Positions 1 to 64,000 of a DNA stretch of 64,000 bases are shown in pieces. The stretch lies in NCBI RefSeq assembly GCF_900112415.1, contig NZ_FOLV01000017.1, positions 1 to 64,000 on the forward strand, in the 5' to 3' direction. The notes below the pieces were generated by a model. The model worked only from the letters and a program-made list of their open reading frames with translations, ran no database searches and had not been told where the DNA came from. The DNA is from Bacillus sp. 491mf. Its GTDB lineage: Bacteria; Bacillota; Bacilli; Bacillales; Bacillaceae_G. The translations under genes were made by a program, and so were the position numbers. The stretch's first letter is position 1. Every line of letters starts with the position of its first letter.

Positions 1-1
1 A

Positions 2-298
2 TATGTTGCTCAATTTGATGTATCTTGGGATGAATTCTCATATGATCAAAATGGAAAAGAAGTATTAACTCATAAAACTTGGGATGGAAACGGTAGAGAC
101 AGAACTGCTCATTTCAATACAGTAATCCCACTACCACCGAATGCGAAAAATGTAAAAGTTCTAGCAAAAGAATGTACAGGTCTTGCATGGGAATGGTGGA
201 GAACAATTATTAATGAACAAAATGTTCCATTAACAAATGAAATAAAAGTTTCAATTGGAGGAACAACATTATACCCAACTGCTAATACTAGTCATTAA
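2..298 (+). CDS. Cholesterol-dependent cytolysin (cereolysin O/anthrolysin O type), C-terminal part
   Basis: The reading frame is open from the window edge and ends in TAA at 296-298, giving the last 98 residues of a thiol-activated pore-forming toxin. It contains the undecapeptide ECTGLAWEWWR, the signature of domain 4 that inserts at cholesterol-rich membranes, and the downstream Thr-Leu pair (GGTTLYP) that recognises cholesterol. These proteins are secreted, oligomerise on host membranes and form large pores. Signal peptide and domains 1-3 lie outside the window. In the B. cereus group this family is cereolysin O, anthrolysin O or thuringiolysin O; the exact name cannot be chosen from this part. 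A strong terminator follows 12 bases after the stop. Confidence 0.95.
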   Translation, partial: YVAQFDVSWDEFSYDQNGKEVLTHKTWDGNGRDRTAHFNTVIPLPPNAKNVKVLAKECTGLAWEWWRTIINEQNVPLTNEIKVSIGGTTLYPTANTSH

Positions 299-310
299 TT
301 AGAAGTGGAA

Positions 311-336
311 GCGCCCTGTTTACAGGGCGCTTTTTT
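311..336 (+). terminator. Rho-independent terminator of the cytolysin gene
   Basis: A perfect 8-bp GC-rich stem (GCGCCCTG/CAGGGCGC) with a TTTA loop is followed by six T. It lies just after the cytolysin stop codon. Confidence 0.92.
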
Positions 337-344
337 CATGACCA

Positions 345-405
345 GAAATATATCGGCGCTTCGACATGGAAAAAAGATTCCTCGACCACGTTCGACACAA
401 AAAAG
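345..405. repeat. Dispersed repeat, copy 1 (GGCGCTTCGACA family)
   Basis: This stretch carries ATATCGGCGCTTCGACA, an AAAGA-containing spacer, then CTCGAC and GTTCGACACA. The same series of blocks occurs in reverse complement at about 46905-46990. The GC-rich, CGA-rich words stand out against the AT-rich background. No coding function is visible. Confidence 0.5.
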
Positions 406-436
406 CCACCTCATCATCAAAATGAGGTGACTTTAT
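400..436 (-). terminator. Terminator downstream of the VanZ-like remnant
   Basis: CACCTCAT and ATGAGGTG form a stem with an AT-rich loop. On the minus strand the stem runs into GGCTTTTTTG. The remnant's stop codon lies in the loop. Confidence 0.75.
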
Positions 437-641
437 TAGTACGCTTATAGCGAATCCATAATTTTTTCATGCCGATGAAAATGCTGTAGCCGATTAATGC
501 GCCGCTAGTATTCAGAATAATATCGTCCACATCAAAAATACCAGTAAAAGTTAGTGATTGCAGTAATTCGATAAAGAATACGATTTTAATAAAAAGCTTA
601 CAAGCTAATTTCCAGTTGTTTACTTTCGGGCATACATACAA
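417..641 (-). pseudogene. VanZ-like family protein, N-terminally truncated remnant
   Basis: The 74-residue frame contains the conserved VanZ-family block around FDVDDIILNTSGALIGY followed by a last membrane segment. VanZ-like proteins are normally about 150-200 residues with four or more membrane helices; the first half is absent, and no good ribosome binding site precedes the ATG at 641. It is best read as the 3' remnant of a decayed gene that still keeps its terminator. It could be expressed as a short membrane peptide, but nothing in the sequence supports that. Confidence 0.6.
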
Positions 642-724
642 ATCGGATGAAATCTCACCGGATTTTTCTCCTTTAACAAGGATAGTGTGTTAAATTTTTG
701 TTTTATAATATGGAAAATTTTGAA

Positions 725-1330
725 TTAAAATGCTTTACGTTGATAAATGATTAATGATACTCCCCATGAAATCATATAAGCACATGCGATTATAACTGTA
801 GCTATGCTACACAATGCAGGTATAGATAAGCTGAAAATAGCATCGGTAACTGTATTAAACTCTGTTGCAAGAAATTGTACCGCACCTGGACCAAAGAAAG
901 TTAATACTAAAAATAAGCCCATAATAATCAAAAATAGATGATCTTGTTTAAATTGATAAAATAGTGGAAATGTAAAGGCGGCAAATAGTAAAAATAATGC
1001 ATTGCTCATTATAATATGCTCTACAGTAAATGACTTTTGAAAGATGATAAGCATTGCGCTTGTTACAGTAATTGCTAGCAACATGTAAACAATTGCTCCA
1101 ATATAACGTGAAGCGACAATTTCCTTACGTGTATATGGTAAAGAATTTAATAAAATATTTGTTTCTGCCTTTGCATCGTAGGCATGCGTATTAACTGGAA
1201 TCAAAATACTTGCAATCGTAAATATTAAAATAGGATGCTTGTTCATCACAATAAAAAAGATAATAAAGCCTAAATAAAAGAGCAATTGTTTCTTCTGTAA
1301 AATTAAATCGCGTTTGATTAAATTAAGCAT
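725..1330 (-). CDS. ABC-2 type transporter permease
   Basis: A 201-residue, strongly hydrophobic protein with about six predicted membrane segments, of the short ABC-2 permease type. The start ATG overlaps the end of the ATPase gene by 8 bases, so the two are translationally coupled. It is the last gene of a GntR regulator-ATPase-permease operon resembling the B. subtilis ytr or related cell-envelope-stress operons. The substrate is unknown; export of a lipid, antibiotic or peptide is possible. Confidence 0.8.
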   Translation of the reverse strand: MLNLIKRDLILQKKQLLFYLGFIIFFIVMNKHPILIFTIASILIPVNTHAYDAKAETNILLNSLPYTRKEIVASRYIGAIVYMLLAITVTSAMLIIFQKSFTVEHIIMSNALFLLFAAFTFPLFYQFKQDHLFLIIMGLFLVLTFFGPGAVQFLATEFNTVTDAIFSLSIPALCSIATVIIACAYMISWGVSLIIYQRKAF

Positions 1331-2189
1331 GATGCCCTACTCCTTTCGAGTAATACATAATATCTTCTAATGAGGCGTGTTCAATTATAACCTCATTACC
1401 AAAAATTTGTTCAACCTCAGCTACATTATTCGTTAATGCCTCAAAGCCAGTCGGTGCACGATGAACATGCATAAAGGCTTTTTCTGTATCGCGGTCTAAT
1501 AAATCTGTACGACCTTTTACTAAGGCATAGTTTTCTTCCACCTCATGAATCGACTGATTAAACATTAATTTTCCCTCTTTTAAAAAGGCAATAAAATCAG
1601 CGATGCGATCTAAATCTGTCGTAATATGTGTAGAGAAGAAAATTGTGCGATTGCCATCAAGCATTAATTCATGTAGTAAATTGAGTAACTCACGTCTAAA
1701 TATTGGGTCTAAGCCTGCTGTTGGCTCATCCATAATAATCAACTCGGCATGATGTGATAGCGCAAGTGCTAATGAAGCTTTCATCTGCATACCTTTTGAG
1801 AAGGTTTTAATCGCTTTATTCATCGGCAGTTCAAACTGCTCTACATACTGCTTAAATATCATTTCATCCCAGTTTTTGTAAGCGGGTGCGACCATTCGCT
1901 TAATATCCTTTAGATTTAAGCCCTCATAAAATACGTTACTATCAAAAACAAAACCGATGCGCTCTTTAATTTCCTTTTCGTGCGATGCGTAGTCTAAGCC
2001 GAAAATTTTAATCTCACCTGCATCTGGCTTTAATAAGTTCATCATCATTTTAATGATTGTCGATTTACCTGCACCATTTGCGCCAATGAAGCCTGTTACA
2101 AATCCTTTTTTGATTTGTAAATTTAATTGCTCTATCGAAAAACCTTGAAATGTTTTACTAACATTGTGTAGCTCTACTATATTCTCCAT
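1323..2189 (-). CDS. ABC transporter ATP-binding protein
   Basis: The 288-residue nucleotide-binding subunit shows Walker A GANGAGKST (about residues 36-44), an FSKGMQMK signature motif (a degenerate LSGGQ), Walker B LIIMDEPTAGLDP and an H-loop in FFSTHI. This BcrA/YtrB-like type pairs with ABC-2 permeases. Its ribosome binding site GAGGAG overlaps the stop of the upstream gntR gene, and its 3' end overlaps the permease, so the three genes form one coupled unit. Confidence 0.9.
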   Translation of the reverse strand: MENIVELHNVSKTFQGFSIEQLNLQIKKGFVTGFIGANGAGKSTIIKMMMNLLKPDAGEIKIFGLDYASHEKEIKERIGFVFDSNVFYEGLNLKDIKRMVAPAYKNWDEMIFKQYVEQFELPMNKAIKTFSKGMQMKASLALALSHHAELIIMDEPTAGLDPIFRRELLNLLHELMLDGNRTIFFSTHITTDLDRIADFIAFLKEGKLMFNQSIHEVEENYALVKGRTDLLDRDTEKAFMHVHRAPTGFEALTNNVAEVEQIFGNEVIIEHASLEDIMYYSKGVGHHA

Positions 2190-2194
2190 ACATT

Positions 2195-2566
2195 TTACTC
2201 CTCATATAAAATAGTTAATAATTCTCGCAGTTCCGTTAAGGGTAGCCCGATTTCCTTACTATTAGTAATGACAGACAATAACTGTTCTTCAATAACTTTT
2301 AATTTTTTCTCACGTACTACATCTAAATTTTGTTCAGCAACAAAAGAGCCCCTACCTACAATTGAATAAATAAAGCCTGCTTTTTCTAACTCCTCATACG
2401 CGCGCTTTGTTGTGATAATACTGACTTGTAAATCCTTGGCGAGCTGGCGCATTGATGGGAGTGGCGATCCCTCTTTTAAATCACTACTCAAAATTAGTGA
2501 TTTTATTTGATTGGTAATTTGTTCGTAAATTGGCTCCTTAGAACTGTTTGAAATAATTATTTGCAT
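2195..2566 (-). CDS. GntR-family transcriptional regulator, YtrA subfamily
   Basis: A short GntR regulator of 123 residues: an N-terminal winged helix with the GntR pattern (YEQITNQIKSLI, LPSMRQLAKDLQVS, TTKRAYEELEKAGFI, GRGSFVA) followed by a short helical tail with no large effector domain, as in the YtrA type. It heads the ABC operon and probably represses it. An AT-rich inverted repeat 24-46 bases upstream of its ATG is the likely operator. The ribosome binding site AGAGGG sits six bases before the ATG. Confidence 0.88.
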   Translation of the reverse strand: MQIIISNSSKEPIYEQITNQIKSLILSSDLKEGSPLPSMRQLAKDLQVSIITTKRAYEELEKAGFIYSIVGRGSFVAEQNLDVVREKKLKVIEEQLLSVITNSKEIGLPLTELRELLTILYEE

Positions 2567-2589
2567 GCAAATCCCTCTTAGTCTTTATA

Positions 2590-2612
2590 TTGTATATATA
2601 CTTTATATACAA
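2590..2612. promoter_or_regulatory. Candidate GntR operator
   Basis: A perfect inverted repeat, TTGTATATA and TATATACAA separated by five bases, lies directly upstream of the gntR gene. Size, dyad symmetry and position fit autoregulation by a YtrA-type repressor. The region is AT-rich, so chance symmetry is more likely than usual. Confidence 0.5.
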
Positions 2613-2792
2613 TATATATATTTTGTATTAAAAATGCAATGTTTTTTCAGAAAATTTTTAAGGAGAATCTTTTGCTTTTTCACCCAATGAGAGTACAATG
2701 TAAAATAGCAAGAAAAGACGAAAAGTATTTACAGGATTTAAGCTTATATATAGCGTAAACAAGAAGTATGAAATTGAGAGGAGGTTTTTTCT

Positions 2793-4199
2793 CTGCAAGA
2801 AGTAACGATTCATCTTTATCATACGAATGATATACATAGTCATTTTGAAAATTGGCCGCAAATTTCTCGTTTTGTGTTAGAAGAGAAAAAGCGTCGTCTT
2901 GCGGCTGGTGAAGCGGTCTTTACTTTAGATATTGGCGATCATGTTGATCGTTTTCATATGATTTCTGAGGCAACGAGTGGAAAAGGAAATGTGCAGCTTT
3001 TAAATGAAGCATTGTACGATTATGTAACGATTGGGAATAATGAAGGGATTACACTTGCTAAAGAGCAACTGGATCATCTTTATGACGATGCGAATTTTGA
3101 AGTGCTTGTTGCTAATTTATTTGAAAGTGATCAAACGCGTCCGAAGTGGGCAAAACCATATGTACTGCAAACGCTTGATAACGGAATTACGGTCCTATTT
3201 ATCGGTTTAACAGTTGCATATCCTGATTTTTATGCGAAGCTAGATTGGCATGTTGAAGATCCGTATTTGCATTTAGAAGCGATTTTAGAAGAGGTGCGTT
3301 CGCAGGCAGATGTGATTGTTGTTTTGTCTCATTTAGGGAAGAATGCAGATGAATATATGGCAGAGCATTATGACATAGATGTGATTTTAGGTGCGCATAC
3401 TCACCATTTATTTGAACGCGGCGTATTGGTAAATGGAACGCTTCTTTGCTGCGGAGAGAAGTGGGGGCATTACGTCGGACATGTGCAAATAGACGTGGAT
3501 GTAGAGACAAAGAAAGTGACGAAAAAAGATGGGCGGACAATTAGTACGAGGCGATTAGGTGCATACAGGGACTCACAAATTTTATTAGAAGAGCTTGAGC
3601 AAGAGAGTAAGCTGATTATGGCGGAGCCTGTTGTTACTTTAAATGAACCGTTAGAAATGGATTGGTTTCAGAAAACGAAATTTGCTCATATGCTTGCTGA
3701 ATCGCTCAGAGAATGGTGCGATGCTGAAATCAGTATGGTAAATGCAGGCGTTTTACTTGAAGGACTGCAAGAAGGTGTCGTGACAAGAGGAGATATTCAT
3801 CGCATTTGTCCACATCCAATTAACCCGTGCCGTTTGCAGATAACAGGAAAAACATTACGAGATGTCATTTTGAAAGCGCGTCGTCCCAATATGGAACAGC
3901 TTGAAGTAAAAGGTCTAGGATTTCGCGGAAAAGTTATGGGGAAAATGATATATGCGGGCGTTGAGGTGATTCCAGATACGATTCCGGGGAATAAACGATT
4001 ACTCAAAGATATTATAATTAACGGAGAATCCTTAGACCTAGAACGAATTTACACAGTAGGGACAATCGATATGTTTACATTTGGCTATTTGTATCCAGAG
4101 CTTGCAGTTGTATCGGAAAAAGAATACTATATGCCAGAACTACTCCGTGATGTTTTGACAAATACATTACTGACATCTGTATCATCTGTAAAATTATAG
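2793..4199 (+). CDS. yunD: YunD-like metallophosphatase/5'-nucleotidase, CTG start
   Basis: A 468-residue protein of the 5'-nucleotidase/UshA superfamily. From the CTG at 2793 it begins LQEVTIHLYHTNDIHSH, supplying the metal-binding DxH motif. Later motifs are DIGDHVD, IGNNEG (variant of GNHE), LSHLG and GAHTHH, followed by a C-terminal nucleotidase domain. The next possible start (GTG 2874) would remove the DxH motif. AGAGGAGG at 2777-2784 is ideally spaced for CTG 2793, an in-frame TGA lies at 2775, and no ATG, GTG or TTG occurs between. Total length matches B. subtilis YunD (about 460). It probably cleaves nucleotide phosphates in the cytoplasm. yunC and yunB follow. Confidence 0.88.
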   Translation: MQEVTIHLYHTNDIHSHFENWPQISRFVLEEKKRRLAAGEAVFTLDIGDHVDRFHMISEATSGKGNVQLLNEALYDYVTIGNNEGITLAKEQLDHLYDDANFEVLVANLFESDQTRPKWAKPYVLQTLDNGITVLFIGLTVAYPDFYAKLDWHVEDPYLHLEAILEEVRSQADVIVVLSHLGKNADEYMAEHYDIDVILGAHTHHLFERGVLVNGTLLCCGEKWGHYVGHVQIDVDVETKKVTKKDGRTISTRRLGAYRDSQILLEELEQESKLIMAEPVVTLNEPLEMDWFQKTKFAHMLAESLREWCDAEISMVNAGVLLEGLQEGVVTRGDIHRICPHPINPCRLQITGKTLRDVILKARRPNMEQLEVKGLGFRGKVMGKMIYAGVEVIPDTIPGNKRLLKDIIINGESLDLERIYTVGTIDMFTFGYLYPELAVVSEKEYYMPELLRDVLTNTLLTSVSSVKL

Positions 4200-4266
4200 A
4201 CTACTGCGTTTGTATTCACATTCGTTTTTCTCTTTTCATACAGATAAAGAGAGAGGAGTGTGAGCT

Positions 4267-4569
4267 ATGGTTAATATAGAACCTATTGTAATAAATGAAC
4301 ATACGTTTATAGCAGTGAGTGTACAGCTTCCGAAAACAAATCTGTTAGCTGTTAAGAGCGATAAAGGATATATTATGTGCGGCGCTCTGGATGTGGGGTT
4401 ATTAAATGAAAAGTTAAGTGATCGTGGCATTCTTGCCGGGCGCGCCGTTGGGGTGAGAACAATTGAGCAGTTGTTAGAAGCCCCCCTTGAATCGGTTACG
4501 GTTGAAGCAGAGAGATTAGGAATTACAGCTGGTACAATTGGAAAAGAAGCATTGTTAAAAATGATTTAA
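4267..4569 (+). CDS. yunC: YunC family protein (DUF1805)
   Basis: A 100-residue protein closely resembling B. subtilis YunC, with the family core GYIMCGALDVGLLNEKLSDRG followed by RAVGVRTIEQLL. The function is unknown; the fold is small and soluble, without a signal peptide. The start is set by GAGAGGAG seven bases before the ATG. It lies between yunD and yunB as in B. subtilis, so orthology is well supported by context. Confidence 0.9.
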   Translation: MVNIEPIVINEHTFIAVSVQLPKTNLLAVKSDKGYIMCGALDVGLLNEKLSDRGILAGRAVGVRTIEQLLEAPLESVTVEAERLGITAGTIGKEALLKMI

Positions 4570-4621
4570 TATATCGTCCCTCTTTTTTGCATATACATGT
4601 GTAAGAAGGAGGGATTTTGTT

Positions 4622-5359
4622 ATGCGTGCGTTTCGCCCCCGAACTTCTCGATTTCGGAAAGGACCATTGCCATTTCGTTACGTATTGCTGATTTCATTCG
4701 CTATTTTTATTTTGCTTACCTTACAAGGATTGTGGATTGTGAATAAAAGCATTCAGCCGACTTTAATGAAATATGCAGAAATGCAAACGAAGCGGACGGC
4801 GACAGTTGTGATGACGAAGGCAGTGAAAGATAGGGTTGCAAAAGGCATCAACGTTGATTCATTAATGAAAGTGCAAACGGATAAGAACGGAAAAGTTTCG
4901 ACAATGGATTTAAATACAGAAGCAGTTAATGAAATTTTAACGTCAACAACAACGTACATAGAGGAATATTTACACCAGGTTGAAAAAGGAAATACGAAAG
5001 CGTTAGGATTATCAGAAGATGACGGGACGGCACTATCTGTTCCGCTCGGAAGAATTACGGATAACGCATTGCTCGGTAATATAGGACCAGATATTCCGGT
5101 TACGTTTACAACAATTGGTCATGTAACGACAAATATTAAACAAGATTTCCAGCAGCAAGGGATTAATAATACGGCGATAAAAATTGTGATGGAAATTGAA
5201 GTGGCACTGCAAGTGATTATTCCGTTCCATACAAAAGAAGTAACTGTGAAGCAAGATATTCCAATTGCCACGCGCATTGTTCAAGGTGAGGTGCCTGATT
5301 ATTATGGAAACGGAGGAGTTGTTGTTCCAGAAAAGAGCGAGAAAAAAGCGGCTAACTGA
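4622..5359 (+). CDS. yunB: Sporulation protein YunB
   Basis: A 245-residue protein with a basic N-terminus (RAFRPRTSRFRK), one membrane segment at about residues 22-42, and a long extracytoplasmic domain rich in Thr and Val. It matches YunB, a protein needed for efficient sporulation in B. subtilis and expressed in the mother cell. AAGGAGGG precedes the ATG by seven bases. A bidirectional terminator separates it from convergent lytH, another sporulation gene. Confidence 0.88.
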   Translation: MRAFRPRTSRFRKGPLPFRYVLLISFAIFILLTLQGLWIVNKSIQPTLMKYAEMQTKRTATVVMTKAVKDRVAKGINVDSLMKVQTDKNGKVSTMDLNTEAVNEILTSTTTYIEEYLHQVEKGNTKALGLSEDDGTALSVPLGRITDNALLGNIGPDIPVTFTTIGHVTTNIKQDFQQQGINNTAIKIVMEIEVALQVIIPFHTKEVTVKQDIPIATRIVQGEVPDYYGNGGVVVPEKSEKKAAN

Positions 5360-5375
5360 AATGAGCCGCTTTTTT
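5342..5375 (+). terminator. Bidirectional terminator between yunB and lytH
   Basis: The stem AGCGGCT/AGCCGCT is flanked by A on the left and T on the right, so it can end transcripts from both convergent genes. Confidence 0.88.
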
Positions 5376-5382
5376 AAAATCA

Positions 5383-6372
5383 TTATTTCTTGGAGTTCAT
5401 TCGTTCTTTTCGTTCCCATAAGCTTAAATGCATGTATGGATCAAATGCCCACTCTGTATAGCCATTATCTTTATATAACCCAAAGTGCAAGTGAGGTGGA
5501 AATTTACCAGCTGTCCCAGGGGGGCCATAGCCAGTGCTGCCGACAAATCCAATGACGGTTCCGGGTTCAATGATTTGTCCAAGCTGTATTTCTTTTGAAA
5601 ATCCGCCTAAATGTGCGTAGTAATGGTAGTTGTTGTGTAAGTCACGAATACCGATGCGCCAGCCGCCAAGACGATTCCATCCTTTCGTTTCAATAATGCC
5701 ATAGCAAGTAGAACGAACAGGTACACCGTGCCCAGCAAAAATGTCTGTTCCCTCATGCATCCGCCGTCCGCCAAAGCTTCGTTTCGCACCAAATGTGCTG
5801 CGGTAGCTATGACTGCTGTGAATGGGCAAGGGAAAGGCATTTCCTTCTAAATCAATTCGATTGTAATGTTTATACATACGAGCATACCCTAATATTAACT
5901 CTACTGTTTTAGCCCGATGATAATATTCCCACAGCATAATTTTTAGTTGTTCGCGATCTGACCCGCGTTTTCCTAATATGGTAGCCATTGTATAGAGAAC
6001 ATCTTTTTCATTATTCTGGTCTGCCAATCCATCGTTATTTCCGTCTAACCCTATGCCTCCAAATAAGGAAATTGTGTACGGTCTTGTATCATGGAGGTCT
6101 GAATTTGCTGGACCGGACCATGCTTCTGGTTTGAAATAAATTGAAATCGTAGCATCTGGTTTTTTCGGAATATCGCGGCGTACAGAACGAATATTTCGCT
6201 CGTACTGATCAATGGCAGCGAAGTAGTACCATGGAATAAGAGAGACGGTCTCCATTTCTTTATATAATGTTATTCGCTTCTTATATATATCTTGCTTGTT
6301 TTCTTCCCCGTATACGATATTCGCTTGAAGAAGAAAAAAAATAACAAGCAAAAGGAAAAGTTTTCGATGCAC
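5383..6372 (-). CDS. lytH: LytH-like M23 metallopeptidase (sporulation L-Ala-D-Glu endopeptidase)
   Basis: A 329-residue secreted protein with an N-terminal hydrophobic signal/anchor (residues 5-20), a calcium-loop-like DGNNDG stretch in the middle, and a C-terminal peptidase M23 domain with the zinc ligands in MHEGTDIFAGHG (HxxxD) and HLHFG. Length and position next to yunB match B. subtilis LytH (YunA), which trims cortex peptidoglycan side chains during sporulation. It is convergent with yunB and divergent from lipA; the 180-base gap to lipA holds both promoters. Confidence 0.88.
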   Translation of the reverse strand: MHRKLFLLLVIFFLLQANIVYGEENKQDIYKKRITLYKEMETVSLIPWYYFAAIDQYERNIRSVRRDIPKKPDATISIYFKPEAWSGPANSDLHDTRPYTISLFGGIGLDGNNDGLADQNNEKDVLYTMATILGKRGSDREQLKIMLWEYYHRAKTVELILGYARMYKHYNRIDLEGNAFPLPIHSSHSYRSTFGAKRSFGGRRMHEGTDIFAGHGVPVRSTCYGIIETKGWNRLGGWRIGIRDLHNNYHYYAHLGGFSKEIQLGQIIEPGTVIGFVGSTGYGPPGTAGKFPPHLHFGLYKDNGYTEWAFDPYMHLSLWERKERMNSKK

Positions 6373-6561
6373 GGTAGTAAGCTCCTTTCCGAATCACTAC
6401 CTTTAGTGTGAGATATACACGATATTTCATTATAAGTAATAATTGGAAAGAATTCTTGCAATCTTCATTTGAGCAAATCGCTTTCATGCGATAGAATAGA
6501 TATGTTACATTGAAAAAGGCGAACACGGTAAACTATTTCATATTGTGCGGAGTTGATGAAC

Positions 6562-7458
6562 ATGACAAAACAAACAGAATACAAGCGCAAGCCCGAATGG
6601 TTAAAAATTAAATTAAATACAAATGAAAACTATACAGGGTTAAAGAAGATGATGCGTTCTAAGAACCTTCATACCGTTTGTGAAGAGGCGAAATGTCCGA
6701 ATATTCACGAATGCTGGGCTGTTCGTAAAACGGCAACTTTTATGATTTTAGGTGCAGTTTGTACACGTGCATGTCGTTTTTGTGCTGTTAAAACAGGCCT
6801 ACCAACAGAGCTTGATTTACAAGAGCCAGAACGCGTAGCGGATTCCGTGTATCAAATGAACTTAAAACATGTTGTTATAACAGCGGTTGCACGTGATGAT
6901 TTGAAAGACGGAGGAGCAGCTGTTTTTGCGGAAACAGTGCGTGCGGTTCGTCGTAAAAGTCCATTTACATCTATTGAAGTTTTACCATCTGATATGGGCG
7001 GGATAGAAGAAAATTTAAAAATGTTAATGGATGCACGTCCTGATATTTTAAACCATAACATTGAAACAGTGCGTCGATTATCTGACCGAGTTCGTGCAAG
7101 AGCAAAATATGACCGTTCATTAGAATTTTTACGTCGTGCAAAAGAAATGCAGCCAGACATTCCAACAAAATCAAGTATCATGCTTGGACTTGGTGAAACA
7201 ACAGAAGATATTATTGAAGCAATGGATGACCTGCGTGCAAACAACGTTAACATTTTAACGCTTGGTCAATATTTACAGCCGTCTAAAAAGCACTTACCGG
7301 TTATTAAATATTACACACCAGCAGAATTTGCAGAGCTAAAAGAAATTGCACTTAGCAAAGGCTTTAGTCACTGTGAGGCTGGTCCACTTGTGCGTTCTTC
7401 TTACCATGCTGATGAGCAAGTACAATCTGCAAAAGAGAATACAGTACAAGCAAAATAA
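6562..7458 (+). CDS. lipA: Lipoyl synthase
   Basis: A 298-residue radical-SAM enzyme that inserts two sulfurs into octanoyl chains on lipoyl domains. The auxiliary cluster cysteines are in [12 protein letters not shown], the radical-SAM cysteines in CTRACRFC, and the C-terminal RSSYHAD block supplies the serine ligand. The ATG at 6562 is chosen over TTG 6553 and ATG 6556 because GCGGAG lies nine bases before it and the resulting N-terminus [15 protein letters not shown] is the usual one in the B. cereus group. A terminator follows immediately. Confidence 0.97.
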
Positions 7459-7465
7459 TGAGGAG

Positions 7466-7499
7466 ATCCTTCTTAGTAAATCTAAGGAGGATTTTTTTT
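7466..7499 (+). terminator. lipA terminator
   Basis: An 11-bp stem with one G-T pair (ATCCTTCTTAG/CTAAGGAGGAT) and five-base loop is followed by a run of T. Confidence 0.9.
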
Positions 7500-7535
7500 C
7501 GAGAAAGATTACTAGATATTGAAAGGACGGAATTC

Positions 7536-7868
7536 ATGAAAGGATTTATATTATTAGGCTTTGCAATTGTAAGTGAGGTTTTTGGAACAACGATGCTAAA
7601 GTTGTCAGAGGGTTTTACGAAAGTATGGCCAAGTATCGGAGTTGTTTTTGGCTTTGCATCTGCCTTTTATTTTTTGTCACAAACATTGCAGCATCTTCAA
7701 ATTAGCACCGCTTATGCGATTTGGTCCGGAGTTGGTACAGCGTTAACGGCAGTAATTGGTGTTCTTATTTGGAAGGATGCTTTTACATGGCAGACACTCG
7801 TTGGTTTAGTACTTATTATTGGCGGGGTTGTTGTATTAAATATGTCGGGTTCGGGTGCACATGGATGA
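7536..7868 (+). CDS. Small multidrug resistance (SMR) family efflux protein
   Basis: A 110-residue protein with four membrane helices. The family's conserved Glu is in SEVFGTTMLKLSEGF (helix 1, residue 13), and the YAIWSGVGTA block in helix 3 is typical of EmrE/QacC. Such proteins work as dimers exchanging protons for cationic drugs or guanidinium. It is a single gene rather than a paired heterodimer. The ATG at 7536 follows GAAAGGACGG. The longer upstream frame begins at the lipA stop and is unlikely. Confidence 0.88.
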   Translation: MKGFILLGFAIVSEVFGTTMLKLSEGFTKVWPSIGVVFGFASAFYFLSQTLQHLQISTAYAIWSGVGTALTAVIGVLIWKDAFTWQTLVGLVLIIGGVVVLNMSGSGAHG

Positions 7869-7905
7869 AACAAGAGCTGAAATGTTCAGCTCTTGTTTCA
7901 TCCAT
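7861..7905 (+). terminator. Convergent hairpin holding both stop codons
   Basis: A perfect 21-bp inverted repeat with a 3-base loop. The TGA of the SMR gene (7866-7868) and the TGA of the opposing YbaK gene (7898-7900) sit at mirror positions in the two arms. There is no long T run, so it may act as a weak bidirectional terminator or as an mRNA-stabilising structure. Confidence 0.6.
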
Positions 7906-8365
7906 ATTCTAATACGGTGTTTCCACATGTGGATAAAATTTTTCGTAATTCTTCTGTGGATAAAGAAATTGTAAATTCAGGAACACCAGGTGAAATTAAT
8001 ATTTTTTCGTGTTGATAAACAGAAGAATCCACAATAATTGTTACATCTTGTGTATAACCAAACGGAGCAACGCATCCTGGAATGCATCCGGTTTGCTCTC
8101 TTAGTTCATCAGGTGAACAAAGTGATACGCGTGTACCGATGATATCTTTCATTTGCTTCATATCAATACGAGATCCTTCTAACGTAAAAAAGACATAGTA
8201 AGCCCCAAATTTTGTTTTCATAAACAGGCTTTTACTCGGTTCGCCATCTAAACCAAGGCGGTTTCGAATGAGCCGATCTGTTTCGTAATCTAAAATGGGT
8301 TCGTGTTCAAATTTCTCATATAAAACATTCGTTTTATGTAGCAACGAGATGACTTCTTCGTACAT
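7898..8365 (-). CDS. YbaK/ProX-type aminoacyl-tRNA deacylase-like protein
   Basis: A 155-residue protein of the YbaK/EbsC/ProRS-editing fold. The family removes mischarged amino acids, such as Cys or Ala on tRNA(Pro), in trans. The SKSLFMKTKFGAYYVFFTLEGSRIDMKQM block and the glycine-rich GCIPGCVAPFGY loop are typical. The ATG at 8365 follows AAAGGAG; the frame extends upstream, but that part overlaps the next gene and lacks a start signal. It lies just downstream of a YoaP-like acetyltransferase, probably co-transcribed. Confidence 0.82.
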   Translation of the reverse strand: MYEEVISLLHKTNVLYEKFEHEPILDYETDRLIRNRLGLDGEPSKSLFMKTKFGAYYVFFTLEGSRIDMKQMKDIIGTRVSLCSPDELREQTGCIPGCVAPFGYTQDVTIIVDSSVYQHEKILISPGVPEFTISLSTEELRKILSTCGNTVLEYG

Positions 8366-8387
8366 CGGAATACAAGCTCCTTTCGGC

Positions 8388-9152
8388 TCACTTTTGGAAT
8401 GTTTTCCACAACTTTTCGAATTTCTTTTTGTTGATAATTTCATGTGTAAGAAATTGCCCATTATAAAAAGCGCTATATGTTGTAAAAGCACACGGCGCGG
8501 TTTGAGCAGCTTCTCGGTTTGAAATTTTATTGCGCTGAATGGCAATATTGTATTCTTGTTCAATTTCATTCAGTTCTTGCTGGACATAATAATCGGTAAA
8601 CGGGCACTGATCTGTATAATAGACAACCAATCCTTCTTGTGTTTCAACGTGCATTTCTTTTGCGTTCGTATGAAATTTCGGAATAGGTGCCCCGGAATCA
8701 AACTTATACACAAGCAATTCAAAGTAAGGCGGCGCTGTATCACAAACTTCGAATCCTTTTTTCTTGAAATAACCGCCATCAGATAAATACGGGCGTTTCT
8801 TCTTGCTTGAAATCACAACAACACCGTGTTTACCGCCACTTTTTGCATCTTGTATACATTCGTCTAACAATGCCGCGCCGTGCCCATGTCCTTTAAAGCG
8901 TCCGGACACCCAAAAGCAGTTTATACACAAATATCCCGGAGCTATAATAGGTACCCAGGCGTATTCAGCTGGAAGGTATTCGATAAATACTTTTCCGTTT
9001 ACATCTAGTTTTTTGAAGACAAGCCCTTCTTCAATCCGCTCTTGCAACCATGCTTTCTTTTGCTGGACTCCGCGTGCCATTCTCTTGTCGAATATAGCAC
9101 AGCAAATATGTTCTGATTCTAAATTCTCGGTAGTTACTCTAATTTGTTTCAC
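8388..9152 (-). CDS. GNAT acetyltransferase, YoaP-like
   Basis: A 254-residue protein with an N-terminal GNAT fold (acetyl-CoA loop near RFKGHGHGAALLDECI, about residue 90) and a C-terminal extension of about 100 residues resembling the YoaP domain of B. subtilis. The GTG at 9152 is chosen because GGGG lies eight bases upstream and the protein then begins VKQIRVTTENLESEHICCAIFDKR, the usual GNAT beginning. It overlaps the preceding phosphatase gene by 14 bases. Substrate unknown. Confidence 0.75.
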   Translation of the reverse strand: MKQIRVTTENLESEHICCAIFDKRMARGVQQKKAWLQERIEEGLVFKKLDVNGKVFIEYLPAEYAWVPIIAPGYLCINCFWVSGRFKGHGHGAALLDECIQDAKSGGKHGVVVISSKKKRPYLSDGGYFKKKGFEVCDTAPPYFELLVYKFDSGAPIPKFHTNAKEMHVETQEGLVVYYTDQCPFTDYYVQQELNEIEQEYNIAIQRNKISNREAAQTAPCAFTTYSAFYNGQFLTHEIINKKKFEKLWKTFQK

Positions 9153-9705
9153 AATACATACCCCACAATCTGTGGATAATTGCTGCATCTTGTTCGATCG
9201 TAATTTCGTATACGTCTGGATTGCTTAAGCTTCTCCATGTGGAAAACTCAATGCTTTCGTCAAAAATCCTTAAGATGAGTGTGAATAAGTTACCGTGTGT
9301 AACGAGTAGTGTTACTGTTTGTGTATCATCTTGTAATATGCTGTGGATAAGTGATTGAACTCTCTCTGTCGCTTGGCGTGTAGATTCTCCGCCGGGAAAA
9401 GCGATATCTATGTCTGTAAATGTTTGCTCTAGCATTTGTAACCAATTACTCATTGGAGCGCTGCTTAATATACGCTCAGTTAATCGTTCATCCTTTTGGA
9501 TAGGGAGTCCTATATGTGACGCATAAGGTGTAATGGATTGGACAGCACGAATAAAAGGACTAGAGATAATATTTTCGATTGGCAGCCGTTTTGTGATAAG
9601 AAAATTGGCAAGATCGTTTGCTTGTTGCTCACCTATTGCTGTAAGGGGAGCATCATGTTCTTGTCCAGTTGCTGCGCAGTGGCGCACAACAATTAATTTT
9701 TTCAT
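9139..9705 (-). CDS. Histidine phosphatase family protein (phosphoglycerate mutase-like)
   Basis: A 188-residue protein with the catalytic RHC motif near the N-terminus (VVRHCAATGQE), the acid/base region FPGGEST, and the second histidine in LLVTHGN. These mark the histidine phosphatase superfamily, whose members act on small phosphorylated metabolites. It leads a three-gene minus-strand operon with the YoaP-like acetyltransferase and YbaK-like protein. The exact substrate cannot be deduced. Confidence 0.85.
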   Translation of the reverse strand: MKKLIVVRHCAATGQEHDAPLTAIGEQQANDLANFLITKRLPIENIISSPFIRAVQSITPYASHIGLPIQKDERLTERILSSAPMSNWLQMLEQTFTDIDIAFPGGESTRQATERVQSLIHSILQDDTQTVTLLVTHGNLFTLILRIFDESIEFSTWRSLSNPDVYEITIEQDAAIIHRLWGMYCETN

Positions 9706-9817
9706 AATGTATCCTCTCTTTTCTAACGGGTAGTAATCGTGTATAGGCGAACCTGTACGTACTTCGACAAATAGAGCGAAAAATCCTCTTTTTTCTAATT
9801 ATTGGGAGCTAGTGACT

Positions 9818-9849
9818 ACAAAAAAAGCTAAGCCAGATTGGCTTAGCTT
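9818..9849 (-). terminator. Terminator of the YhfC-like gene
   Basis: An 11-bp perfect stem (AAGCTAAGCCA/TGGCTTAGCTT) is followed on the minus strand by TTTTT. The stop codon of the YhfC-like gene lies in the upstream arm. Confidence 0.9.
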
Positions 9850-10619
9850 GCATGTTCTAATGTGAATTTTGTTTTTATGTTACGAATGATCATGTAAGCA
9901 CCGATACCAAACAGTATCATAAGTCCTTCGATTACGAACAAATGAATTTGTCCGCGTTGGTAGAGTGCTGCGAAAAAGTCAACAAACGCATGAAGGAATA
10001 CCGCTAATCCTACAAACATGTACTTTTTATACTTTACACCGTATAAGACAAGCATTGTAAGAGCAATTTGCATAATAAAAGCAATGAGTCGTTCTACGCC
10101 GCCAAATAAATAGAGATAAGGCGAATTATGTACTAATGCGTCCTGGATAGCGCTAAGCCCTGGTGCCTTTTCAATCATTTTGGCGAAGGTGCCGTTATTA
10201 ATAGCGAAAGCAAATACAAGAGTTTGGGCGCTGACAGTTGCTCCAATTAATAATGATTCAATTCCCCCGTGACCAATTCCATAAGCGAGACCGTCTTTAT
10301 ATTCTTGATACTTTTTGAGCAGGAAGTAAAAGGCGATAAAACGTCCAAGTTCTTCAAAAATGCCAGCTGTTAATCCGCCATATAGGGCATAGATAAACGA
10401 ATTTTTTAACAGGGAAGCTGTCGCTGGATTCCCAAATATAAATACATGTAATGTTTTCTCTAAAATTTGTGAGAATCCAATAAAAAATACAACTCCGACA
10501 CCGACAATTTTGAAAGAAACTCTATGTTTTTTCCGAAAATAAATGAGAGCAATAATCGGAATAAGAACAGAAATCGCGATTTGGACGATTATACTTCCAA
10601 TTGCTGCATTTGAAACCAT
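9843..10619 (-). CDS. YhfC family intramembrane glutamic-type protease
   Basis: A 258-residue protein with about eight membrane segments. It carries EELGRFIAF and the later GIGHGGIES, which match the EExxR and Hxx(G)xxE motifs of the YhfC branch of Abi/CPBP-like intramembrane proteases. The ATG at 10619 follows GGTGA; an in-frame GTG 12 bases upstream is less well placed. It stands alone with its own terminator. The protein it cleaves is unknown. Confidence 0.8.
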   Translation of the reverse strand: MVSNAAIGSIIVQIAISVLIPIIALIYFRKKHRVSFKIVGVGVVFFIGFSQILEKTLHVFIFGNPATASLLKNSFIYALYGGLTAGIFEELGRFIAFYFLLKKYQEYKDGLAYGIGHGGIESLLIGATVSAQTLVFAFAINNGTFAKMIEKAPGLSAIQDALVHNSPYLYLFGGVERLIAFIMQIALTMLVLYGVKYKKYMFVGLAVFLHAFVDFFAALYQRGQIHLFVIEGLMILFGIGAYMIIRNIKTKFTLEHAS

Positions 10620-10683
10620 AATTTTCACCACTTTCTAATATATATACTCTATATTATGCATGAAAAACGGTGAAATGTTTAGG

Positions 10684-10715
10684 AAATAACCTGAGATTAT
10701 CTTCCCAGGTTATTT
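10684..10715 (-). terminator. Hairpin downstream of yutC
   Basis: A 10-bp perfect stem (AAATAACCTG/CAGGTTATTT) with a 12-base loop, downstream of yutC on the minus strand. The T run is poor. Confidence 0.6.
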
Positions 10716-10743
10716 AACGCACCCCGTTCTAACGGGCCGTACT

Positions 10744-11316
10744 TTACTTCATCGTATTAGGCATTGTATCCGTTTGCGTATTATTTAAATGTGTTTTTTT
10801 GCTCATCTCATGTTTGAGCATATCAATTGTTTGGGCATATTCTTTATCGTTTAATGTTCCTGACTTTAGCCCTTGAATTTGTGATATTAATTTTTGTTCT
10901 GTTGATACATATGCTTTGTAATAGCGGGGAACGATAGACAGTGCTGTTTTTTGGACTTGATCAGCAACTAAAGCTGGATCTGTTGTGTTTGCTCGGTAGA
11001 CAATAAACACTTCGTCATCTGTTACAAGTGTTGCGGCGTTCATTACATCTGGTAGTTTCACGGTTAAATCTGTAATCATTTCTGCTAATCGTTCCTTGTT
11101 AATGGAACCAACTTGGCGATTGGACACTTCATCTTTTTGTTTGTGAGAATAGCCAACCCTTGTTAACATTCGGTTTGGGACGTCCTTCCCGTATAGGTCT
11201 TTATGTTCTGACACGAGTACACGGCTTCCTTCTTCACGTTCCATTTCTGCTTTCTTTGTTTGACATCCAGTAAAAATGGAAAGAGTGAGAAGGGTTAAAA
11301 GCAGTTGTTTTTTCAT
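10744..11316 (-). CDS. yutC: YhcN/YlaJ-family sporulation lipoprotein, YutC-like
   Basis: A 190-residue lipoprotein. The N-terminus has a lipoprotein signal with lipobox FTGC (Cys about residue 18). The rest has the YhcN/YlaJ pattern, including MITDLTVKLPDVMNAATLVTDDEVFIVY and a C-terminal helical part. Family members are found in spores and affect germination or outgrowth. The ATG at 11316 follows AAGGAG; the longer upstream frame is rejected. Position between lipA and yutD matches B. subtilis yutC. Confidence 0.83.
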   Translation of the reverse strand: MKKQLLLTLLTLSIFTGCQTKKAEMEREEGSRVLVSEHKDLYGKDVPNRMLTRVGYSHKQKDEVSNRQVGSINKERLAEMITDLTVKLPDVMNAATLVTDDEVFIVYRANTTDPALVADQVQKTALSIVPRYYKAYVSTEQKLISQIQGLKSGTLNDKEYAQTIDMLKHEMSKKTHLNNTQTDTMPNTMK

Positions 11317-11500
11317 GATGATGTTCTCCTTATTTGATGTAAGCCCGATTAGTTCAACTAACCTTTTGGAGAAAAGCGCTCCAAAAGGAAGTTTCACCTT
11401 ATAGCATTTCCCACTAAGAAGGTTTTTTGTATTTGAAATTGTTGGTTTTGTGGCTTTATGATACGATAAAAAGAAGAAAGAATAGGAAAGGGATTGGAAA

Positions 11501-11803
11501 ATGGAGCAGAAACAGGAGATTCGCACTACAGTTTATGTGAATAATATCCATTATGAAGTAATCGAAGAGAACCGAAATGGATTTAATGAAGAAGCATTTA
11601 AAGCTCGTTATGCAGAAATTTTAAATAAATATGATTATATTGTGGGCGATTGGGGTTATGATCAGCTTCGTTTACGCGGCTTTTTTGATGATAGTAATCA
11701 GCGCGCGACGTATGATACAAAAGTTAGTACGTTATCAGAGTATTTATATGAGTACTGTAATTTTGGATGTTCCTATTTTGTATTGAGAAAAGTGAAGAAA
11801 TAA
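11501..11803 (+). CDS. yutD: YutD family protein (DUF1027)
   Basis: A 100-residue protein matching the YutD family: GFNEEAFKARYAEILNKYDYIVGDWGYDQLRLRGFF and the tail YLYEYCNFGCSYFVLRK are the conserved blocks. It is small and cytosolic, with unknown function. GGAAAGGGATTGG precedes the ATG, and a strong terminator follows. Order yutC-yutD agrees with B. subtilis. Confidence 0.9.
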   Translation: MEQKQEIRTTVYVNNIHYEVIEENRNGFNEEAFKARYAEILNKYDYIVGDWGYDQLRLRGFFDDSNQRATYDTKVSTLSEYLYEYCNFGCSYFVLRKVKK

Positions 11804-11807
11804 AAAG

Positions 11808-11840
11808 AAGGAGCTGGCTTTAAAAGTCCAGCTCCTTTTT
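11808..11840 (+). terminator. yutD terminator
   Basis: The stem AAGGAGCTGG/CCAGCTCCTT with a ten-base loop is followed by T5. Confidence 0.9.
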
Positions 11841-11858
11841 GCTTGGATAGGTTTCAAA

Positions 11859-12359
11859 TTACATGTATATAGAAATGAAGTCACCAGCTGCAAGTTTGGC
11901 ATTTGGTTTAATTTGTTGCCCGTTTAGTTGAATAGCGCCTTCTTTAATTTTTTCTGTAATGATGGTACGGCTCCATTCTGAAATGTAGCTGGCAAGTGCT
12001 TTGTCGATGCGAAATATGCCGTACACGGATTGTAATAGAATGGTTAGTTCAGTTGTTCCCGCAGCTTGATAGGGCGTGATTGAAATGTTGTTGATTGTTT
12101 CTTGTTGTTCTTCTTGAAAGGTATTAACTGTTTCGATGTGCTTAGTATAGGTTTTATAAATACGTAACTTTTTGTTCCACGTATGTCCTTTTTCGCATTT
12201 GTAAATCGCAAAGCGGTAAATGTTTTTACCGTTCGCGTTATGTCTGCGAATCTGTGTATCCGTAAAAATAACTGTGTAACCACAATTTTTACAATGTTTT
12301 TCGATAGTTGTTTCTAATTCAGTTTTATATAAGTTCCAAGAAAGTTGTACGTTCTGCAT
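11859..12359 (-). CDS. Hypothetical protein with zinc-ribbon-like N-terminus and S4-like C-terminus
   Basis: A 166-residue protein. The N-terminal half has cysteine pairs (HCKNCGYTVIF and later CEKGHTW) that could form a zinc ribbon. The C-terminal 45 residues (SRTIITEKIKEGAIQLNGQQIKPNAKLAAGDFISIYM) resemble an S4-type RNA-binding fold. This suggests an RNA-associated protein, but I do not recognise a named family. The start is supported by GAGGTGAAGG. Upstream lies a terminator and a structured RNA region. Confidence 0.7.
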   Translation of the reverse strand: MQNVQLSWNLYKTELETTIEKHCKNCGYTVIFTDTQIRRHNANGKNIYRFAIYKCEKGHTWNKKLRIYKTYTKHIETVNTFQEEQQETINNISITPYQAAGTTELTILLQSVYGIFRIDKALASYISEWSRTIITEKIKEGAIQLNGQQIKPNAKLAAGDFISIYM

Positions 12360-12439
12360 TTTCCTTCACCTCGTATTTAGATAAAGGAACGTGAGACATC
12401 TATTTGGATGTCTTGCGGTATGAAATATAGAAAAAAGAG

Positions 12440-12474
12440 AAAAATAAAAGAAGGTTCCCCTATGAGGAACCTTC
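12440..12474 (-). terminator. Terminator ending the structured RNA
   Basis: On the minus strand GAAGGTTCC and GGAACCTTC form a 9-bp stem followed by TTTTATTTTT. It lies about 80 bases upstream of the S4-like gene, so it can end an independent transcript or act as an attenuator. Confidence 0.88.
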
Positions 12475-12644
12475 GTAACCATCATACTGCAGATGTGCTA
12501 CGTTCCTTTGTAATGGGAATTGGGCAGACTACTCCCTTGAAAAAGCATTGTGCTTTTTTGAGAGTAATGCTATCCAGTTGCTGATCCATTACAAAGTATA
12601 TGTTGGCATACGTAGTGTAACATCCTTTCCATCCAAATAGATTT
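12450..12644 (-). ncRNA. Candidate structured non-coding RNA, about 195 nt, 6S-like rod
   Basis: A promoter-like sequence (12652-12679) and a strong terminator (12440-12474) bracket a non-coding minus-strand segment. It folds into nested, roughly coaxial helices: GATGT/ACATC, then CTACGT (12499-12504) with ACGTAG (12611-12616), then a perfect 11-bp helix (12507-12517 with 12587-12597), an internal bubble, ACTCTC/GGGAGT, and a terminal AAAAAGCA/TGCTTTTT hairpin. No ORF explains this. Length and rod shape with an internal bubble recall 6S RNA, but I cannot confirm the family. It could instead be a long leader of the S4-like gene. Confidence 0.55.
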
Positions 12645-12651
12645 GTTATTA

Positions 12652-12679
12652 GTGTACCACAGTAAACTGAAAATTCAAA
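12652..12679 (-). promoter_or_regulatory. Candidate sigma-A promoter for the structured RNA
   Basis: On the minus strand TTGAAT (12679-12674) and TACACT (12657-12652) are separated by 16 bases. The predicted start is about 195 nt from the terminator. Confidence 0.5.
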
Positions 12680-12691
12680 ACTAATAATACA

Positions 12692-12725
12692 AAAAATTAC
12701 CAGCTCTATGATAAGCTGGTAATTT
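12692..12725 (-). terminator. Terminator of the glpX-DUF3055 operon
   Basis: AATTACCAGCT/AGCTGGTAATT forms an 11-bp stem followed on the minus strand by T6. It lies directly after the DUF3055 stop. Confidence 0.88.
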
Positions 12726-12728
12726 GGA

Positions 12729-12995
12729 TTACATCAGTTCAAATAAAAATGAGCGTAATTCTTCTGCGTTTTCTTCAGAAATCGAAAATGCATGTTCTAA
12801 GTAGCCAGGTTCTTCTAAATCGTCACGACCGATAATTGCAAATTTATTGCGCTGCATATCAAGGACGATTGTTTTGCCATAATGACGATCGGAGTACAAA
12901 AGCGCTAAATCGTGGCGCTCGTTTTCTCCCATAAAGCTTACGAAACGCGTTTTTGTTTCTACTGTGTCATCGTAAAGAAAAAAACGTTCTTCCAT
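12729..12995 (-). CDS. DUF3055 family protein
   Basis: An 88-residue soluble protein resembling DUF3055/SAV0927 family proteins of Firmicutes, with VETKTRFVSFMGE, YGKTIVLDMQRNKFAIIG and DLEEPGYLEHAF as recognisable blocks. The second ATG (12995) is chosen because AAAGGAG is only two bases from the first ATG but eight from the second. It lies 15 bases downstream of glpX and shares its terminator, so both are likely one transcript. Function unknown. Confidence 0.82.
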   Translation of the reverse strand: MEERFFLYDDTVETKTRFVSFMGENERHDLALLYSDRHYGKTIVLDMQRNKFAIIGRDDLEEPGYLEHAFSISEENAEELRSFLFELM

Positions 12996-13010
12996 GAACA
13001 TGACTCCTTT

Positions 13011-13982
13011 TTAAATATCTAAATTTAAGTGTGGTTTATGATCTAAATGATGGTGCGTTTTAATAAAGCGCACTGTTCTTGTTTTATAGCGCATAACGAT
13101 TGAATATGTTTCTGCTAAATCGCCGCCAAGGAATTTCACACCGTCTAATAACTCGCCAGCAGATACACCTGTTGCTGAGAAGATGGCATCATCACCAGAT
13201 ACTAAATCATCTAGCATTAGCAGTTGACGCGGGTTTTCTAAGCCCATTGTTAGGCAGCGTTCTTCTTCTTCTTTATTCATTGGGACGAGACGTGCTTGCA
13301 TCTCTCCGCCAAGGCATTTTAGTGCAGCCGCAGAGATAACGCCTTCTGGGGCACCACCAGTACCGATAAATAAGTCGATTCCTGTGCCTGGAAGAGCTGT
13401 TGCGATAGATGCACCAACATCACCATCACCGAATAATTTTACGCGTGCACCTTTTGCGCGAACACGGTCAATAATCTCTTGATGACGTTCACGTTCTTGG
13501 ATAATAATTGTTAAGTCACGAATTTTTTTATTGTTTGCTTCTGCTACAATTTCAATTGTTTTTTCGATTGGATCATCTAAGCTAATTTTACCAGCTGCAT
13601 TTGGGCCAACCGCGATTTTTTCCATATACATATCAGGAGCATGTAGAAGGTTTCCTTTATCAGCGACAGCGATAACAGCCATTGCGTTTGCAAGACCTTT
13701 CGCTACGATATTTGTTCCTTCTAACGGGTCAACGGCAATGTCTACTTCTGGACCGTTTCCTGTTCCGAGCTTTTCCCCAATGTAAAGCATCGGTGCTTCA
13801 TCTAGTTCCCCTTCGCCTATCACAACAGTACCTGCCATGTTAACAGAGTCAAACATTGTACGCATTGCAGTTGTTGCAGCGTCATCTGCTTCATTTTTCT
13901 TCCCGCGGCCCATCCATTGTGCTGATGCAAGGGCTGCTGCTTCTGTTACACGGACAATTTCTAATGCGAGTTCACGTTCCAT
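13011..13982 (-). CDS. glpX: Class II fructose-1,6-bisphosphatase
   Basis: A 323-residue enzyme that converts fructose-1,6-bisphosphate to fructose-6-phosphate in gluconeogenesis. The lithium-sensitive phosphatase signature DPLEGTN, the metal site GEGELDEAP and [20 protein letters not shown] are present. The ATG at 13982 follows GGAGG by nine bases; the frame extends 11 codons further without support. B. cereus group genomes usually carry more than one GlpX. Confidence 0.93.
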
Positions 13983-14130
13983 TGTGACATTCCTCCAATT
14001 TCGAAAATCATACAAATATAACTATAACAAAGAACGTGAAAAAGGTGAATTCGAAAAATTGTCGATTTTTTTTGAATAAAGGGTTACAATTGGGAATGAA
14101 AATGCTTTAATTTCCAGGTAGGTGACATAT

Positions 14131-14571
14131 ATGTATTTTGTAGACCGTAAAAAAATTGAACAAATGTTACAGTGTTTAGAGAAAGTTGTTGCAGCATTTC
14201 AAGCAAATCAAGAATATAAGGGAGCGCTTGAGGAATATGCGTTAGAGCGTATGGCGCATCTTATGATTGATTGTATTTTAGACGTAGGTAATGCCATGAT
14301 TGATGGATTTATTATGCGCGACCCGGGTAGCTATGAAGATATTATTGATATTTTAATGGATGAAAAAGTGGTTACAAATGAAGAGGGAGAACGTTTAAAA
14401 GAAGTCATTCGTCTTCGTAAAATGATTGTGCAGGATTATATAAGTATGAACCATGAAGAAGTGTATCATACAGTGCAAAAGCATATTGATATGATCAAAC
14501 AATATCCTATTAATATTCGCCGTTATTTGGAACAAGAGCTTGGTCCTGTATCTGCGTTTGTGGGAGAATAG
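14131..14571 (+). CDS. yutE: YutE family protein (DUF86, HepT-like)
   Basis: A 146-residue all-helical protein of the DUF86/HepT-like family. In toxin-antitoxin systems HepT acts as an RNase through Rx4-6HxY; here the corresponding segment is RLRKMIVQDY, without the His, and no MNT antitoxin is next to it, so it is probably a housekeeping YutE rather than a toxin. AGGTAGGTGA is six bases before the ATG at 14131, preferred over GTG 14122. Length matches B. subtilis YutE. Confidence 0.85.
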   Translation: MYFVDRKKIEQMLQCLEKVVAAFQANQEYKGALEEYALERMAHLMIDCILDVGNAMIDGFIMRDPGSYEDIIDILMDEKVVTNEEGERLKEVIRLRKMIVQDYISMNHEEVYHTVQKHIDMIKQYPINIRRYLEQELGPVSAFVGE

Positions 14572-14580
14572 ATTATTTTT

Positions 14581-14623
14581 AGCTCTAATGGACCATGATG
14601 TATGCTGTCCATTAGAGCTTTTT
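14581..14623 (+). terminator. yutE terminator
   Basis: A perfect 13-bp stem (AGCTCTAATGGAC/GTCCATTAGAGCT) ends in T5, just before the regulator gene. Confidence 0.9.
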
Positions 14624-14638
14624 AGAGGGGAGTAAACA

Positions 14639-15274
14639 ATGGGGGAAGCGGCACGTTCCACAAGGGAGGAACTTATCCAACTTTTGAAAGTACGAGGAGA
14701 ACAAACTGTTGCGTTATTAGCAGAAGCGTTGCAAGTTACAGAGATGGCCGTACGTCGTCATTTAAGTAAGCTTGAAAAAGATGAGCTCATTGAAATGAAA
14801 ATGGTACGGCAGCATGTCGGAAGACCAATGTATGTCTACTGTTTAAGTGAAAAAGGCGAGGACTTGTTTCCGAAGCAGTATAAGCAGTTTGCAGTCGAAA
14901 TGCTAGAAGATTTACAACGTATTGGTGATGAAGAACTTGTTAATGTACTTTTGCGGGCGCGAACAGACCGTATGGAAGAACAATTAGCGAAACGTGTAAA
15001 TCGAAAGGAAACAACATTAGAGCGCTTAAAAGAAATTGCAATTATGCAAGAAAAAAATGGGTATATGGTACGCGTAGAACAAGAGAGTGAGCATTCTTTC
15101 ATCCTACAAAAGCAAAATTGTCCGTTAATAGAGGTAGCTGAAAAGTTTCCGCAAATTTGTCATGATGAGAAAAGTATGTATAATAAGCTATTGCCAACCG
15201 CTGATGTAAAAGTATTATCGAGTATGTGCGGGGGAGACTGTTTCTGTTCGTATCAAATCATGGAAAAAAAATGA
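14639..15274 (+). CDS. SufR-like DeoR/ArsR-type Fe-S regulator
   Basis: A 211-residue regulator. The N-terminal winged helix (STREELIQLLKVRGEQTVALLAEALQVTEMAVRRHLSKLEKDELI) is followed by a C-terminal domain with clustered cysteines: NCPLIEV, QICHDE and MCGGDCFC. This arrangement is that of SufR-type proteins, which hold a [4Fe-4S] cluster and repress Fe-S assembly genes when it is present. It sits in a neighbourhood rich in Fe-S genes (lipA, yutI, yutM), but its direct targets are not evident here. Confidence 0.8.
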   Translation: MGEAARSTREELIQLLKVRGEQTVALLAEALQVTEMAVRRHLSKLEKDELIEMKMVRQHVGRPMYVYCLSEKGEDLFPKQYKQFAVEMLEDLQRIGDEELVNVLLRARTDRMEEQLAKRVNRKETTLERLKEIAIMQEKNGYMVRVEQESEHSFILQKQNCPLIEVAEKFPQICHDEKSMYNKLLPTADVKVLSSMCGGDCFCSYQIMEKK

Positions 15275-15284
15275 ACTTTATGGG

Positions 15285-15309
15285 ACGCTTTTTGAAAAAG
15301 CGTTTTTTT
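15285..15309 (+). terminator. Terminator of the SufR-like gene
   Basis: ACGCTTTTT/AAAAAGCGT with a single-base loop, followed by T6. Confidence 0.8.
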
Positions 15310-15366
15310 CTTTTGGAAAAGAGGATACGATAAGAAGCGAGTATGTATCAAGAAGGAGTGACACCT

Positions 15367-16131
15367 GTGTATAAAGGCTATTTAATTGATTTAGACGGAA
15401 CAATGTACCGAGGCGAAGAACGAATTGAAGAGGCGAGCGATTTTGTAAAGGCGCTGCAAGAGCGTAACTTACCTTATTTATTTGTGACAAACAACTCAAC
15501 ACGTAAACCAGAGCAAGTTGCAGACAAGCTTATGCAGTTTGATATTCCGGCCACGCCAGAGCAAGTCTTTACAACAAGCATGGCCACAGCGAATTTTATA
15601 TATGAAAGAAAACAAAATGCTTCTGTATATATGATTGGAGAAGAAGGGTTACGCGTTGCGCTTGTGGAAAAAGGATTCACACTTGTGGATAGTAATCCGG
15701 ATTTTGTCGTTGTTGGGTTAGATCGAGAAGTTACATATGAAAAACTAACAAAAGCATGCTTAGCGGTTCGAAACGGAGCGACATTCATTTCAACAAACGG
15801 TGATATTGCCATTCCGACAGAACGCGGCTTATTACCAGGGAACGGTTCCTTAACATCCGTTGTAACAGTATCCACAACAGTAAATCCGATTTTCATTGGT
15901 AAACCAGAATCCATTATTATGGAGCAAGCATTAAAAGTGCTCGGAACAACGAAAGAAGAGACTTTAATGGTTGGGGATAACTACGACACGGACATTTTAG
16001 CAGGCATGAATGCGGGCATGGATACATTACTTGTCCACACAGGAGTCACATCTGTGGAAAAACTAACTGAATATGACGTGCAACCAACGCATGTTGTCCA
16101 CAGTTTGACGGAGTGGATTGAGAAGATGTAA
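15367..16131 (+). CDS. yutF: YutF-like HAD-IIA hydrolase (TIGR01457 type)
   Basis: A 254-residue HAD superfamily phosphatase: nucleophile motif DLDGTMYRG near the N-terminus, FVTNNST (motif II), KPESIIMEQAL (motif III Lys) and GDNYDTDILAGMNAGMDT (motif IV). The family acts on small sugar or nucleotide phosphates. GTG 15367 is the start because GAAGGAG is eight bases before it; the upstream ATG overlaps poorly. The gene order yutD-yutE-yutF follows B. subtilis. Confidence 0.88.
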   Translation: MYKGYLIDLDGTMYRGEERIEEASDFVKALQERNLPYLFVTNNSTRKPEQVADKLMQFDIPATPEQVFTTSMATANFIYERKQNASVYMIGEEGLRVALVEKGFTLVDSNPDFVVVGLDREVTYEKLTKACLAVRNGATFISTNGDIAIPTERGLLPGNGSLTSVVTVSTTVNPIFIGKPESIIMEQALKVLGTTKEETLMVGDNYDTDILAGMNAGMDTLLVHTGVTSVEKLTEYDVQPTHVVHSLTEWIEKM

Positions 16132-16137
16132 GAAGAG

Positions 16138-16168
16138 ATAGGCAATCGTAAATGATTGCCTATTTTTT
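16138..16168 (+). terminator. yutF terminator
   Basis: ATAGGCAATC/GATTGCCTAT with a six-base loop, followed by T6. Confidence 0.9.
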
Positions 16169-16272
16169 ATTACAAAAAAATTCATGTGGTCGAATTGTGT
16201 GAGATTTTCTTTCTTTCTTGTTGAATAGATGAATGGTATAATTTGGAACAAATATGATGAGGAGGCGTACAT

Positions 16273-16335
16273 ATGAAGTGCACAAAAATGATGAGGGTAC
16301 AAATTCAAGGGGATAACGTATCATTTACCCTATAA
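16273..16335 (+). CDS. Tetracycline resistance leader peptide
   Basis: A 20-codon frame preceded by GAGGAGGCG and reading MKCTKMMRVQIQGDNVSFTL. It closely resembles, from memory, the 20-residue leader of plasmid tet(L) genes (MKC-K start, RVQ, S-TL end). It ends 38 bases before the efflux gene. Known tet(L)/tet(K) leaders control translation: ribosome stalling on the leader in the presence of tetracycline exposes the second ribosome binding site. Inverted segments (TTCCCC/GGGGG and GATAAC/GTATC) overlap the downstream site here, fitting that model. Confidence 0.8.
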   Translation: MKCTKMMRVQIQGDNVSFTL

Positions 16336-16373
16336 ACTGCGTGGTTCCCCTTTAATATGGGGGTATCATCCTG

Positions 16374-17750
16374 ATGGAAAAAGATTTGCCGAATTATTTG
16401 TTTACTGATATGAAGAAGGCTTTTTTATGGCTTGGTTTTCTTGCTTTCTTCAGTGTATTGAACGAAATGGTATTTAATGTAGTTTTACCTGATATCGCGA
16501 AAGACTTTGGTATACCACCGTCTTTGGCTAACTGGGTAAATACAAGTTTTATGATTTCATTTGCGATTGGGTCAATCGCATGCGGAACATTAAGTGATAA
16601 ATATAGTGTGAAGAAATTACTTGTCTTTGGTTTGCTAGCTTATAGTGGTGGATCAATTTTAGGGGTGTTGGCACATTCTCATTTTTTTGCTGTAATTGCT
16701 GCGCGTTTTATTCAAGGTGTTGGGGCATCGGCAGTGCCAGCGCTTATTATGGTAATTGTTGCACGCTACGTGAAATCAGAAGACCGCGGGAAAGCATTTG
16801 GTATAATCGGCTCGTTAGTAGCCATGGGGGAAGGAATAGGCCCAGCTCTTGGCGGGATGATTGCCCATTATGTACAATGGCCCGTTCTTTTTCTGATCCC
16901 GATAATAACACTTTTCACGATCCCTTTTTTTCTAAAAGAACTTCCGAATGAATCCACAAAAGAGAAGAGGGTAGATACTTTTGGGATAGCGTTACTGTCC
17001 TGTGGAATTGTCACATTCACTATATATACAACGCAATATAATTGGTTGTATTTGGCGATTAGTTTTGCATTGTTTGCAGGTTTCACTTGGCATATACACA
17101 AGGCTGAACAGCCTTTTATAGAACCAAGATTATTGATGAACCGAAAGTTTATATTTGGAGTTCTAACTGGTTGCATTCTTCTAGGTACTGTGGCGGGTTG
17201 TATATCAATGATTCCTTATATGATGAGAGGTGTACACCAACTGTCTGCAAATATGATTGGGTGGGTGATATTCCCGGGAACGATGAGTGTCATACTATTT
17301 AGCACTGTTGGTGGCAGTCTAGTTGATAAACGAGGAACGACATTTGTTCTATGGCTTGGCTCATCTTTCATTCTTGCAAGTTTTTTTATCCTTTCATTAT
17401 TTGCAGATCAAACACCATTGTTAGTTTCAGGTATGTTAATTGTAATGTTTGGTGGACTCTCTTTCGTTAAAACAGTAATTTCTACGAGTGTTGCGGCTGC
17501 TTTAGGGACGAAGGAAGTCGGTGCGGGTATGGGATTTCTCAGCTTCGCCTGCTTCTTAGCAGAAGGATTAGGGATGGCTCTAGTTGGCGGGTTATTAACA
17601 AAACATATACTAGAATATCCGTTACTTTCCACTATACAAAATGCGAAAGCGTACTTGTATAGTAATTTACTACTCGTTTTTATTGTTGCCGTATTAATTG
17701 GAGCAACCATCTATACGGTAGCTTATAGCCGAAGAAGAAATGAATTGTAA
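16374..17750 (+). CDS. TetA(L)-like tetracycline/H+ antiporter, MFS 14-TM
   Basis: A 458-residue MFS exporter with 14 membrane segments (DHA2 type). It is clearly related to Tet(L)/Tet(K): FFSVLNEMVFNVVLPDIAKDF, NWVNTSFMISFAIG, RGKAFGIIGSLVAMGEGIGPALGGMIAHY and IPYMMRGVHQLS match the family closely, including antiporter motif C. It probably exports tetracycline-metal complexes in exchange for protons; Tet(L) also moves Na+/K+. GGGGG ten bases before the ATG is the ribosome binding site, in the region that the leader controls. No transposase or plasmid genes adjoin, so it looks chromosomal. A terminator follows. Confidence 0.88.
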   Translation: MEKDLPNYLFTDMKKAFLWLGFLAFFSVLNEMVFNVVLPDIAKDFGIPPSLANWVNTSFMISFAIGSIACGTLSDKYSVKKLLVFGLLAYSGGSILGVLAHSHFFAVIAARFIQGVGASAVPALIMVIVARYVKSEDRGKAFGIIGSLVAMGEGIGPALGGMIAHYVQWPVLFLIPIITLFTIPFFLKELPNESTKEKRVDTFGIALLSCGIVTFTIYTTQYNWLYLAISFALFAGFTWHIHKAEQPFIEPRLLMNRKFIFGVLTGCILLGTVAGCISMIPYMMRGVHQLSANMIGWVIFPGTMSVILFSTVGGSLVDKRGTTFVLWLGSSFILASFFILSLFADQTPLLVSGMLIVMFGGLSFVKTVISTSVAAALGTKEVGAGMGFLSFACFLAEGLGMALVGGLLTKHILEYPLLSTIQNAKAYLYSNLLLVFIVAVLIGATIYTVAYSRRRNEL

Positions 17751-17759
17751 TGGATGTTG

Positions 17760-17789
17760 AGAAGCCGAACAAAGTGTTTGGCTTCTTTT
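17760..17789 (+). terminator. Terminator of the tet gene
   Basis: AGAAGCCGAACA/TGTTTGGCTTCT, one G-T pair, followed by TTTT. Confidence 0.85.
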
Positions 17790-18066
17790 CATTCACCGGA
17801 ATTTTTTCAAGAACAAGACGATTATGCAAAACTGCAAACTTTAATCATAATGCCTTCACAATCAGTAAATTTATAGAACACTTGCGTTTTGTCTTGTTTC
17901 AGGATTTATGTAAGAAACGATTAAATCATTGTGATTTTTTAGATTAGAACATGAAACCGTTACTTATATAAAGTTTGCGAAATGTATAATCTATATATTC
18001 TTAATTATAAAAATTGTATAATATTGTTATGGTTTTAAATGGAATTGGATAAAAGGGGTAGATAAT

Positions 18067-18855
18067 ATGAATATTATTGAAATTGAAGGTGTAGAAAAGT
18101 CATTTGAACTAGGGGATAGTCAAACAAAGGTTTTAAAAGGGATTAATCTTCAAATACAAAAAGGCGACTTTGTTTGTATTATGGGGGCGAGTGGATCAGG
18201 AAAGACAACGCTGCTACAGTTACTTGGTGGATTAGATATTCCGACAGCCGGAAATATTAGAATAGATAATACAGAAATATCATCTTTAAAAGAAAAAGAG
18301 CTTGCCTTGTTTCGTAGACATAAAATAGGATTTATTTTTCAACAGTTTAATTTAATCCCGGTGTTTAATGCAGAAGAAAATGTGGGTTTGCCTCTTTTAT
18401 TAGATAACGCCCCGCAGAAGGAAGCGACAGCAACAGCAAAACGGTTGTTAGAGCTTGTTGGATTAAAAGGAAAAGAAAAACATTTGCCGTCACAATTATC
18501 TGGTGGTCAGCAGCAACGTGTAGCAATTGCAAGGGCATTTGCCAATGATCCTGCAATTATATTAGCCGATGAACCTACAGGGGCATTGGACTCTGAAAAT
18601 AGTAAAAATATTATTGCAGCCCTTCGAAATGCGTGTGATGAGCTCGGGCAAACAGCTGTTATTGTAACGCATGATCCGTTCGTCGCAGCTCATGCAGATA
18701 AAGTTATTTTTTTATTAGATGGAGAAGTAATTCATGAGCACGCGGAAAAGAAAAGTTGGAAATTCCGTAGCATTCCCCAACAAGTTGCACATATTCAACA
18801 AATTATGAATATGCATTTTAAAGTTGGAGGTAGGGACGATGCGCTGGGTAATTAA
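18067..18855 (+). CDS. ABC transporter ATP-binding protein, MacB/LolD type
   Basis: A 262-residue ATPase with Walker A GASGSGKTT (residues 39-47), signature LSGGQQQRVAIARA, Walker B ILADEPTGALDS and H-loop VTHDP. The sequence class (LFRRHKIGFIFQQFNLIP) is that of MacB/LolD/BceA-type systems that act with FtsX-domain permeases. The 3' end overlaps the permease gene by 17 bases. No two-component system or accessory membrane-fusion protein is next to it, so the substrate is open. Confidence 0.92.
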   Translation: MNIIEIEGVEKSFELGDSQTKVLKGINLQIQKGDFVCIMGASGSGKTTLLQLLGGLDIPTAGNIRIDNTEISSLKEKELALFRRHKIGFIFQQFNLIPVFNAEENVGLPLLLDNAPQKEATATAKRLLELVGLKGKEKHLPSQLSGGQQQRVAIARAFANDPAIILADEPTGALDSENSKNIIAALRNACDELGQTAVIVTHDPFVAAHADKVIFLLDGEVIHEHAEKKSWKFRSIPQQVAHIQQIMNMHFKVGGRDDALGN

Positions 18856-21412
18856 ATATGCTGTGAGATCGATAAAACAAAATTGGCTAAGAAATATGCT
18901 AATTGCCCTTGGAGCGGCCCTTGGTGTCATGCTGGCAACAATGTTACTTCTCGGAAATCAATCTGTAGAACAAACCGTTCAGCAGCAAGTTACAAGTCGC
19001 TATGGTGACTATGATATGCAATTTGGTTATATGAAAAATGATATTTATTTAACGAATGCACAATTAAAAGAGGTTGAAAGTCTTGGAAATGCCGAAAAAA
19101 TATCGAAGGTGCTAATTCCATACCCTTTGCAGAATTATCAAGAACTTACTGGTAAGCCGTCCTATTGGGGCGTTGAACCGGACTCACCTGATATGTTGGC
19201 AAATAAGGTGGCAGAAGGGCGTTATCCAAAAGAAGGAGCAGAGGTTGCACTGACGAAAGCCTATGCTGATCGGGAAAATATAAAAGTAGGACAAGAAGTG
19301 AAACTGCCATTTCCGCCCCATGGTGAAAAAACAGTTAAAGTGGTTGGGGTTTTGAAGCCGCCGATGATGGCAGCGATGGGACATAGTGCTTATTTTCCAA
19401 TCAAATGGCTACAAGAAGAATTACAGCTAAAAGGAAAATTCAATCTTGTTCAATTAAAAGTTTATCACCCAAGTGAAAAAGGGATAATTGCTGCCGATCT
19501 TAATAAGCAATTAAAGGATATAAAAATTGATCAACGTACATATGTGGATAAGGCATTTGAACGACTAAATGTAATGAAACCTTTACTATTTAGTCTTGGA
19601 GGAATTGCTTTATTCGTTGTAGCACTGTTAATTATGGGAAGCTTCTTCTTATCAGTTCGAAGCAGATTTAAACAGTGGGCGCTTCTGCGAGCGTTAGGAA
19701 GTAATCCAAATAAAGTTATTATGGTTGTATTGTTGGAAGCGCTAGTTATAGGTGGAATCGGATCTTTAGCAGGAGTTATTTTAGGTGCTTCTACACATCA
19801 ACTTACGGCATCTTTGATTAATAAGTGGGTTAATACAGAAAGTACGGGAAATGAAGTCTTTTCTATTTCAGGAGAAATTTTAATTATAACTTTCTTCTTA
19901 GGAGTGATTATGTCTGTATTAGGAGCACTCATTCCAGCTCTTATGGTAAGAAAAATCCCTCCAGTACAAGCTTTGAGACCGGGGCTTCCAAATAATCAAA
20001 AAAAGGAAAGAAAGTGGAGTGTTGTTAGTCTCATCATCTTAGTAATAGGGACGATAATTGGTTTAGGTGGAACGACTATTGAAAAATACATTAACTTTAA
20101 TCCAAGTGCAATTGGAGCGATTTTATTTGCGATCGGTTTATTATTTACAATTCCTTTATTGATTCGTCTCATTACTCCAATCGTTGCGAAACCTTTTTCT
20201 GTACTATTTCGAATTGAGACAACGATTAGTAGCCGAAATGTTATACGATATCGTCAAAAAGCAGTTGTTTCAGTTGCGATACTTGCATTTGGTTTTATGT
20301 TATCTCTTGTTGGTACGATGTATGTAGATTCTATGTATGCAGGTATGAAGAAGAGTTTGAATAAAATTTTGCCAGCAGATTTAGTCATTCGTGTTCCCGT
20401 TGAAGCTCAGGGGACAGAATTTTTACCTTTTAATTGGTTGTCAAAAATTAAAGGACTTAATGGTATCGAAGAAAGTGTAGGAATAGCTTCTGATGATACA
20501 GTTAAGTTACTTAATTATAACTTTAAAAAGGCAAATCAAGAATGGTATGAGTTTATGAAGGAGCGTAAATTTGATTACAAGCAGATGGAGGTTGCTGGAG
20601 TAGATATTGTAGCATTTCTAAAAATTACGAAAATGGACGTAGTTTCTGAAGGAAGCTTAAATACTCCTTTAAAAGATGGAGAGGGAGTTATTACGAAAGA
20701 AACTGCTAAAAATTTAGGGATAAAGGCAAATGATACAATTACAGTACAAGTAAAAGGAAAATCAGAACAGAAAATTAAAATTGTCTCTATTATTGAAAGA
20801 GATATACGCTTAAAAGGCTCGTATGTGTTTGTAAACGAAGAATGGGTACGCAATGCATTTCATCCAAAAGGATACGAAGCAATTCACATTAAGACGAATG
20901 CAAAAGTACCTTTCGATAAGGTTCAAAAAGAAGTAAAAGAGATTACGACGGGGAGAGATAATGTAGAGGTTATTAATAGTCGCGATCTTTTAAAAGAGCA
21001 AGAGCAATTATTATCCCAAATGGTGATGTTAATTCGTTTACTAGTAGGAATTATCTTTGTTATTTCAGGTATTGGATTGATGAATGCAATCGTAGCAAGT
21101 TTACATGAAAGACGCGCTGAAATTAGTATGATCCGGGCTGTCGGTGCAATCCCAAAACAAATGAGAAAAATTATATGGTTAGAGGGGACATTACTGGGAG
21201 CCATAGCTGGAACGATAGGAATTGGAGGTGGGATGATCTTTAGTTACATTGTATTATCAAGCTTAGAATTAACGACTTTTATTATCCCTTATAATCAAAT
21301 TGTATTGCTTGCTGTTGTCAGTATTTTACTAGGAACAGGAGCAGCAATGATTGCTTCACTTCAAATTCGTCAGTTTAAATTAAGTGATACGCTAAAGGAA
21401 TTATCGGCGTAA
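18839..21412 (+). CDS. ABC transporter permease with two FtsX domains
   Basis: An 857-residue permease: an N-terminal helix (about residues 17-38), a large extracytoplasmic region, three helices of a first FtsX domain (about 250-380), a further helix pair, a second periplasm-facing domain and a final FtsX domain with three helices. This duplicated layout is typical of Gram-positive FtsX-like exporters. The ATG at 18839 follows GGAGG; it overlaps the ATPase end, indicating coupling. Function in lipoprotein, lipid or peptide handling is possible but not shown. Confidence 0.87.
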   Translation: MRWVIKYAVRSIKQNWLRNMLIALGAALGVMLATMLLLGNQSVEQTVQQQVTSRYGDYDMQFGYMKNDIYLTNAQLKEVESLGNAEKISKVLIPYPLQNYQELTGKPSYWGVEPDSPDMLANKVAEGRYPKEGAEVALTKAYADRENIKVGQEVKLPFPPHGEKTVKVVGVLKPPMMAAMGHSAYFPIKWLQEELQLKGKFNLVQLKVYHPSEKGIIAADLNKQLKDIKIDQRTYVDKAFERLNVMKPLLFSLGGIALFVVALLIMGSFFLSVRSRFKQWALLRALGSNPNKVIMVVLLEALVIGGIGSLAGVILGASTHQLTASLINKWVNTESTGNEVFSISGEILIITFFLGVIMSVLGALIPALMVRKIPPVQALRPGLPNNQKKERKWSVVSLIILVIGTIIGLGGTTIEKYINFNPSAIGAILFAIGLLFTIPLLIRLITPIVAKPFSVLFRIETTISSRNVIRYRQKAVVSVAILAFGFMLSLVGTMYVDSMYAGMKKSLNKILPADLVIRVPVEAQGTEFLPFNWLSKIKGLNGIEESVGIASDDTVKLLNYNFKKANQEWYEFMKERKFDYKQMEVAGVDIVAFLKITKMDVVSEGSLNTPLKDGEGVITKETAKNLGIKANDTITVQVKGKSEQKIKIVSIIERDIRLKGSYVFVNEEWVRNAFHPKGYEAIHIKTNAKVPFDKVQKEVKEITTGRDNVEVINSRDLLKEQEQLLSQMVMLIRLLVGIIFVISGIGLMNAIVASLHERRAEISMIRAVGAIPKQMRKIIWLEGTLLGAIAGTIGIGGGMIFSYIVLSSLELTTFIIPYNQIVLLAVVSILLGTGAAMIASLQIRQFKLSDTLKELSA

Positions 21413-21439
21413 CGTACGAGCAGTAAAGAAGAATGTTTT

Positions 21440-21467
21440 GGACCGCATTTCAAATGCGGTCCTTTTT
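21440..21467 (+). terminator. Terminator of the MacB-like operon
   Basis: A perfect 11-bp stem (GGACCGCATTT/AAATGCGGTCC) followed by T5. Confidence 0.9.
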
Positions 21468-21526
21468 GTTCTATTTCAACTGAATTTTACAATAAAAGGG
21501 TTCTTGCTGGTTTTCTTTCATTTTCA

Positions 21527-22108
21527 TTAAAACAAACCATCCACAAGCCCTTTCACTTCTTCAAGGTATCGTTTTCTCGTCTCATTATCCACAGATGGAA
21601 CGCTTGTATAAAAAGCGTGCTCTACTGTCTCAATACCAGTAAATTCAAAAATACCTGCACCAGTTGTTTTCTTGATTGCCTCAAACATACCGCTTGCCTC
21701 ATAATTTTCTTTCGAATTACCCATTGTGGATAATAATAAACCTTTTTTACCTGTTAATAACTTTTCAATGCCATTTGCACCGTATGCATAAGCAAATCCG
21801 TGGCTAAATACACGATCTACATACCCTTTTAAGATGGCAGGAAGACCTGTCCACCAGACTGGATAAATGAAGGTAATCACATCTGCCCATGTAATATGCT
21901 CTTGCTCGGCTTTAATATCAGCTGGTGTATTTCCTTGTGAAAATGAAATGAAATCATCAGCAGCTAGTACAGGATTGAAGTTGATCGCATATAGATCGCG
22001 AACGCGCACTTCGTGTCCTTTTTCTTGTAGTTGTCCCTGCAGTGTTTCTAAAATTGCATGATTAAAACTTTGTGGATTCGGATGTGCATAAACGATTAAA
22101 TGTTTCAT
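21527..22108 (-). CDS. NAD(P)H-dependent oxidoreductase (NQO1/flavodoxin-like fold)
   Basis: A 193-residue flavoprotein of the NQO1/KefF/MdaB group: MKHLIVYAHPNPQSFNHA binds the FMN/FAD phosphate, and FIYPVWWTGLPAILKGYVDRVFSHGFAY is the family's central signature. Such enzymes reduce quinones or other electrophiles. The ATG at 22108 follows AGGAGG by seven bases; the 16-codon extension upstream is rejected. No regulator is adjacent. Confidence 0.88.
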   Translation of the reverse strand: MKHLIVYAHPNPQSFNHAILETLQGQLQEKGHEVRVRDLYAINFNPVLAADDFISFSQGNTPADIKAEQEHITWADVITFIYPVWWTGLPAILKGYVDRVFSHGFAYAYGANGIEKLLTGKKGLLLSTMGNSKENYEASGMFEAIKKTTGAGIFEFTGIETVEHAFYTSVPSVDNETRKRYLEEVKGLVDGLF

Positions 22109-22280
22109 TACAAGTCCTCCTATATGTGGATATGTGAGTAGTATGTTCAAAATCAATCAAAAACACCTACTGTAACCATTGTAGTTACTAGTTAGAAAGA
22201 TAGCAAGGAAGATACTTTGCACAACAGGAATTCTTTTCGTCTGAGCGAATTGGTATAAGGAAAGCGAGGAGAACGTACAG

Positions 22281-22754
22281 ATGAACATTCATAACCTTAC
22301 ATTAGAAGAAGCGAGAGAAATCAATACGTGGCAATATGAGGCCCCGTATGAACTGTATAGTTTTACTGGGAAAGATGAGACGCTAAAAGAATTGCTTGAT
22401 GGTACGTATTACGGCGTTTGTGATGAACAGGATGAATTCATCGGTTATTTTTGTTTTGGGGATAACGCACAGGTACCAGGCGGAAGGGATGCGAAGTTAT
22501 ACACAGGTGAGCGCATTGTGGATATCGGACTTGGCATGAAACCAGCATTAACAGGAAAAGGGCTGGGGATATCTTTTTTACAAGCGGGATTACGGTTTGC
22601 GAAGGAAGAGTTTAGGCCAGAGAAAATTCGGTTAAGTGTTGCGGTTTTTAATGAGCGGGCTATTCATTTGTATATGAAAATGGGTTTCCAAAAAGGTGTA
22701 GTATTTATGAGTAGAGGTCGGGAGTTTGTATTAATGGAATATGAATTAAAATAA
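22281..22754 (+). CDS. GNAT family N-acetyltransferase
   Basis: A 157-residue GNAT protein, RimI/RimJ-like. The acetyl-CoA binding region is around GLGMKPALTGKGLGISFLQAGLRFA, with the C-terminal NERAIHLYMKMGFQKG typical of the fold. GAGGAG lies nine bases before the ATG. It is a single gene with an unknown acceptor. Confidence 0.85.
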   Translation: MNIHNLTLEEAREINTWQYEAPYELYSFTGKDETLKELLDGTYYGVCDEQDEFIGYFCFGDNAQVPGGRDAKLYTGERIVDIGLGMKPALTGKGLGISFLQAGLRFAKEEFRPEKIRLSVAVFNERAIHLYMKMGFQKGVVFMSRGREFVLMEYELK

Positions 22755-22842
22755 TTATAGTGTTACCATGTGATCAGAGGTAAAGATTGACTCTTTTGTA
22801 TGAAAAAAGTCAATCTTTTTTGTTTATAGTCTGAAAAGAGAG

Positions 22843-23844
22843 TTAACTCTCTTTATGAAAGGTGAAGGAATTTACGGAGTATGCCGTAATATGTTGATTT
22901 GTTTGTTTGTTAGATTCTTTTTCGGATGTCTTTTGTATGTTTTGATTTTCAATCGCAATTTTGATGCGCCGTGAAATTACATTAGCAGCAATAATAGTGA
23001 GGATGAAACATCCTATTGGTACCATTGGAATCCAAGGGTGAACAGTGAAAGAACGGAAGTAGAGTCCGATTAATCCAGACCATTCATTGCTGTCAGATTC
23101 CACCTCGTTAGCAGAGAAAAGGATTGTCCCTCCAAAATATAATTCTAAAATTCCTAAATGGGATAAAAGAATTAAAGCTTGTATAAATTGTTGCGTTAAG
23201 ACAATCATAAAAACAGAAAATAAATGAGGGAACAAATGTCTTTTTATAAGATGCCATTTACTTCCCCCAAGTATTTGAGCGGCATGCATAAACTCTTCGG
23301 AAAGAAGTTTTTTTGTTTCATTTGCAAAATAAAATGATAGGGTAGGTAGGGCTAAAATGATAAGTACTATTATTTCAAATAAAGCACGCTGATAAAATGG
23401 AGGGGGCACAGCGCCATTATCAAATTTCAATACAGTGTTTAATATAAAGTAAGCAATCAACGTCATTGGGATAACTGTAAAACTATCAAAAGTAGCCTCT
23501 AATGTTTTAAATTTTCTTTTTACATAAAAAGCCATACAAATCCCAATGCCTATTCCTAAAATTGTTCGTATGAACGCAATGAGGAAGGTAATGCCAATGC
23601 TCCATTTTGCCCCTGCTACAACGCGGTGTAGTAGGTCATATCCTTTTCTATCTGTTCCTAATAAAAAAGTGGAAGATGGAGGGAATGGAGCGGCTTGTAC
23701 ATTGCCATTTTCATCAGATCGAATGGACACTTGGCGAATTTTTCCATCAGTAAGTACGGAATTCCCCATACTTGCTAGTACAAAGAGAAGAAGAAAGGAA
23801 ATGCTAATAATAAAATATTTATCTTTTTTTAATGTACGCCACAT
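22843..23844 (-). CDS. OppC/DppC-like ABC transporter permease
   Basis: A 333-residue permease with about six membrane helices. The N-terminal GTDRKGYDLLHRVVAGAKWSI and the EAA loop EFMHAAQILGGSKWHLIKRHLFPHLF mark the binding-protein-dependent (OppC-type) family. It starts one base after the stop of the OppB-like gene, so the two form a heterodimer unit. No matching ATPase or solute-binding protein lies nearby. It may share an ATPase from elsewhere or act with the peptide cluster upstream. Confidence 0.85.
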   Translation of the reverse strand: MWRTLKKDKYFIISISFLLLFVLASMGNSVLTDGKIRQVSIRSDENGNVQAAPFPPSSTFLLGTDRKGYDLLHRVVAGAKWSIGITFLIAFIRTILGIGIGICMAFYVKRKFKTLEATFDSFTVIPMTLIAYFILNTVLKFDNGAVPPPFYQRALFEIIVLIILALPTLSFYFANETKKLLSEEFMHAAQILGGSKWHLIKRHLFPHLFSVFMIVLTQQFIQALILLSHLGILELYFGGTILFSANEVESDSNEWSGLIGLYFRSFTVHPWIPMVPIGCFILTIIAANVISRRIKIAIENQNIQKTSEKESNKQTNQHITAYSVNSFTFHKES

Positions 23845-23845
23845 G

Positions 23846-24709
23846 TTAGGCCTCTCCTTTCAATTCATCGGGAATGAAGATATGAAACAACTTGAATAAG
23901 AAGAAAATAGGAATATAAATGAGCATTAGAGCAATGGTGAAAATTTCAGGTGTTCCATAGTCTTTTAAAAATGTAAAAATGCCAGAAATGTTAAATAAAT
24001 ATTCAATAATATATAAATTAGATAGCATAAACCATATGTTTGTTTTTGAAAAATATAGCATACTAAGCAATACGTTTCGTAAAACATGATGATTTAAAAT
24101 ATAAAATTTATCAAATCCTTTGGAACGGGCTAACAACACGTAGTCTTTTTGTAGTTCTGTTTCAAATCGCAATAAGAGTAATTTTGTGAACAGTAAAGTG
24201 GTGGGGAGGCTAAGGCAAAGGATTGGTAATAATACGATAGATTCTTCACCTACTCTAGCGATATTTATAACAAGTAGATCTGTTTGTTTATAAATTAAAA
24301 TAACGAGAAATTGAAGTCCGATAATAAGTAAAATATCGGGAATGGCCTCAAGAAACTCGAAAAAAATCTTTATTTTTTCTTTTCTCTTCTCAGACATTTG
24401 CAAGAGGAAATAAACGATAAGAAATGAGATAATTATAGAAGTAAGAAGTGACATAAAAAAAATAAACACAGTTTCTTTATACTGTATTAAAATTTGTGGA
24501 AATAAAGGCCTCATGTAAGCTGAATATGTTATAGGGGTATTGCCAATTAGTTTAGAAAATGTTGATGTGATCGCATTTATATAATTTGTGATATCAAATT
24601 TCATGCCAACAAATAATTGGGGCAATGTTCCTAAAAATAGAATAACAATGATTGATAAAATGAAATGAATTGGTATTTCTGTATATTTGTTGGTAAAAAA
24701 TTTTTTCAT
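23846..24709 (-). CDS. OppB-like ABC transporter permease
   Basis: A 287-residue permease with about six helices and an EAA loop (DYVLLARSKGFDKFYILNHHVLRNVL). It is more divergent and AT-rich than standard OppB. GGGGG precedes the ATG by six bases. It lies downstream of the terminator (24812-24835) that closes the peptide/exporter operon and upstream of the OppC-like partner. Involvement in uptake or immunity for the neighbouring peptide is an inference from position only. Confidence 0.82.
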   Translation of the reverse strand: MKKFFTNKYTEIPIHFILSIIVILFLGTLPQLFVGMKFDITNYINAITSTFSKLIGNTPITYSAYMRPLFPQILIQYKETVFIFFMSLLTSIIISFLIVYFLLQMSEKRKEKIKIFFEFLEAIPDILLIIGLQFLVILIYKQTDLLVINIARVGEESIVLLPILCLSLPTTLLFTKLLLLRFETELQKDYVLLARSKGFDKFYILNHHVLRNVLLSMLYFSKTNIWFMLSNLYIIEYLFNISGIFTFLKDYGTPEIFTIALMLIYIPIFFLFKLFHIFIPDELKGEA

Positions 24710-24811
24710 ACACAGCCCCCCATAGTTATTGCAATAACGTCATTAGTTAATGTTTTTTACTTTTTAATCTAATATGCAATAAAACCTTATAATAAAAATT
24801 GTGAAAGTGAA

Positions 24812-24835
24812 AAACTGTACTTATAAGTACAGTTT
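24812..24835 (-). terminator. Terminator at the end of the peptide/exporter operon
   Basis: A self-complementary 24-base palindrome (AAACTGTACTT/AAGTACAGTTT arms), followed on the minus strand by TTTTTC. Confidence 0.8.
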
Positions 24836-24949
24836 CCTTCCTATGGATCTTTTAGTAATCATCTTCTTTATATGTAGCGGAAAAACTAGTTTTTTGTCGA
24901 TATCTTTTAAATGTATACGACAGAATATTTCGAAAATCCTTCTTGCCAT
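24821..24949 (-). CDS. Possible small cationic protein, 42 aa
   Basis: The frame starts with ATG one base after the stop of the small membrane protein gene and ends in the terminator hairpin. The predicted peptide begins MARRIFEIFCRIHLKDIDKK and contains about twelve Lys/Arg. There is no clear ribosome binding site, but the tight spacing would allow reinitiation. It could be a chance frame; if real, it might be an immunity or accessory peptide. Confidence 0.3.
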   Translation of the reverse strand: MARRIFEIFCRIHLKDIDKKLVFPLHIKKMITKRSIGRKLYL

Positions 24950-24950
24950 T

Positions 24951-25124
24951 TTATATGTTTGTTATATCTTCTTCTTTATCTTCTTCGCTGGAATGAATCA
25001 TTTTAATAATACCAACCTGTGTTTGAAATCGATTTAAAAAATCTGTTACGAGCTTAATTAATAAAAAAAGAACGATAATTTGAATAATCATACATGCCCA
25101 AAGTAAATAATCAGACCAGTTCAT
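24951..25124 (-). CDS. Small membrane protein of the peptide cluster, 57 aa
   Basis: A 57-residue protein with one hydrophobic segment (about residues 7-27: LLWACMIIQIIVLFLLIKLV) and an acidic C-terminus (SSEEDKEEDITNI). Its ATG overlaps the TGA of the MauE-like gene (ATGA) and AAGGAGAG lies upstream. The coupling ties it to the redox/export module. No family recognised; an accessory or immunity role is a guess. Confidence 0.65.
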   Translation of the reverse strand: MNWSDYLLWACMIIQIIVLFLLIKLVTDFLNRFQTQVGIIKMIHSSEEDKEEDITNI

Positions 25125-25723
25125 GTTTTTCTCTCTCCTTTTAAGTTCTTTGTAATTTCTAAAAATTGCTCTATATGACGATGCATAGCTATAAATAGAC
25201 GGAAAATTGAAAAGAAAAATACGAAACAAATCGAAATACATATAGATAGAATGGCGCTTTTATTAAAGATATAAGAACCAGATTGTTCGTTAAAAAAAAG
25301 CTCTTGTAAACTTCCTAAATATGTTTCATTTTGTAAAAGAACATAAAGAGCTCCTAGCAGAATAGTGTTACGTAAAACTAGAAACCAAGATAATTGGTGA
25401 TTCCCAGCCATTCCTCCACAGCCACATGAAATATGAGTTCGTTTCCTTAGTAAATTAACAGAAATACCAAGTGTATATAATGTTAATAAAATTAACAATC
25501 CCAAGCTTGCAATGGTAGAAAAAAGCCCTACGAGTAGAAAGAAAGCACATAACAATTCAATAATAACTTCAATTGTTGCAAAGAATTTAGCAGTTTGATT
25601 TGGAATGATTTGATATTCTTTTATAATAATTATATGTTCGCTAAAATGGGTTAGCTTACTTAGAGCTGTAGAAATAAATAGACAACCAATGATAATTCGT
25701 AATATAAGTATTAATTCATTCAT
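25121..25723 (-). CDS. MauE/DoxX-like redox-associated membrane protein
   Basis: A 200-residue protein with about five membrane helices. The first 100 residues match MauE/DoxX-like proteins, and HISCGCGGMAGNHQLSW between helices carries the cysteines typical of MauE-type proteins that exchange disulfides with a thioredoxin-like MauD. A thioredoxin-like gene sits upstream in the same operon, so the pair could oxidise cysteines in the small peptides. The start overlaps the exporter gene by four bases (ATGA). Confidence 0.78.
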   Translation of the reverse strand: MNELILILRIIIGCLFISTALSKLTHFSEHIIIIKEYQIIPNQTAKFFATIEVIIELLCAFFLLVGLFSTIASLGLLILLTLYTLGISVNLLRKRTHISCGCGGMAGNHQLSWFLVLRNTILLGALYVLLQNETYLGSLQELFFNEQSGSYIFNKSAILSICISICFVFFFSIFRLFIAMHRHIEQFLEITKNLKGERKT

Positions 25724-27525
25724 ATAACAACCTCGCTTTTCTCTTTCTCATACAAGTTAGCTTGTGTTGTATATAGTTTGTAATATGTCTGCTTGTTTTC
25801 CATAAGATTTTCATGAGAGCCAATTTCGACAAGCTTTCCATTATCGAGGACAATAATTTTATCAGCTAATTTAGCAGCAGACATTTTGTGAGAAATCATA
25901 ATTGCTGTTTTTCCTTTTGTCATTTGATTAAATTTATCAAAAATCTCCTTCTCGGATAAAGGGTCTAAAGCGGACGTAGGTTCATCTAAAATCATAATTG
26001 AGCTATTTTTAAATAAAGCACGGGCTATTGCGATTTTTTGCCATTGACCACCAGACAATTCCTCACCATCTTGAAGAAATCTTCCTAAATATGTTTTTGA
26101 TTTATTTGGAAGGTTCTCTATATACTTATAAATACCCGCCTGTTTAGCTGCTTTTTCAATTTTATTCTTGTCATATTTATTTGATATGTCTCCAAAATAA
26201 ATATTTTCATCAATTGTAAAAAAATAGCGAGTAAAATCTTGAAAGATCACAGTTGTGTTCTCTCTTAATGAGTGTAAATTGATGTTGTGAATTGGAATAT
26301 CATCAAAATAAATATTTCCAGATGTGACAGGATATAGTCCAATCATACATTTAATTAAAGTTGTTTTTCCAGATCCGTTATGCCCTACAATAACGATATT
26401 TTCCCCAGGTTGAATGGAGAAAGAGAGGTTCTGTAAAATTTTTTTATCACTATTTGGATAAGAGAACGATACATTTTCAAAACGAATTCCTTTTTTTAAA
26501 ACAGCTGGGAATGGTAAGTATTCTGTTTTATCTAATTCAACTTCTTCAAATGAATCAATATAGTTGAAGTAATCATATATGTATAATATATCTTCATACA
26601 GTTGTGCAAAGTTTGTTGAAATAGCATGTAGGGCACTTTGTGTGCTATGGACAGCTTGTCCAATTGAAACAAAATCCCCAATTTTTACAGCTGATTTTTT
26701 TATAAGCCATATGATGATCCCAGCTGCTCCACAATATGAAATAGCAATGATGCCATCAAGAAAAATTTCAGCCTTACTTTTCACTTTTATAAAAGATAGA
26801 GAGTACTTCATATTTTCTTCATATTTTTTTTTCCATCTTTGAATAAAGTGAGGGTATAAGTTAAAGAGTCTTACTTCTTTAGAAGAGTCTTTTTCCATAA
26901 TGAGATTTTCAATATAAGTTGTTTCCCTTATAATGGGAGTTAATGTTTTACTGAGTAAGAATCCTTTTTTTCCTAAGTGAGATTTGATCATAATCGTAGG
27001 AATGAAAACGATAGTGCTAATAAGTGCTAAACTCCAATGGATAGAAATTAATAAAATAATTAAAGACGAAATTGTAATTAGGGATTGTGTGATAGAAAAT
27101 ATGCTATTAATCGGCGACAAAATTCGTCTTCCAGTGTTTGATTTGACACGGTTTGTATGATTATAAAAGTCTGGATTGTCAAAATAAGAATAAGGAATTT
27201 TAATTGTTTTTTGTGCAATTTTTTCTGTTAAACATTTATTAAGTTCAAAGTGTAGTTTCTCATCAACATAATGTTGTATCTGTTTTATTACAGTTTCAGC
27301 AAGTAAAAGCATAAATTGTAAGATGAGTAAAAAAATTGCTAAATCATAATTTTGCTCGTTATCCATAATTAATAGAGACACTGTATTTACAAGTTCTTTT
27401 GTTACCCAAATTGTTGCAGCAGGTAATATTCCTAATATGAGCATAAATAATATGGAATAAAAGAGCCAAGACTTTTTTAGATTCCAGATGAGTTTATACG
27501 TTCTGAGAATATAGGAAAATAACAT
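25720..27525 (-). CDS. ABC exporter, fused membrane and ATPase domains
   Basis: A 601-residue half-exporter: about six membrane helices (residues 20-320), then an ATPase with Walker A VGHNGSGKTT, signature LSGGQWQKIAIARA, Walker B IMILDEPTSALDP and H-loop ISHKM. There is no N-terminal C39 peptidase domain, so it would export without cutting a double-Gly leader. Position directly after the peptide genes and thioredoxin-like gene makes it the probable exporter of the peptides. GGTGAGG precedes the ATG. Confidence 0.9.
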   Translation of the reverse strand: MLFSYILRTYKLIWNLKKSWLFYSILFMLILGILPAATIWVTKELVNTVSLLIMDNEQNYDLAIFLLILQFMLLLAETVIKQIQHYVDEKLHFELNKCLTEKIAQKTIKIPYSYFDNPDFYNHTNRVKSNTGRRILSPINSIFSITQSLITISSLIILLISIHWSLALISTIVFIPTIMIKSHLGKKGFLLSKTLTPIIRETTYIENLIMEKDSSKEVRLFNLYPHFIQRWKKKYEENMKYSLSFIKVKSKAEIFLDGIIAISYCGAAGIIIWLIKKSAVKIGDFVSIGQAVHSTQSALHAISTNFAQLYEDILYIYDYFNYIDSFEEVELDKTEYLPFPAVLKKGIRFENVSFSYPNSDKKILQNLSFSIQPGENIVIVGHNGSGKTTLIKCMIGLYPVTSGNIYFDDIPIHNINLHSLRENTTVIFQDFTRYFFTIDENIYFGDISNKYDKNKIEKAAKQAGIYKYIENLPNKSKTYLGRFLQDGEELSGGQWQKIAIARALFKNSSIMILDEPTSALDPLSEKEIFDKFNQMTKGKTAIMISHKMSAAKLADKIIVLDNGKLVEIGSHENLMENKQTYYKLYTTQANLYEKEKSEVVI

Positions 27526-27546
27526 GTTTCCTCACCTTCTTTTCAT

Positions 27547-28035
27547 TTAAATCGCTTTATCAGCTAGTGTGGAAAATTTTTTTATAATTCCTTGTGAGTC
27601 AATATGAATAAACGTCGGAAATAGAAAAATATTGAGACGATGTTGTTGCTTTTTTGAAAGTGGGAATACAATTAAATTACTTTTTTTGCTTATATTTTTT
27701 GTTATTTCTTCAAATATGATTTTGTCATCAGATTCTAAATACAAGATAAGATTATGAGAAAGATGTTTTTTCTTTGTTATAATTTCGTCTAGTTTTTCAT
27801 GGCAAAGTTTACAAGTTGCTGACATGACCATAACAATAGATTCTTTATGATACTCATAAGAATGAGGTAAAGTTAAAATGTGTGTAATGTTTTGATCAAG
27901 TAAAGGATCTTTATATGGTATAGAAGAATTTAGTTTTGGGAGCATCTGAACTGCTTTTTTAAAAAATTGCAACTTAATAGCTAGTATTAAAATTAGGGAT
28001 AACCACAGTGAAAATAATAGAATATATGTAATCAT
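27547..28035 (-). CDS. Membrane-anchored thioredoxin-like (MauD/TlpA-type) protein
   Basis: A 162-residue protein with an N-terminal membrane anchor (ITYILLFSLWLSLILILAI), then a thioredoxin-like domain whose active-site-like CKLC follows ESIVMVMSAT. It resembles MauD/TlpA-type thiol-disulfide proteins, with a shortened fold. The ATG at 28035 follows AAAGGCG, directly after the terminator T run; the longer frame reading back into the peptide repeats is an artefact. Together with MauE-like it suggests disulfide formation in the exported peptides. Confidence 0.75.
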   Translation of the reverse strand: MITYILLFSLWLSLILILAIKLQFFKKAVQMLPKLNSSIPYKDPLLDQNITHILTLPHSYEYHKESIVMVMSATCKLCHEKLDEIITKKKHLSHNLILYLESDDKIIFEEITKNISKKSNLIVFPLSKKQQHRLNIFLFPTFIHIDSQGIIKKFSTLADKAI

Positions 28036-28048
28036 GGTAAACGCCTTT

Positions 28049-28098
28049 CTAAAAAAATGTAATCCAAAGCTAAGGATAGATATCTTTGGCTTTGGATT
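28049..28098 (-). terminator. Terminator/attenuator between peptide genes and export genes
   Basis: AATCCAAAGC (28061-28070) pairs with GCTTTGGATT (28089-28098), and on the minus strand is followed by ACATTTTTTT. Partial read-through would give high peptide and low exporter expression. Confidence 0.8.
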
Positions 28099-28106
28099 AG
28101 TGAGTA

Positions 28107-28258
28107 TTAGCAACAACCGTTTTTGACTATTCTTCCAGTTGGAAGTAGACGGTATCCTTGTAGGTACTTTGGATTTGTTGAACAAAGTTCATCTCTTTGG
28201 CAACCATCTTCGGTCCTACAAATTCACCTTTTGTCACTCCAAATAATTTTGCTAAAAT
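28107..28258 (-). pseudogene. Degenerate fourth copy of the cysteine-peptide gene
   Basis: The sequence aligns with the intact copies from ILAKLFGVTKG onward but has lost its start codon, which is replaced by the end of the preceding copy. After GGACCG it lacks about ten bases, which shifts the frame. Its 3' end is intact and finishes GGT TGT TGC TAA (Gly-Cys-Cys-stop), showing the ancestral C-terminus. Confidence 0.75.
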
Positions 28259-28431
28259 GGCCAGCAACAACCGTTTTTGACTACTTTTCCAGTTGGAAGT
28301 AGACGGTATCCTTGATAGTAACCTGAATTTGTTGAACAAAGTTCAGTTTTTTGACAACCATCTTCATAGTATTGCGGTCCCACAACTTCGCCTTTTGTTA
28401 CTCCAAATAATTTTGCTAAAATGTTACTCAT
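28252..28431 (-). CDS. Cysteine-containing small peptide, copy B (bacteriocin-like)
   Basis: A 59-residue peptide starting MSNILAKLFGVTKGEVVG and ending KNGCCWPF, preceded by GGAGG. Cysteines are at 26, 32, 55 and 56, enough for two disulfides. The amphipathic N-terminus may be a leader; no Sec signal or double-Gly cut site is obvious. It differs from copy A at about eight positions, mostly between residues 28 and 49. Export and disulfide genes follow. I do not recognise a named family; bacteriocin or signalling peptide are both possible. Confidence 0.72.
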   Translation of the reverse strand: MSNILAKLFGVTKGEVVGPQYYEDGCQKTELCSTNSGYYQGYRLLPTGKVVKNGCCWPF

Positions 28432-28481
28432 ATTATTACCTCCATTTTCGTTTTTTGTAATGAAAGTAAAATTTTACTAAA

Positions 28482-28610
28482 TGGAAGTAGACGATATCTT
28501 TGTAGGTACTTTGGATTTGTTGAACAAAGTTCATTGCGTTGGCAACCATCTTCACATCGTTGCAGTCCTACAACTTTACCTTTTGTCACTCCAAATAATT
28601 TTACTAATAT
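28482..28610 (-). pseudogene. Degenerate second copy of the cysteine-peptide gene
   Basis: It aligns with the peptide copies from LVKLFGVTKG through CEDGCQ, ELCSTN and RLLP, with an added Cys at the RCED position, but lacks a start codon and its C-terminal Gly-Cys-Cys end, which is replaced by promoter-like sequence of the next unit. Its frame stays open until a TGA that overlaps the ATG of copy B. Confidence 0.7.
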
Positions 28611-28783
28611 GGCCAGCAACAACCATTTTTGACTACTCTTCCATTTGGAAGTAGACGGTATCCTTGTAGGTACTTTCGGTTTGTTGAACAAAGTTCATCA
28701 CTTTGACAACCATCTTCATAGTATTGCGGTCCCACAACTTCACCTTTTGTTACTCCAAATAATTTTGCTAAAATGTTACTCAT
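28604..28783 (-). CDS. Cysteine-containing small peptide, copy A (bacteriocin-like)
   Basis: A 59-residue peptide, MSNILAKLFGVTKGEVVG at the start and KNGCCWPY at the end, with cysteines at 26, 32, 55 and 56. GGAGG is seven bases before the ATG. Conserved between copies are residues 1-26, the ELCSTN block, GYRLLP and the VVKNGCC end. It is the first gene of the cluster, 15 bases from a promoter region with a long inverted repeat. The last three residues come from reading into the next repeat copy. Confidence 0.75.
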   Translation of the reverse strand: MSNILAKLFGVTKGEVVGPQYYEDGCQSDELCSTNRKYLQGYRLLPNGRVVKNGCCWPY

Positions 28784-28797
28784 ATCATCGCCTCCAT

Positions 28798-28850
28798 TTG
28801 AATTTTTTGTAATACAAGTAAAATTCTACTAATTTTTACAAAAAATTCAA
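28798..28850 (-). promoter_or_regulatory. Peptide-operon promoter within a 15-bp inverted repeat
   Basis: Perfect 15-base arms (28798-28812 and 28836-28850; TTGAATTTTTTGTAA and its complement) flank 23 bases. On the minus strand TTGAAT in the far arm and TAGAAT (28828-28823) are spaced 16 bases, a plausible sigma-A promoter. The near arm lies between start site and ribosome binding site, so the dyad could be an operator or an mRNA hairpin. A truncated version precedes copy B. Confidence 0.55.
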
Positions 28851-29211
28851 CAATTATACTTTTTTATCAAGTTTTTATCATAATTTTAATTTGGGAATGA
28901 TGAAGAAAACGTTGGAGAACTCATATGTTTATAGTAATAATATAGATTCATATGGGTTTAATTGGATATCGGGAAATCTTTATTATGTAGAGTGGTTATG
29001 TTTTTTTTATAAAAAGTTGAGAAAATTTTTTATGCTATTTATTTTAATTCTGATAAGGAGAACGAATGATTTTTGTATATAAACTTATGCAGAGGTTCTT
29101 TGTTTTCAAACAAATTCCATAATTTTAATTTTTGGGGGTGAAAAATAAGGAATCGGTGGTTTAGTATTGATATCGTGCTGGTAACAATAGATTGATGTAA
29201 TAGAAAGAGAC
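28851..29211. other. AT-rich stretch without a convincing gene
   Basis: Frames of 60-70 codons on both strands overlap each other, lack good ribosome binding sites and have no recognisable composition. A second TATAAT (on the minus strand, near 28855) lies just upstream of the inverted repeat and may be an additional promoter element. Confidence 0.4.
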
Positions 29212-29253
29212 GAAAAAATACAACGGACCATGATTTGCAAATCATGGTCCGTT
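29212..29253 (-). terminator. yutG terminator
   Basis: A perfect 32-base palindrome (arms begin AACGGACCATGATTTG) followed on the minus strand by GTATTTTTTC. Confidence 0.9.
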
Positions 29254-29308
29254 ATATTTTAGTTGATTTTTTTGTATTTAAATTATGCCAGCTAAATAAA
29301 TTCTAACT

Positions 29309-29800
29309 TTATTCAGCATGTTCAGCTCTATGCGCCAAGCGGCTTGAAGCAGCAGCAGCAATCGCCCCAACGATATCATCGAGGAACGTATGAACTTTAC
29401 CTGTAGATTTGTCGTTTAAATATTGTAAAATACCTGGCTTTAATTTATCGATATAGCCAAAGTTTGTGAAACCAATTGAACCGTATACGTTGACGATAGA
29501 TAAGGCAACAACTTCGTCTACACCGTATAATCCTTCATCGCGATGGATGATGTCTTGAAGAGGTGCACTTAGCAAACCTTTTTCGGCAAGAACATCTAAT
29601 TCAATTCCTGTAATGAGGGCATTTTGTACTTCACGTTTGGATAAGACGCGTTCTACGTTATAACGGCATTCTTCCATTGTTAAATTTGAATGATAATTTT
29701 TTTGAAGAAAATGAACGAGATCTGCAATATCGTCAATTTTCACACCGCGTTCTTGTAGTAATTGTAATGCTCTTTCTTGTAGTTCATTTCGTTGTGTCAT
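29309..29800 (-). CDS. yutG: YutG, phosphatidylglycerophosphatase A-like protein
   Basis: A 163-residue protein of the PgpA-like family. Conserved blocks are RGVKIDDIADLVHFLQ, GLYGVDEVVALSIVNVYGSIGFTNFGYIDKLKPGI and HTFLDDIVGAIAAA. PgpA enzymes make phosphatidylglycerol from its phosphate, but Gram-positive YutG proteins lack the membrane helices, so the substrate is uncertain. ATG 29800 follows AAAGGTGAT; the GTG three codons upstream overlaps the ribosome binding site. Confidence 0.88.
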   Translation of the reverse strand: MTQRNELQERALQLLQERGVKIDDIADLVHFLQKNYHSNLTMEECRYNVERVLSKREVQNALITGIELDVLAEKGLLSAPLQDIIHRDEGLYGVDEVVALSIVNVYGSIGFTNFGYIDKLKPGILQYLNDKSTGKVHTFLDDIVGAIAAAASSRLAHRAEHAE

Positions 29801-29916
29801 GTTTATCACCTTTTTTTCTTTTTAATATTGTATACGTATAGGTGTATGATGTGCATAGGCATGAAAGTTAATTACCGGCTCATATATATATAGAAAAAAT
29901 GTAGGTGGCGAGTACG

Positions 29917-30918
29917 ATGATTCAACATATTTATGAGAACTATCATATACACGTTAAAGAATTTACACCTCTTGGTCCTTATAACAGTTTTTGGGTTCGT
30001 AATAAAATTTATGTGCTTCTTCCTAGCGGTCATTTGCAAGAAGAAGAGCTTGTTGAAATGAAGAAATTAAGTGATTATATGAATCAGCAAGGTGATATTA
30101 CCGTTGCGACGTTTGTGCCAAACGTACAAGGTTATTACGTTAGTGAGATAGAAGAAACAAATTATTGTTTGTTTAAAGGAATACGTACGTTAGAGCGTAA
30201 TGTCATTTCACCAGGAAGTGAGCTATCGTTATTTCATAAGCGCGGTGCATTCTTTTCGGAAGAAATTGAACATCTCAGCCGAATTGGTGAATGGAAGTCG
30301 CTTTGGGAAAAACGATTAGATCAGCTCGAACGTTTTTGGCAATCTAAAATGGTGAGTCACCCTACTGATATGTTTGAACAATTATTTATTGAATCATTTC
30401 CGTACTACTTAGGTCTTGCCGAAAATGCGATTCAATATGTAGTAGATACAGAAATTGATGATACTCCTCAAGTTGCTGATGCTGCAACCATTTGTCAGGA
30501 ACGATTTACACCATTGCTTTGGCGACAGACAAAGCGATTAAAGCTCCCGGTTGATTGGGTATATGACCATCCAAGTCGCGACTTAGCTGAATGGGTACGT
30601 CATACTTCTTTGGAAAAAAAAGAGAACTGGGAAGAAACGATTGCTCAGTTTTTAACCGACTACGAACGGAACTATCCATTATCTTCGTTTGGCTGGCGGT
30701 TATTATTTGCTCGTCTTCTCTTTCCGCTTCATTATTTTGAAACAGTTGAAGGATATTACTTGGCGGGAAGTGAGTCGCAAAAATATGTATATCAAGATAA
30801 GTTAGAAACCATTTTGAAGCGCGTAGATCAGTCGGAACAATTTCTTAAACAGTTTTATGACCTCATCCGTCTACCCATTGATAAGTTAGGGATTCGTAAG
30901 CTTGATTGGCTTACGTAA
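29917..30918 (+). CDS. yutH: Spore coat protein YutH
   Basis: A 333-residue protein of the CotS/YutH group, kinase-like folds found in the spore coat. No signal peptide or membrane segment is seen. Length (339 in B. subtilis) and position between yutG and yutI support the call. The ATG at 29917 follows AGGTGG by eight bases and is preferred to the GTG at 29905, which overlaps that site. Confidence 0.87.
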   Translation: MIQHIYENYHIHVKEFTPLGPYNSFWVRNKIYVLLPSGHLQEEELVEMKKLSDYMNQQGDITVATFVPNVQGYYVSEIEETNYCLFKGIRTLERNVISPGSELSLFHKRGAFFSEEIEHLSRIGEWKSLWEKRLDQLERFWQSKMVSHPTDMFEQLFIESFPYYLGLAENAIQYVVDTEIDDTPQVADAATICQERFTPLLWRQTKRLKLPVDWVYDHPSRDLAEWVRHTSLEKKENWEETIAQFLTDYERNYPLSSFGWRLLFARLLFPLHYFETVEGYYLAGSESQKYVYQDKLETILKRVDQSEQFLKQFYDLIRLPIDKLGIRKLDWLT

Positions 30919-30933
30919 TATGTAATTTAGAAA

Positions 30934-30959
30934 AAAGAGACCGTGGTGGGTCTCTTCTT
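30934..30959 (+). terminator. yutH terminator
   Basis: AGAGACC/GGTCTCT with a six-base loop, followed by TCTTCT. Confidence 0.75.
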
Positions 30960-30960
30960 C

Positions 30961-31197
30961 TAGTTTCAGCGGCTAGAACAGTCGGTGGCTTCGCGTCTTC
31001 CGCCGAGGCAAAAAGCGCCTCTATGTCAGAAGCTCCATCCCCCTCTTGTTCTGAGCGAGCCGCTTCCGCTTTTAAATTATCCAGCTCCGCCTCCCAGCCC
31101 CTTGCGTCTAAGAACCTTTCCCGCGAGAAGATAAAAAGCATCTTCTGCGGGAAAGAACCTTAGCCGTCGGGGCTAAACGGTCGGCTCCGCTTTTACA
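30961..31197. repeat. GC-rich dispersed repeat (AAAAGCGGAAGCGGCTCG family), minus orientation
   Basis: The reverse complement of 30961-31076 aligns block by block with 33158-33273 (AAAAGCGGAAGCGGCTCGCTCAG, GGAG, GACA-AGAGGCGCTTTT-GCCTCG, ACCG, TTCTAGCCGCT). The right half holds a hairpin, CTTTCCCGC/GCGGGAAAG with an AT-rich loop (about 31107-31150), and a second AAAAGCGGAG word. The 76-codon frame across it is repeat-derived and not a supported gene. It resembles the intergenic bcr repeats of the B. cereus group. Confidence 0.7.
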
Positions 31198-31434
31198 TTA
31201 AAATACTTGTTCTACTTCAATTACTCCAGGTACTTCTTCTAAAAGAGCACGCTCGATACCAGCTTTTAATGTGATTGTAGAACTTGGGCAGCTGCCGCAA
31301 GCACCTAGAAGGCGTAATTTAACGATACCGTCTTCGATATCTACTAATTCTACGTCACCGCCATCGCGAAGTAAGAACGGACGTAATTTATCTAATACTT
31401 CTACTACTTGTTCGTGTAAGTTTTCGTTTTCCAT
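31198..31434 (-). CDS. yutI: NifU C-terminal-like Fe-S carrier YutI
   Basis: A 78-residue Nfu domain protein with [36 protein letters not shown], containing the CxxC that binds a transient Fe-S cluster. It hands clusters to apo-proteins and possibly works with YutM and the SufR-like regulated pathway. AAAGGAG precedes the ATG. It is divergent from yuzD, as in B. subtilis. Confidence 0.93.
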
Positions 31435-31594
31435 TTTTATCGACTCCTTTCATCAGTTTTATTATAATCAAGATACAGGGGAAAATCTATTTTTTCTGTC
31501 TTTCTTATGTTGTCAAAATAGTTTATGGAAGTTTCCAGCTTATATGTGACAATAAGGTACGGAAAAAAATATATGTGCAAATGGGGGAGAGAAT

Positions 31595-31903
31595 ATGATA
31601 AAAGTAAGTGTTTACGGAGCAAAGGTTGTATGTGCAAGCTGCGTTGGAATGCCGTCTTCAACGGAAACGTATGAATGGCTACAAGCAGCGATCGGACGGA
31701 AATATGAAGGACAAGAAGAGAAATTCCATTTTGAATATGTGGATATTCATGAGGAGCAAGAAGAGGAAGAAAAACGCGCTTTTGCTGAGCGTGTCATTGA
31801 AGATGACTTGTTTTATCCTGTTGTTCTCGTAAATAATGAGATTGTTGGAGAAGGAAATCCACGCTTAAAGGATGTATACGAAGAAATTGAGAAATATTTA
31901 TAA
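31595..31903 (+). CDS. yuzD: YuzD family protein (DUF1462)
   Basis: A 102-residue protein with a glutaredoxin-like beginning IKVSVYGAKVVCASCVGMPSSTETYEWLQAAI and CASC in an active-site-like position. The family is of unknown function and is regularly next to yutI, so a thiol or Fe-S link is likely. GGGGGAGAG precedes the ATG. A terminator follows. Confidence 0.88.
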   Translation: MIKVSVYGAKVVCASCVGMPSSTETYEWLQAAIGRKYEGQEEKFHFEYVDIHEEQEEEEKRAFAERVIEDDLFYPVVLVNNEIVGEGNPRLKDVYEEIEKYL

Positions 31904-31922
31904 TATAACTTATCACTCACAG

Positions 31923-31961
31923 AGCTCTTGCAACGTAGATTTCAAATCGCAAGGGCTTTTT
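31923..31961 (+). terminator. yuzD terminator
   Basis: AGCTCTTGC/GCAAGGGCT (one G-T pair), 17-base loop, then TTTTTC. Confidence 0.82.
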
Positions 31962-31984
31962 CTGTGCTTAGGAGGATGAACGAG

Positions 31985-32275
31985 ATGAAGAAAGGGTTTG
32001 TAATAGGGATAATCGGGCTTTTTGTAGTCAGTGGTATTGCTTATATGACAGGGGATGCAGCGATGGTTTATCCGTTTGCAGGTTGGCTGGGCCTCTTTTT
32101 CTTAGCTAGTGCAGTATTTCTTTGTATAGATGGATTCATTTTAGGAGCACGTGGGACATTTACTTCGGCAAAGCCGACGCGAAAAGAATCTCGCTTTCAA
32201 TCTGCTAAAATGAACGCATTTGCCGCAATTCCTAATATGGCAGCATCGTTAGGAGTATACTTATGGCTATCGTAA
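31985..32275 (+). CDS. Small membrane protein, DUF5316-like
   Basis: A 96-residue protein with two or three hydrophobic segments (residues 4-20, 31-55 and C-terminus) and an RGTFTSAKPTRKESRFQSAK loop. It resembles DUF5316 proteins of the B. cereus group. The second ATG (31985) is used because AGGAGG abuts the first. It overlaps the next gene by 13 bases, suggesting translational coupling to the nucleotidyltransferase. Function unknown. Confidence 0.65.
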   Translation: MKKGFVIGIIGLFVVSGIAYMTGDAAMVYPFAGWLGLFFLASAVFLCIDGFILGARGTFTSAKPTRKESRFQSAKMNAFAAIPNMAASLGVYLWLS

Positions 32276-33060
32276 CGGAGCGTTCTATACCAAAAGAAGT
32301 GGAGTTCTTTTTAAATCAATATGTGAATGAACTTCAAAAAGTCATTTCAAAAGAAAAGCTAGTTGGTGTGTATGTGTATGGTTCATTAGCGCTAAATGCG
32401 TTTCATCTGGAAACGAGTGATATTGACTTTGTAACGGTTATGAAAGAACAAGTCAGTGAAGCAGAGAAAGTGAAAATCCGTGAATTACATAAGAGGCTCC
32501 GTACAGATGACCTCGGTAAACGAATGGATGGGATGTATATTCCGCTTGTTCATGTCGGAAAGCAAAATCATGAGATGTCACCGTACTTATATTGTTCAGA
32601 TGGAAAAATAAATGAAGGACATTGGGACATTAATTCTGTGACGTGGTGGACGATAAAAAATAGCGGTATTACGTTTTTTGGTCAACAGGCAAACGAGCTT
32701 CCGTATGAGGTAACGTGGGATGATGTTGTAAGCACAATGAAATACAATGTGGAACAATATTGGAGTGAGAAAGTAAAGCGTCCATACTTATTTTTGTCTA
32801 CAGAATGGGTAGAGTCTGCAGTTGTGACAATGGGACGTATTATGTGCACGCTAGAAATGGAACGGATTGTTTCGAAAGATGAAGGGCTGCAATATATGAT
32901 GAAACGTTGTAAAGAATGGGAACCGCTTCTGCAAGAGGTGTACTGGGTTCGTCAAAAAGAAGGATTAAAACCGTCTTTATCAAGGTGGAGACGCGCTCAG
33001 ATGACGAAGCAGTATTTGTTGTTTTGGATAGAGGAATGTAAGAAGAGGTGGGAAAGATAA
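32263..33060 (+). CDS. Aminoglycoside nucleotidyltransferase-like protein (ANT/AadA type)
   Basis: A 265-residue protein with the nucleotidyltransferase motif VYGSLALNAFHLETSDIDFV (GS-x11-DxD) and a C-terminal helical domain of the DUF4111/AadA type, with WTIKNSGITFFG as a family-like block. Related enzymes adenylylate spectinomycin/streptomycin, but many chromosomal members have other roles, so resistance is not shown. A bcr1-like element begins at its stop codon: the TAA is part of the element's ATAAA flank. Confidence 0.82.
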   Translation: MAIVTERSIPKEVEFFLNQYVNELQKVISKEKLVGVYVYGSLALNAFHLETSDIDFVTVMKEQVSEAEKVKIRELHKRLRTDDLGKRMDGMYIPLVHVGKQNHEMSPYLYCSDGKINEGHWDINSVTWWTIKNSGITFFGQQANELPYEVTWDDVVSTMKYNVEQYWSEKVKRPYLFLSTEWVESAVVTMGRIMCTLEMERIVSKDEGLQYMMKRCKEWEPLLQEVYWVRQKEGLKPSLSRWRRAQMTKQYLLFWIEECKKRWER

Positions 33061-33328
33061 AATGAAACTTTAATCAGTGGGGGGCATCCCCCACTAATTA
33101 TTAGCCCTCACCAATCGGGCTTTTACGGGCAATTTATCTCCCGCCTAACTTCTTAAGAAAAGCGGAAGCGGCTCGCTCAGAATCGCAGGACGTTGGAGCA
33201 CCCGACAGAGAGGCGCTTTTGGCCTCGTCCGAGGGGGTGAAACGACCGGAGATTCTAGCCGCTAGAGCTGGACAATGCATCCGCTGAATTTTGAGGCGGA
33301 GTATTACTGCCCGTTAATGCGGGATAAA
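33057..33328. repeat. bcr1-like repeat interrupted by a second repeat
   Basis: Both ends carry ATAAA (33057-33061 and 33324-33328), the complement of the TTTAT target of bcr1. Inside are the bcr1-like blocks ATGAAACTTTAATCAGTGGGG, CCCCCACT, AATCGGGCTTTTACGGGCA and GCCCGTTAATGCGGG. The 5' end coincides with the stop codon of the nucleotidyltransferase gene. The middle (33158-about 33290) is occupied by another repeat family. Confidence 0.75.
33158..33273. repeat. GC-rich repeat nested in the bcr1-like element
   Basis: This is the plus-orientation copy of the AAAAGCGGAAGCGGCTCG repeat seen at 30961-31076. It interrupts the bcr1-like sequence where the uninterrupted copy at 40344 continues directly, so it was inserted later or the two families recombine. 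Confidence 0.65.
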
Positions 33329-33382
33329 ATGAAACTGCCATCAGTGGGCCATATTTCCTACTGATGGCTAGTTTTACTTTCA
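33329..33382. repeat. Truncated bcr1-like end with hairpin
   Basis: Directly after the ATAAA at 33324-33328, ATGAAACTGCCATCAGTGGG restarts the bcr1-like left end. GCCATCAGTGGG and CCTACTGATGGC fold into a hairpin. The rest of the element is missing. Confidence 0.5.
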
Positions 33383-33452
33383 TATCAACATCGGTATATC
33401 ACTAACTAGTAGGAATATGTGCAGAAGAATAACACCCATTTTTTATCTTAAA

Positions 33453-34397
33453 CTAGTCATATTGGTTTAACATGTTAGTTAATTTTTCTTTTGTATATTT
33501 AATTAATTCAACAGGTTTTTTTATAATTGCATTTTCTCCATATGTGATAAAGTAATTTGAAAAAAAGATAATATCATGTTTTGAGATAGTGCCTCTTACA
33601 GCTCCTAAACCATCTTCTCTTTTAATCAACTGAGTATTTGGCCATGTAACGGATTGATATTTTTCTACACCTTTCTGAGTTAACTCTACATATAATTCAA
33701 ATGTTTCTTTGGAATCATTCAGGATGGAAAAACGATTTTTTAAAGTAATATTGGATAAGTCAATTGGATTCGTATTTTCGTCGTGTTCGACAGATTGTAT
33801 ACGATCACATCGAAAGACTCGATAATCTTTTTTAGAAAAACAATAGGATGGACAATACCACTTTCCTTCATTCGCATAAATGCCAATCGGTTGAATACTT
33901 CTATTGCTAGTCCTTCCATTTGTTTCATAATTAATTATAATAACGTGTTGTTGAATGGCTGCATTTAACAATTGTCTTAAAAATGGGATTTCTTCTTGTT
34001 GATGTATCGACACAAAATCAACTCGATCTTTCATATTGTCAATCGTATCTCTAATATCGCCAGAAAGATTTAAATAAAATTTCTTTTTTATTGATTCATA
34101 TTCTATATCAAATGGAAGGGAAATATAGTGTCTTAATGTATGAAGGGCAAAGAATATAGAGACAGCCTCATCCTCACTAAATGCGATGGGAGGAAGAATT
34201 CTTTCGTTTAAGACTTGATAACCGCCATGCGGACCTACTTCTGAATAAAGCGGTACACCCATTTCACTTAATTCTTGTAAATCTCTCAAAATTGTCCTTG
34301 TTGAAACACCAAACTCTTGTGCTAATCCCCCAACAGTAAATCGTTTCATTCGATTAACCATCATAATCAATTCATTTAATCTTTTTGCTTTAGACAT
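33453..34397 (-). CDS. WYL/YafY-type transcriptional regulator
   Basis: A 314-residue protein: N-terminal DeoR-type HTH (RLNELIMMVNRMKRFTVGGLAQEFGVSTRTILRDLQELSEMGVPL) and a central WYL-like domain (about residues 140-215), where the ligand-binding segment reads KWYCPSYCFSKKDYRVFRCDRI. WYL regulators respond to nucleotides or DNA damage signals. The ATG at 34397 follows GGAGG by five bases. It is divergent from a DinB-family gene, which it probably controls. Confidence 0.88.
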   Translation of the reverse strand: MSKAKRLNELIMMVNRMKRFTVGGLAQEFGVSTRTILRDLQELSEMGVPLYSEVGPHGGYQVLNERILPPIAFSEDEAVSIFFALHTLRHYISLPFDIEYESIKKKFYLNLSGDIRDTIDNMKDRVDFVSIHQQEEIPFLRQLLNAAIQQHVIIINYETNGRTSNRSIQPIGIYANEGKWYCPSYCFSKKDYRVFRCDRIQSVEHDENTNPIDLSNITLKNRFSILNDSKETFELYVELTQKGVEKYQSVTWPNTQLIKREDGLGAVRGTISKHDIIFFSNYFITYGENAIIKKPVELIKYTKEKLTNMLNQYD

Positions 34398-34544
34398 AAA
34401 TACCTCCAATAACTATGACACAATCTGTCACTATTATAATATACAATCATTAATAGAAAAATGATTCAAGAAGTTAGTTATGTAAATACTGAATGAAGTG
34501 ATAGTACAGATTCGCAAATAATTATTTATAATGGAGGCATAACT

Positions 34545-35048
34545 ATGTATGTAACAATTTCAGACTTTATTAAAGAATGGAATAGGGAAGCAATGCTAAC
34601 TCAAAAAGTTTTGGATGGTTTGACAGATGATTCATTAAAACAACAAGTTTATCCAGAAGGTCGTACTTTAGGGAGAATTGCATGGCATTTTACAACAAGT
34701 ATTCCAGAATATTTAGCTCATTTTGGGTTGAAGATAGATGGAGTAGAACATGCAGAAAGTGTACCAACTTCAGCAGAGGAAATTGCTGAAACCTTTAAGG
34801 ATATAAGTTTCAGTGCATCCAAAGTTATTGAAGAGCAATGGACGGATGAATCCCTAGAGCAAATACAAGAAGCGTTTGGAAGGCAAGAATCAAATGCTAC
34901 AATCCTAATGGGACTAATTAAGCACATTGTTCATCATCGTGGACAAGTTACAGTTCTTATGCGTCAAGCAGGAATAAAACCATTTGGTGTATATGGTCCA
35001 CCAAAAGAAGATTGGGCTCATTTAGGGATGGAAAATCCACCACTTTGA
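34545..35048 (+). CDS. DinB family protein
   Basis: A 167-residue four-helix protein of the DinB/YfiT superfamily. Metal-binding histidines appear in RIAWHFTTSIPEYL and in the pair IVHHRGQVTVLMR. Members are often thiol-transferases or damage-inducible proteins of unknown chemistry. GGAGGCATAACT precedes the ATG. The pairing with a WYL regulator on the opposite strand is common for this family. Confidence 0.88.
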   Translation: MYVTISDFIKEWNREAMLTQKVLDGLTDDSLKQQVYPEGRTLGRIAWHFTTSIPEYLAHFGLKIDGVEHAESVPTSAEEIAETFKDISFSASKVIEEQWTDESLEQIQEAFGRQESNATILMGLIKHIVHHRGQVTVLMRQAGIKPFGVYGPPKEDWAHLGMENPPL

Positions 35049-35056
35049 AGCAACAG

Positions 35057-35092
35057 AAAAAACAAGAGCTGCATGGCGGCTCTTGTTTTTTG
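35057..35092 (+). terminator. Bidirectional terminator between dinB-like gene and yutJ
   Basis: AAAAAACAAGAGC/GCTCTTGTTTTTT with a nine-base loop; A and T tails serve both convergent genes. Confidence 0.9.
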
Positions 35093-35093
35093 T

Positions 35094-36164
35094 TTAACCA
35101 TTATGATGTTTATACATCCAAAGAATACCTGATTTTAAAAGGCGAGGTACGCGGCCCATTAACGGCTGGTTTGCGAGTAAACCGAAGCCATGTTTTTTAC
35201 CAAGAGAACCGAGAACACCTTTTAGTTTAATAACAGGCAGTTCTTCTGGTAATGCTTCATTGTTCCAACGTTTTAATAATATTTGGACAATTTGTTCACC
35301 TTGACCTTCTGCAAGCTGTGCAGATGGTGCATGTGGCAGCGCAGCGCAGTCACCTAGTACATATACATTCTCGTAATCTGGAATATTATGATATTTTGTT
35401 AATACAACCCGGCCGCTATTATCATGCTCGACAGGCAGATTACGAACAATTTCACTTGCTTGAATGCCAGCTGTCCATACAATTGCATCACATTCAAGTG
35501 GTTCATCGTGGTTATACACAATATTTGGTTCTACTTTTGTAATGTTCGAATTGCGAATGATTGTAACATTGTGCTTTAAAAACCACTCTTCTACGTATTT
35601 ACTTAATTTTTCTGGGAACGGGAAAAGAATGCGATCTTTCCGGTCGAATAAATAAATGTTTAAGTCTGGACGACTTTCGCGAAGCTCACTTGCGACCTCA
35701 ACGCCGCTTAGCCCAGCTCCTACAACAGCAACTGTTGCATGTGGTTCTAAACCATTTAGTTGTTGATATGTTTGACGAACTTGCTCAATGGATTGAAGGC
35801 TGTATGTATTTTCCTTCGCTCCTGGAACGTTGTGATAGTTATCTTCACAACCAAGTCCGATAATTAAGTCATCATAATTGACAACTTCACCGTCCTCAAG
35901 ATGAACAGTTTTGTTTTCTAGATCAACGTTGGTTATAGTACCGTATTGAATGTTTAATCGTGGATGCTCTGGAAATGGAATGCGAATATGCGTTTCAGAA
36001 ATCGTTCCTGCCACTAATGCGTAGTATTCTGTTTTAAAACAGTGATACGGTACTTTGTCGATTAATGTTACTTGAACATCATCTGGAAGTTGGTTGCTCG
36101 GAAGAAGACGTTGTAAAACTCTCATTCCACCGTAGCCGCCACCAAGTATTACGAGGTGCTTCAT
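35094..36164 (-). CDS. yutJ: YutJ, NADH dehydrogenase-like (NDH-2 family) flavoprotein
   Basis: A 356-residue two-dinucleotide-fold flavoprotein: FAD site VILGGGYGGMRV, NAD(P)H site VAVVGAGLSGVEVASEL, and a second FAD contact in VYVLGDCAALP. It belongs to the type II NADH dehydrogenase family but lacks the long membrane-binding C-terminus of Ndh. Length and place (yutI-yuzD-yutJ-yuzB) match B. subtilis. GGGG lies nine bases before the ATG. Confidence 0.9.
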   Translation of the reverse strand: MKHLVILGGGYGGMRVLQRLLPSNQLPDDVQVTLIDKVPYHCFKTEYYALVAGTISETHIRIPFPEHPRLNIQYGTITNVDLENKTVHLEDGEVVNYDDLIIGLGCEDNYHNVPGAKENTYSLQSIEQVRQTYQQLNGLEPHATVAVVGAGLSGVEVASELRESRPDLNIYLFDRKDRILFPFPEKLSKYVEEWFLKHNVTIIRNSNITKVEPNIVYNHDEPLECDAIVWTAGIQASEIVRNLPVEHDNSGRVVLTKYHNIPDYENVYVLGDCAALPHAPSAQLAEGQGEQIVQILLKRWNNEALPEELPVIKLKGVLGSLGKKHGFGLLANQPLMGRVPRLLKSGILWMYKHHNG

Positions 36165-36376
36165 GATGGATTACCCCTTTTCTGTTGAAATATCCCCTAA
36201 TCATAGAAATTTTTATATTAAAAAAATATTTTGACTTTACTCATTCAAATTATATCGAATTTTGAAGTAAATAACAATGCGAGAATGTATACTCTGTTGT
36301 ACAATAGTAAGAAAGTGAAAGCGATGTTAAAGGCCATTCTATATAAAAATAAGTAGAAGAACGACATAAAGCCCTT

Positions 36377-36549
36377 TTCTTATTAGGTGAGCGAGTGAAG
36401 GTCATGGTGTATTTTGCATAGTAGCGACTCGTTCAGAATTAGTAGAATGTTGTGGTTTTCTAGTAGGAAATGATTGGGTATGTCAGTTGTTTTCGCTGGA
36501 TTTAGACGAACATCTTAGGCTTACTGTTATAAAACAAGCTTTGAAATAG
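36377..36549 (+). pseudogene. Possible decayed gene upstream of yuzB
   Basis: Two overlapping frames give coherent protein-like sequence: LFLLGERVKVMVYFA in one and VATRSELVECCGFLVGNDWVC...HLRLTVIKQALK in the next, ending in TAG at 36547-36549. No start codon or ribosome binding site leads into the second. This looks like a frameshifted remnant, but I do not recognise a family and chance coding-like sequence cannot be excluded. Confidence 0.3.
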
Positions 36550-36567
36550 ATACAGGAGGGATTAAGG

Positions 36568-36807
36568 TTGATTAAACCGTTAATTGAATTTTGTGTTGGC
36601 AACCTTGCGAGCGGTGCACAAAAGGCACGTGAACAATTGGAGAAAGATCCAAATTTAGATGTGATTGAGTACGGGTGTCTTGGGTATTGTGGCGTTTGCT
36701 TTGAAGGACCATATGCACTTGTAAACGGTGAAGTTGTCAAAGGCGAAACACCGGATGAACTTGTGAAAAATATATATGATTATTTAGATGAAAACCCAAT
36801 GTTTTAG
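36568..36807 (+). CDS. yuzB: YuzB family protein (UPF0349)
   Basis: A 79-residue protein starting with TTG at 36568, eight bases after AGGAGG. The family pattern is clear: [22 protein letters not shown] and [24 protein letters not shown], with CxxC cysteines that suggest a metal or thioredoxin-like site. Function unknown. Position between yutJ and dapF follows B. subtilis. Confidence 0.9.
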
Positions 36808-36865
36808 GGCGTTGCAATGAGGCAGCGTCTTTTTCAATTGAATGTATTAGGAGATATAAAAAAAG

Positions 36866-36891
36866 AAAGCCCTTTTGTTGAAGGGCTTTTT
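36866..36891 (+). terminator. yuzB terminator
   Basis: AAAGCCCTT/AAGGGCTTT, six-base loop, then TT. Confidence 0.82.
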
Positions 36892-37028
36892 GCTTACACT
36901 ATATGTGTAAGCACGACATTGTTACACCAAAATTGTCGTTGAATATGAGAAACGGGGGACATTCTTATTGTTTTCCAAAAGCGCTCATTTTATACTTATA
37001 ACAATCAAAAATTTTGGAGTGAAAAACA

Positions 37029-37895
37029 ATGGCACAATTTTCTTTCACAAAAATGCACGGACTTGGGAATAACTACATTTATGTAAATATGTTTGAAGAA
37101 CAAATTGCAGAAGAGCATCTTGCACAAGTTGCTGAAAAAGTATCGGATGTGAATACTGGAATTGGTTCTGACGGAATGATTTTGATTTGCCCATCTGACG
37201 TTGCGCCTGTGAAAATGCGTATTTTCAATAAAGACGGTTCAGAAGGAAAAAGCTGCGGGAATGGACTGCGCTGCGTTGCAAAGTACGCATACGAGCATAA
37301 ACTAGTAGAAGAGACTGTTTTCACAATCGAAACATTAGCAGGAATCGTCACAGCAAAAGTAAAAGTTGAAGGTGAAATTGTAACTTCGGCTACAGTTGAT
37401 ATGGGGGCACCTAGGTTAAAACGCGTTGATTTACCGATGTTAGGTGAAGGGGAAACGCCGTTTATTCGTGAAGATTTCCTTTATAATAATCACCGCTATA
37501 CATTTACAGCTGCCTCAATGGGAAATCCGCATGCTGTTATTTTTGTAGAGGATATTGAAGAAGCACCGCTGATAACGTTAGGACCTGTATTAGAAACACA
37601 TGAGATGTTTCCAGAAAGCGTAAACGTCGAATTTATTGAGGTACTGAATGATCGTGAAATGCATTTTCGTGTATGGGAACGCGGCTCTGGCATTACACAA
37701 GCATGCGGAACAGGAGCATGTGCTGCAGTTGTAGCGGCAATCTTAAATGGAAAGATGAAGCGAGGCCAAGAAATCACGGTTCATTTAGCCGGCGGAGATT
37801 TAATGATTACATGGACAGAAGAAGGAACAGTTCTTATGAATGGTCCAGCAGAAGTCACTTGCAGCGGTGTATATTATTATAAGATTGAAGAGTAA
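37029..37895 (+). CDS. dapF: Diaminopimelate epimerase
   Basis: A 288-residue enzyme that converts LL- to meso-diaminopimelate for lysine and peptidoglycan. Both catalytic cysteines are visible, in SCGNGLRC and QACGTGACA. The N-terminus [14 protein letters not shown] is typical. It is followed 42 bases later by yutM, so they may be co-transcribed; in B. subtilis the gene is also called yutL. Confidence 0.95.
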
Positions 37896-37936
37896 AGATG
37901 TATAATAGAACGAGAGAAGAAAGGAAGGTGGATTCT

Positions 37937-38290
37937 ATGATTACTGTAACAGAACAAGCAGCATATCAAATTAAAGATATGTTAAAAGACGCTGAAGAAG
38001 GAGAAAGATACGTTCGCCTTGCTGTACACGGCGGTGGATGTAGCGGTCTTTCTTACGGTTTAGGATTTGAAAGAGAACCAAATGAAGACGACACAGTACT
38101 TGAGTTTTTCGGTGTTGAATTTGTTATTGATAAAGAAAGTACTCCAATTGTAAAAGGAGTAAAAATCGATTATAAACAATCGATGCTTGGCGGCGGATTT
38201 ACAATCGATAATCCAAATGCTATCGCATCATGCGGCTGCGGATCATCATTCCGCACAGCGACGAATGCTGGTAAGCCTGAGGAATGTTAG
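37937..38290 (+). CDS. yutM: A-type Fe-S carrier YutM (HesB/IscA family)
   Basis: A 117-residue A-type carrier. The three cluster-binding cysteines are in GGGCSGLSYG and SCGCGSSF. It moves Fe-S clusters to target proteins and could serve LipA in this region. The ATG at 37937 follows GGAAGGTGG; the 13-codon upstream extension overlaps the dapF end and is rejected. Confidence 0.92.
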   Translation: MITVTEQAAYQIKDMLKDAEEGERYVRLAVHGGGCSGLSYGLGFEREPNEDDTVLEFFGVEFVIDKESTPIVKGVKIDYKQSMLGGGFTIDNPNAIASCGCGSSFRTATNAGKPEEC

Positions 38291-38340
38291 CACTAGATAA
38301 CATTTGCATAGTGTGCATTTATAATGATTGATCATACAAA

Positions 38341-38390
38341 CCTTCTTGACGGTGAATGACAAAATTCATTCGTTAAGAGGGTTTTTATTT
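38341..38390 (+). terminator. yutM terminator
   Basis: An imperfect long stem (CCTTCTTGACGGTGAATG with CATTCGTTAAGAGGG) is followed by TTTTTATTTT. Confidence 0.78.
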
Positions 38391-38745
38391 TGCTTAGAAC
38401 GAAAAGGGGGAAAATGGCGAAAAAAGTAGAAATTCGAGCTTTTTTGTTGTTATTTGCTTATTTTCATGTTAAGATGAATAATCATATAGAAGAGAAGATG
38501 GTTTTTCTTTTTAAATTGACAGAATTTTCTGTAATTATTTCCGTGTGGCTTTTCCCGTTTCCTCTTCCTTGTATGTCTCTACACCGAATGAATATAAACA
38601 ATAAAAAGCACTTATACCTATCTATTATTTTTAACATCAGAAAACATAACGAACTAGCAAATTCGAATAACATAATATAGAATTAAGGGAGTTTTCAGGG
38701 AAGAGTACATGGTCCCCCTTACAAAAAATTAGGAAGGTACAGAGT
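38391..38745. other. Non-coding region upstream of the histidine kinase
   Basis: A 96-codon frame on the plus strand lacks a good ribosome binding site and looks random. No hairpin, repeat or riboswitch is evident. The kinase promoter is presumably here. Confidence 0.4.
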
Positions 38746-39999
38746 ATGGGAATTTCTACACTATTATTAAATGCATTTATTATTATCATTTGTATCCTTA
38801 GTTATCAAGTATTTTGGTTGGATAAGGCAGAAAGAAAACCACTTAATCATATATTAATTTCTTTTTTTTCATCGATTGCAATTGTTCTTTGTATGACATT
38901 CCCTATTCATTTACATGATGGGTATATTTATGATTTGCGTTTTATTCCGTTTCTTTTAGTGATTCTATACGGAAATAAAAGAAGCATTGTTTTTACAGGT
39001 ATTGTATATATTGCTTATCGATTTTACTTAGGTGGAAACGGTTTTTTTTTATCAGTTATTATATCTACTATCATTACAACGATTACGATCATATTACGTT
39101 ATTTTCTTCCCGTTTATTTTAGACGAAACAAAGTATTATTTAACACACTATTGCTTTTAAGTTGTACTAGTTCTTTTTCTGCTTTTGCTATAATGAACGA
39201 AATTAAAATATATGGTAAAATCGAAACAGTTTTTATTTGGTTTTTGATTAATTATGTAGTGGTTAACGCCTTCACAGGATTATTATCTATTTATTTAATA
39301 GAGGGAATGATCGAGAAATTTAAAATGAAAGAAAAAATTCAAAGAGCTGAAAAATTTTATACAGCTAGTGAATTAGCGGCATCGATTGCACATGAAGTTC
39401 ATAATCCGCTGACAACTGTATATGGATTCACTCAATTATTCCGTGAAAATGAGCTTTCAAAAACGTCTCAAGATGAATACTTGAAAATTATGTTGATGGA
39501 ATTAGAAAAAGTACAATTGGTTATCAATGATTATTTATCTCTAACAAAACCACAAAATACAGTGAAAAAACCACTGAATATAAATTGTGTTTTTCGGGAA
39601 GTAACAAATATGATTTCTCCGCTAGCGCTTTCATATAACGTTGAAATACATAAAGATATTCCAGAGTGTTTGAATATAAATGCGAATCCTGAAAAATTAA
39701 AACAGTGCATCACTAATATTTTACAAAACGGAATTGAAGCTATGAAAGATGGCGGAGTATTACAAATTCATGCGCAAAAAATTAAGGGCAATCTTGTAAT
39801 CGATATCATTGATTCGGGAGTTGGAATGTCCCAAACAGAAATAAAGCGGATTGCCACGCCATTTTATTCAACAAAAGAAAAAGGAACTGGGCTAGGCACC
39901 ATGATTGCGTATAGCATTATTAGAGAGCTAAATGGAGATATAGAAATAGAGAGTACAAAAGGAAAAGGAACACGATTTTCTATCATTATACCTTGCTGA
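38746..39999 (+). CDS. Sporulation-type sensor histidine kinase, KinB-like
   Basis: A 417-residue kinase. Residues 1-190 hold about six membrane helices of the 5TM-LYT/KinB type; then the H-box ASELAASIAHEVHNPLTTVYGF (phospho-His), N-box NILQNGIEAM, G1 DIIDSGVGM and G2 GTGLGTMIAYSI. No response regulator is next to it, typical of the orphan kinases that feed Spo0F in Bacillus. AGGAAGGTACAG precedes the ATG. The signal sensed is unknown. Confidence 0.85.
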   Translation: MGISTLLLNAFIIIICILSYQVFWLDKAERKPLNHILISFFSSIAIVLCMTFPIHLHDGYIYDLRFIPFLLVILYGNKRSIVFTGIVYIAYRFYLGGNGFFLSVIISTIITTITIILRYFLPVYFRRNKVLFNTLLLLSCTSSFSAFAIMNEIKIYGKIETVFIWFLINYVVVNAFTGLLSIYLIEGMIEKFKMKEKIQRAEKFYTASELAASIAHEVHNPLTTVYGFTQLFRENELSKTSQDEYLKIMLMELEKVQLVINDYLSLTKPQNTVKKPLNINCVFREVTNMISPLALSYNVEIHKDIPECLNINANPEKLKQCITNILQNGIEAMKDGGVLQIHAQKIKGNLVIDIIDSGVGMSQTEIKRIATPFYSTKEKGTGLGTMIAYSIIRELNGDIEIESTKGKGTRFSIIIPC

Positions 40000-40085
40000 C
40001 TAAAAACGAAATCAAGCGCTTTTTTTATTAGAGATTTTAAATAAAATCATGACAAAAATTCAATAATAAAAAAGAGGTGATTTTG

Positions 40086-40256
40086 ATGGGAAAATGGAAC
40101 GAACAGGCCACGCCGAATAATAATTTGCCATCCAGCACAATTCGGTCATCTGAACTACTGTTAGGAAAGAAAGCAGACCATGAATTTTCAGAGGAACTTT
40201 CCGATGCTGGAGAAAGAGACAAAAACATTCAAATACTCAAAAACAGTTCTAAATAG
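40086..40256 (+). CDS. Small hydrophilic protein, 56 aa, YfhD-like
   Basis: A 56-residue frame preceded by AAAGAGGTGATTTTG and followed by a strong terminator. It is rich in polar and charged residues, with NNNLPSS near the start and HEFSEELSDAGERDKN later. The arrangement recalls YfhD-type small spore proteins, but the match is weak. No signal or membrane segment. Confidence 0.6.
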   Translation: MGKWNEQATPNNNLPSSTIRSSELLLGKKADHEFSEELSDAGERDKNIQILKNSSK

Positions 40257-40258
40257 AA

Positions 40259-40296
40259 AAAATAGTGGTGATGAAAAAATCGCCACTATTTTTTTG
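40259..40296 (+). terminator. Terminator of the small YfhD-like gene
   Basis: AAATAGTGG(T)GAT pairs with ATCGCCACTATTT, then T6. Confidence 0.88.
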
Positions 40297-40343
40297 TTTT
40301 AAGCAAAAATCAAGGGCTAAAAGTTAAAAACATCACGATACCT

Positions 40344-40500
40344 ATAAAGTGAAACTTCCATCAGTGGGGGGTTTTTCATCCCCCACTGATGGTTAGTTGA
40401 ACCAATCGGGCTTTTACGGGCAGTTATATCCCCACCTATCTTCTTTGCTTCTCTTTCAATCTTGAGGTGGGGGTCTTAATGCCCGTTAATGCGGGATAAA
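40344..40500. repeat. bcr1-like repeat, 157 bp, full length
   Basis: Bounded by ATAAA at 40344-40348 and 40496-40500. It contains a GC-rich inverted pair (CCATCAGTGGGGGG / CCCCCACTGATGG), AATCGGGCTTTTACGGGCAG, a second pair (CCCCACCTATCTTC / GAGGTGGGGGTCTTAATGCCCG) and GCGGG. Size near 155 bp and TTTAT flanks agree with the bcr1 element described for the B. cereus group. Confidence 0.8.
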
Positions 40501-40738
40501 ATCATTCATTCCATAAAAAGGTTCTTTTTACTAACTTAGGATGTTTCAAAAAACGTTCCCCGCCATATTCTCACAACATACGTTTCAAAAATATATGCCA
40601 AGATTAAAAAGATTATTGTATAGTTTAAATATTAAGACAATTCTACAGGACTATGCAGCAGTTAGTGATGTTACGTAATCACTTTCGAGAAAAAGATATT
40701 AACCTTGTTTCTATTTTATTACTAAAGGGGGAGTAGAC

Positions 40739-42076
40739 ATGGCACAACAAAGCTTGAAACGCGAACTGCAACCGCGCCATATTAGGCTTATGGCAATCGG
40801 TGGGATGATTGGGACAGGGATTTTCAAAGGAAGTGCAGATACAATTTCAGCTGCAGGACCCGGCATTGTTTTTTCTTATTTATTTGCAGGATTTCTTCTT
40901 CTCATTGTTATGAGTGCAATAGCGGAAATGGCGATTGCTTATCCTGGTTTAAACATTCAAGGGATGATTCAAAAAGCTTTCGGTTCACGTTTCGCCTTTG
41001 TCATTGGTTGGCTCTACTGGATCGACTGGATTTTAGTTATTATTGTTGAGGTTTTAGCTGGGGGGAGCTTTTTACAATATTGGATTCCATCCGCTCCTTT
41101 ATGGTTGCTTAGTTTAGCATGTACTGCGCTTCTTCTTTTTATCAATTTGGTTAGCGTTAAACTTTACGGTGAAATAGAGTTTTGGCTTGCGAGTTTCAAA
41201 ATTATTACTCTTGTTTTATTTATTTTGCTTGGTTTTGCCTTATTATTTGGCTTCATTCCAAATCATGAAGCAACATATTTTACAAACTATACGAGTCACG
41301 GCGGATTCTTTCCAAAAGGATGGGGAAGTATTTTCACAGCACTCCTAATAGTCGTCTTTTCTTTCGGAGGCTCAGAATTAATCGGGTTAACTGTAACAGA
41401 AACGAAAAACGTGGAACAGACACTTCCGAAAGTAATAAAAGGGGTCATGTTCCGAGTGGTTTTATTTTACACATTACCTATTCTCATCATCACTGGACTT
41501 ATCCCTTGGGACGAAGTAGGAAAGCAAGGCAGTCCTTTTGTACAGGTTTTCTCTGCAACTGGATTACAAGGTATAGCGCATATTATGAACTTCATTTTAT
41601 TGACCGCTGTGTTGTCGGCTGCCAATTCAGGAATGTATGCTACTTCTCGCATTTTGTACTCTCTGGCACAAAATAACGAAGCGCCTGCTCTATTCTCTCG
41701 TCTTACTAAGCGCGGTGTTCCTATATGGGGAGTTCTTGTCAGTTGTATTGGTTTATTAATTGGAGCTTTTATCGCGTTCCTCACACCAGAGCACGTCTTT
41801 GGTTATATGATGTCTATCCCAGGGTTTACTGTTCTGCTTATTTGGACTAGCATCTGCCTTGCGCAATTCAAGTTGCGTAAACAGTATTCTAAAATGCCGT
41901 ATTTTCGTGTGTGGTTATTCCCGTACAGCACCTTGTTTGCGGCAGCAGCCTTGGCAATTATTTTTATTTTCTTCTTGTTCAATGCAGGCAATATAATTAA
42001 CTCTATTGTATGCGTAAGTATTCTTCTCCTTTTATCTGGTTTATCTATTTTTATTGGAAGAAAGGAATCGAAATAA
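40739..42076 (+). CDS. APC-family amino acid permease
   Basis: A 445-residue, 12-helix transporter of the amino acid-polyamine-cation superfamily: RHIRLMAIGGMIGTGIFKGSADTISAAGPG is the conserved first helix, and SFGGSELIGLTVTETKNVEQTLPKVIKG the mid motif. It is similar to GabP/YvbW-type permeases. AAGGGGGAG lies just before the ATG. No T-box is visible upstream, so the amino acid is not identified. Confidence 0.88.
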   Translation: MAQQSLKRELQPRHIRLMAIGGMIGTGIFKGSADTISAAGPGIVFSYLFAGFLLLIVMSAIAEMAIAYPGLNIQGMIQKAFGSRFAFVIGWLYWIDWILVIIVEVLAGGSFLQYWIPSAPLWLLSLACTALLLFINLVSVKLYGEIEFWLASFKIITLVLFILLGFALLFGFIPNHEATYFTNYTSHGGFFPKGWGSIFTALLIVVFSFGGSELIGLTVTETKNVEQTLPKVIKGVMFRVVLFYTLPILIITGLIPWDEVGKQGSPFVQVFSATGLQGIAHIMNFILLTAVLSAANSGMYATSRILYSLAQNNEAPALFSRLTKRGVPIWGVLVSCIGLLIGAFIAFLTPEHVFGYMMSIPGFTVLLIWTSICLAQFKLRKQYSKMPYFRVWLFPYSTLFAAAALAIIFIFFLFNAGNIINSIVCVSILLLLSGLSIFIGRKESK

Positions 42077-42131
42077 TGATTCTTAGTTTAGGAGTATTCA
42101 TTCTATAGGGGTATTGCTATCAACTTTAGAG

Positions 42132-42170
42132 AAATGCCCTTGATGCCATTGGCATCAGGGGCATTTTTTT
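42132..42170 (+). terminator. Terminator of the permease gene
   Basis: A 16-bp stem (AAATGCCCTTGATGCC with its near-complement) and three-base loop, then T7. Confidence 0.92.
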
Positions 42171-42227
42171 ACGGCCTTTGAGTAAAATCAATACGCAAAG
42201 ACAGCTTCCCTTGATCCGCTCTTGCTC

Positions 42228-42435
42228 CTATTTTGCGTCGTTACTAGTGCCGTGGTCTGCCTCCATTTCTAGAAATTCTCTAAAGAGTAGCTCATACTCC
42301 AACTGAATCTTCACACCTGCTTCAGAAGCACTCCCCCAGATCCTTTATAGCTCTCTGCATAGGAAGTTGACAATGGTCTAAAGATGGACACTCTTTTTGT
42401 GTGAAAACTAGTTTCGCGTCATCTGCATAGTATCG
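42228..42435 (-). pseudogene. Frameshifted gene remnant
   Basis: On the minus strand two frames read coherently: RYYADDAKLVFTQKECPSLDHC...AIKDLGE, then GSASEAGVKIQLEYELLFREFLEMEADHG...SNDAK ending in TAG at 42228-42230. A frameshift near 42330 separates them and no start is seen. It looks like the C-terminal half of a decayed gene. I do not recognise the family. Confidence 0.4.
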
Positions 42436-42625
42436 ACTTCTATGATGGGAAAATAAATGTATTTTTTCGTCGGAGTTTATAGATTTCATGAAATGTTCAA
42501 ATAATTATCCTTTGAAAACAAGAAAGTTATAGTATCATCTAATTAAGTAGAATTTTTCGACAAATAAAGACAAGTTTTTCATAAAGAGTGAAAAGTTTTA
42601 TAGAAAATAAGGAGGAATGATTAAG

Positions 42626-42772
42626 ATGAAAAAGCATAGTAAATTAGGAAATAAATCTTTTAAAGAATTGGTGCAAGAAAATAAACAAAATATATTGAAT
42701 GATAAACAAGCGATGGAAAGAATCGAGCAACGAATTGAACAGCGTTATGAGACGAAAAAGTCGGCTTCGTAA
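42626..42772 (+). CDS. FbpB-family small basic protein
   Basis: A 48-residue protein, MKKHSKLGNKSFKELVQENK followed by ILNDKQAMERIEQRIEQRYE, which fits the FbpB small basic protein family. In B. subtilis FbpB is Fur-regulated and helps the FsrA small RNA spare iron. GGAGG lies ten bases before the ATG. A sequence resembling half of a Fur box, AATAATTATC, lies about 120 bases upstream (42496-42510). Codon use is normal. Confidence 0.75.
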   Translation: MKKHSKLGNKSFKELVQENKQNILNDKQAMERIEQRIEQRYETKKSAS

Positions 42773-42862
42773 TAAAGCGAGTTTGTGTAAATAATGAAAA
42801 TTTGATTCACAGATAGAAAATGAAAAGAAGATAACAATCTATATAAATGTAAACGAAATGAA

Positions 42863-42972
42863 TTTATCCCGCTATTCGTGGACAGTAAGACCCCCACCTC
42901 AAAATTCCGAGAAAATCGAAGAAGATAGGTGGGGGATGAAGAAAACCCCCACTGATTAAAGTTTCACTTTAT
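42863..42972. repeat. bcr1-like repeat, short form, inserted at a stop codon
   Basis: Flanked by TTTAT at 42863-42867 and 42968-42972. It has the right-hand (ATCCCGC...GACCCCCACCTC), middle (AGATAGGTGGGGGATGA) and left-hand (CCCCCACTGATTAAAGTTTCAC) blocks of the 40344 copy in reverse, but lacks the AATCGGGC/ACGGGCA section. Its right flank supplies the TAA of the DUF523 gene. Confidence 0.78.
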
Positions 42973-43421
42973 TCTTTTGTAAAATCCTCCTCGGAAATCA
43001 CTGTAAACCCATGTCGTCTAAATAATGCAGTCGTAACGCCGTAACCATTTTGTTTTTGCCCATTAAAATCCCCAGTGTAAATAATAGAACTTCCGCATGA
43101 CGGACTGTGTTCTTTCAAAATAATATATTCAGGATTTAAGTCTTTTATTTGATTCAATGCTTTATAAGCACCTGCAATAAAGATGTCTGTTACATCATTT
43201 CCGTCTCGGTCTATTACCTTTGCAGTTCCGTCCAAGACATCGTCTCCGTTTCCGCTGATAATTTCAGCAGGTGTACGAGGCGTTGGTAATCCGCCTAACA
43301 CTTCCGGACAAATAAGAATTGTTTCTTCTTTTTCGAGTAGTTCCCCAATCTTTGCGACGAGATTATCGTTTCCGTCATAGCGGCACGCAACGCCAGCTAA
43401 ACATGCACTAATTACGATCAT
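42969..43421 (-). CDS. DUF523 family protein
   Basis: A 150-residue protein with the family beginning VISACLAGVACRYDG and the blocks LICPEVLGGLPTPRTPAEI and LKEHSPSCGSSIIYTGDF. Conserved cysteines suggest a metal or Fe-S site. It is related to 2-thiouracil desulfurase-type proteins, but the role in Bacillus is unknown. GAGGTGA precedes the ATG. The stop TAA lies within the TTTAT flank of a bcr1-like element. Confidence 0.85.
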   Translation of the reverse strand: MIVISACLAGVACRYDGNDNLVAKIGELLEKEETILICPEVLGGLPTPRTPAEIISGNGDDVLDGTAKVIDRDGNDVTDIFIAGAYKALNQIKDLNPEYIILKEHSPSCGSSIIYTGDFNGQKQNGYGVTTALFRRHGFTVISEEDFTKE

Positions 43422-43519
43422 TTTTTCACCTCAGTTTGATAAATTTTATTTTAATCATACAACAAAATCTTCCGCCACTTTTATGTTTTTACTCTTATTT
43501 ATACATGGGGGCGATAAAT

Positions 43520-44410
43520 ATGAGTAAATTGTATTCATTAATGAAGCAACATAGTGAATTCCAAAATAAAGAAGAGTTTAATACATATCAAGAGCAGATT
43601 TTGATGCAGTATCAAACTGAGATTAACAAAACGGATTTCCTTGTCATTCGTTTGTTAGGGAGATATGCGGTGAATGAAAAACAAAAAACAGTTGGCGTTG
43701 CATGTCCGTTAATGGAAACAATCGCGGTGAAAATAGAAAAAAGTATTCGAACTGTGCGCCGCTCTGTTGCGAAGCTTGAACAACTTGAGATTATTAAGCG
43801 TGTGTTTACGAAAGAAAGACATAAGCGCGGCGGATATAGTGCGAATTTGTATGTGTTTTGTAAACAGGCTGTTGACCGCATGAGTGACCGCATGCAAATG
43901 ACCGCATGTGAAAATGGCGAAAGTGCAGAAGACTGTAAGGAGGAGCGCTTGAATGAGGAGACGGAAACTAGTGTTTATGAAAACAATTTCAAAATACAAC
44001 AGAAAACAAAAACGTATAACATGGATGCGACGTATTGTCGTCATGATATACCACAGCAATTTATAAATGCAATTGCACCGATGTCGCAAAATCCACAAAC
44101 AATTAATTTTGCTTGGAGTAAAGTGGAACTCGCTTACAAAAAGAGTGGTTTGTACGAGGTAGGGCTGTTATGGGAGCAACTGATGATTCATGATGATATA
44201 CAAGTGCAAATCATGCGGCGGACAAAAAGTGTTGTTAGGGCGTATAAGTGTGGTGAAATTCGCAAAGATTTTGGAGCGCTTTTATATAGTACGATGCAGG
44301 CGTTATTTCTAGATGTTGCACTAGATTGGGGGGCGGCAGCAAGGAGGAATAGCGGGATTGTTTTATATAATCCATTTGAAAGTGAAAAAAGAAAAGAGTT
44401 ATGCGTCTGA
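43520..44410 (+). CDS. Hypothetical protein with winged-helix domain
   Basis: A 296-residue protein. Residues 40-125 hold a helix-turn-helix (ETIAVKIEKSIRTVRRSVAKLEQLEIIKRVFTKERHKRGGYSANLYVF), similar to replication-initiator or DnaD-like wHTH domains. The C-terminal half is helical and unknown. The ATG at 43520 follows GGGGGCG; the 28 upstream codons are unsupported. It is divergent from DUF523 and convergent with an MFS gene. It may be a DNA-binding regulator or plasmid/phage-derived protein. Confidence 0.65.
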   Translation: MSKLYSLMKQHSEFQNKEEFNTYQEQILMQYQTEINKTDFLVIRLLGRYAVNEKQKTVGVACPLMETIAVKIEKSIRTVRRSVAKLEQLEIIKRVFTKERHKRGGYSANLYVFCKQAVDRMSDRMQMTACENGESAEDCKEERLNEETETSVYENNFKIQQKTKTYNMDATYCRHDIPQQFINAIAPMSQNPQTINFAWSKVELAYKKSGLYEVGLLWEQLMIHDDIQVQIMRRTKSVVRAYKCGEIRKDFGALLYSTMQALFLDVALDWGAAARRNSGIVLYNPFESEKRKELCV

Positions 44411-44420
44411 GGCATAACTC
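44396..44420 (+). terminator. Convergent hairpin between HTH gene and MFS gene
   Basis: GAGTTATGC/GCATAACTC forms a 9-bp stem that includes the stop codon of the HTH gene in its loop. The T tail is short. Confidence 0.6.
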
Positions 44421-44426
44421 CTACTT

Positions 44427-45677
44427 TTAATCAAATTTCCGTACAACTGGAACGCGAATTGCGATAAAGAGTACAAAGACAATGACCGCAATAGCGCCGC
44501 TTTTCATCACTGTAACAATCGGTATTCCGGCTGCTAAGGCAAGTGATGTAACTGCATAAGAAATCGGGATAAAGCCCATTGACGATAGCATGAGTAAGCT
44601 CATTACGCGGCCCATCATTTCTTCTTTTACAGTCGATTGAATCATAGCCATTAACGGCACAATTGCCATTGCGATTGTAATGCCGTAAAAGCAGCCGGAA
44701 AGAAGCGCTTGCCAAAGTGTTGTACTGAAATTAATAGACAAGAAGAAAACACCTGACAATAGCATCATAATAATGCAAAATAACCCGCGGCGGCGATTAA
44801 TATTTCGCAGTCCAACGATAACAGCGCCAATGGCCATCCCGCCGCCAACTGCTGCTTCTAAATAACTAAATTGCAAAGAGTCACCGTGCAGTACATTTTT
44901 AATAAACAGCGGAAATCCAACTTGCATTGGCCCAATCAAAAATAAGTTTAAAAAGGCGCTGCAAATAAGAAACGTTGATAAAAACGATGATTCTTTCACA
45001 TAAAGAATGCCTTCTTTAATAGAAGTGAACATGCTTTTATTTTCATTCTTTTCTTCTTGTCCTACATTTGAATGGACTTTTTGAATTAGTATGGCAGCGA
45101 TAATTAATAATAGAATGGTTACTGTAAAGATTGTCTCGTAATTACTAAATTTAATCAGTATCCCGCCAAAGACGGGGCCGAAGATAACTGATGCTTGGTT
45201 TGTCATTTGTGTAAGTGAATTTGCTTGTGTAAGACGCTGCTTCGCTACGAGCTCAGGTAAGATAGAACCATCAGCGGACCAGAAAAAGGCATCAGCTAAG
45301 CCGAAGAAAAGTGCAAATAAAGCAAATGTGTATAGTGTGACGTGACCGACAATAAACCAAATGAGAATGATCGCAACAAGAAATGCCCGAATAATATTAG
45401 AATAAAACATAATATTTTTTTTCGGAAATTTGTCTGCGACAGCTCCGCCGATAATCATGAAGATGAGGCGTGGAACACTAAGAGCGACAAAAACAACGCC
45501 AAGTGATGCTTCTAAATTTAACGTTTTTGCTATGTACCACGTTTGAGAAAACGTAAAAAATGCTAAGGCAAAGCTTGAAAATAGAGTAGCTGCCCAAAGA
45601 AATAGGAAGTTTGTATTTTTTAATAAAGGTACTTCCGTTTCTTCTAAGGCGGGTTTACTTTTCTGTAATTCCTCCAT
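44427..45677 (-). CDS. MFS transporter, DHA3 type
   Basis: A 416-residue transporter with 12 predicted membrane helices, of the MFS_3/DHA3 (macrolide-efflux-like) group. The conserved loop is GGAVADKFPKKNIMFYSN; NSLTQMTNQASVIFGPVFGG is also characteristic. Related proteins export macrolides or other lipophilic drugs, but the substrate is not known. AAAGGGA precedes the ATG. It is convergent with the HTH protein. Confidence 0.87.
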   Translation of the reverse strand: MEELQKSKPALEETEVPLLKNTNFLFLWAATLFSSFALAFFTFSQTWYIAKTLNLEASLGVVFVALSVPRLIFMIIGGAVADKFPKKNIMFYSNIIRAFLVAIILIWFIVGHVTLYTFALFALFFGLADAFFWSADGSILPELVAKQRLTQANSLTQMTNQASVIFGPVFGGILIKFSNYETIFTVTILLLIIAAILIQKVHSNVGQEEKNENKSMFTSIKEGILYVKESSFLSTFLICSAFLNLFLIGPMQVGFPLFIKNVLHGDSLQFSYLEAAVGGGMAIGAVIVGLRNINRRRGLFCIIMMLLSGVFFLSINFSTTLWQALLSGCFYGITIAMAIVPLMAMIQSTVKEEMMGRVMSLLMLSSMGFIPISYAVTSLALAAGIPIVTVMKSGAIAVIVFVLFIAIRVPVVRKFD

Positions 45678-45802
45678 ATGAATCCCTTTCTGTCATATGT
45701 CTTTTTATCTTTGTTAACAGTTTCGAATCTTTCTATACAGATACTTTTTTATTGTATTCAAAAAATCGGGATTTGCCCAGCGGATTTTTTAGCTGAAAAA
45801 GG

Positions 45803-45843
45803 AAAAACCACCAAATGTCTCTTAGGGGAGGTATTGGGTGGTT
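45803..45843 (-). terminator. Terminator of the DUF4870-like gene
   Basis: ACCACCCAAT pairs with ATTTGGTGGT, followed on the minus strand by TTTTTCC. Confidence 0.75.
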
Positions 45844-45849
45844 GTATTT

Positions 45850-46167
45850 TTATCCTTTAATAACTTGAATTCCTTTTACCATATTCCAAATAAAGTAGTA
45901 TAGGCTAATTAGGGCACAAATACATGCCACAATTACTGAGCCAATCGCAAGTGTCTCATCTGGTTGATTAAAACCAACACCCAGAACTCCTAATACTGCA
46001 AGTCCTATCAAGATTGCAATGCTTGGAAGAATATGTGTCCATAGAGCGCGTTTAGCATGACCTCTTGTTTCATAATCGCCTACAATCCAAACGATTACCG
46101 GGAACAAGATAGGGGCAAAAAGAACACTAAAGTAAGAAAGCGCAGATAATATTTTATTTCCATTCAT
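45850..46167 (-). CDS. DUF4870-like membrane protein
   Basis: A 105-residue protein with three hydrophobic segments and the pattern LSALSYFSVLFAPILFPVIVWIVGDYETRGHAKRALWTHILPSI, typical of DUF4870/Tic20-like small membrane proteins. GAGGTGATAT lies directly before the ATG at 46167; an in-frame GTG nine bases upstream overlaps that site. Role unknown. Confidence 0.8.
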   Translation of the reverse strand: MNGNKILSALSYFSVLFAPILFPVIVWIVGDYETRGHAKRALWTHILPSIAILIGLAVLGVLGVGFNQPDETLAIGSVIVACICALISLYYFIWNMVKGIQVIKG

Positions 46168-46235
46168 ATATATCACCTCATAAAGTTGTGTTTGCTTGTT
46201 GTTTATATGCTTATTATGTAGGAGAACTTGTTGGC

Positions 46236-46292
46236 TTACTATCGCCTAATCTTACAGAAACATAACAGTTTTGTAAGATTAGGCGATAGTAA
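46236..46292. repeat. Perfect 21-bp inverted repeat
   Basis: Arms 46236-46256 and 46272-46292 (beginning TTACTATCGCCTAATC) are perfect complements around a 15-base loop. No T run follows either side, so it is not a standard terminator. It lies between the DUF4870-like gene and the terminator of the GyrI-like gene. Confidence 0.75.
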
Positions 46293-46309
46293 TGTAAGGT
46301 TTAAAACGA

Positions 46310-46350
46310 ATGCACAAAAAGACACAGCCGCCGCTGTGTCTTTTTGTGCA
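46310..46350 (-). terminator. Hairpin terminator of the GyrI-like gene
   Basis: A 19-bp stem, ATGCACAAAAAGACACAGC and its complement around a CGCC loop, directly abuts the stop codon. T-rich sequence lies within the stem. Confidence 0.75.
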
Positions 46351-46827
46351 TTAAGATAGTGCAATGTAAATATCAACTTGAGCATCGTTTGGATCGAAAG
46401 CTCGTTCGTCATACAGTTCGAAGTCTGCTGTAAAGGCGCGGTTATTTTCTTTTGACCAGTCCCAAATGTCTTGCCATGTTTCTGCGATGATTTCGGATAG
46501 TGGTCCTCGGCGCGTTGTAAATACGGCGTACGTAGCAGCTGGGATTGTGAATGATGTCATGTTTTCTGGTGTATCAATGACAGTAGAAACAGGAACAGCA
46601 ATTGTATACGTATAGCGACCTGTTTCATCAGATTCATAGTTGGAATATAGTGCAAGTGTTTCTGTTTGTGTAGCTTTGTTTGGAATTTGATTAGTGATTT
46701 GTTCTTGGAAGTATCGATTCCATAGGTGAGGGATGTTTCCAGCACTGGACATTTCCAGTTCGTTGTTTGTAGTAATAGAAATCCCGGTGGCTTGAAAAGC
46801 TTCTTTTTTTATAAGTGTAGGTTGCAT
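46351..46827 (-). CDS. GyrI-like/AraC-effector-binding domain protein
   Basis: A 158-residue protein of the SOUL/GyrI-like small-molecule-binding superfamily: two repeats of the fold, with TYTIAVPVSTVIDTPENMTSFTIPAATYAVFTTRRGPLSEI as the characteristic central part and AQVDIYIAL at the end. There is no DNA-binding domain. Such stand-alone proteins bind or hydrolyse hydrophobic compounds. GAGAGGATGATATAATA precedes the ATG at 46827. Confidence 0.83.
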   Translation of the reverse strand: MQPTLIKKEAFQATGISITTNNELEMSSAGNIPHLWNRYFQEQITNQIPNKATQTETLALYSNYESDETGRYTYTIAVPVSTVIDTPENMTSFTIPAATYAVFTTRRGPLSEIIAETWQDIWDWSKENNRAFTADFELYDERAFDPNDAQVDIYIALS

Positions 46828-46904
46828 TATTATATCATCCTCTCTTTTTTTCGTTGGGAACAAACGTTCTTATCGATTGTACCATAATTATACAGTGGGA
46901 GGGT

Positions 46905-47035
46905 AGTCGATTGTGTGTCGAACATCGTCGAGTGGTCTTTAAATTGTGTCGAAGCGCCGATAAACGTTCCAATTCCGTCGATATATCGTAAAAAGCGCCG
47001 ATAAATGCCTCAATTCCGCCAATATATTGTTGGGC
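46905..47035. repeat. Dispersed repeat, copy 2, with a tandem 42-base unit
   Basis: 46905-46990 is the reverse of the repeat at 345-405. It continues into two tandem units of about 42 bases (GAAGCGCCGATAAACGTTCCAATTCCGTCGATATAT and AAAGCGCCGATAAATGCCTCAATTCCGCCAATATAT). Frames across it are not supported as genes. Confidence 0.55.
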
Positions 47036-47040
47036 GCATA

Positions 47041-47088
47041 AAAAAGAGACTGATTCCAAATGTACATCTTTGGAATCAGTCTCTTTTT
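47041..47088 (-). terminator. yumC terminator
   Basis: A 20-bp stem (AAAAAGAGACTGATTCCAAA with its complement), eight-base loop. It abuts the yumC stop and ends in T on the minus strand. Confidence 0.92.
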
Positions 47089-47089
47089 A

Positions 47090-48079
47090 TTAAAACATGC
47101 TAGAACTATGCATTGGTTGCAGCTTTGCATTTGGATCGAAGTATGCTTTTGCGTTGTTTACTGCTGTTGGTGCTTCGCCAAATCCGCATGCGATTAGTTT
47201 TACTTTCCCCTCGTATGTGCAAATGTCACCAGCTGCGTAAATACCAGGGATGTTTGTTTCCATTTTGGAGTTTACAACGATGCTGTTCTTTTGGATATCT
47301 AATCCCCAGTCTTTAATTGGACCGAGAGAAGAGACGAATCCATAGTTAACGATGACATCATCAACATCAATGATAAATTTCTCTTCTGTTTTCACATGTT
47401 GTAGGACAACTTGTTCAATTTTCTTCTCACCGATCAGCTCAACTGGAACGTATGGTGTTTTTACTTGTGCGCGTGAGTTCATTAACGTTTCGACGCTATG
47501 CTCATGTGCGCGGAATTTATCACGGCGGTGAACGATTGTTACTTCTTCTGCGATTGGTTCTAACATCATTGTCCAGTCCACTGCAGAATCTCCGCCACCA
47601 AAGACGATAACGCGTTTGCCGGCAAATTTGTTCATATCATCAACGAAATAGTGTAAGTTTGTTTTTTCGAATTTTTCTGTACCTTCTAATTCTAAACGAC
47701 GTGGCTGGAACGCACCATTTCCAGCTGTAATGATAACGGATTTAGAATAGTGTGTTTCTTTATTTGTTACAAGTTTGAACACGCCATCTTCTTGTTTTTC
47801 TAATGTTTGAACAGCCTCTTCTAAGCAAATGGTTGGTTCGAACTTTTTCATTTGTTCTTTTAAATTGTTAATCAGTTCTTGTGCACGAATTTTCGGAAAA
47901 CCTGCGATATCATATATGTACTTTTCAGGATATAATGCGGATAATTGACCGCCGAGTTGTGGCAAGCTTTCAATAATTTTTACGCTTGCTTGTCTCATAC
48001 CGCCATAAAAAGCTGTGAATAATCCAGTTGGGCCTCCACCAATAATAGTGATGTCGTATACCTTTTGATTTTCTGTCAC
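47090..48079 (-). CDS. yumC: Ferredoxin/flavodoxin-NADP+ reductase, YumC type
   Basis: A 329-residue thioredoxin-reductase-like flavoprotein without the CxxC. FAD site [37 protein letters not shown] site [13 protein letters not shown] with the HRRDKFR phosphate clamp, and C-terminal [26 protein letters not shown]. This is the essential YumC type that reduces ferredoxin or flavodoxin. It is divergent from ndh with a long intergenic region. Confidence 0.95.
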
Positions 48080-48506
48080 TGTTTACTCCCCCTATAATTA
48101 GGAAATTTTTCGTGCGTATCCTATATACACTCGTATGTATGTTATACGAAACTTCCATGAGCGGAGTGCAAGCGCACTCAAGACAAATAATATCATATTT
48201 TATGAAAAAATACTGTAGAAACGACTGAATTGTGTATGCACTTCGTATAGATTTATTATATAGAAGAAACTCGCCAATAAGTAAGGATGTAATGTTTGGT
48301 AATTATGTGTATTTTTGTTGGTATTTCAGTATATATACGGCATAAGAGAAAGTGAAGGAATCCAGTAAGAAGCTGTATTTGCTTCGCAAATAAGCAAATG
48401 TCGAAAACTTAAAAAGACCATGTTATTTTAAAATATCGATAATTCTACAAGTGCTTGAAAAGTAAAGAGAAAACGACTAATATAGGAAAGTAAATGTGGT
48501 AATTTT
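48080..48506. other. Long intergenic region between yumC and ndh
   Basis: No coding frame is convincing. A small GAGTGC/GCACTC hairpin lies near 48156-48171. The region must hold the divergent promoters; the ndh side has a Rex-like site annotated separately. Confidence 0.5.
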
Positions 48507-48524
48507 TTGTGACAAATTTCGTAA
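48507..48524. promoter_or_regulatory. Candidate Rex-binding site upstream of ndh
   Basis: TTGTGACAAATTTCGTAA matches 15 of 18 positions of the Rex consensus TTGTGAAAWWWTTCACAA. It lies just upstream of a possible promoter, TTGAAC (48531-48536) with AAGAAT 17 bases on. In B. subtilis Rex represses ndh (yumB) when NADH is high. Confidence 0.5.
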
Positions 48525-48651
48525 CATTTTTTGAACTTGTTATTGATTTTGTTAAGAATGTGAAAAAATCTACATTCTTAGCAGTTAATTTGTTTTAGCA
48601 CTATTTTTATTATTTTTAAATATCTATATAAAGAAGAGGGGTGTGATTAGG

Positions 48652-49860
48652 TTGAAGAAGCCAAAAATCGTAGTTTTAGGCGCAGGTTATGGCGGAATGA
48701 TTACTACTGTTCGTCTGCAAAAAACATTATCTGTAAGTGAAGCTGAAATCACATTAGTAAATAACAACAGCTATCATTATCAAGCAACTTGGTTACATGA
48801 AAGTGCAGCTGGTACGTTGCATCATGATAAGGTTCGTTTAGACATTAAGGATGTAATCGACACAAACAAAGTAAACTTCGTGCAAGACACAGTTGTAGAA
48901 ATTAAAGCAGCTGAAAAGCGCATTATCTTAAAAAATGGCGAGCTAGAGTATGATTACTTAGTAATCGGTCTTGGTTTCGAGTCTGAAACGTTTGGAATTA
49001 AAGGATTAAAAGAGCATGCATTCTCTATCGCTAACATTAATGCAACTCGTCAAATTCGTGATCATATGGAGTACATGTTCTCTTTATATGCTTCAGAAAA
49101 ACGCGATGAGTTAGTTACAATCATTGTCGGCGGTGCTGGATTTACAGGTATCGAGTATGTAGGTGAGCTTGCGAACCGTATTCCTGAGCTTTGCAAAGAG
49201 TATGATGTTCCACGCGAAAAAGCGCGTATTATCTGTGTTGAGGCTGCTCCAACAGCACTTCCAGGTTTCGATCCAGAGCTAGTTGAGTACGCTGTAAAAC
49301 AATTAGAGAAAAAAGGTGTAGAATTCCGCATCGGTACAGCAATTAAAGAAGCAACTGAAGAAGGTATTATTGTTGCAAACGGCGACGATGTAGAATTATT
49401 GAAATCTGCAACTGTAGTTTGGGCTGCAGGTGTTCGCGGTAACGGTATTGTAGAAGAGTCTGGTTTTGAAGCAATGCGCGGCCGTGTAAAAGTGGATGAG
49501 TACATGCACGCTCCAGGTCATGAAGAAGTATTCATGGTTGGTGATGCAGCGTTAATTATTAACGAAGAAATTAATCGTCCATATCCACCGACAGCACAAA
49601 TCGCAATTCAACAAGGTTACAACATTGCACATAACTTAGCTGTTCTTGTTCGCGGTAAAGGCGAAACGCAGAAGTTTGTATTCGATAACAAAGGTTCTGT
49701 ATGTTCACTAGGTCATGATGATGCAATGGGCGTTGTAATGGGCAAAAAATTAACTGGTTGGAAAGCTTCATTCATGAAGAAAGTAATCGATAACCGTTAC
49801 TTGTTCATGCTTGGCGGACCTTTATTAGTTCTGAAAAAAGGTAAATTAAAACTATTTTAA
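48652..49860 (+). CDS. ndh: Type II NADH dehydrogenase
   Basis: A 402-residue NDH-2: FAD site [14 protein letters not shown] site [18 protein letters not shown], and a quinone-site/membrane-binding C-terminus ([19 protein letters not shown]...[10 protein letters not shown]). It passes electrons from NADH to menaquinone without pumping protons. TTG 48652 is taken as start, ten bases after AGAGGGG; GTG 48643 is too close. It corresponds to B. subtilis yumB. A strong terminator follows. Confidence 0.93.
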
Positions 49861-49870
49861 TTTATAATTC

Positions 49871-49907
49871 AAAACAGAAATGGCTATCATAGCTATTTCT
49901 GTTTTTT
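49871..49907 (+). terminator. ndh terminator
   Basis: AAAACAGAAATGGCTAT pairs with ATAGCTATTTCTGTTTT, then TT. Confidence 0.9.
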
Positions 49908-50047
49908 ATTTTTGATTTTACTGAATATTTGGATGTTTGTAAAGTTCTTTTTACAAAGGGGGTCTCATTCTCCTTTTGGAATCTTTATAGTATAATGAAA
50001 GAAAAGAATGAATATTCTGTTCGTTTGTCCGGAAGGGGTTTCTAGTA

Positions 50048-50545
50048 ATGAGTAAACGTGGAAAGGTGTGGTTAGCTGTAAGTGGCCTTGTCATAACATC
50101 AGATGGAAGATGGCTTGTCGTTAAGAAGACATATGGCGGATTAAAAGGAAAATGGTCATTGCCTGCTGGTTTTGTTAATGAAGGCGAAACGGTCGATCAA
50201 GCAGTGCAACGCGAGGTGTTAGAAGAAACGGGAGTTGCTACGAGTGTAAAAGGAATCATGGGTGTTCGATCGGGTGTCATACAGGGTGAGATTAGTGATA
50301 ATATGATTATTTTTCTTTTAGAGCCAAAAGGAGAAGACATTGTCATTCAAGAGCGAGAATTGTCTGAAGGAGCATTTTTGTTTCCAGAAGATATCATTCA
50401 TGATGAAAATGCTTCTGTGTTAATAAAATATTTATTAGAAGCGATGCCAGCTCCGCTATTACAAATGGACGGGATGTTAAATCCAGGGGAACAGTTTGGT
50501 TATACAGCATATAACGTTTTTGTTGGAGATACAGAAAATAAGTAA
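50048..50545 (+). CDS. Nudix hydrolase
   Basis: A 165-residue protein with a full Nudix box: GFVNEGETVDQAVQREVLEETGV (Gx5Ex7REVxEExGx). It hydrolyses a nucleoside diphosphate linked to another group; the specific substrate is unknown. CCGGAAGGGG precedes the ATG. yuiB starts 16 bases after the stop, so they may be co-transcribed. Confidence 0.9.
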   Translation: MSKRGKVWLAVSGLVITSDGRWLVVKKTYGGLKGKWSLPAGFVNEGETVDQAVQREVLEETGVATSVKGIMGVRSGVIQGEISDNMIIFLLEPKGEDIVIQERELSEGAFLFPEDIIHDENASVLIKYLLEAMPAPLLQMDGMLNPGEQFGYTAYNVFVGDTENK

Positions 50546-50560
50546 GAAGGGATGGAAATA

Positions 50561-50878
50561 ATGAGCATACCTGTTTTGTTAATTTCTATGATGTTATTCT
50601 TAGTTTTATTTTTTGGAATTGGTTTTTTATTAAATATGATTTTACGGGCAACATGGGTGATGCTTGTTGTATATCCGCTTATTTGTGTATTTATTATTGA
50701 TAAAGTTGATTTCTTAGATTATTTTGTAAAGCCGAAAGAAGCATTTTCTTCATTAGGAACAAGTTTTCTTCATCTTGGACAAGCTGACATTTTCATTTTA
50801 TCAACGGGTTTAGTTGGTGCTGCTCTGTCTGGTATTGTAATTAAATCATTGCGGCAACGTGGATATCAAATGTTTTGA
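50561..50878 (+). CDS. yuiB: YuiB-like membrane protein
   Basis: A 105-residue protein with three hydrophobic segments, the same length as B. subtilis YuiB and lying in the same neighbourhood (yumB, yuiB, yuiC, pepA/yuiE). The ATG at 50561 is nine bases after AAGG; the ATG at 50552 overlaps it. Function unknown. Confidence 0.8.
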   Translation: MSIPVLLISMMLFLVLFFGIGFLLNMILRATWVMLVVYPLICVFIIDKVDFLDYFVKPKEAFSSLGTSFLHLGQADIFILSTGLVGAALSGIVIKSLRQRGYQMF

Positions 50879-50963
50879 AGTTCCTTTCTGAGGAGCTTTT
50901 TTTCATGAATATTTTCTTCATCGGTTGGGGCACAATAACGATGAAGGAGTGTGGAAAATAAAA

Positions 50964-51590
50964 ATGATAAAACGATATAGCATTCGGATAATGATGGTTT
51001 GTTTATTTGTATTTGCATTGTGTGTAACTTGGCAAGCTATGTCAGGAATCTCTCTTTCTGAAATGATTCATATGTATAAGAAAAATGAAGTGAAAGTAGT
51101 ACACGCAGCTGAACAAAATAAGCAGGCGATTCCAAGTACCGAAGTTATTCGTGCTTTAGAGAATGCAAAAGATTGGTCAAAGTATCGCCAGATGGAAGTT
51201 ACGGCAACAGGATATACGGCTGGTATGGAGTCAACAGGAAAAACAAAAGGACATCCTGGGTACGGGATTACATATTCCGGTGTGAAAGTAAAGCGGGATA
51301 TATATTCAACAATAGCAGCTGACCTTCGCGTATTTCCGATTGGGACAATCTTATTCATACCTGGATATGGATACGGGGTTGTGGCGGATAAAGGCGGTGC
51401 AATTAAAGGGAATCGTCTTGATTTATATTATGAAACCGTGCGAGATGTATACGATCAATGGGGAAAGAAAAAATTGAATGTTTACGTTGTAAAAACGGGA
51501 AATGGCAAACTTACTGAACAAGATTTAGTACTTTTAAATGAAGACGAAACAATGCAAGTGTTTCGCGCACAATATTTAAAACAACAGTAG
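50964..51590 (+). CDS. yuiC: YuiC-like 3D-domain protein
   Basis: A 208-residue secreted protein: N-terminal membrane segment (residues 7-27), a linker, then a 3D (double-psi beta-barrel) domain with [45 protein letters not shown]. The conserved aspartates that name the domain are visible. Such proteins (YuiC, YocH, RpfB-like) are stationary-phase lytic transglycosylases. AAGGAG precedes the ATG at 50964. A terminator overlaps the stop codon. Confidence 0.88.
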
Positions 51591-51621
51591 TCTAGACGCT
51601 TGTGGCGCTAGACTATTTTTT
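51588..51621 (+). terminator. yuiC terminator overlapping the stop codon
   Basis: TAGTCTAG(A)CGC pairs with GCGCTAGACTA, then T6. The yuiC stop TAG begins the stem. Confidence 0.85.
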
Positions 51622-51677
51622 GTTAGTTATTATAAAGTGAAATGGAGAAGAAAAAGCGCAGTAAGGGGAGAGAAGTC

Positions 51678-52058
51678 ATGGAAGATTATCCTTTAGCGTA
51701 TTATGAGTTTTTTATAAAGTATAACGAAGGCGATTATTATACGTGTCATGATTTATTAGAAGAAATGTGGCTTGAAGACCGAGAGAATTTGTTTTTAAAA
51801 GGTTTATTACAAATGACAGTCGCACAGTATCATTATAGCTACGGGAATATAAAGGGCGCACGAATGATGATGGAAGTAGCTGAAATGTATTTAACTCCGT
51901 ATTGCAAGGTTTATTGGGATTTAAATGTTGAAAAAGTTGTACAATTCATTCAAACGTGTCGTAGAATGTTACCGAAAGAGATCGATCAAATTCCATATGA
52001 GCAAATTCAGGATTTGCCCAAATTCCCGCCATTTAATTTATATATGGAAGAAGTTTGA
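51678..52058 (+). CDS. DUF309 family protein
   Basis: A 126-residue helical protein with the DUF309 pattern: YYEFFIKYNEGDYYTCHDLLEEMWLED and FLKGLLQMTVAQYHYSYGN. The function is unknown. AAGGGGAGAGAAGTC precedes the ATG at 51678, which is preferred to an ATG 12 codons upstream. pepA follows after 62 bases. Confidence 0.85.
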   Translation: MEDYPLAYYEFFIKYNEGDYYTCHDLLEEMWLEDRENLFLKGLLQMTVAQYHYSYGNIKGARMMMEVAEMYLTPYCKVYWDLNVEKVVQFIQTCRRMLPKEIDQIPYEQIQDLPKFPPFNLYMEEV

Positions 52059-52120
52059 ATTGTCGCATTTTCCTGAAAACAAGAGTATAATAGGACATAG
52101 AAAAAACAGGGGGTGCTGAT

Positions 52121-53608
52121 ATGTTTCAAGTACAAAAAGAATTAGCAAGCCATGAAGCAGTAGTTGTTGCTTTATTTGAAGATGAAGTAATGAGCAGTTT
52201 TGTAAACGAATTAAATCAAGCGTTCGATGGATATGTACAAGTGCTACTAGATGAAAAGGAACTTTCTCCAAAGAAGAAAGTCATTTCAAAAGTACATAGT
52301 TTAGGAAAAACAAAAGCAAAGCGTTATTATTTTGTCGGTCTTGGCAAAAAAGAAAGATATACGACAGAAACGCTGCGCGGTGCACTTGGAAAATTAGCGA
52401 AAACATTGCAAAATGCGAAAGTGAAAAATGTTGCATTTATGTTAGATTCATTCGTTACAGATAAGATGGATGCTATTGATGTTGCGCATATTGCAGCAGA
52501 AACATATTCTCTTGGCACATATGAGTTAGTAACATATAAAACAGATAAAAAAGAAGCTCATCAATTAGAAAGCTTTGCTGTGATTACAAAGGAAGATTCG
52601 CAAGAAATTGAAGCTGCATTAACAGTTGGCTATGTGCACGGACAGGCTACAAACTCTGCGCGTACGCTTATCAATATGCCGCCAAATATGTTAACGGCAA
52701 CAGCTTTAGCTGATTATGCGGTTGAACTAGCAGAAAAGTACGATATGGATTATAAAGTTCTTGAGAAAGAAGAGATGGAAGATCTTGGAATGGGCGCTCT
52801 GCTTGCGGTAAACCAAGGTTCTACAGAGCCGCCAAAAATGATTGCTCTTTTATATAAAGGGAAAGAAGAATGGACAGATGTAATTGGTTTAGTTGGTAAA
52901 GGGATTACATATGATACTGGTGGGTATTCTCTAAAACCGCGTGAAAGCATGGTTGGCATGAAAGGCGATATGGGCGGTGCGGCAGCTGTTCTTGGCGCAA
53001 TGGAAGTTATCGGTGAACTTCGCCCAGAGCAAAACGTAGTGGCTGTTATTCCTTCTACAGACAATGTGGTGAGCGGCACTGCATTTAAACCAGATGATGT
53101 GATTACATCGATGAGCGGTAAAACGATTGAAGTATTAAATACGGATGCAGAAGGTCGTTTAGCGTTAGCGGACGGTATTACGTATGCGAAGAAGCTTGGA
53201 GCAAATTATCTTGTTGATGTTGCAACATTAACAGGTGGTGTGATTGTTGCTCTTGGAAATCATACAACAGGTGCTATGACAAATAATGAAGCATTTTATG
53301 AACAAGTGTTAGAAGCATCGATGGAAACAGATGAGACAGTTTGGCAATTACCAATTTTTGAACGCGATAAAGAACGTGTTCGAAATAGTAAGTTAGCCGA
53401 TTTAAATAACTCGCCAGGACGTGAGGGCCATGCGATTATGGCAGGTGTATTCATTGGAGAATTTGCAGAAGAAACACCTTGGGTACATTTAGACATCGCA
53501 GGAACATCTGATACAACGAGCGCACATGACTTAGGTCCGAGCGGAGCAACAGGGGTAATGGTACGTACATTGGCAACACTTGTTGAGAGCTTTGGAGATG
53601 AAGAATAA
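52121..53608 (+). CDS. pepA: Cytosol (leucyl) aminopeptidase
   Basis: A 495-residue M17 aminopeptidase that releases N-terminal residues from peptides. The signature NTDAEGRL, and metal ligands in [15 protein letters not shown] and [13 protein letters not shown], are all present in the C-terminal half; the N-terminal 170 residues are the M17 N-domain. It corresponds to B. subtilis YuiE. GGGGGTGCTGAT precedes the ATG. Confidence 0.94.
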
Positions 53609-53615
53609 ATGAGGA

Positions 53616-53648
53616 AAGGATTGGCATTTGCCGATCCTTTTTTTTTTT
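53616..53648 (+). terminator. pepA terminator
   Basis: AAGGATTGGC/GCCGATCCTT with a four-base loop, then a run of at least nine T. Confidence 0.92.
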
Positions 53649-53771
53649 GAGTGCGTTACTGTTTTTTTGTGATAAATAGGGAATTAAATGTTGTAAAAAA
53701 ATAAAAAATATTGAGGGAAGCATAATTTTTTTCATATAATGGGACTATGCTGATTGAGAGGAGAAAACAAC

Positions 53772-55499
53772 ATGGAATGGAACAAAGAGTATGAACGCTG
53801 GATTTCCTTTGCAGATTTAGATGCAGAGTTAAAGCAGCAACTAGAAGAAATGAAAAGTGATGAAAAGAAAATTGAGGATAGTTTTTATAAAAATTTAGAA
53901 TTTGGTACAGGGGGTATGCGCGGAGAATTAGGCGCTGGTACAAATCGCCTAAATGTGTATACTGTCCGTAAGGCAACTGAAGGTTTGGCTCGTTTCATTG
54001 AAAAACAAGGTGAAGAAGCAAAAGCACGCGGTGTTGTTGTTGCATACGATTCTCGCCATAAGTCTCCAGAGTTTGCGCTGGAAGTAGCAGCAACATTAGG
54101 TGCTCACGGAATTAAAACATACGTATTTGAAAGTCTGCGCCCAACGCCAGAATTGTCATTTGCAGTGCGTTATTTACATACGTACAGTGGTATCGTTCTT
54201 ACAGCGAGCCATAATCCACCTGAATATAATGGCTATAAAGTGTACGGAGACGATGGGGGACAATTGCCTCCAAAAGAAGCGGATGAGTTAATTCATTATG
54301 TAAATCATGTAAGCGATGAATTGACAGTAGAGGTTGCTGATGTAGAGCAACTGAAACAAAATGGTCTTTTACAGATTATCGGCCAAGAAGTTGACGATGC
54401 ATATTTAGAGCAATTAAAAACAGTTATTCTAAATAAAGAGCTTGTGAAGGAAATTGGACAAGACTTAAAAATTGTCTTCTCGCCTTTACATGGAACATCT
54501 AACATCCCGGCTCGCCGCGGATTAGAAGCAGTTGGATTTAAAAATGTAACCGTTGTAAAAGAACAGGAACAGCCAGATCCAAACTTCTCAACAGTAAAAT
54601 CACCAAACCCAGAAGAGCATGCTGCGTTTGAATTGGCAATAGGGTATGGTGAAGAAATTGATGCGGATGTCTTAATTGCAACAGATCCAGATGCGGATCG
54701 TCTTGGCGTTGCAGTTCGTAATCATGATGGCGAGTATCAAGTGTTAACAGGAAACCAAACGGGTGCTTTAATGCTGGATTACTTATTATCACAAAAGAAA
54801 GAACAAGGCATTTTAGCAGCAAACGGTGTTGTATTAAAAACAATCGTTACATCCGAGTTAGGACGTACAATCGCAAAATCTTACGGACTTGATACAATCG
54901 ATACGTTAACGGGCTTTAAATTTATCGGTGAAAAAATTAAGCAATATGAAGCGAGCGGAGAATATGAATTCCAGTTCGGTTATGAAGAAAGTTACGGCTA
55001 TTTGATTCGTCCGTTCTGCCGTGATAAAGATGCGGTACAATCTGTATTATTTGCATGTGAAGTTGCCGCTTATTATAAAGCGCAAGGTAAAACATTATAT
55101 GATGGTTTACTTGAAGTGTTTGAAAAGTACGGATACTTCCGTGAAGGACTAGTTTCCTTAACGTTAAAAGGAAAAGACGGAGCAGAACAAATTCAAAATA
55201 TGATGACATCGTTCCGTGAGAATAGACCGACAGAAGTGGCTAATTTAGAAATAACGATTGCAGAAGATTATAAAGCGAGCGTTAGAACAAAAGTAGAAGA
55301 AAATGTGACGGAAGAAATCAAATTACCAAAATCAAATGTATTAAAGTATTATTTGGCAGATGGTTCTTGGTTCTGCTTACGCCCATCTGGAACAGAGCCG
55401 AAAATCAAGTTTTACTTCGGTGTACAAGGAGATTCCTTACAACATAGTGAAGAGAAGCTTGAAGCGATTAAAGAAGATATTATGAATCGAGTACAATAA
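53772..55499 (+). CDS. pgcA: Alpha-phosphoglucomutase
   Basis: A 575-residue phosphohexomutase: catalytic phosphoserine in [13 protein letters not shown] (about residue 145), metal loop DPDADRLG (about residue 306), sugar loop [10 protein letters not shown] and phosphate loop [12 protein letters not shown]. It interconverts glucose-6-phosphate and glucose-1-phosphate, the substrate of GtaB nearby. The ATG at 53772 follows GAGAGGAG by eight bases. Length agrees with B. subtilis PgcA (581). Confidence 0.92.
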
Positions 55500-55523
55500 A
55501 AAAGGGAGAAATCCCTTTTTTTT
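55498..55523 (+). terminator. pgcA terminator
   Basis: AAAAAAGGGA/TCCCTTTTTT with a four-base loop, overlapping the stop codon. Confidence 0.88.
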
Positions 55524-55525
55524 GT

Positions 55526-55985
55526 TGTATAAAGATGTGATAAATTAGTAAAAGGTAAAGATATTAAGAATTTTTTCATTGTAGAAAATGGTGGAAATAA
55601 GGAATGTGCATAGTAAACCGTTTCATGGGAAAGGACTTCTCAAAATAAAGGGTTTCTTTCGCAAAATCAGTTCACATATCGTTCGCTTATTATGTTATCA
55701 ATCTATGACAAGTTTGAGGAAACCTTGACTAATGAAGAGACAATCATGTAAAATTTGTAGGGAATGTCACCTTGTCATAAAAAACAAGGGAATATTACAA
55801 AGCAAAAAGGGTGTAAGATTCCTAGAGCGAGATAATACAAGAGTTAATATGACGGGGTGTTTCGTATGTATGTTCTCTATATTAAGTGTGCTTTGTACAA
55901 TAAATTTATCCTGTGTAGGATAAATTAACTGATAGGAAATAAAAAATGTTCGCCATGTAAAACCATAAAGAAAGAGGTTGTAAAC
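55526..55985. other. Non-coding region upstream of gtaB
   Basis: A 63-codon Cys-rich frame (55732-55923) lacks a ribosome binding site and looks random. A short dyad, TTATCCTGTGTAGGATAA (55907-55923 region), lies 60 bases before gtaB. Nothing else is evident. Confidence 0.4.
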
Positions 55986-56870
55986 ATGAAAAAAGTAAGA
56001 AAAGCTATTATTCCTGCTGCTGGTCTTGGAACACGTTTTTTACCGGCAACGAAGGCAATGCCAAAAGAAATGTTACCGATTGTTGATAAACCAACAATTC
56101 AATATATCGTTGAAGAAGCAGTAGCTGCTGGTATTGAAGATATTATTATCGTTACAGGTAAAGGAAAACGTGCAATTGAAGATCATTTTGATAATGCTTT
56201 TGAATTAGAACAAAATTTATTAGAGAAGAAAAAGTATGAGTTACTTGAAAGAGTACAAGCTTCTTCTAAAATGGTTGATATTCACTATATCCGTCAAAAA
56301 GAACCAAAAGGTTTAGGGCATGCGGTATGGTGTGCGCGCAAATTCATTGGTGATGAGCCGTTTGCTGTATTACTTGGAGACGATATTGTGCAAGCAGAAA
56401 CACCTTGCTTAAAACAATTGATCGATGAGTATGAAAAAACATTGTCATCTGTAATTGGTGTGCAAACAGTTCCGGAAAATGAAACACATCGCTACGGTAT
56501 TATTGACCCATTAGAAAAAGAGGGTCGTCGTTACCAAGTAAAACAATTCGTTGAAAAACCAGCACAAGGTACAGCACCTTCAAATTTAGCGATTATGGGT
56601 CGTTATATTTTAACGCCTGAAATCTTCCGCTTCTTAGAAGAGCAACATATCGGTGCTGGCGGTGAAATTCAATTAACGGATGCAATTCAAAATCTAAACG
56701 AAATTCAACGTGTATTCGCTTACGATTTTGAAGGAACACGTTACGATGTTGGTGAGAAGCTTGGCTTTATTCAAACAACAATTGAAATGGCACTGCAACA
56801 TGACGAATTAAAAGAAGATTTACTACAAATTATGCAAAAGTTAGTACAAGAACAAGCGGTTAAAAATTAA
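55986..56870 (+). CDS. gtaB: UTP-glucose-1-phosphate uridylyltransferase
   Basis: A 294-residue enzyme that makes UDP-glucose from UTP and glucose-1-phosphate. The pyrophosphorylase motif [50 protein letters not shown], and the FVEKP sugar-binding lysine are typical. UDP-glucose feeds teichoic acid glucosylation and glycolipid anchors. AAAGAGG precedes the ATG. The downstream glycosylation genes use related sugar nucleotides. Confidence 0.94.
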
Positions 56871-56887
56871 TTATTTATAGATGTGCA

Positions 56888-56955
56888 AGATTAGACATAG
56901 TGAATTGGAGAATGAGGTATTCTAAGGGAAACGTCCAATTTACTATGTCTAATCT
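56888..56955. repeat. 22-bp inverted repeat between gtaB and csbB-like gene
   Basis: Arms 56888-56909 and 56934-56955 (AGATTAGACATAGT-AATTGGA) complement with one mismatch across 24 bases. No T run follows. It lies directly upstream of the glycosyltransferase ribosome binding site and could be a stem separating the transcripts. Confidence 0.65.
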
Positions 56956-57010
56956 GTGCTTATAAATTGTTCTTTACTGAGAAAATTTGAAAAAGAAAGG
57001 GGTACCTTCT

Positions 57011-58015
57011 TTGAAGACTATTACAATTTTAGTGCCGGCATACAACGAAGAAGAAGTGTTAGATCAGCTGTATAGTCGGTTGACGGGCGTAATTGAGTCG
57101 GTGCCAAATTACAACTTCGAGATTTTATTTGTGAATGATGGAAGTAAAGATAATACATTAAATATGATTAAAGAGTTCCGAGTACGCGATAATCGTATTT
57201 CTTATGTAGATTTATCTCGTAACTTTGGAAAAGAAACAGCGATGATCGCAGGACTTGATCATGCGGCAGGTGATGCAGTTATCATTATTGATGCTGATTT
57301 ACAAGACCCGCCAGAATTAATCCCAGAAATGATTCAATATTGGGAGCAAGGCTATGATGATGTTTATGCAAAAAGACGTTCTCGTGCAGGCGAATCTTGG
57401 GCGAAAAAATGGACAGCTGGAAAATTCTATAGCCTATTAAAGAAAACGACAAGAATCCCAATTCAAGAAAATACAGGAGATTTCCGTTTATTAGATAGAC
57501 GCTGCGTGGAAGCATTAAAGCAAATTCGTGAAACACAGCGTTATACAAAGGGAATGTTCAGTTGGATTGGTTACAATAAGAAAGAAATTTTATTTGACCG
57601 CGATCCACGTGCAGCTGGTGAAACGAAATGGAACTACTTTAAGCTAATCGATTTAGCAATTGAAGGAATCACATCCTTTACAACGGCTCCATTACGTCTT
57701 GCATCCTTCTTCGGATTCACCGTATCATTTGGTGCATTTTGTTACATGCTTTGGATTATTATTAAGACACTTATGCATGGGGAATCTGTAAGCGGATATC
57801 CATCAATGATGACAGCGATTTTATTCCTTGGCGGTGTACAATTAATTGCAGTTGGAATTATCGGTGAATATTTAGGGCGTATCTTTAACGAAACGAAAAA
57901 TCGTCCACTATATTTTGTAGATGAGTATAACGATGATAAAGTAACAAATTTAGATGAAAAACCGGCAGCAAAGTTATATCGCGTAGAAGACCATAAAGTA
58001 AAATCAAATCGTTAG
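57011..58015 (+). CDS. GT2 glycosyltransferase, CsbB/GtrB-like (polyprenyl-phosphate sugar synthase)
   Basis: A 334-residue protein: a GT-A domain with VPAYNEEEVLDQLYSRL, FVNDGSKDNT, DADLQDPPELIPEM (metal-binding DxD) and the QxxRW-like QRYTKGMFSWIGY, then two C-terminal membrane helices. This is the type that loads a sugar (GlcNAc in B. subtilis CsbB) onto undecaprenyl phosphate inside the cell. TTG 57011 is used because AAAGGGG lies eight bases before it. gtrA-like and yfhO-like genes follow. Confidence 0.88.
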   Translation: MKTITILVPAYNEEEVLDQLYSRLTGVIESVPNYNFEILFVNDGSKDNTLNMIKEFRVRDNRISYVDLSRNFGKETAMIAGLDHAAGDAVIIIDADLQDPPELIPEMIQYWEQGYDDVYAKRRSRAGESWAKKWTAGKFYSLLKKTTRIPIQENTGDFRLLDRRCVEALKQIRETQRYTKGMFSWIGYNKKEILFDRDPRAAGETKWNYFKLIDLAIEGITSFTTAPLRLASFFGFTVSFGAFCYMLWIIIKTLMHGESVSGYPSMMTAILFLGGVQLIAVGIIGEYLGRIFNETKNRPLYFVDEYNDDKVTNLDEKPAAKLYRVEDHKVKSNR

Positions 58016-58027
58016 GGGATTAGAAAC

Positions 58028-58450
58028 GTGAATAACAAAACGAAAGAAATCTTTAACTATTTGCTTTTTGGCGGTTTAACGACGCTTGTTAATATCGTTA
58101 CGTATTTTGTTTGTGCAACTTTAGCAGGAATGGATTACAAAATTGCTACGACAATTGCATGGATTGTATCTGTGTTGTTTGCATATTTTACAAATAAAAA
58201 ATACGTATTTAACAGTCAACCAACAAGCTTTGCCCACGCGCTGAAAGAATTTTTCTATTTTATGGGTTTCCGCGTATTATCATATTTTATTGATATTGCA
58301 TCCATGGTTGTATTAATTGAATGGTTAGGTATCAATGATTTAGTGTCCAAAATTATTGCAAATGTTATTGTTGTAGTTGTTAACTATTTTGCAAGCAAAT
58401 ATATAATCTTTAAAAAGAAGGTCGACGTGAAACAAGGCCAAAATGCATAA
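58028..58450 (+). CDS. GtrA/GtcA-like membrane protein
   Basis: A 140-residue protein with four membrane helices. FNYLLFGGLTTLVNIVTYF, AWIVSVLFAYFTNKKYVF, FFYFMGFRVLSYFIDI and NYFASKYIIFKKK are the family pattern. GtrA/GtcA proteins are thought to flip the undecaprenyl-phosphate sugar to the outside. GTG 58028 starts it, 12 bases after the preceding stop, in one operon with the CsbB-like and YfhO-like genes. Confidence 0.88.
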   Translation: MNNKTKEIFNYLLFGGLTTLVNIVTYFVCATLAGMDYKIATTIAWIVSVLFAYFTNKKYVFNSQPTSFAHALKEFFYFMGFRVLSYFIDIASMVVLIEWLGINDLVSKIIANVIVVVVNYFASKYIIFKKKVDVKQGQNA

Positions 58451-58530
58451 AAAACAAATAGCTTGGCTTGATGCCGGCTATTGTTTTTTATATATATATT
58501 TTCGAACTAGGAATGATATGGAGGAGTGTA

Positions 58531-61227
58531 ATGCAACAGCTGTTAGATTTATTTAAGAAAAAGAAATTTTTATATGCATTAGCTTTTTTCCTTCCGTTTT
58601 CTATTTATGGTGTAATGTTTATACTGATTGGTATTGCTCCATTTGGACAAAAGTCAATTCTTATTACTGATTTGCACACACAGTATGTACAGTTTTACAC
58701 GTATTTATATGATGTTATAAAAAATGGAAAAAGCATTTTTTATAGTTGGGAAGGCGGAATGGGACTAAATTTTCTTGGCGTATTTGCCTACTATTTAGCA
58801 AGCCCGTTTTCTATTTTAATTCTCTTTTTTGATCGTGCTCATATTCCAGAAGCAATTATGGTTATGACATTATTGAAGGTTGGATTAGCTGGTGTGACAA
58901 TGACGCATTATTTAAGTCATATGATGAAGCGTCGTGAGATTACAATCGTATCATTTTCAACTTTTTATGCATTAATGTCATTTGTAACAGTGTATTCCTT
59001 CTGTGTTATGTGGTTGGATGCAATTTACTTACTGCCACTCATTATGCTTGGAACTGAGAGGTTGTTGACAACTAAAAAATATGGATTGTTTATTTTTAGT
59101 TTAGCTCTTACGTTTATTACAAACTTCTATATTTCTTATATGGTAGGGGTCTTTACATTTATTTACTTTGTGGCGCGTTTCTGTGTCCTGTATGACGTTC
59201 GTAATGTAAAGCAATTTATGCGAAAATTTGTATGGTTCTGCATTGGAACAGGTTTAGCAGCTGGAATGTCAGCGTTTATTGTACTGCCGACATATATGGA
59301 CTTAAAGAGCAACTTTGCAGAACGTACGAAATTGCCATTTTCTACAGCGTTTAATTTCGATCCATTTGATTTTTATAGTCGTTTCTTTAATGGAATTACC
59401 GATACAACAGTTAATGGAATGCCAAATGTGTATGCTGGTGTATTAACGCTATTACTTGTTCCATTGTTCTTTGTAACAAAGAAAATTTCATTAAAAGAAA
59501 AAATTGTGTACGGGGCAGTAATGCTGCTTTTAGTTCTTTCTTTTGAAATACCGTTTTTAAATATTGCTTGGCATGGTTTTGAACCACCAACAAATTTCCC
59601 ATATCGTTATTCGTTTGTATTGTCATTCTCACTTATTTATATGGCTGTTCGAACGTTTATGATCTTTGGAGAAGAATTGTTACCGGCATTGAAAAAGGTT
59701 GTTTTCTTTAACCTATTTATGATTGTTTTACTTGGGAAAGTAGCACCTTCTTATATGCAATCCAACAAAATGATGGCAAACATCTTTTTCGTTGTTGTGT
59801 ATGCGCTGTTACTATACGCAAAAGTTCGAGTGAAAAAGAACAAAGCGCTCATATCTTTCGCATTAGTAGCTATCGCTTCGTTAGATATTGCACTCAACAC
59901 AGTATATATGATTAAGTTAATGGGTTATGAGTATGGCTACATTAATCGTCAGGAATATGCATCTCCATATCCGAGATATGAAGAAACAATTCAAAAGGTA
60001 GCTGAAAAAGACAAAGGGCTATATCGCATGGAAACGACAATGGGAAGAACTTGGAATGACGCAATGCGCTTTGGGTATAAAGGACTTACTCATTTCAATT
60101 CTGTTGCGAATGGGCACTTGAATTTATATATGCAAGATTTAGGTTACGGTTATTTGGACGCATTAATTTTGCAAAACGGTCAAGGAATTGTTTCAACTGA
60201 TACCTTATTTGGTATGAAGTATATGATTTCAGATCGTCCATTAAATAAATATGGTTTTGAAAAAGTCGATAATGTCGGCGATATTTCCGTATATGAGAAT
60301 AAAAATGCTCTTCCGTTTGGATATATGGTCAATAAGGATGAGTTTGATACAAAAGGAAAAGCGAAATTAAAGGTTGAAAAAACGAACTATACAAACTCAT
60401 TTGAAGAGCAAAATAAACTAATTGGTAAGTTAAATGGACAACCTGTTAGCTATTATAAACCGCTTGAACCAACTTCTGTTCAATATAATAACTTGGTGGT
60501 AGCAGATACAGAAAAAAGTAAAAAGCAACTTGCTGCTGAGAAGAAAAAAGAGGCTCTTACAAACCAAAAGCCAATTCAGTTAGTTAGACAACAAGATGAT
60601 AAGACAGCGAGCATCAAATACGTGTTGGACGTTAAAGGAAAACAACAGCTATACACAAAATTACGTGTAGAACCAACTGGTGTAACAAAGGTTTACGTAA
60701 ATGGAAAAACATTAGGTAAAACAATTGGTGAAGGACCAGACAGCGACGTATCTGATTATCCATCTTATTATTGGAACAATGGTATTCTTGATCTAGGCTA
60801 TTTTGAAAATGAAAAAGTAGAAGTAGAAGTGAAGGTAAAACGTCAGTCCGTTGAATTAGATCAACAGTTGTTCTATGGACTTGACATAAATACATTTGAG
60901 AAGCGTGTAGATGAATTAAAACAACAACCACTAAACATAACAAACTTTACTGGCCGCAGTGTTCAAGGAAAGATTGATGTAAAACAAGATAATCTTCTTT
61001 TCTTATCTATCCCATATGATAAAGGATGGAAAGTAACAGTTGACGGAAAAGATGGGAAAGTACTGAAATTGAATGATGCATTTCTTGGAGTAGAACTACC
61101 AAAAGGAACACATACAATTGAATTGAAGTATACATCCCCTGGGTTTGTAGTAGGGGTCATCGTTTCTGTTATTAGCTTATTGGCAACGATTGTTCTTTGT
61201 TTTATCGTGTCAAAGAAGAGGAAGTAA
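58531..61227 (+). CDS. YfhO-like GT-C glycosyltransferase, first copy
   Basis: An 898-residue protein with about 12 N-terminal membrane helices, a catalytic-type acidic site in the first loop (LITDLHTQYVQFYTYLYD), and a large extracytoplasmic C-terminal domain ending in one membrane helix (residues 870-892). YfhO in B. subtilis transfers GlcNAc to lipoteichoic acid outside the cell. ATG 58531 follows GGAGG by six bases. It completes a CsbB-GtcA-YfhO set. A terminator follows, then a paralogue. Confidence 0.88.
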   Translation: MQQLLDLFKKKKFLYALAFFLPFSIYGVMFILIGIAPFGQKSILITDLHTQYVQFYTYLYDVIKNGKSIFYSWEGGMGLNFLGVFAYYLASPFSILILFFDRAHIPEAIMVMTLLKVGLAGVTMTHYLSHMMKRREITIVSFSTFYALMSFVTVYSFCVMWLDAIYLLPLIMLGTERLLTTKKYGLFIFSLALTFITNFYISYMVGVFTFIYFVARFCVLYDVRNVKQFMRKFVWFCIGTGLAAGMSAFIVLPTYMDLKSNFAERTKLPFSTAFNFDPFDFYSRFFNGITDTTVNGMPNVYAGVLTLLLVPLFFVTKKISLKEKIVYGAVMLLLVLSFEIPFLNIAWHGFEPPTNFPYRYSFVLSFSLIYMAVRTFMIFGEELLPALKKVVFFNLFMIVLLGKVAPSYMQSNKMMANIFFVVVYALLLYAKVRVKKNKALISFALVAIASLDIALNTVYMIKLMGYEYGYINRQEYASPYPRYEETIQKVAEKDKGLYRMETTMGRTWNDAMRFGYKGLTHFNSVANGHLNLYMQDLGYGYLDALILQNGQGIVSTDTLFGMKYMISDRPLNKYGFEKVDNVGDISVYENKNALPFGYMVNKDEFDTKGKAKLKVEKTNYTNSFEEQNKLIGKLNGQPVSYYKPLEPTSVQYNNLVVADTEKSKKQLAAEKKKEALTNQKPIQLVRQQDDKTASIKYVLDVKGKQQLYTKLRVEPTGVTKVYVNGKTLGKTIGEGPDSDVSDYPSYYWNNGILDLGYFENEKVEVEVKVKRQSVELDQQLFYGLDINTFEKRVDELKQQPLNITNFTGRSVQGKIDVKQDNLLFLSIPYDKGWKVTVDGKDGKVLKLNDAFLGVELPKGTHTIELKYTSPGFVVGVIVSVISLLATIVLCFIVSKKRK

Positions 61228-61237
61228 TGTGAAAGAG

Positions 61238-61287
61238 AATCCTTTCTAAGCAGGGGTAACAGAACCTGTTTAGGGAGGATTTTTTTT
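61238..61287 (+). terminator. Terminator between the two yfhO-like genes
   Basis: AATCCTTTCTAAGCAGG pairs imperfectly with CCTGTTTAGGGAGGATT, then T7. Confidence 0.8.
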
Positions 61288-61355
61288 ACATATATTCAAT
61301 AATGTGAGAAAATAGAAAATATGCAAAAATAAAAATAAAACAGGAGCATAAAATA

Positions 61356-63902
61356 ATGAAACAATTAAGAGGGTTGTATGGGATTCTGTTCTTTTTTATT
61401 CCATTCGGGATACTGCTTTTAAGTTATGCCATATTTGGTATGTATCCGTTTGGGAATTATTCAGTATTAATTAGTGATTTAAGCACACAATATGTTCAAT
61501 TTTATTCTTATTTACATAGCGTATTTACAGAAGGTAACAGTTTACAATATACAGTAGAGTTAGGCGGGGGACTTAACTTTATTGGAACATTTGCTTATTA
61601 CTTATCAAGTCCGTTTTCTGTTCTTCTTTATTTCTTTAATAAAGGAAACCTTCCAGAATTTATTTTTCTTATTACTCTTTTAAAAGTAGGATTCGCGGGA
61701 GTAACATGCGGCTTGTTTTTACGTTATGTGATAGGAAAACAGCATAAAGGGTTGTTATTGTTTTCAACTGCTTATGCATTATCAGGCTTTGTTATGGCCT
61801 ACTCGTTTCATGTAATGTGGCTAGATGGCATTGTGTTTTTACCTGTTGTTTTACTAGGGGTTGAAAAACTTTTACGAGATAAAAAGATTATTTTCTTTAC
61901 GTTTGCTTTAGCAATTATGTTTATCGCAAATTTCTATATTTCCTTTATGTTTGGGATTTTTACCTTCCTTTATTTTATGATTCGACTCTTTACACAATAT
62001 GAGTTTCGAGATATAAAAACATGGGGAAAACATTTTCTTCTTTTCTGCATCGGAACGGGACTAGCTGCTGGAATAGGAGCGGTGATTATTCTTCCGACTT
62101 TTGAAGCATTAAAGAGTAATCCGTATAGTATCGGTTCAACGGAATTCAAATTAGAATGGAAACTTGATTTACTTCTTTTCTATTGGAAGCTATTATCTGG
62201 TGGATATGATTCAAGTTTATTTGGTACACCAAATGTATATGCATCCATATTAGTACTCGTACTATTACCTGTATACTTTGTTAATCAAGAAATTAACAAA
62301 AGAGAAAAATTCTTATCTATATTTGTATTTCTGTTCTTAATTTGTAGTTTTGCAATTCCATTTTTAAATTTAGCATGGCATGGAAATAAGTGGCCAAATG
62401 CATATCCATATCGTTTTGCGTTCGTCTTTGTGATGTTAGCTGTGTTTATGGCAGCGAGAGTATTTCAACATATTAGTCGAAAAGATGTATTGCCGTTATG
62501 GATTAGTTATATCATCCATTTGATTTTATTGTATGCATTGTCAGTGAAACATTATGAAGTAGTTCATAGTAAGATACTGATCATAAACGCTATCCTGATT
62601 ACATTTATTGTAGTCGTATTGCATATTCGCATGATGAAACCGTCATTAACAAAAATAACGACAGGATTATTACTTCTTTGTTTAATATGCGATATAGGTT
62701 TTAATACAAGAAAATATATTCATGGACTACATAGAGAAATGGCTTATACAAAGCGTGACGAGTACGAAGTGAACAAAGATGCCAAACAAGCTATTCAATA
62801 TGTAAATGAAATGAATACAGAGCGATATCGTGTAAGTTCTAAATATCAGCGAACGCTAAATGATTCCCTGCAATATGATTATCCATCTTTCCAAACATTT
62901 AACTCGATGGCAAATGGATCATTTCATCGCTTTTTAAAGCTAACGGGCTATTCAACGTCTCCGGACTTTTTAGTAGCCAATAACCATGGTGATACGTTGC
63001 TCATGGATGCGATTTTAAAAATTGGATATAAAATTGAAGAAGGCATCGTACCAAAATATGGACATGAAAAAATAAATCAATTTGGTATTGCGAATGTGTT
63101 TAAGGTTAACAATATGATTCCATTTGGTTATCCAATCGAACATATACCTTCTAAAAAAGAAGAAAATCCTTTTGTTTTCCAGGAAAAATTGATTAATATA
63201 AAAGAGGGAACACTCTTTAAAAAGCTAGAAGATCCAAAAATTTCTCTTCAAAACATGGCGGCTATTTCAGGACAAGAAGGGAAATATGAACGAGTTAACA
63301 AGGAAAAACCGGGATATATTACGGTTCAAGTAAATATACCAAAAGAGGTTCAATTATACGGATTAGCTACAGGGATTGAAAATTGGAAAGACGTTATGGT
63401 GAATGATCAGTATCCATGTTATTTACCACCAGATATCGAAAAAACTTTGATTGATTTTGGGTACTTCCCCAAAAATGGGGTCACAACGATGAAAATCAAG
63501 GTTGAACAGGAAGATGTCTTTTCATTGAGAGGTTTACAGTTCTATGGATTAGACATAGACAAATTTAATGAGACAATAAAAGCATTACAAAAAAGTAGTA
63601 TGAAGGTTACTGAAAATCACGGAAAAATGGTTAAAGGAAATATTGCATTAAAGAATGATGCTACATTCGTATTCCCGATTCCTTATGATGCTGGTTGGTC
63701 AGTTACAATCGACGGGAAAGAGCAGCCTACTACAGCAGTTGTGGATGGATTGCTAGGAGTGAAGGCGGAAGCTGGTAATCATGAAGTTGTACTTTCTTAT
63801 CATTCGCCAGGATTAAAACTTGGTATGATAATTTCTGGTGTGAGCATCATCCTTACGATATTGTTTACGATTGTGCAGGTAAGAACGTTACGGAAAAAGT
63901 AA
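61356..63902 (+). CDS. YfhO-like GT-C glycosyltransferase, second copy
   Basis: An 848-residue paralogue of the preceding gene, with the same arrangement: LISDLSTQYVQFYSYLHS in the first loop, GGGLNFIGTFAYYLSSPFSVL, about 12 membrane helices, an extracytoplasmic domain with PYDAGWSVTIDGKEQ and LGVKAEAGNHEVVLSYHSPGLKLG, and a final membrane helix. It has its own ribosome binding site (ACAGGAGCAT) after a terminator, so its expression may be separate. It may add the sugar to another acceptor. Confidence 0.87.
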   Translation: MKQLRGLYGILFFFIPFGILLLSYAIFGMYPFGNYSVLISDLSTQYVQFYSYLHSVFTEGNSLQYTVELGGGLNFIGTFAYYLSSPFSVLLYFFNKGNLPEFIFLITLLKVGFAGVTCGLFLRYVIGKQHKGLLLFSTAYALSGFVMAYSFHVMWLDGIVFLPVVLLGVEKLLRDKKIIFFTFALAIMFIANFYISFMFGIFTFLYFMIRLFTQYEFRDIKTWGKHFLLFCIGTGLAAGIGAVIILPTFEALKSNPYSIGSTEFKLEWKLDLLLFYWKLLSGGYDSSLFGTPNVYASILVLVLLPVYFVNQEINKREKFLSIFVFLFLICSFAIPFLNLAWHGNKWPNAYPYRFAFVFVMLAVFMAARVFQHISRKDVLPLWISYIIHLILLYALSVKHYEVVHSKILIINAILITFIVVVLHIRMMKPSLTKITTGLLLLCLICDIGFNTRKYIHGLHREMAYTKRDEYEVNKDAKQAIQYVNEMNTERYRVSSKYQRTLNDSLQYDYPSFQTFNSMANGSFHRFLKLTGYSTSPDFLVANNHGDTLLMDAILKIGYKIEEGIVPKYGHEKINQFGIANVFKVNNMIPFGYPIEHIPSKKEENPFVFQEKLINIKEGTLFKKLEDPKISLQNMAAISGQEGKYERVNKEKPGYITVQVNIPKEVQLYGLATGIENWKDVMVNDQYPCYLPPDIEKTLIDFGYFPKNGVTTMKIKVEQEDVFSLRGLQFYGLDIDKFNETIKALQKSSMKVTENHGKMVKGNIALKNDATFVFPIPYDAGWSVTIDGKEQPTTAVVDGLLGVKAEAGNHEVVLSYHSPGLKLGMIISGVSIILTILFTIVQVRTLRKK

Positions 63903-63912
63903 TATAAGAAAG

Positions 63913-63945
63913 AAAAAAGCTACTGAACTCTCAGTAGCTTTTTTT
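63913..63945 (+). terminator. Bidirectional terminator after the second yfhO-like gene
   Basis: AAAAAAGCTACTGA/TCAGTAGCTTTTTT with a four-base loop. Confidence 0.92.
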
Positions 63946-64000
63946 CGTGGCATGCTGTATATACCCGGCTGTTAAAAAGAAATACATCATAAATGAAGCA
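63931..64000 (-). CDS. C-terminal end of an unidentified minus-strand gene
   Basis: From the window edge a frame reads ASFMMYFFLTAGYIQHATKK and ends TGA at 63931-63933, inside the terminator stem. The hydrophobic run suggests a membrane protein. Too little is present for identification, and it could be a chance frame. Confidence 0.4.
   Translation of the reverse strand, partial: ASFMMYFFLTAGYIQHATKKSY

What the first reader, a model, noticed from the sequence alone, without database searches (positions are those of the whole stretch)
22843..28850. Cysteine-containing peptide cluster with its own redox and export module
Tandem small peptide genes (four Cys each) are followed on one strand by a thioredoxin-like CKLC protein, a peptidase-less ABC exporter, a MauE/DoxX-like protein and a small membrane protein, with overlapping starts. 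MauE plus MauD-type proteins are known to form disulfides in methylamine dehydrogenase; here the same pairing next to short Cys peptides suggests a secreted disulfide-bonded peptide, possibly a bacteriocin or signal. I do not recognise the precursor family. The organisation is seen; the function is inference.
Basis: partly seen in the sequence, partly recalled or inferred. Interest (0 to 1): 0.82.

Follow-up and report, generated by a model that had tools for sequence, protein, structure and literature searches.

The report
Disulfide-peptide operon with redox exporter module
This bacterium carries a small operon that most likely makes and exports short cysteine-bonded antibacterial peptides; related machinery recurs in other soil bacilli and also lies beside the known bacteriocin laterosporulin, which points to a wider, little-studied family of disulfide bacteriocins.

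Summary
On the minus strand lie two intact 59-aa, four-Cys peptide genes and two broken copies, then a CKLC thioredoxin-like protein, a peptidase-less ABC exporter, MauE and a 57-aa membrane protein. The same gene set, found through MauE, Trx or ABC and not through the peptide, recurs in Priestia plasmids, Brevibacillus, Tumebacillus, Fictibacillus and a Paenibacillaceae MAG. A strict Cys-peptide scan hit 28 of 35 module loci against 1 of 55 control segments. Laterosporulin, a characterised leaderless disulfide bacteriocin, sits in a distantly homologous operon (Trx, ABC, MauD-type redoxin, MauE), although its peptide is not detectably related. I read the window as a divergent operon that works like laterosporulin production. 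Corrections: the MauD counterpart here is the 57-aa protein, reduced to its membrane anchor, and the Opp-type permeases at 22843-24709 are not shown to belong. Charge bias, a Trx-ABC fusion and laterosporulin-operon homologues without an N-terminal anchor put the redox domains on the cytoplasmic side, which suggests thiol handling before or during export. Export, disulfides and antibacterial activity are inferred, not shown.

The parts
28604..28783 (-). intact Cys-peptide gene, 59 aa, four Cys, ends GCCWPY; N-terminal KLFGVT motif
   Evidence: Shine-Dalgarno-like sequence present
28252..28431 (-). second intact Cys-peptide gene, 59 aa; first 27 residues identical to the other, all 8 differences lie from residue 28 on
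28428..28625 (-). broken peptide copy (lacks the usual C-terminal CC); approximate limits
28105..28262 (-). broken peptide copy (frame interrupted); approximate limits
28051..28099 (-). hairpin followed by a T run between peptide array and redox genes, terminator-like (possibly a partial terminator)
   Evidence: fold -15.3 kcal/mol, z -3.7; hairpins at the same place in L001 (z -4.9) and L036 (z -3.3). The simple terminator scan did not list it
27547..28035 (-). Trx-like protein, N-terminal TM then CKLC domain
   Evidence: Thioredoxin_2 0.021, below cut-off; both Cys and one Pro invariant in 9; nearest solved relative of the family profile StoA, E 1.9e-6
25720..27525 (-). ABC exporter (TMD+NBD), no C39 peptidase
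   Evidence: 45% to the Priestia copy over 600 columns
25121..25723 (-). MauE/DoxX-type membrane protein with CGCGG motif
24951..25124 (-). 57-aa one-TM protein = anchor of a MauD-type redoxin without its thioredoxin domain
   Evidence: anchor-only counterparts in seven loci of the Brevibacillus family
23846..24709 (-). Opp/Dpp-type permease (OppB-like); membership in the module not shown
22843..23844 (-). Opp/Dpp-type permease (OppC-like); membership in the module not shown

Best explanation
The window holds a compact operon for a ribosomal, disulfide-bonded, exported peptide, made in the manner of laterosporulin and most likely an antibacterial bacteriocin. Shown by sequence: tandem precursor genes with a conserved N-terminal segment and a varying Cys core, followed by a membrane-anchored CxxC thioredoxin-like protein, a peptidase-less ABC exporter, MauE and a MauD-type protein (here anchor only). 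Inferred: the CxxC domain works at the cytoplasmic mouth of the exporter and exchanges thiols with the peptide; MauE, through its CGCGG motif, passes the electrons to the membrane (quinone) pool, so that the peptide is oxidised, or held in a defined thiol state, as it is handed to the exporter; the peptide leaves whole or is trimmed by a host protease and acts on competitors. The confidence given is for the exported disulfide bacteriocin reading; the cytoplasmic-side step alone I put at about 0.4.
For: Same gene set with Cys-rich peptides in several genera, found via MauE, Trx or ABC and not via the peptide. 27 of 30 MauE matches in a 398-genome Bacilli survey have a Cys-rich small ORF beside them; two of the three misses are at contig ends. 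Strict scan 28 of 35 loci against 1 of 55 control segments. 27 of the 40 peptides found, chosen by me, align with four invariant Cys. The laterosporulin locus in 2 of 39 genomes of the Brevibacillus family holds Trx (CNFC/CSFC), a 616-aa ABC, a redoxin that hits MauD (1.8e-9, below cut-off) and MauE; profile comparison MauE 93.5%, E 2.3e-7 and Trx 82%, E 1e-5, each for a single comparison; its ABC aligns near full length to many module ABCs (up to 259 bits) against 123 bits for a lasso-cluster ABC. Laterosporulin is a purified bacteriocin from an ABC-linked cluster without a protease domain (PMC3293901, abstract and passages). Cytoplasmic side: K/R after the anchor exceed those before it in 24 of 29 Trx proteins and 28 of 30 redoxins with a TM, against 4 of 22 ResA-type controls with a TM; Trx fused to the ABC N-terminus in one Tumebacillus locus; laterosporulin-operon Trx and redoxin without an N-terminal anchor.
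Confidence: 0.68

Rival explanations
1. Same bacteriocin operon, but conventional order: the peptide is exported reduced and the Trx domains and MauE form the disulfides outside the membrane, like DsbA/DsbB or BdbBC. (This shares most of the best explanation; the odds are not exclusive.)
For: MauE is speculated to form disulfides in a methylamine dehydrogenase subunit (decRiPPter paper, passage), an enzyme outside the cytoplasm (recalled); the nearest solved Trx is StoA, which works outside the membrane (recalled); the TMcin disulfide is made by a DsbA-type protein (PMC13252029, Results part 1).
Against: Charge bias unlike ResA-type controls; fusion to the ABC N-terminus; laterosporulin-operon Trx has no TM.
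Confidence: 0.2
2. The peptide is a signal or a metal-binding peptide rather than a bacteriocin; MauE/DoxX would serve a metallopeptide as HvfX does.
For: MauE hits HvfX weakly (2.8e-5, 24.4 bits against a cut-off of 80); CC and CxC ends resemble metal sites (by eye); MauE and a redoxin also stand in a lasso-peptide cluster (L011).
Against: The core varies strongly, up to four modules occur in one genome (G414), and the characterised relative by operon kills bacteria. I did not look systematically for regulators or metal genes.
Confidence: 0.13
3. The window copy is a remnant: redoxin domain lost and peptides decaying, no product made.
For: Two broken peptide copies; the redoxin lacks its CxxC domain and no remnant is readable.
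Against: Two intact peptides, intact Trx, ABC and MauE; an anchor-only protein right after MauE recurs in seven loci of the Brevibacillus family with pN/pS 0.11 summed over pairs.
Confidence: 0.12
4. Peptides are intracellular or spore-structural and the export/redox genes are unrelated neighbours.
For: No Pfam or NCBIfam bacteriocin or leader family recognised.
Against: Co-occurrence across genera, overlapping genes, laterosporulin operon.
Confidence: 0.03

Closest known systems
Laterosporulin (class IId, leaderless, three disulfides; Brevibacillus laterosporus)
   Same: Small Cys-rich peptide gene followed on one strand by Trx-like protein, peptidase-less ABC exporter, MauD-type redoxin and MauE; MauE and Trx homologous by profile.
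   Different: Peptides not detectably homologous; laterosporulin has six Cys and no N-terminal extension; its Trx and redoxin have no N-terminal membrane anchor; the window has four Cys and an anchor-only MauD.
MauD/MauE of methylamine dehydrogenase maturation
   Same: Pfam MauE 1.9e-24; redoxins of two relatives hit TIGR02661 MauD, below its cut-off.
   Different: Linked to Cys peptides and an exporter; an extra Trx-like protein.
Streptomyces candidate RiPP clusters with mauE/mauD (decRiPPter, PMC7794033)
   Same: mauE, and in one family also mauD, beside predicted small precursors; the authors suggest a role in modification (passages).
   Different: Different phylum; no Trx-ABC-peptide arrangement in the passages I read.
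TMcin (PMC13252029)
   Same: Disulfide bacteriocin with a dedicated oxidoreductase and ABC transporter.
   Different: DsbA-type TmcD, S2P-type protease, two-gene ABC transporter, transmembrane-helix precursor.

Membership tests
Laterosporulin bacteriocins (class IId) | sequence homology to laterosporulin | tested here: not met
   hhalign A4 against A6 probability 0.2%
Laterosporulin bacteriocins (class IId) | six Cys, three disulfides | tested here: not met
   window peptides have four Cys; relatives four to eight; disulfides not testable
Laterosporulin bacteriocins (class IId) | no leader | tested here: inconclusive
   24 of 27 aligned peptides have an N-terminal extension, three start at the core; processing unknown
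Laterosporulin bacteriocins (class IId) | defensin-like twisted beta-sheet fold | tested here: inconclusive
Laterosporulin bacteriocins (class IId) | operon with Trx, ABC, redoxin, MauE (seen by me in two loci, not a published criterion) | tested here: met
   redoxin reduced to its anchor in the window
Laterosporulin bacteriocins (class IId) | antibacterial activity | not testable with these tools
   needs peptide
C39/double-glycine bacteriocins | C39 peptidase domain on the ABC exporter | tested here: not met
Methylamine dehydrogenase (mau) system | MauE and MauD present | tested here: inconclusive
   MauE met; MauD only as anchor
Methylamine dehydrogenase (mau) system | dehydrogenase subunits present | not tested
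   only nine window proteins were scanned
HvfX copper-RiPP maturation | HvfX-family match above cut-off | tested here: not met
   24.4 bits against a cut-off of 80

The most novel reading that the evidence does not exclude
A dedicated cytoplasmic-face, membrane-tethered thiol relay (Trx and redoxin to MauE to quinone) docked at a peptidase-less ABC exporter oxidises, or thiol-chaperones, Cys-rich bacteriocins before or during export. The Trx domain takes the place that the C39 peptidase holds in other bacteriocin exporters, and an anchor-only MauD is a working variant. Laterosporulin is one branch of this family.
Probability: 0.35. Interest if true: 0.85.

Novelty: new variant of a known kind. 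Interest (0 to 1): 0.62.

Why it matters
Two reported attempts to express laterosporulin clusters in other hosts failed, and the authors suspected other host factors (PMC6510442, passages). The operon read here runs past the region described in 2012: in L090, 4 kb counted from the start of the LuxR-type regulator ORF at 5173 (GerE 2.1e-13) ends near 9173, after the redoxin and only some 50 bases into MauE. This is my inference, since the ends of the published 4-kb region were not available, but it gives a direct test. MauE matches of this type appear in 23 of 398 sampled Bacilli genomes with varied peptides, and none of the 27 aligned peptides reaches a curated Pfam or NCBIfam model (best sub-threshold E 0.013 and 0.007), so they are candidate disulfide bacteriocins that such annotation would miss. 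If the cytoplasmic-face redox model holds, it would be an unusual way to make disulfides in exported peptides.

Tried and rejected
The window peptide gave no match in plasmids, phages or viral contigs and nothing beyond noise in Pfam, NCBIfam and PHROGs; 27 of the 40 peptides were scanned in Pfam and NCBIfam in all. The family profile matched no solved structure, nor did the MauE profile. The single-sequence AF2 model was poor (pLDDT 58.7). The region was not found by megablast in plasmids, and MauE by tblastn at 1e-12 found none there although L001 holds one, so that search was too strict. Order- and family-level DNA searches to reach the window's own species group found only distant genomes, so presence or absence among close strains is untested. 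Opp permeases as part of the module: left out as unproven. The five genomes searched have 2 to 11 similar permeases, and the Fictibacillus copy closest to the window's lies elsewhere; yet in L081 and L083 such a pair directly follows the redoxin, and pairs lie within a few kb in L009, L011 and L067. A link between Cys number and anchor-only MauD was dropped: L008, L065, L066 and L010 have four-Cys peptides with a full redoxin. In one search the strict scan missed L070, L071 and L081, whose peptides appear under looser rules, and L006, L079, L083 and L087.

Limits: the 35 loci include close relatives (L074-L080 are seven copies from one family), so counts are not independent events. The controls come partly from high-GC genomes. 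Alignment A4 holds 27 of 40 peptides; left out were L008, L065, L066, L074-L078, L080, L081, one of three in L082, one repeat in L085 and one in L086. One search took 24 of 29 Trx proteins and 24 of 31 redoxins, run as a check, added the rest and lowered the Trx share from 22 of 24 to 24 of 29. In one search, 8 of 30 control loci gave no TM or a wrong frame and were dropped.
Full report
What is there. On the minus strand of the window, from 28783 down to 24951, lie two intact 59-aa peptide genes with four Cys each, two broken copies, a Trx-like CKLC protein, an ABC exporter without a C39 domain, MauE and a 57-aa one-TM protein. The peptide array arose by duplication: a 268-nt unit in two copies at 89% and a 130-nt unit in four. 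The two intact peptides are identical over their first 27 residues and differ at 8 later positions; pN/pS between them is about 0.94, from few changes. G+C is 0.26-0.30 for the four genes 24951-28035 and 0.28 for the OppB-like gene, against 0.38-0.40 for three genes outside; the peptide array (0.36) and OppC-like gene (0.35) are in between. This hints at acquisition. A stable hairpin followed by a T run separates peptides from redox genes, as in two Priestia plasmids.

Relatives. A Trx search in plasmids led to a Priestia megaterium plasmid with the same order: 60-aa Cys peptide, Trx, ABC (45% identical), MauE and a redoxin. A second Priestia plasmid, found by its ABC, has the same set up to MauE, where a Tn3-family element follows and no redoxin is annotated. 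A scan of species genomes with a two-sequence MauE alignment gave 18 loci. Nine (L002-L010: Tumebacillus, Brevibacillus, a Paenibacillaceae MAG, Longirhabdus, Fictibacillus) carry the machinery, eight of them with a recognised peptide and L006 without. One (L011) is a lasso-type cluster by its PqqD, transglutaminase and asparagine-synthase domains, and eight are proteobacterial. A profile survey of Bacilli genomes found matches at E<=1e-25 in 23 of 398, in 14 of 39 genomes of the family of G004 (a Brevibacillus) and in 3 of 7 of the family of G001 (Tumebacillus). I read 23 further loci. Of the 30 MauE matches, 27 have a Cys-rich small ORF nearby; L079, L083 and L087 do not, the last two at contig ends.

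Is it more than chance? A fixed rule (Shine-Dalgarno-like sequence, 25-90 aa, at least four Cys, CC or CxC within the last eight residues, outside longer ORFs) found 37 candidates in 28 of 35 module loci and 1 in 55 control segments of similar total length. With three more from looser rules (L070, L071, L081) there are 40 peptides. Twenty-seven that I chose align with four invariant Cys and, in most, an N-terminal K-x-x-G motif. Three of them, in L085 and L086, begin directly at the core, so the N-terminal segment is dispensable in some branches. Six loci of the Brevibacillus family (L074-L078, L080) have instead a 32-aa four-Cys peptide. No paper in the held library contains the six peptide strings I tried.

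The MauD partner. In most relatives a MauD-type redoxin with CxxC follows MauE. The window's 57-aa protein matches only its N-terminal anchor (38% over 34 aa) and no redoxin remnant could be read downstream. Seven loci of the Brevibacillus family also have only an anchor of about 53-55 aa; in the three I measured it starts 3 nt after MauE. It matches the redoxin profile weakly (21-22 bits, in a search of eight sequences) and the window protein at 25-34%; NCBIfam does not know it. Its pN/pS summed over pairs is 0.11. The anchor therefore seems to have a job without the redox domain.

Link to a known bacteriocin. With a pattern from the published laterosporulin N-terminus I found its locus in 2 of 39 genomes of the Brevibacillus family. 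Both hold a LuxR-type regulator upstream (tested in L090), laterosporulin, a Trx-like protein, a 616-aa ABC, a redoxin, MauE and a further TM protein in one run. The machinery is homologous to the window's family: MauE 93.5% (E 2.3e-7) and Trx 82% (E 1e-5) in single profile comparisons, redoxin E about 1e-11 by my profile. The ABC scores 316 bits with my profile, against 241 for an unrelated partial exporter, and aligns at about 27-35% to the module ABCs, so by itself it is weak evidence. The peptides show no detectable homology, and the fold comparison only hints. So I file the window as working like laterosporulin production, not as a laterosporulin.

Which side of the membrane? K/R within 15 residues after the anchor outnumber those before it in 24 of 29 Trx proteins (totals 19 before, 77 after; 4 equal, 1 opposite) and in 28 of 30 redoxins with a TM (13 before, 92 after; 1 equal, 1 opposite; one further redoxin gave no TM as read). 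In ResA-type controls this holds for 4 of 22, with totals of 47 before and 42 after. In one Tumebacillus locus, L010, Trx and ABC form one 795-aa ORF with Trx ahead of the ABC's N-terminus, which is cytoplasmic in exporters of this type (topology recalled). The laterosporulin-operon Trx and redoxin have no N-terminal anchor. The MauE CGCGG motif follows a basic stretch (sequences printed). All this favours a cytoplasmic-face relay. It is prediction, it depends on start codons, and StoA, the nearest solved relative, works outside (recalled).

What is not settled. Activity, export, disulfides, immunity and processing are untested. The quinone step rests on general knowledge of DoxX/MauE-type proteins (recalled). 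The Opp permeases next door belong to a repeated family and I leave them out, though pairs of this kind directly follow the redoxin in L081 and L083.

Prior art. decRiPPter noted MauE in three, and MauD in one, of its candidate Streptomyces RiPP families (PMC7794033, passages). A search for laterosporulin with methylamine found no paper. Searches for MauE with bacteriocin, RiPP, lasso or antimicrobial-peptide terms listed 4 of 4, 20 of 133, 5 of 5, 1 of 1, 15 of 58, 20 of 970 and 12 of 50 papers. No listed title describes this module, but I read only passages or sections of the papers named here, and unlisted papers and subscription journals were not seen. Failed heterologous expression of laterosporulin clusters is reported in PMC6510442 (passages). 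Actifensin (PMC6989792, passages), another defensin-like bacteriocin, has a different gene neighbourhood.

Noticed in passing
L011 9968-17517: In Bacillus sp. NTK074B MauE and a redoxin head a lasso-type cluster (PqqD, transglutaminase-like, asparagine-synthase domains and ABC) with a small Cys-containing ORF, followed on the other strand by an Opp-type permease pair; disulfide handling in a lasso peptide is plausible.
   Followed up: partly
L010 7572-9959: Trx-like domain and ABC exporter fused in one 795-aa ORF in Tumebacillus avium.
   Followed up: yes
L036 9379-13100: Tn3-family transposase and recombinase follow MauE in a Priestia plasmid, where the redoxin lies in the other Priestia plasmid.
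   Followed up: partly
L079: Module with machinery and anchor-only protein but no 32-aa peptide found.
   Followed up: partly
29216-29259: 20-pair hairpin with T-rich sequence on both sides, possibly a bidirectional terminator between the module and the next gene.
   Followed up: no
L001 6928-7308: 126-aa protein with an N-terminal hydrophobic stretch upstream of the peptide in both Priestia plasmids, an immunity candidate by position only.
   Followed up: no
22843-24709: Opp-type permease pair without ATPases or binding protein directly beside it; similar permeases are repeated in other Bacillaceae genomes.
   Followed up: partly
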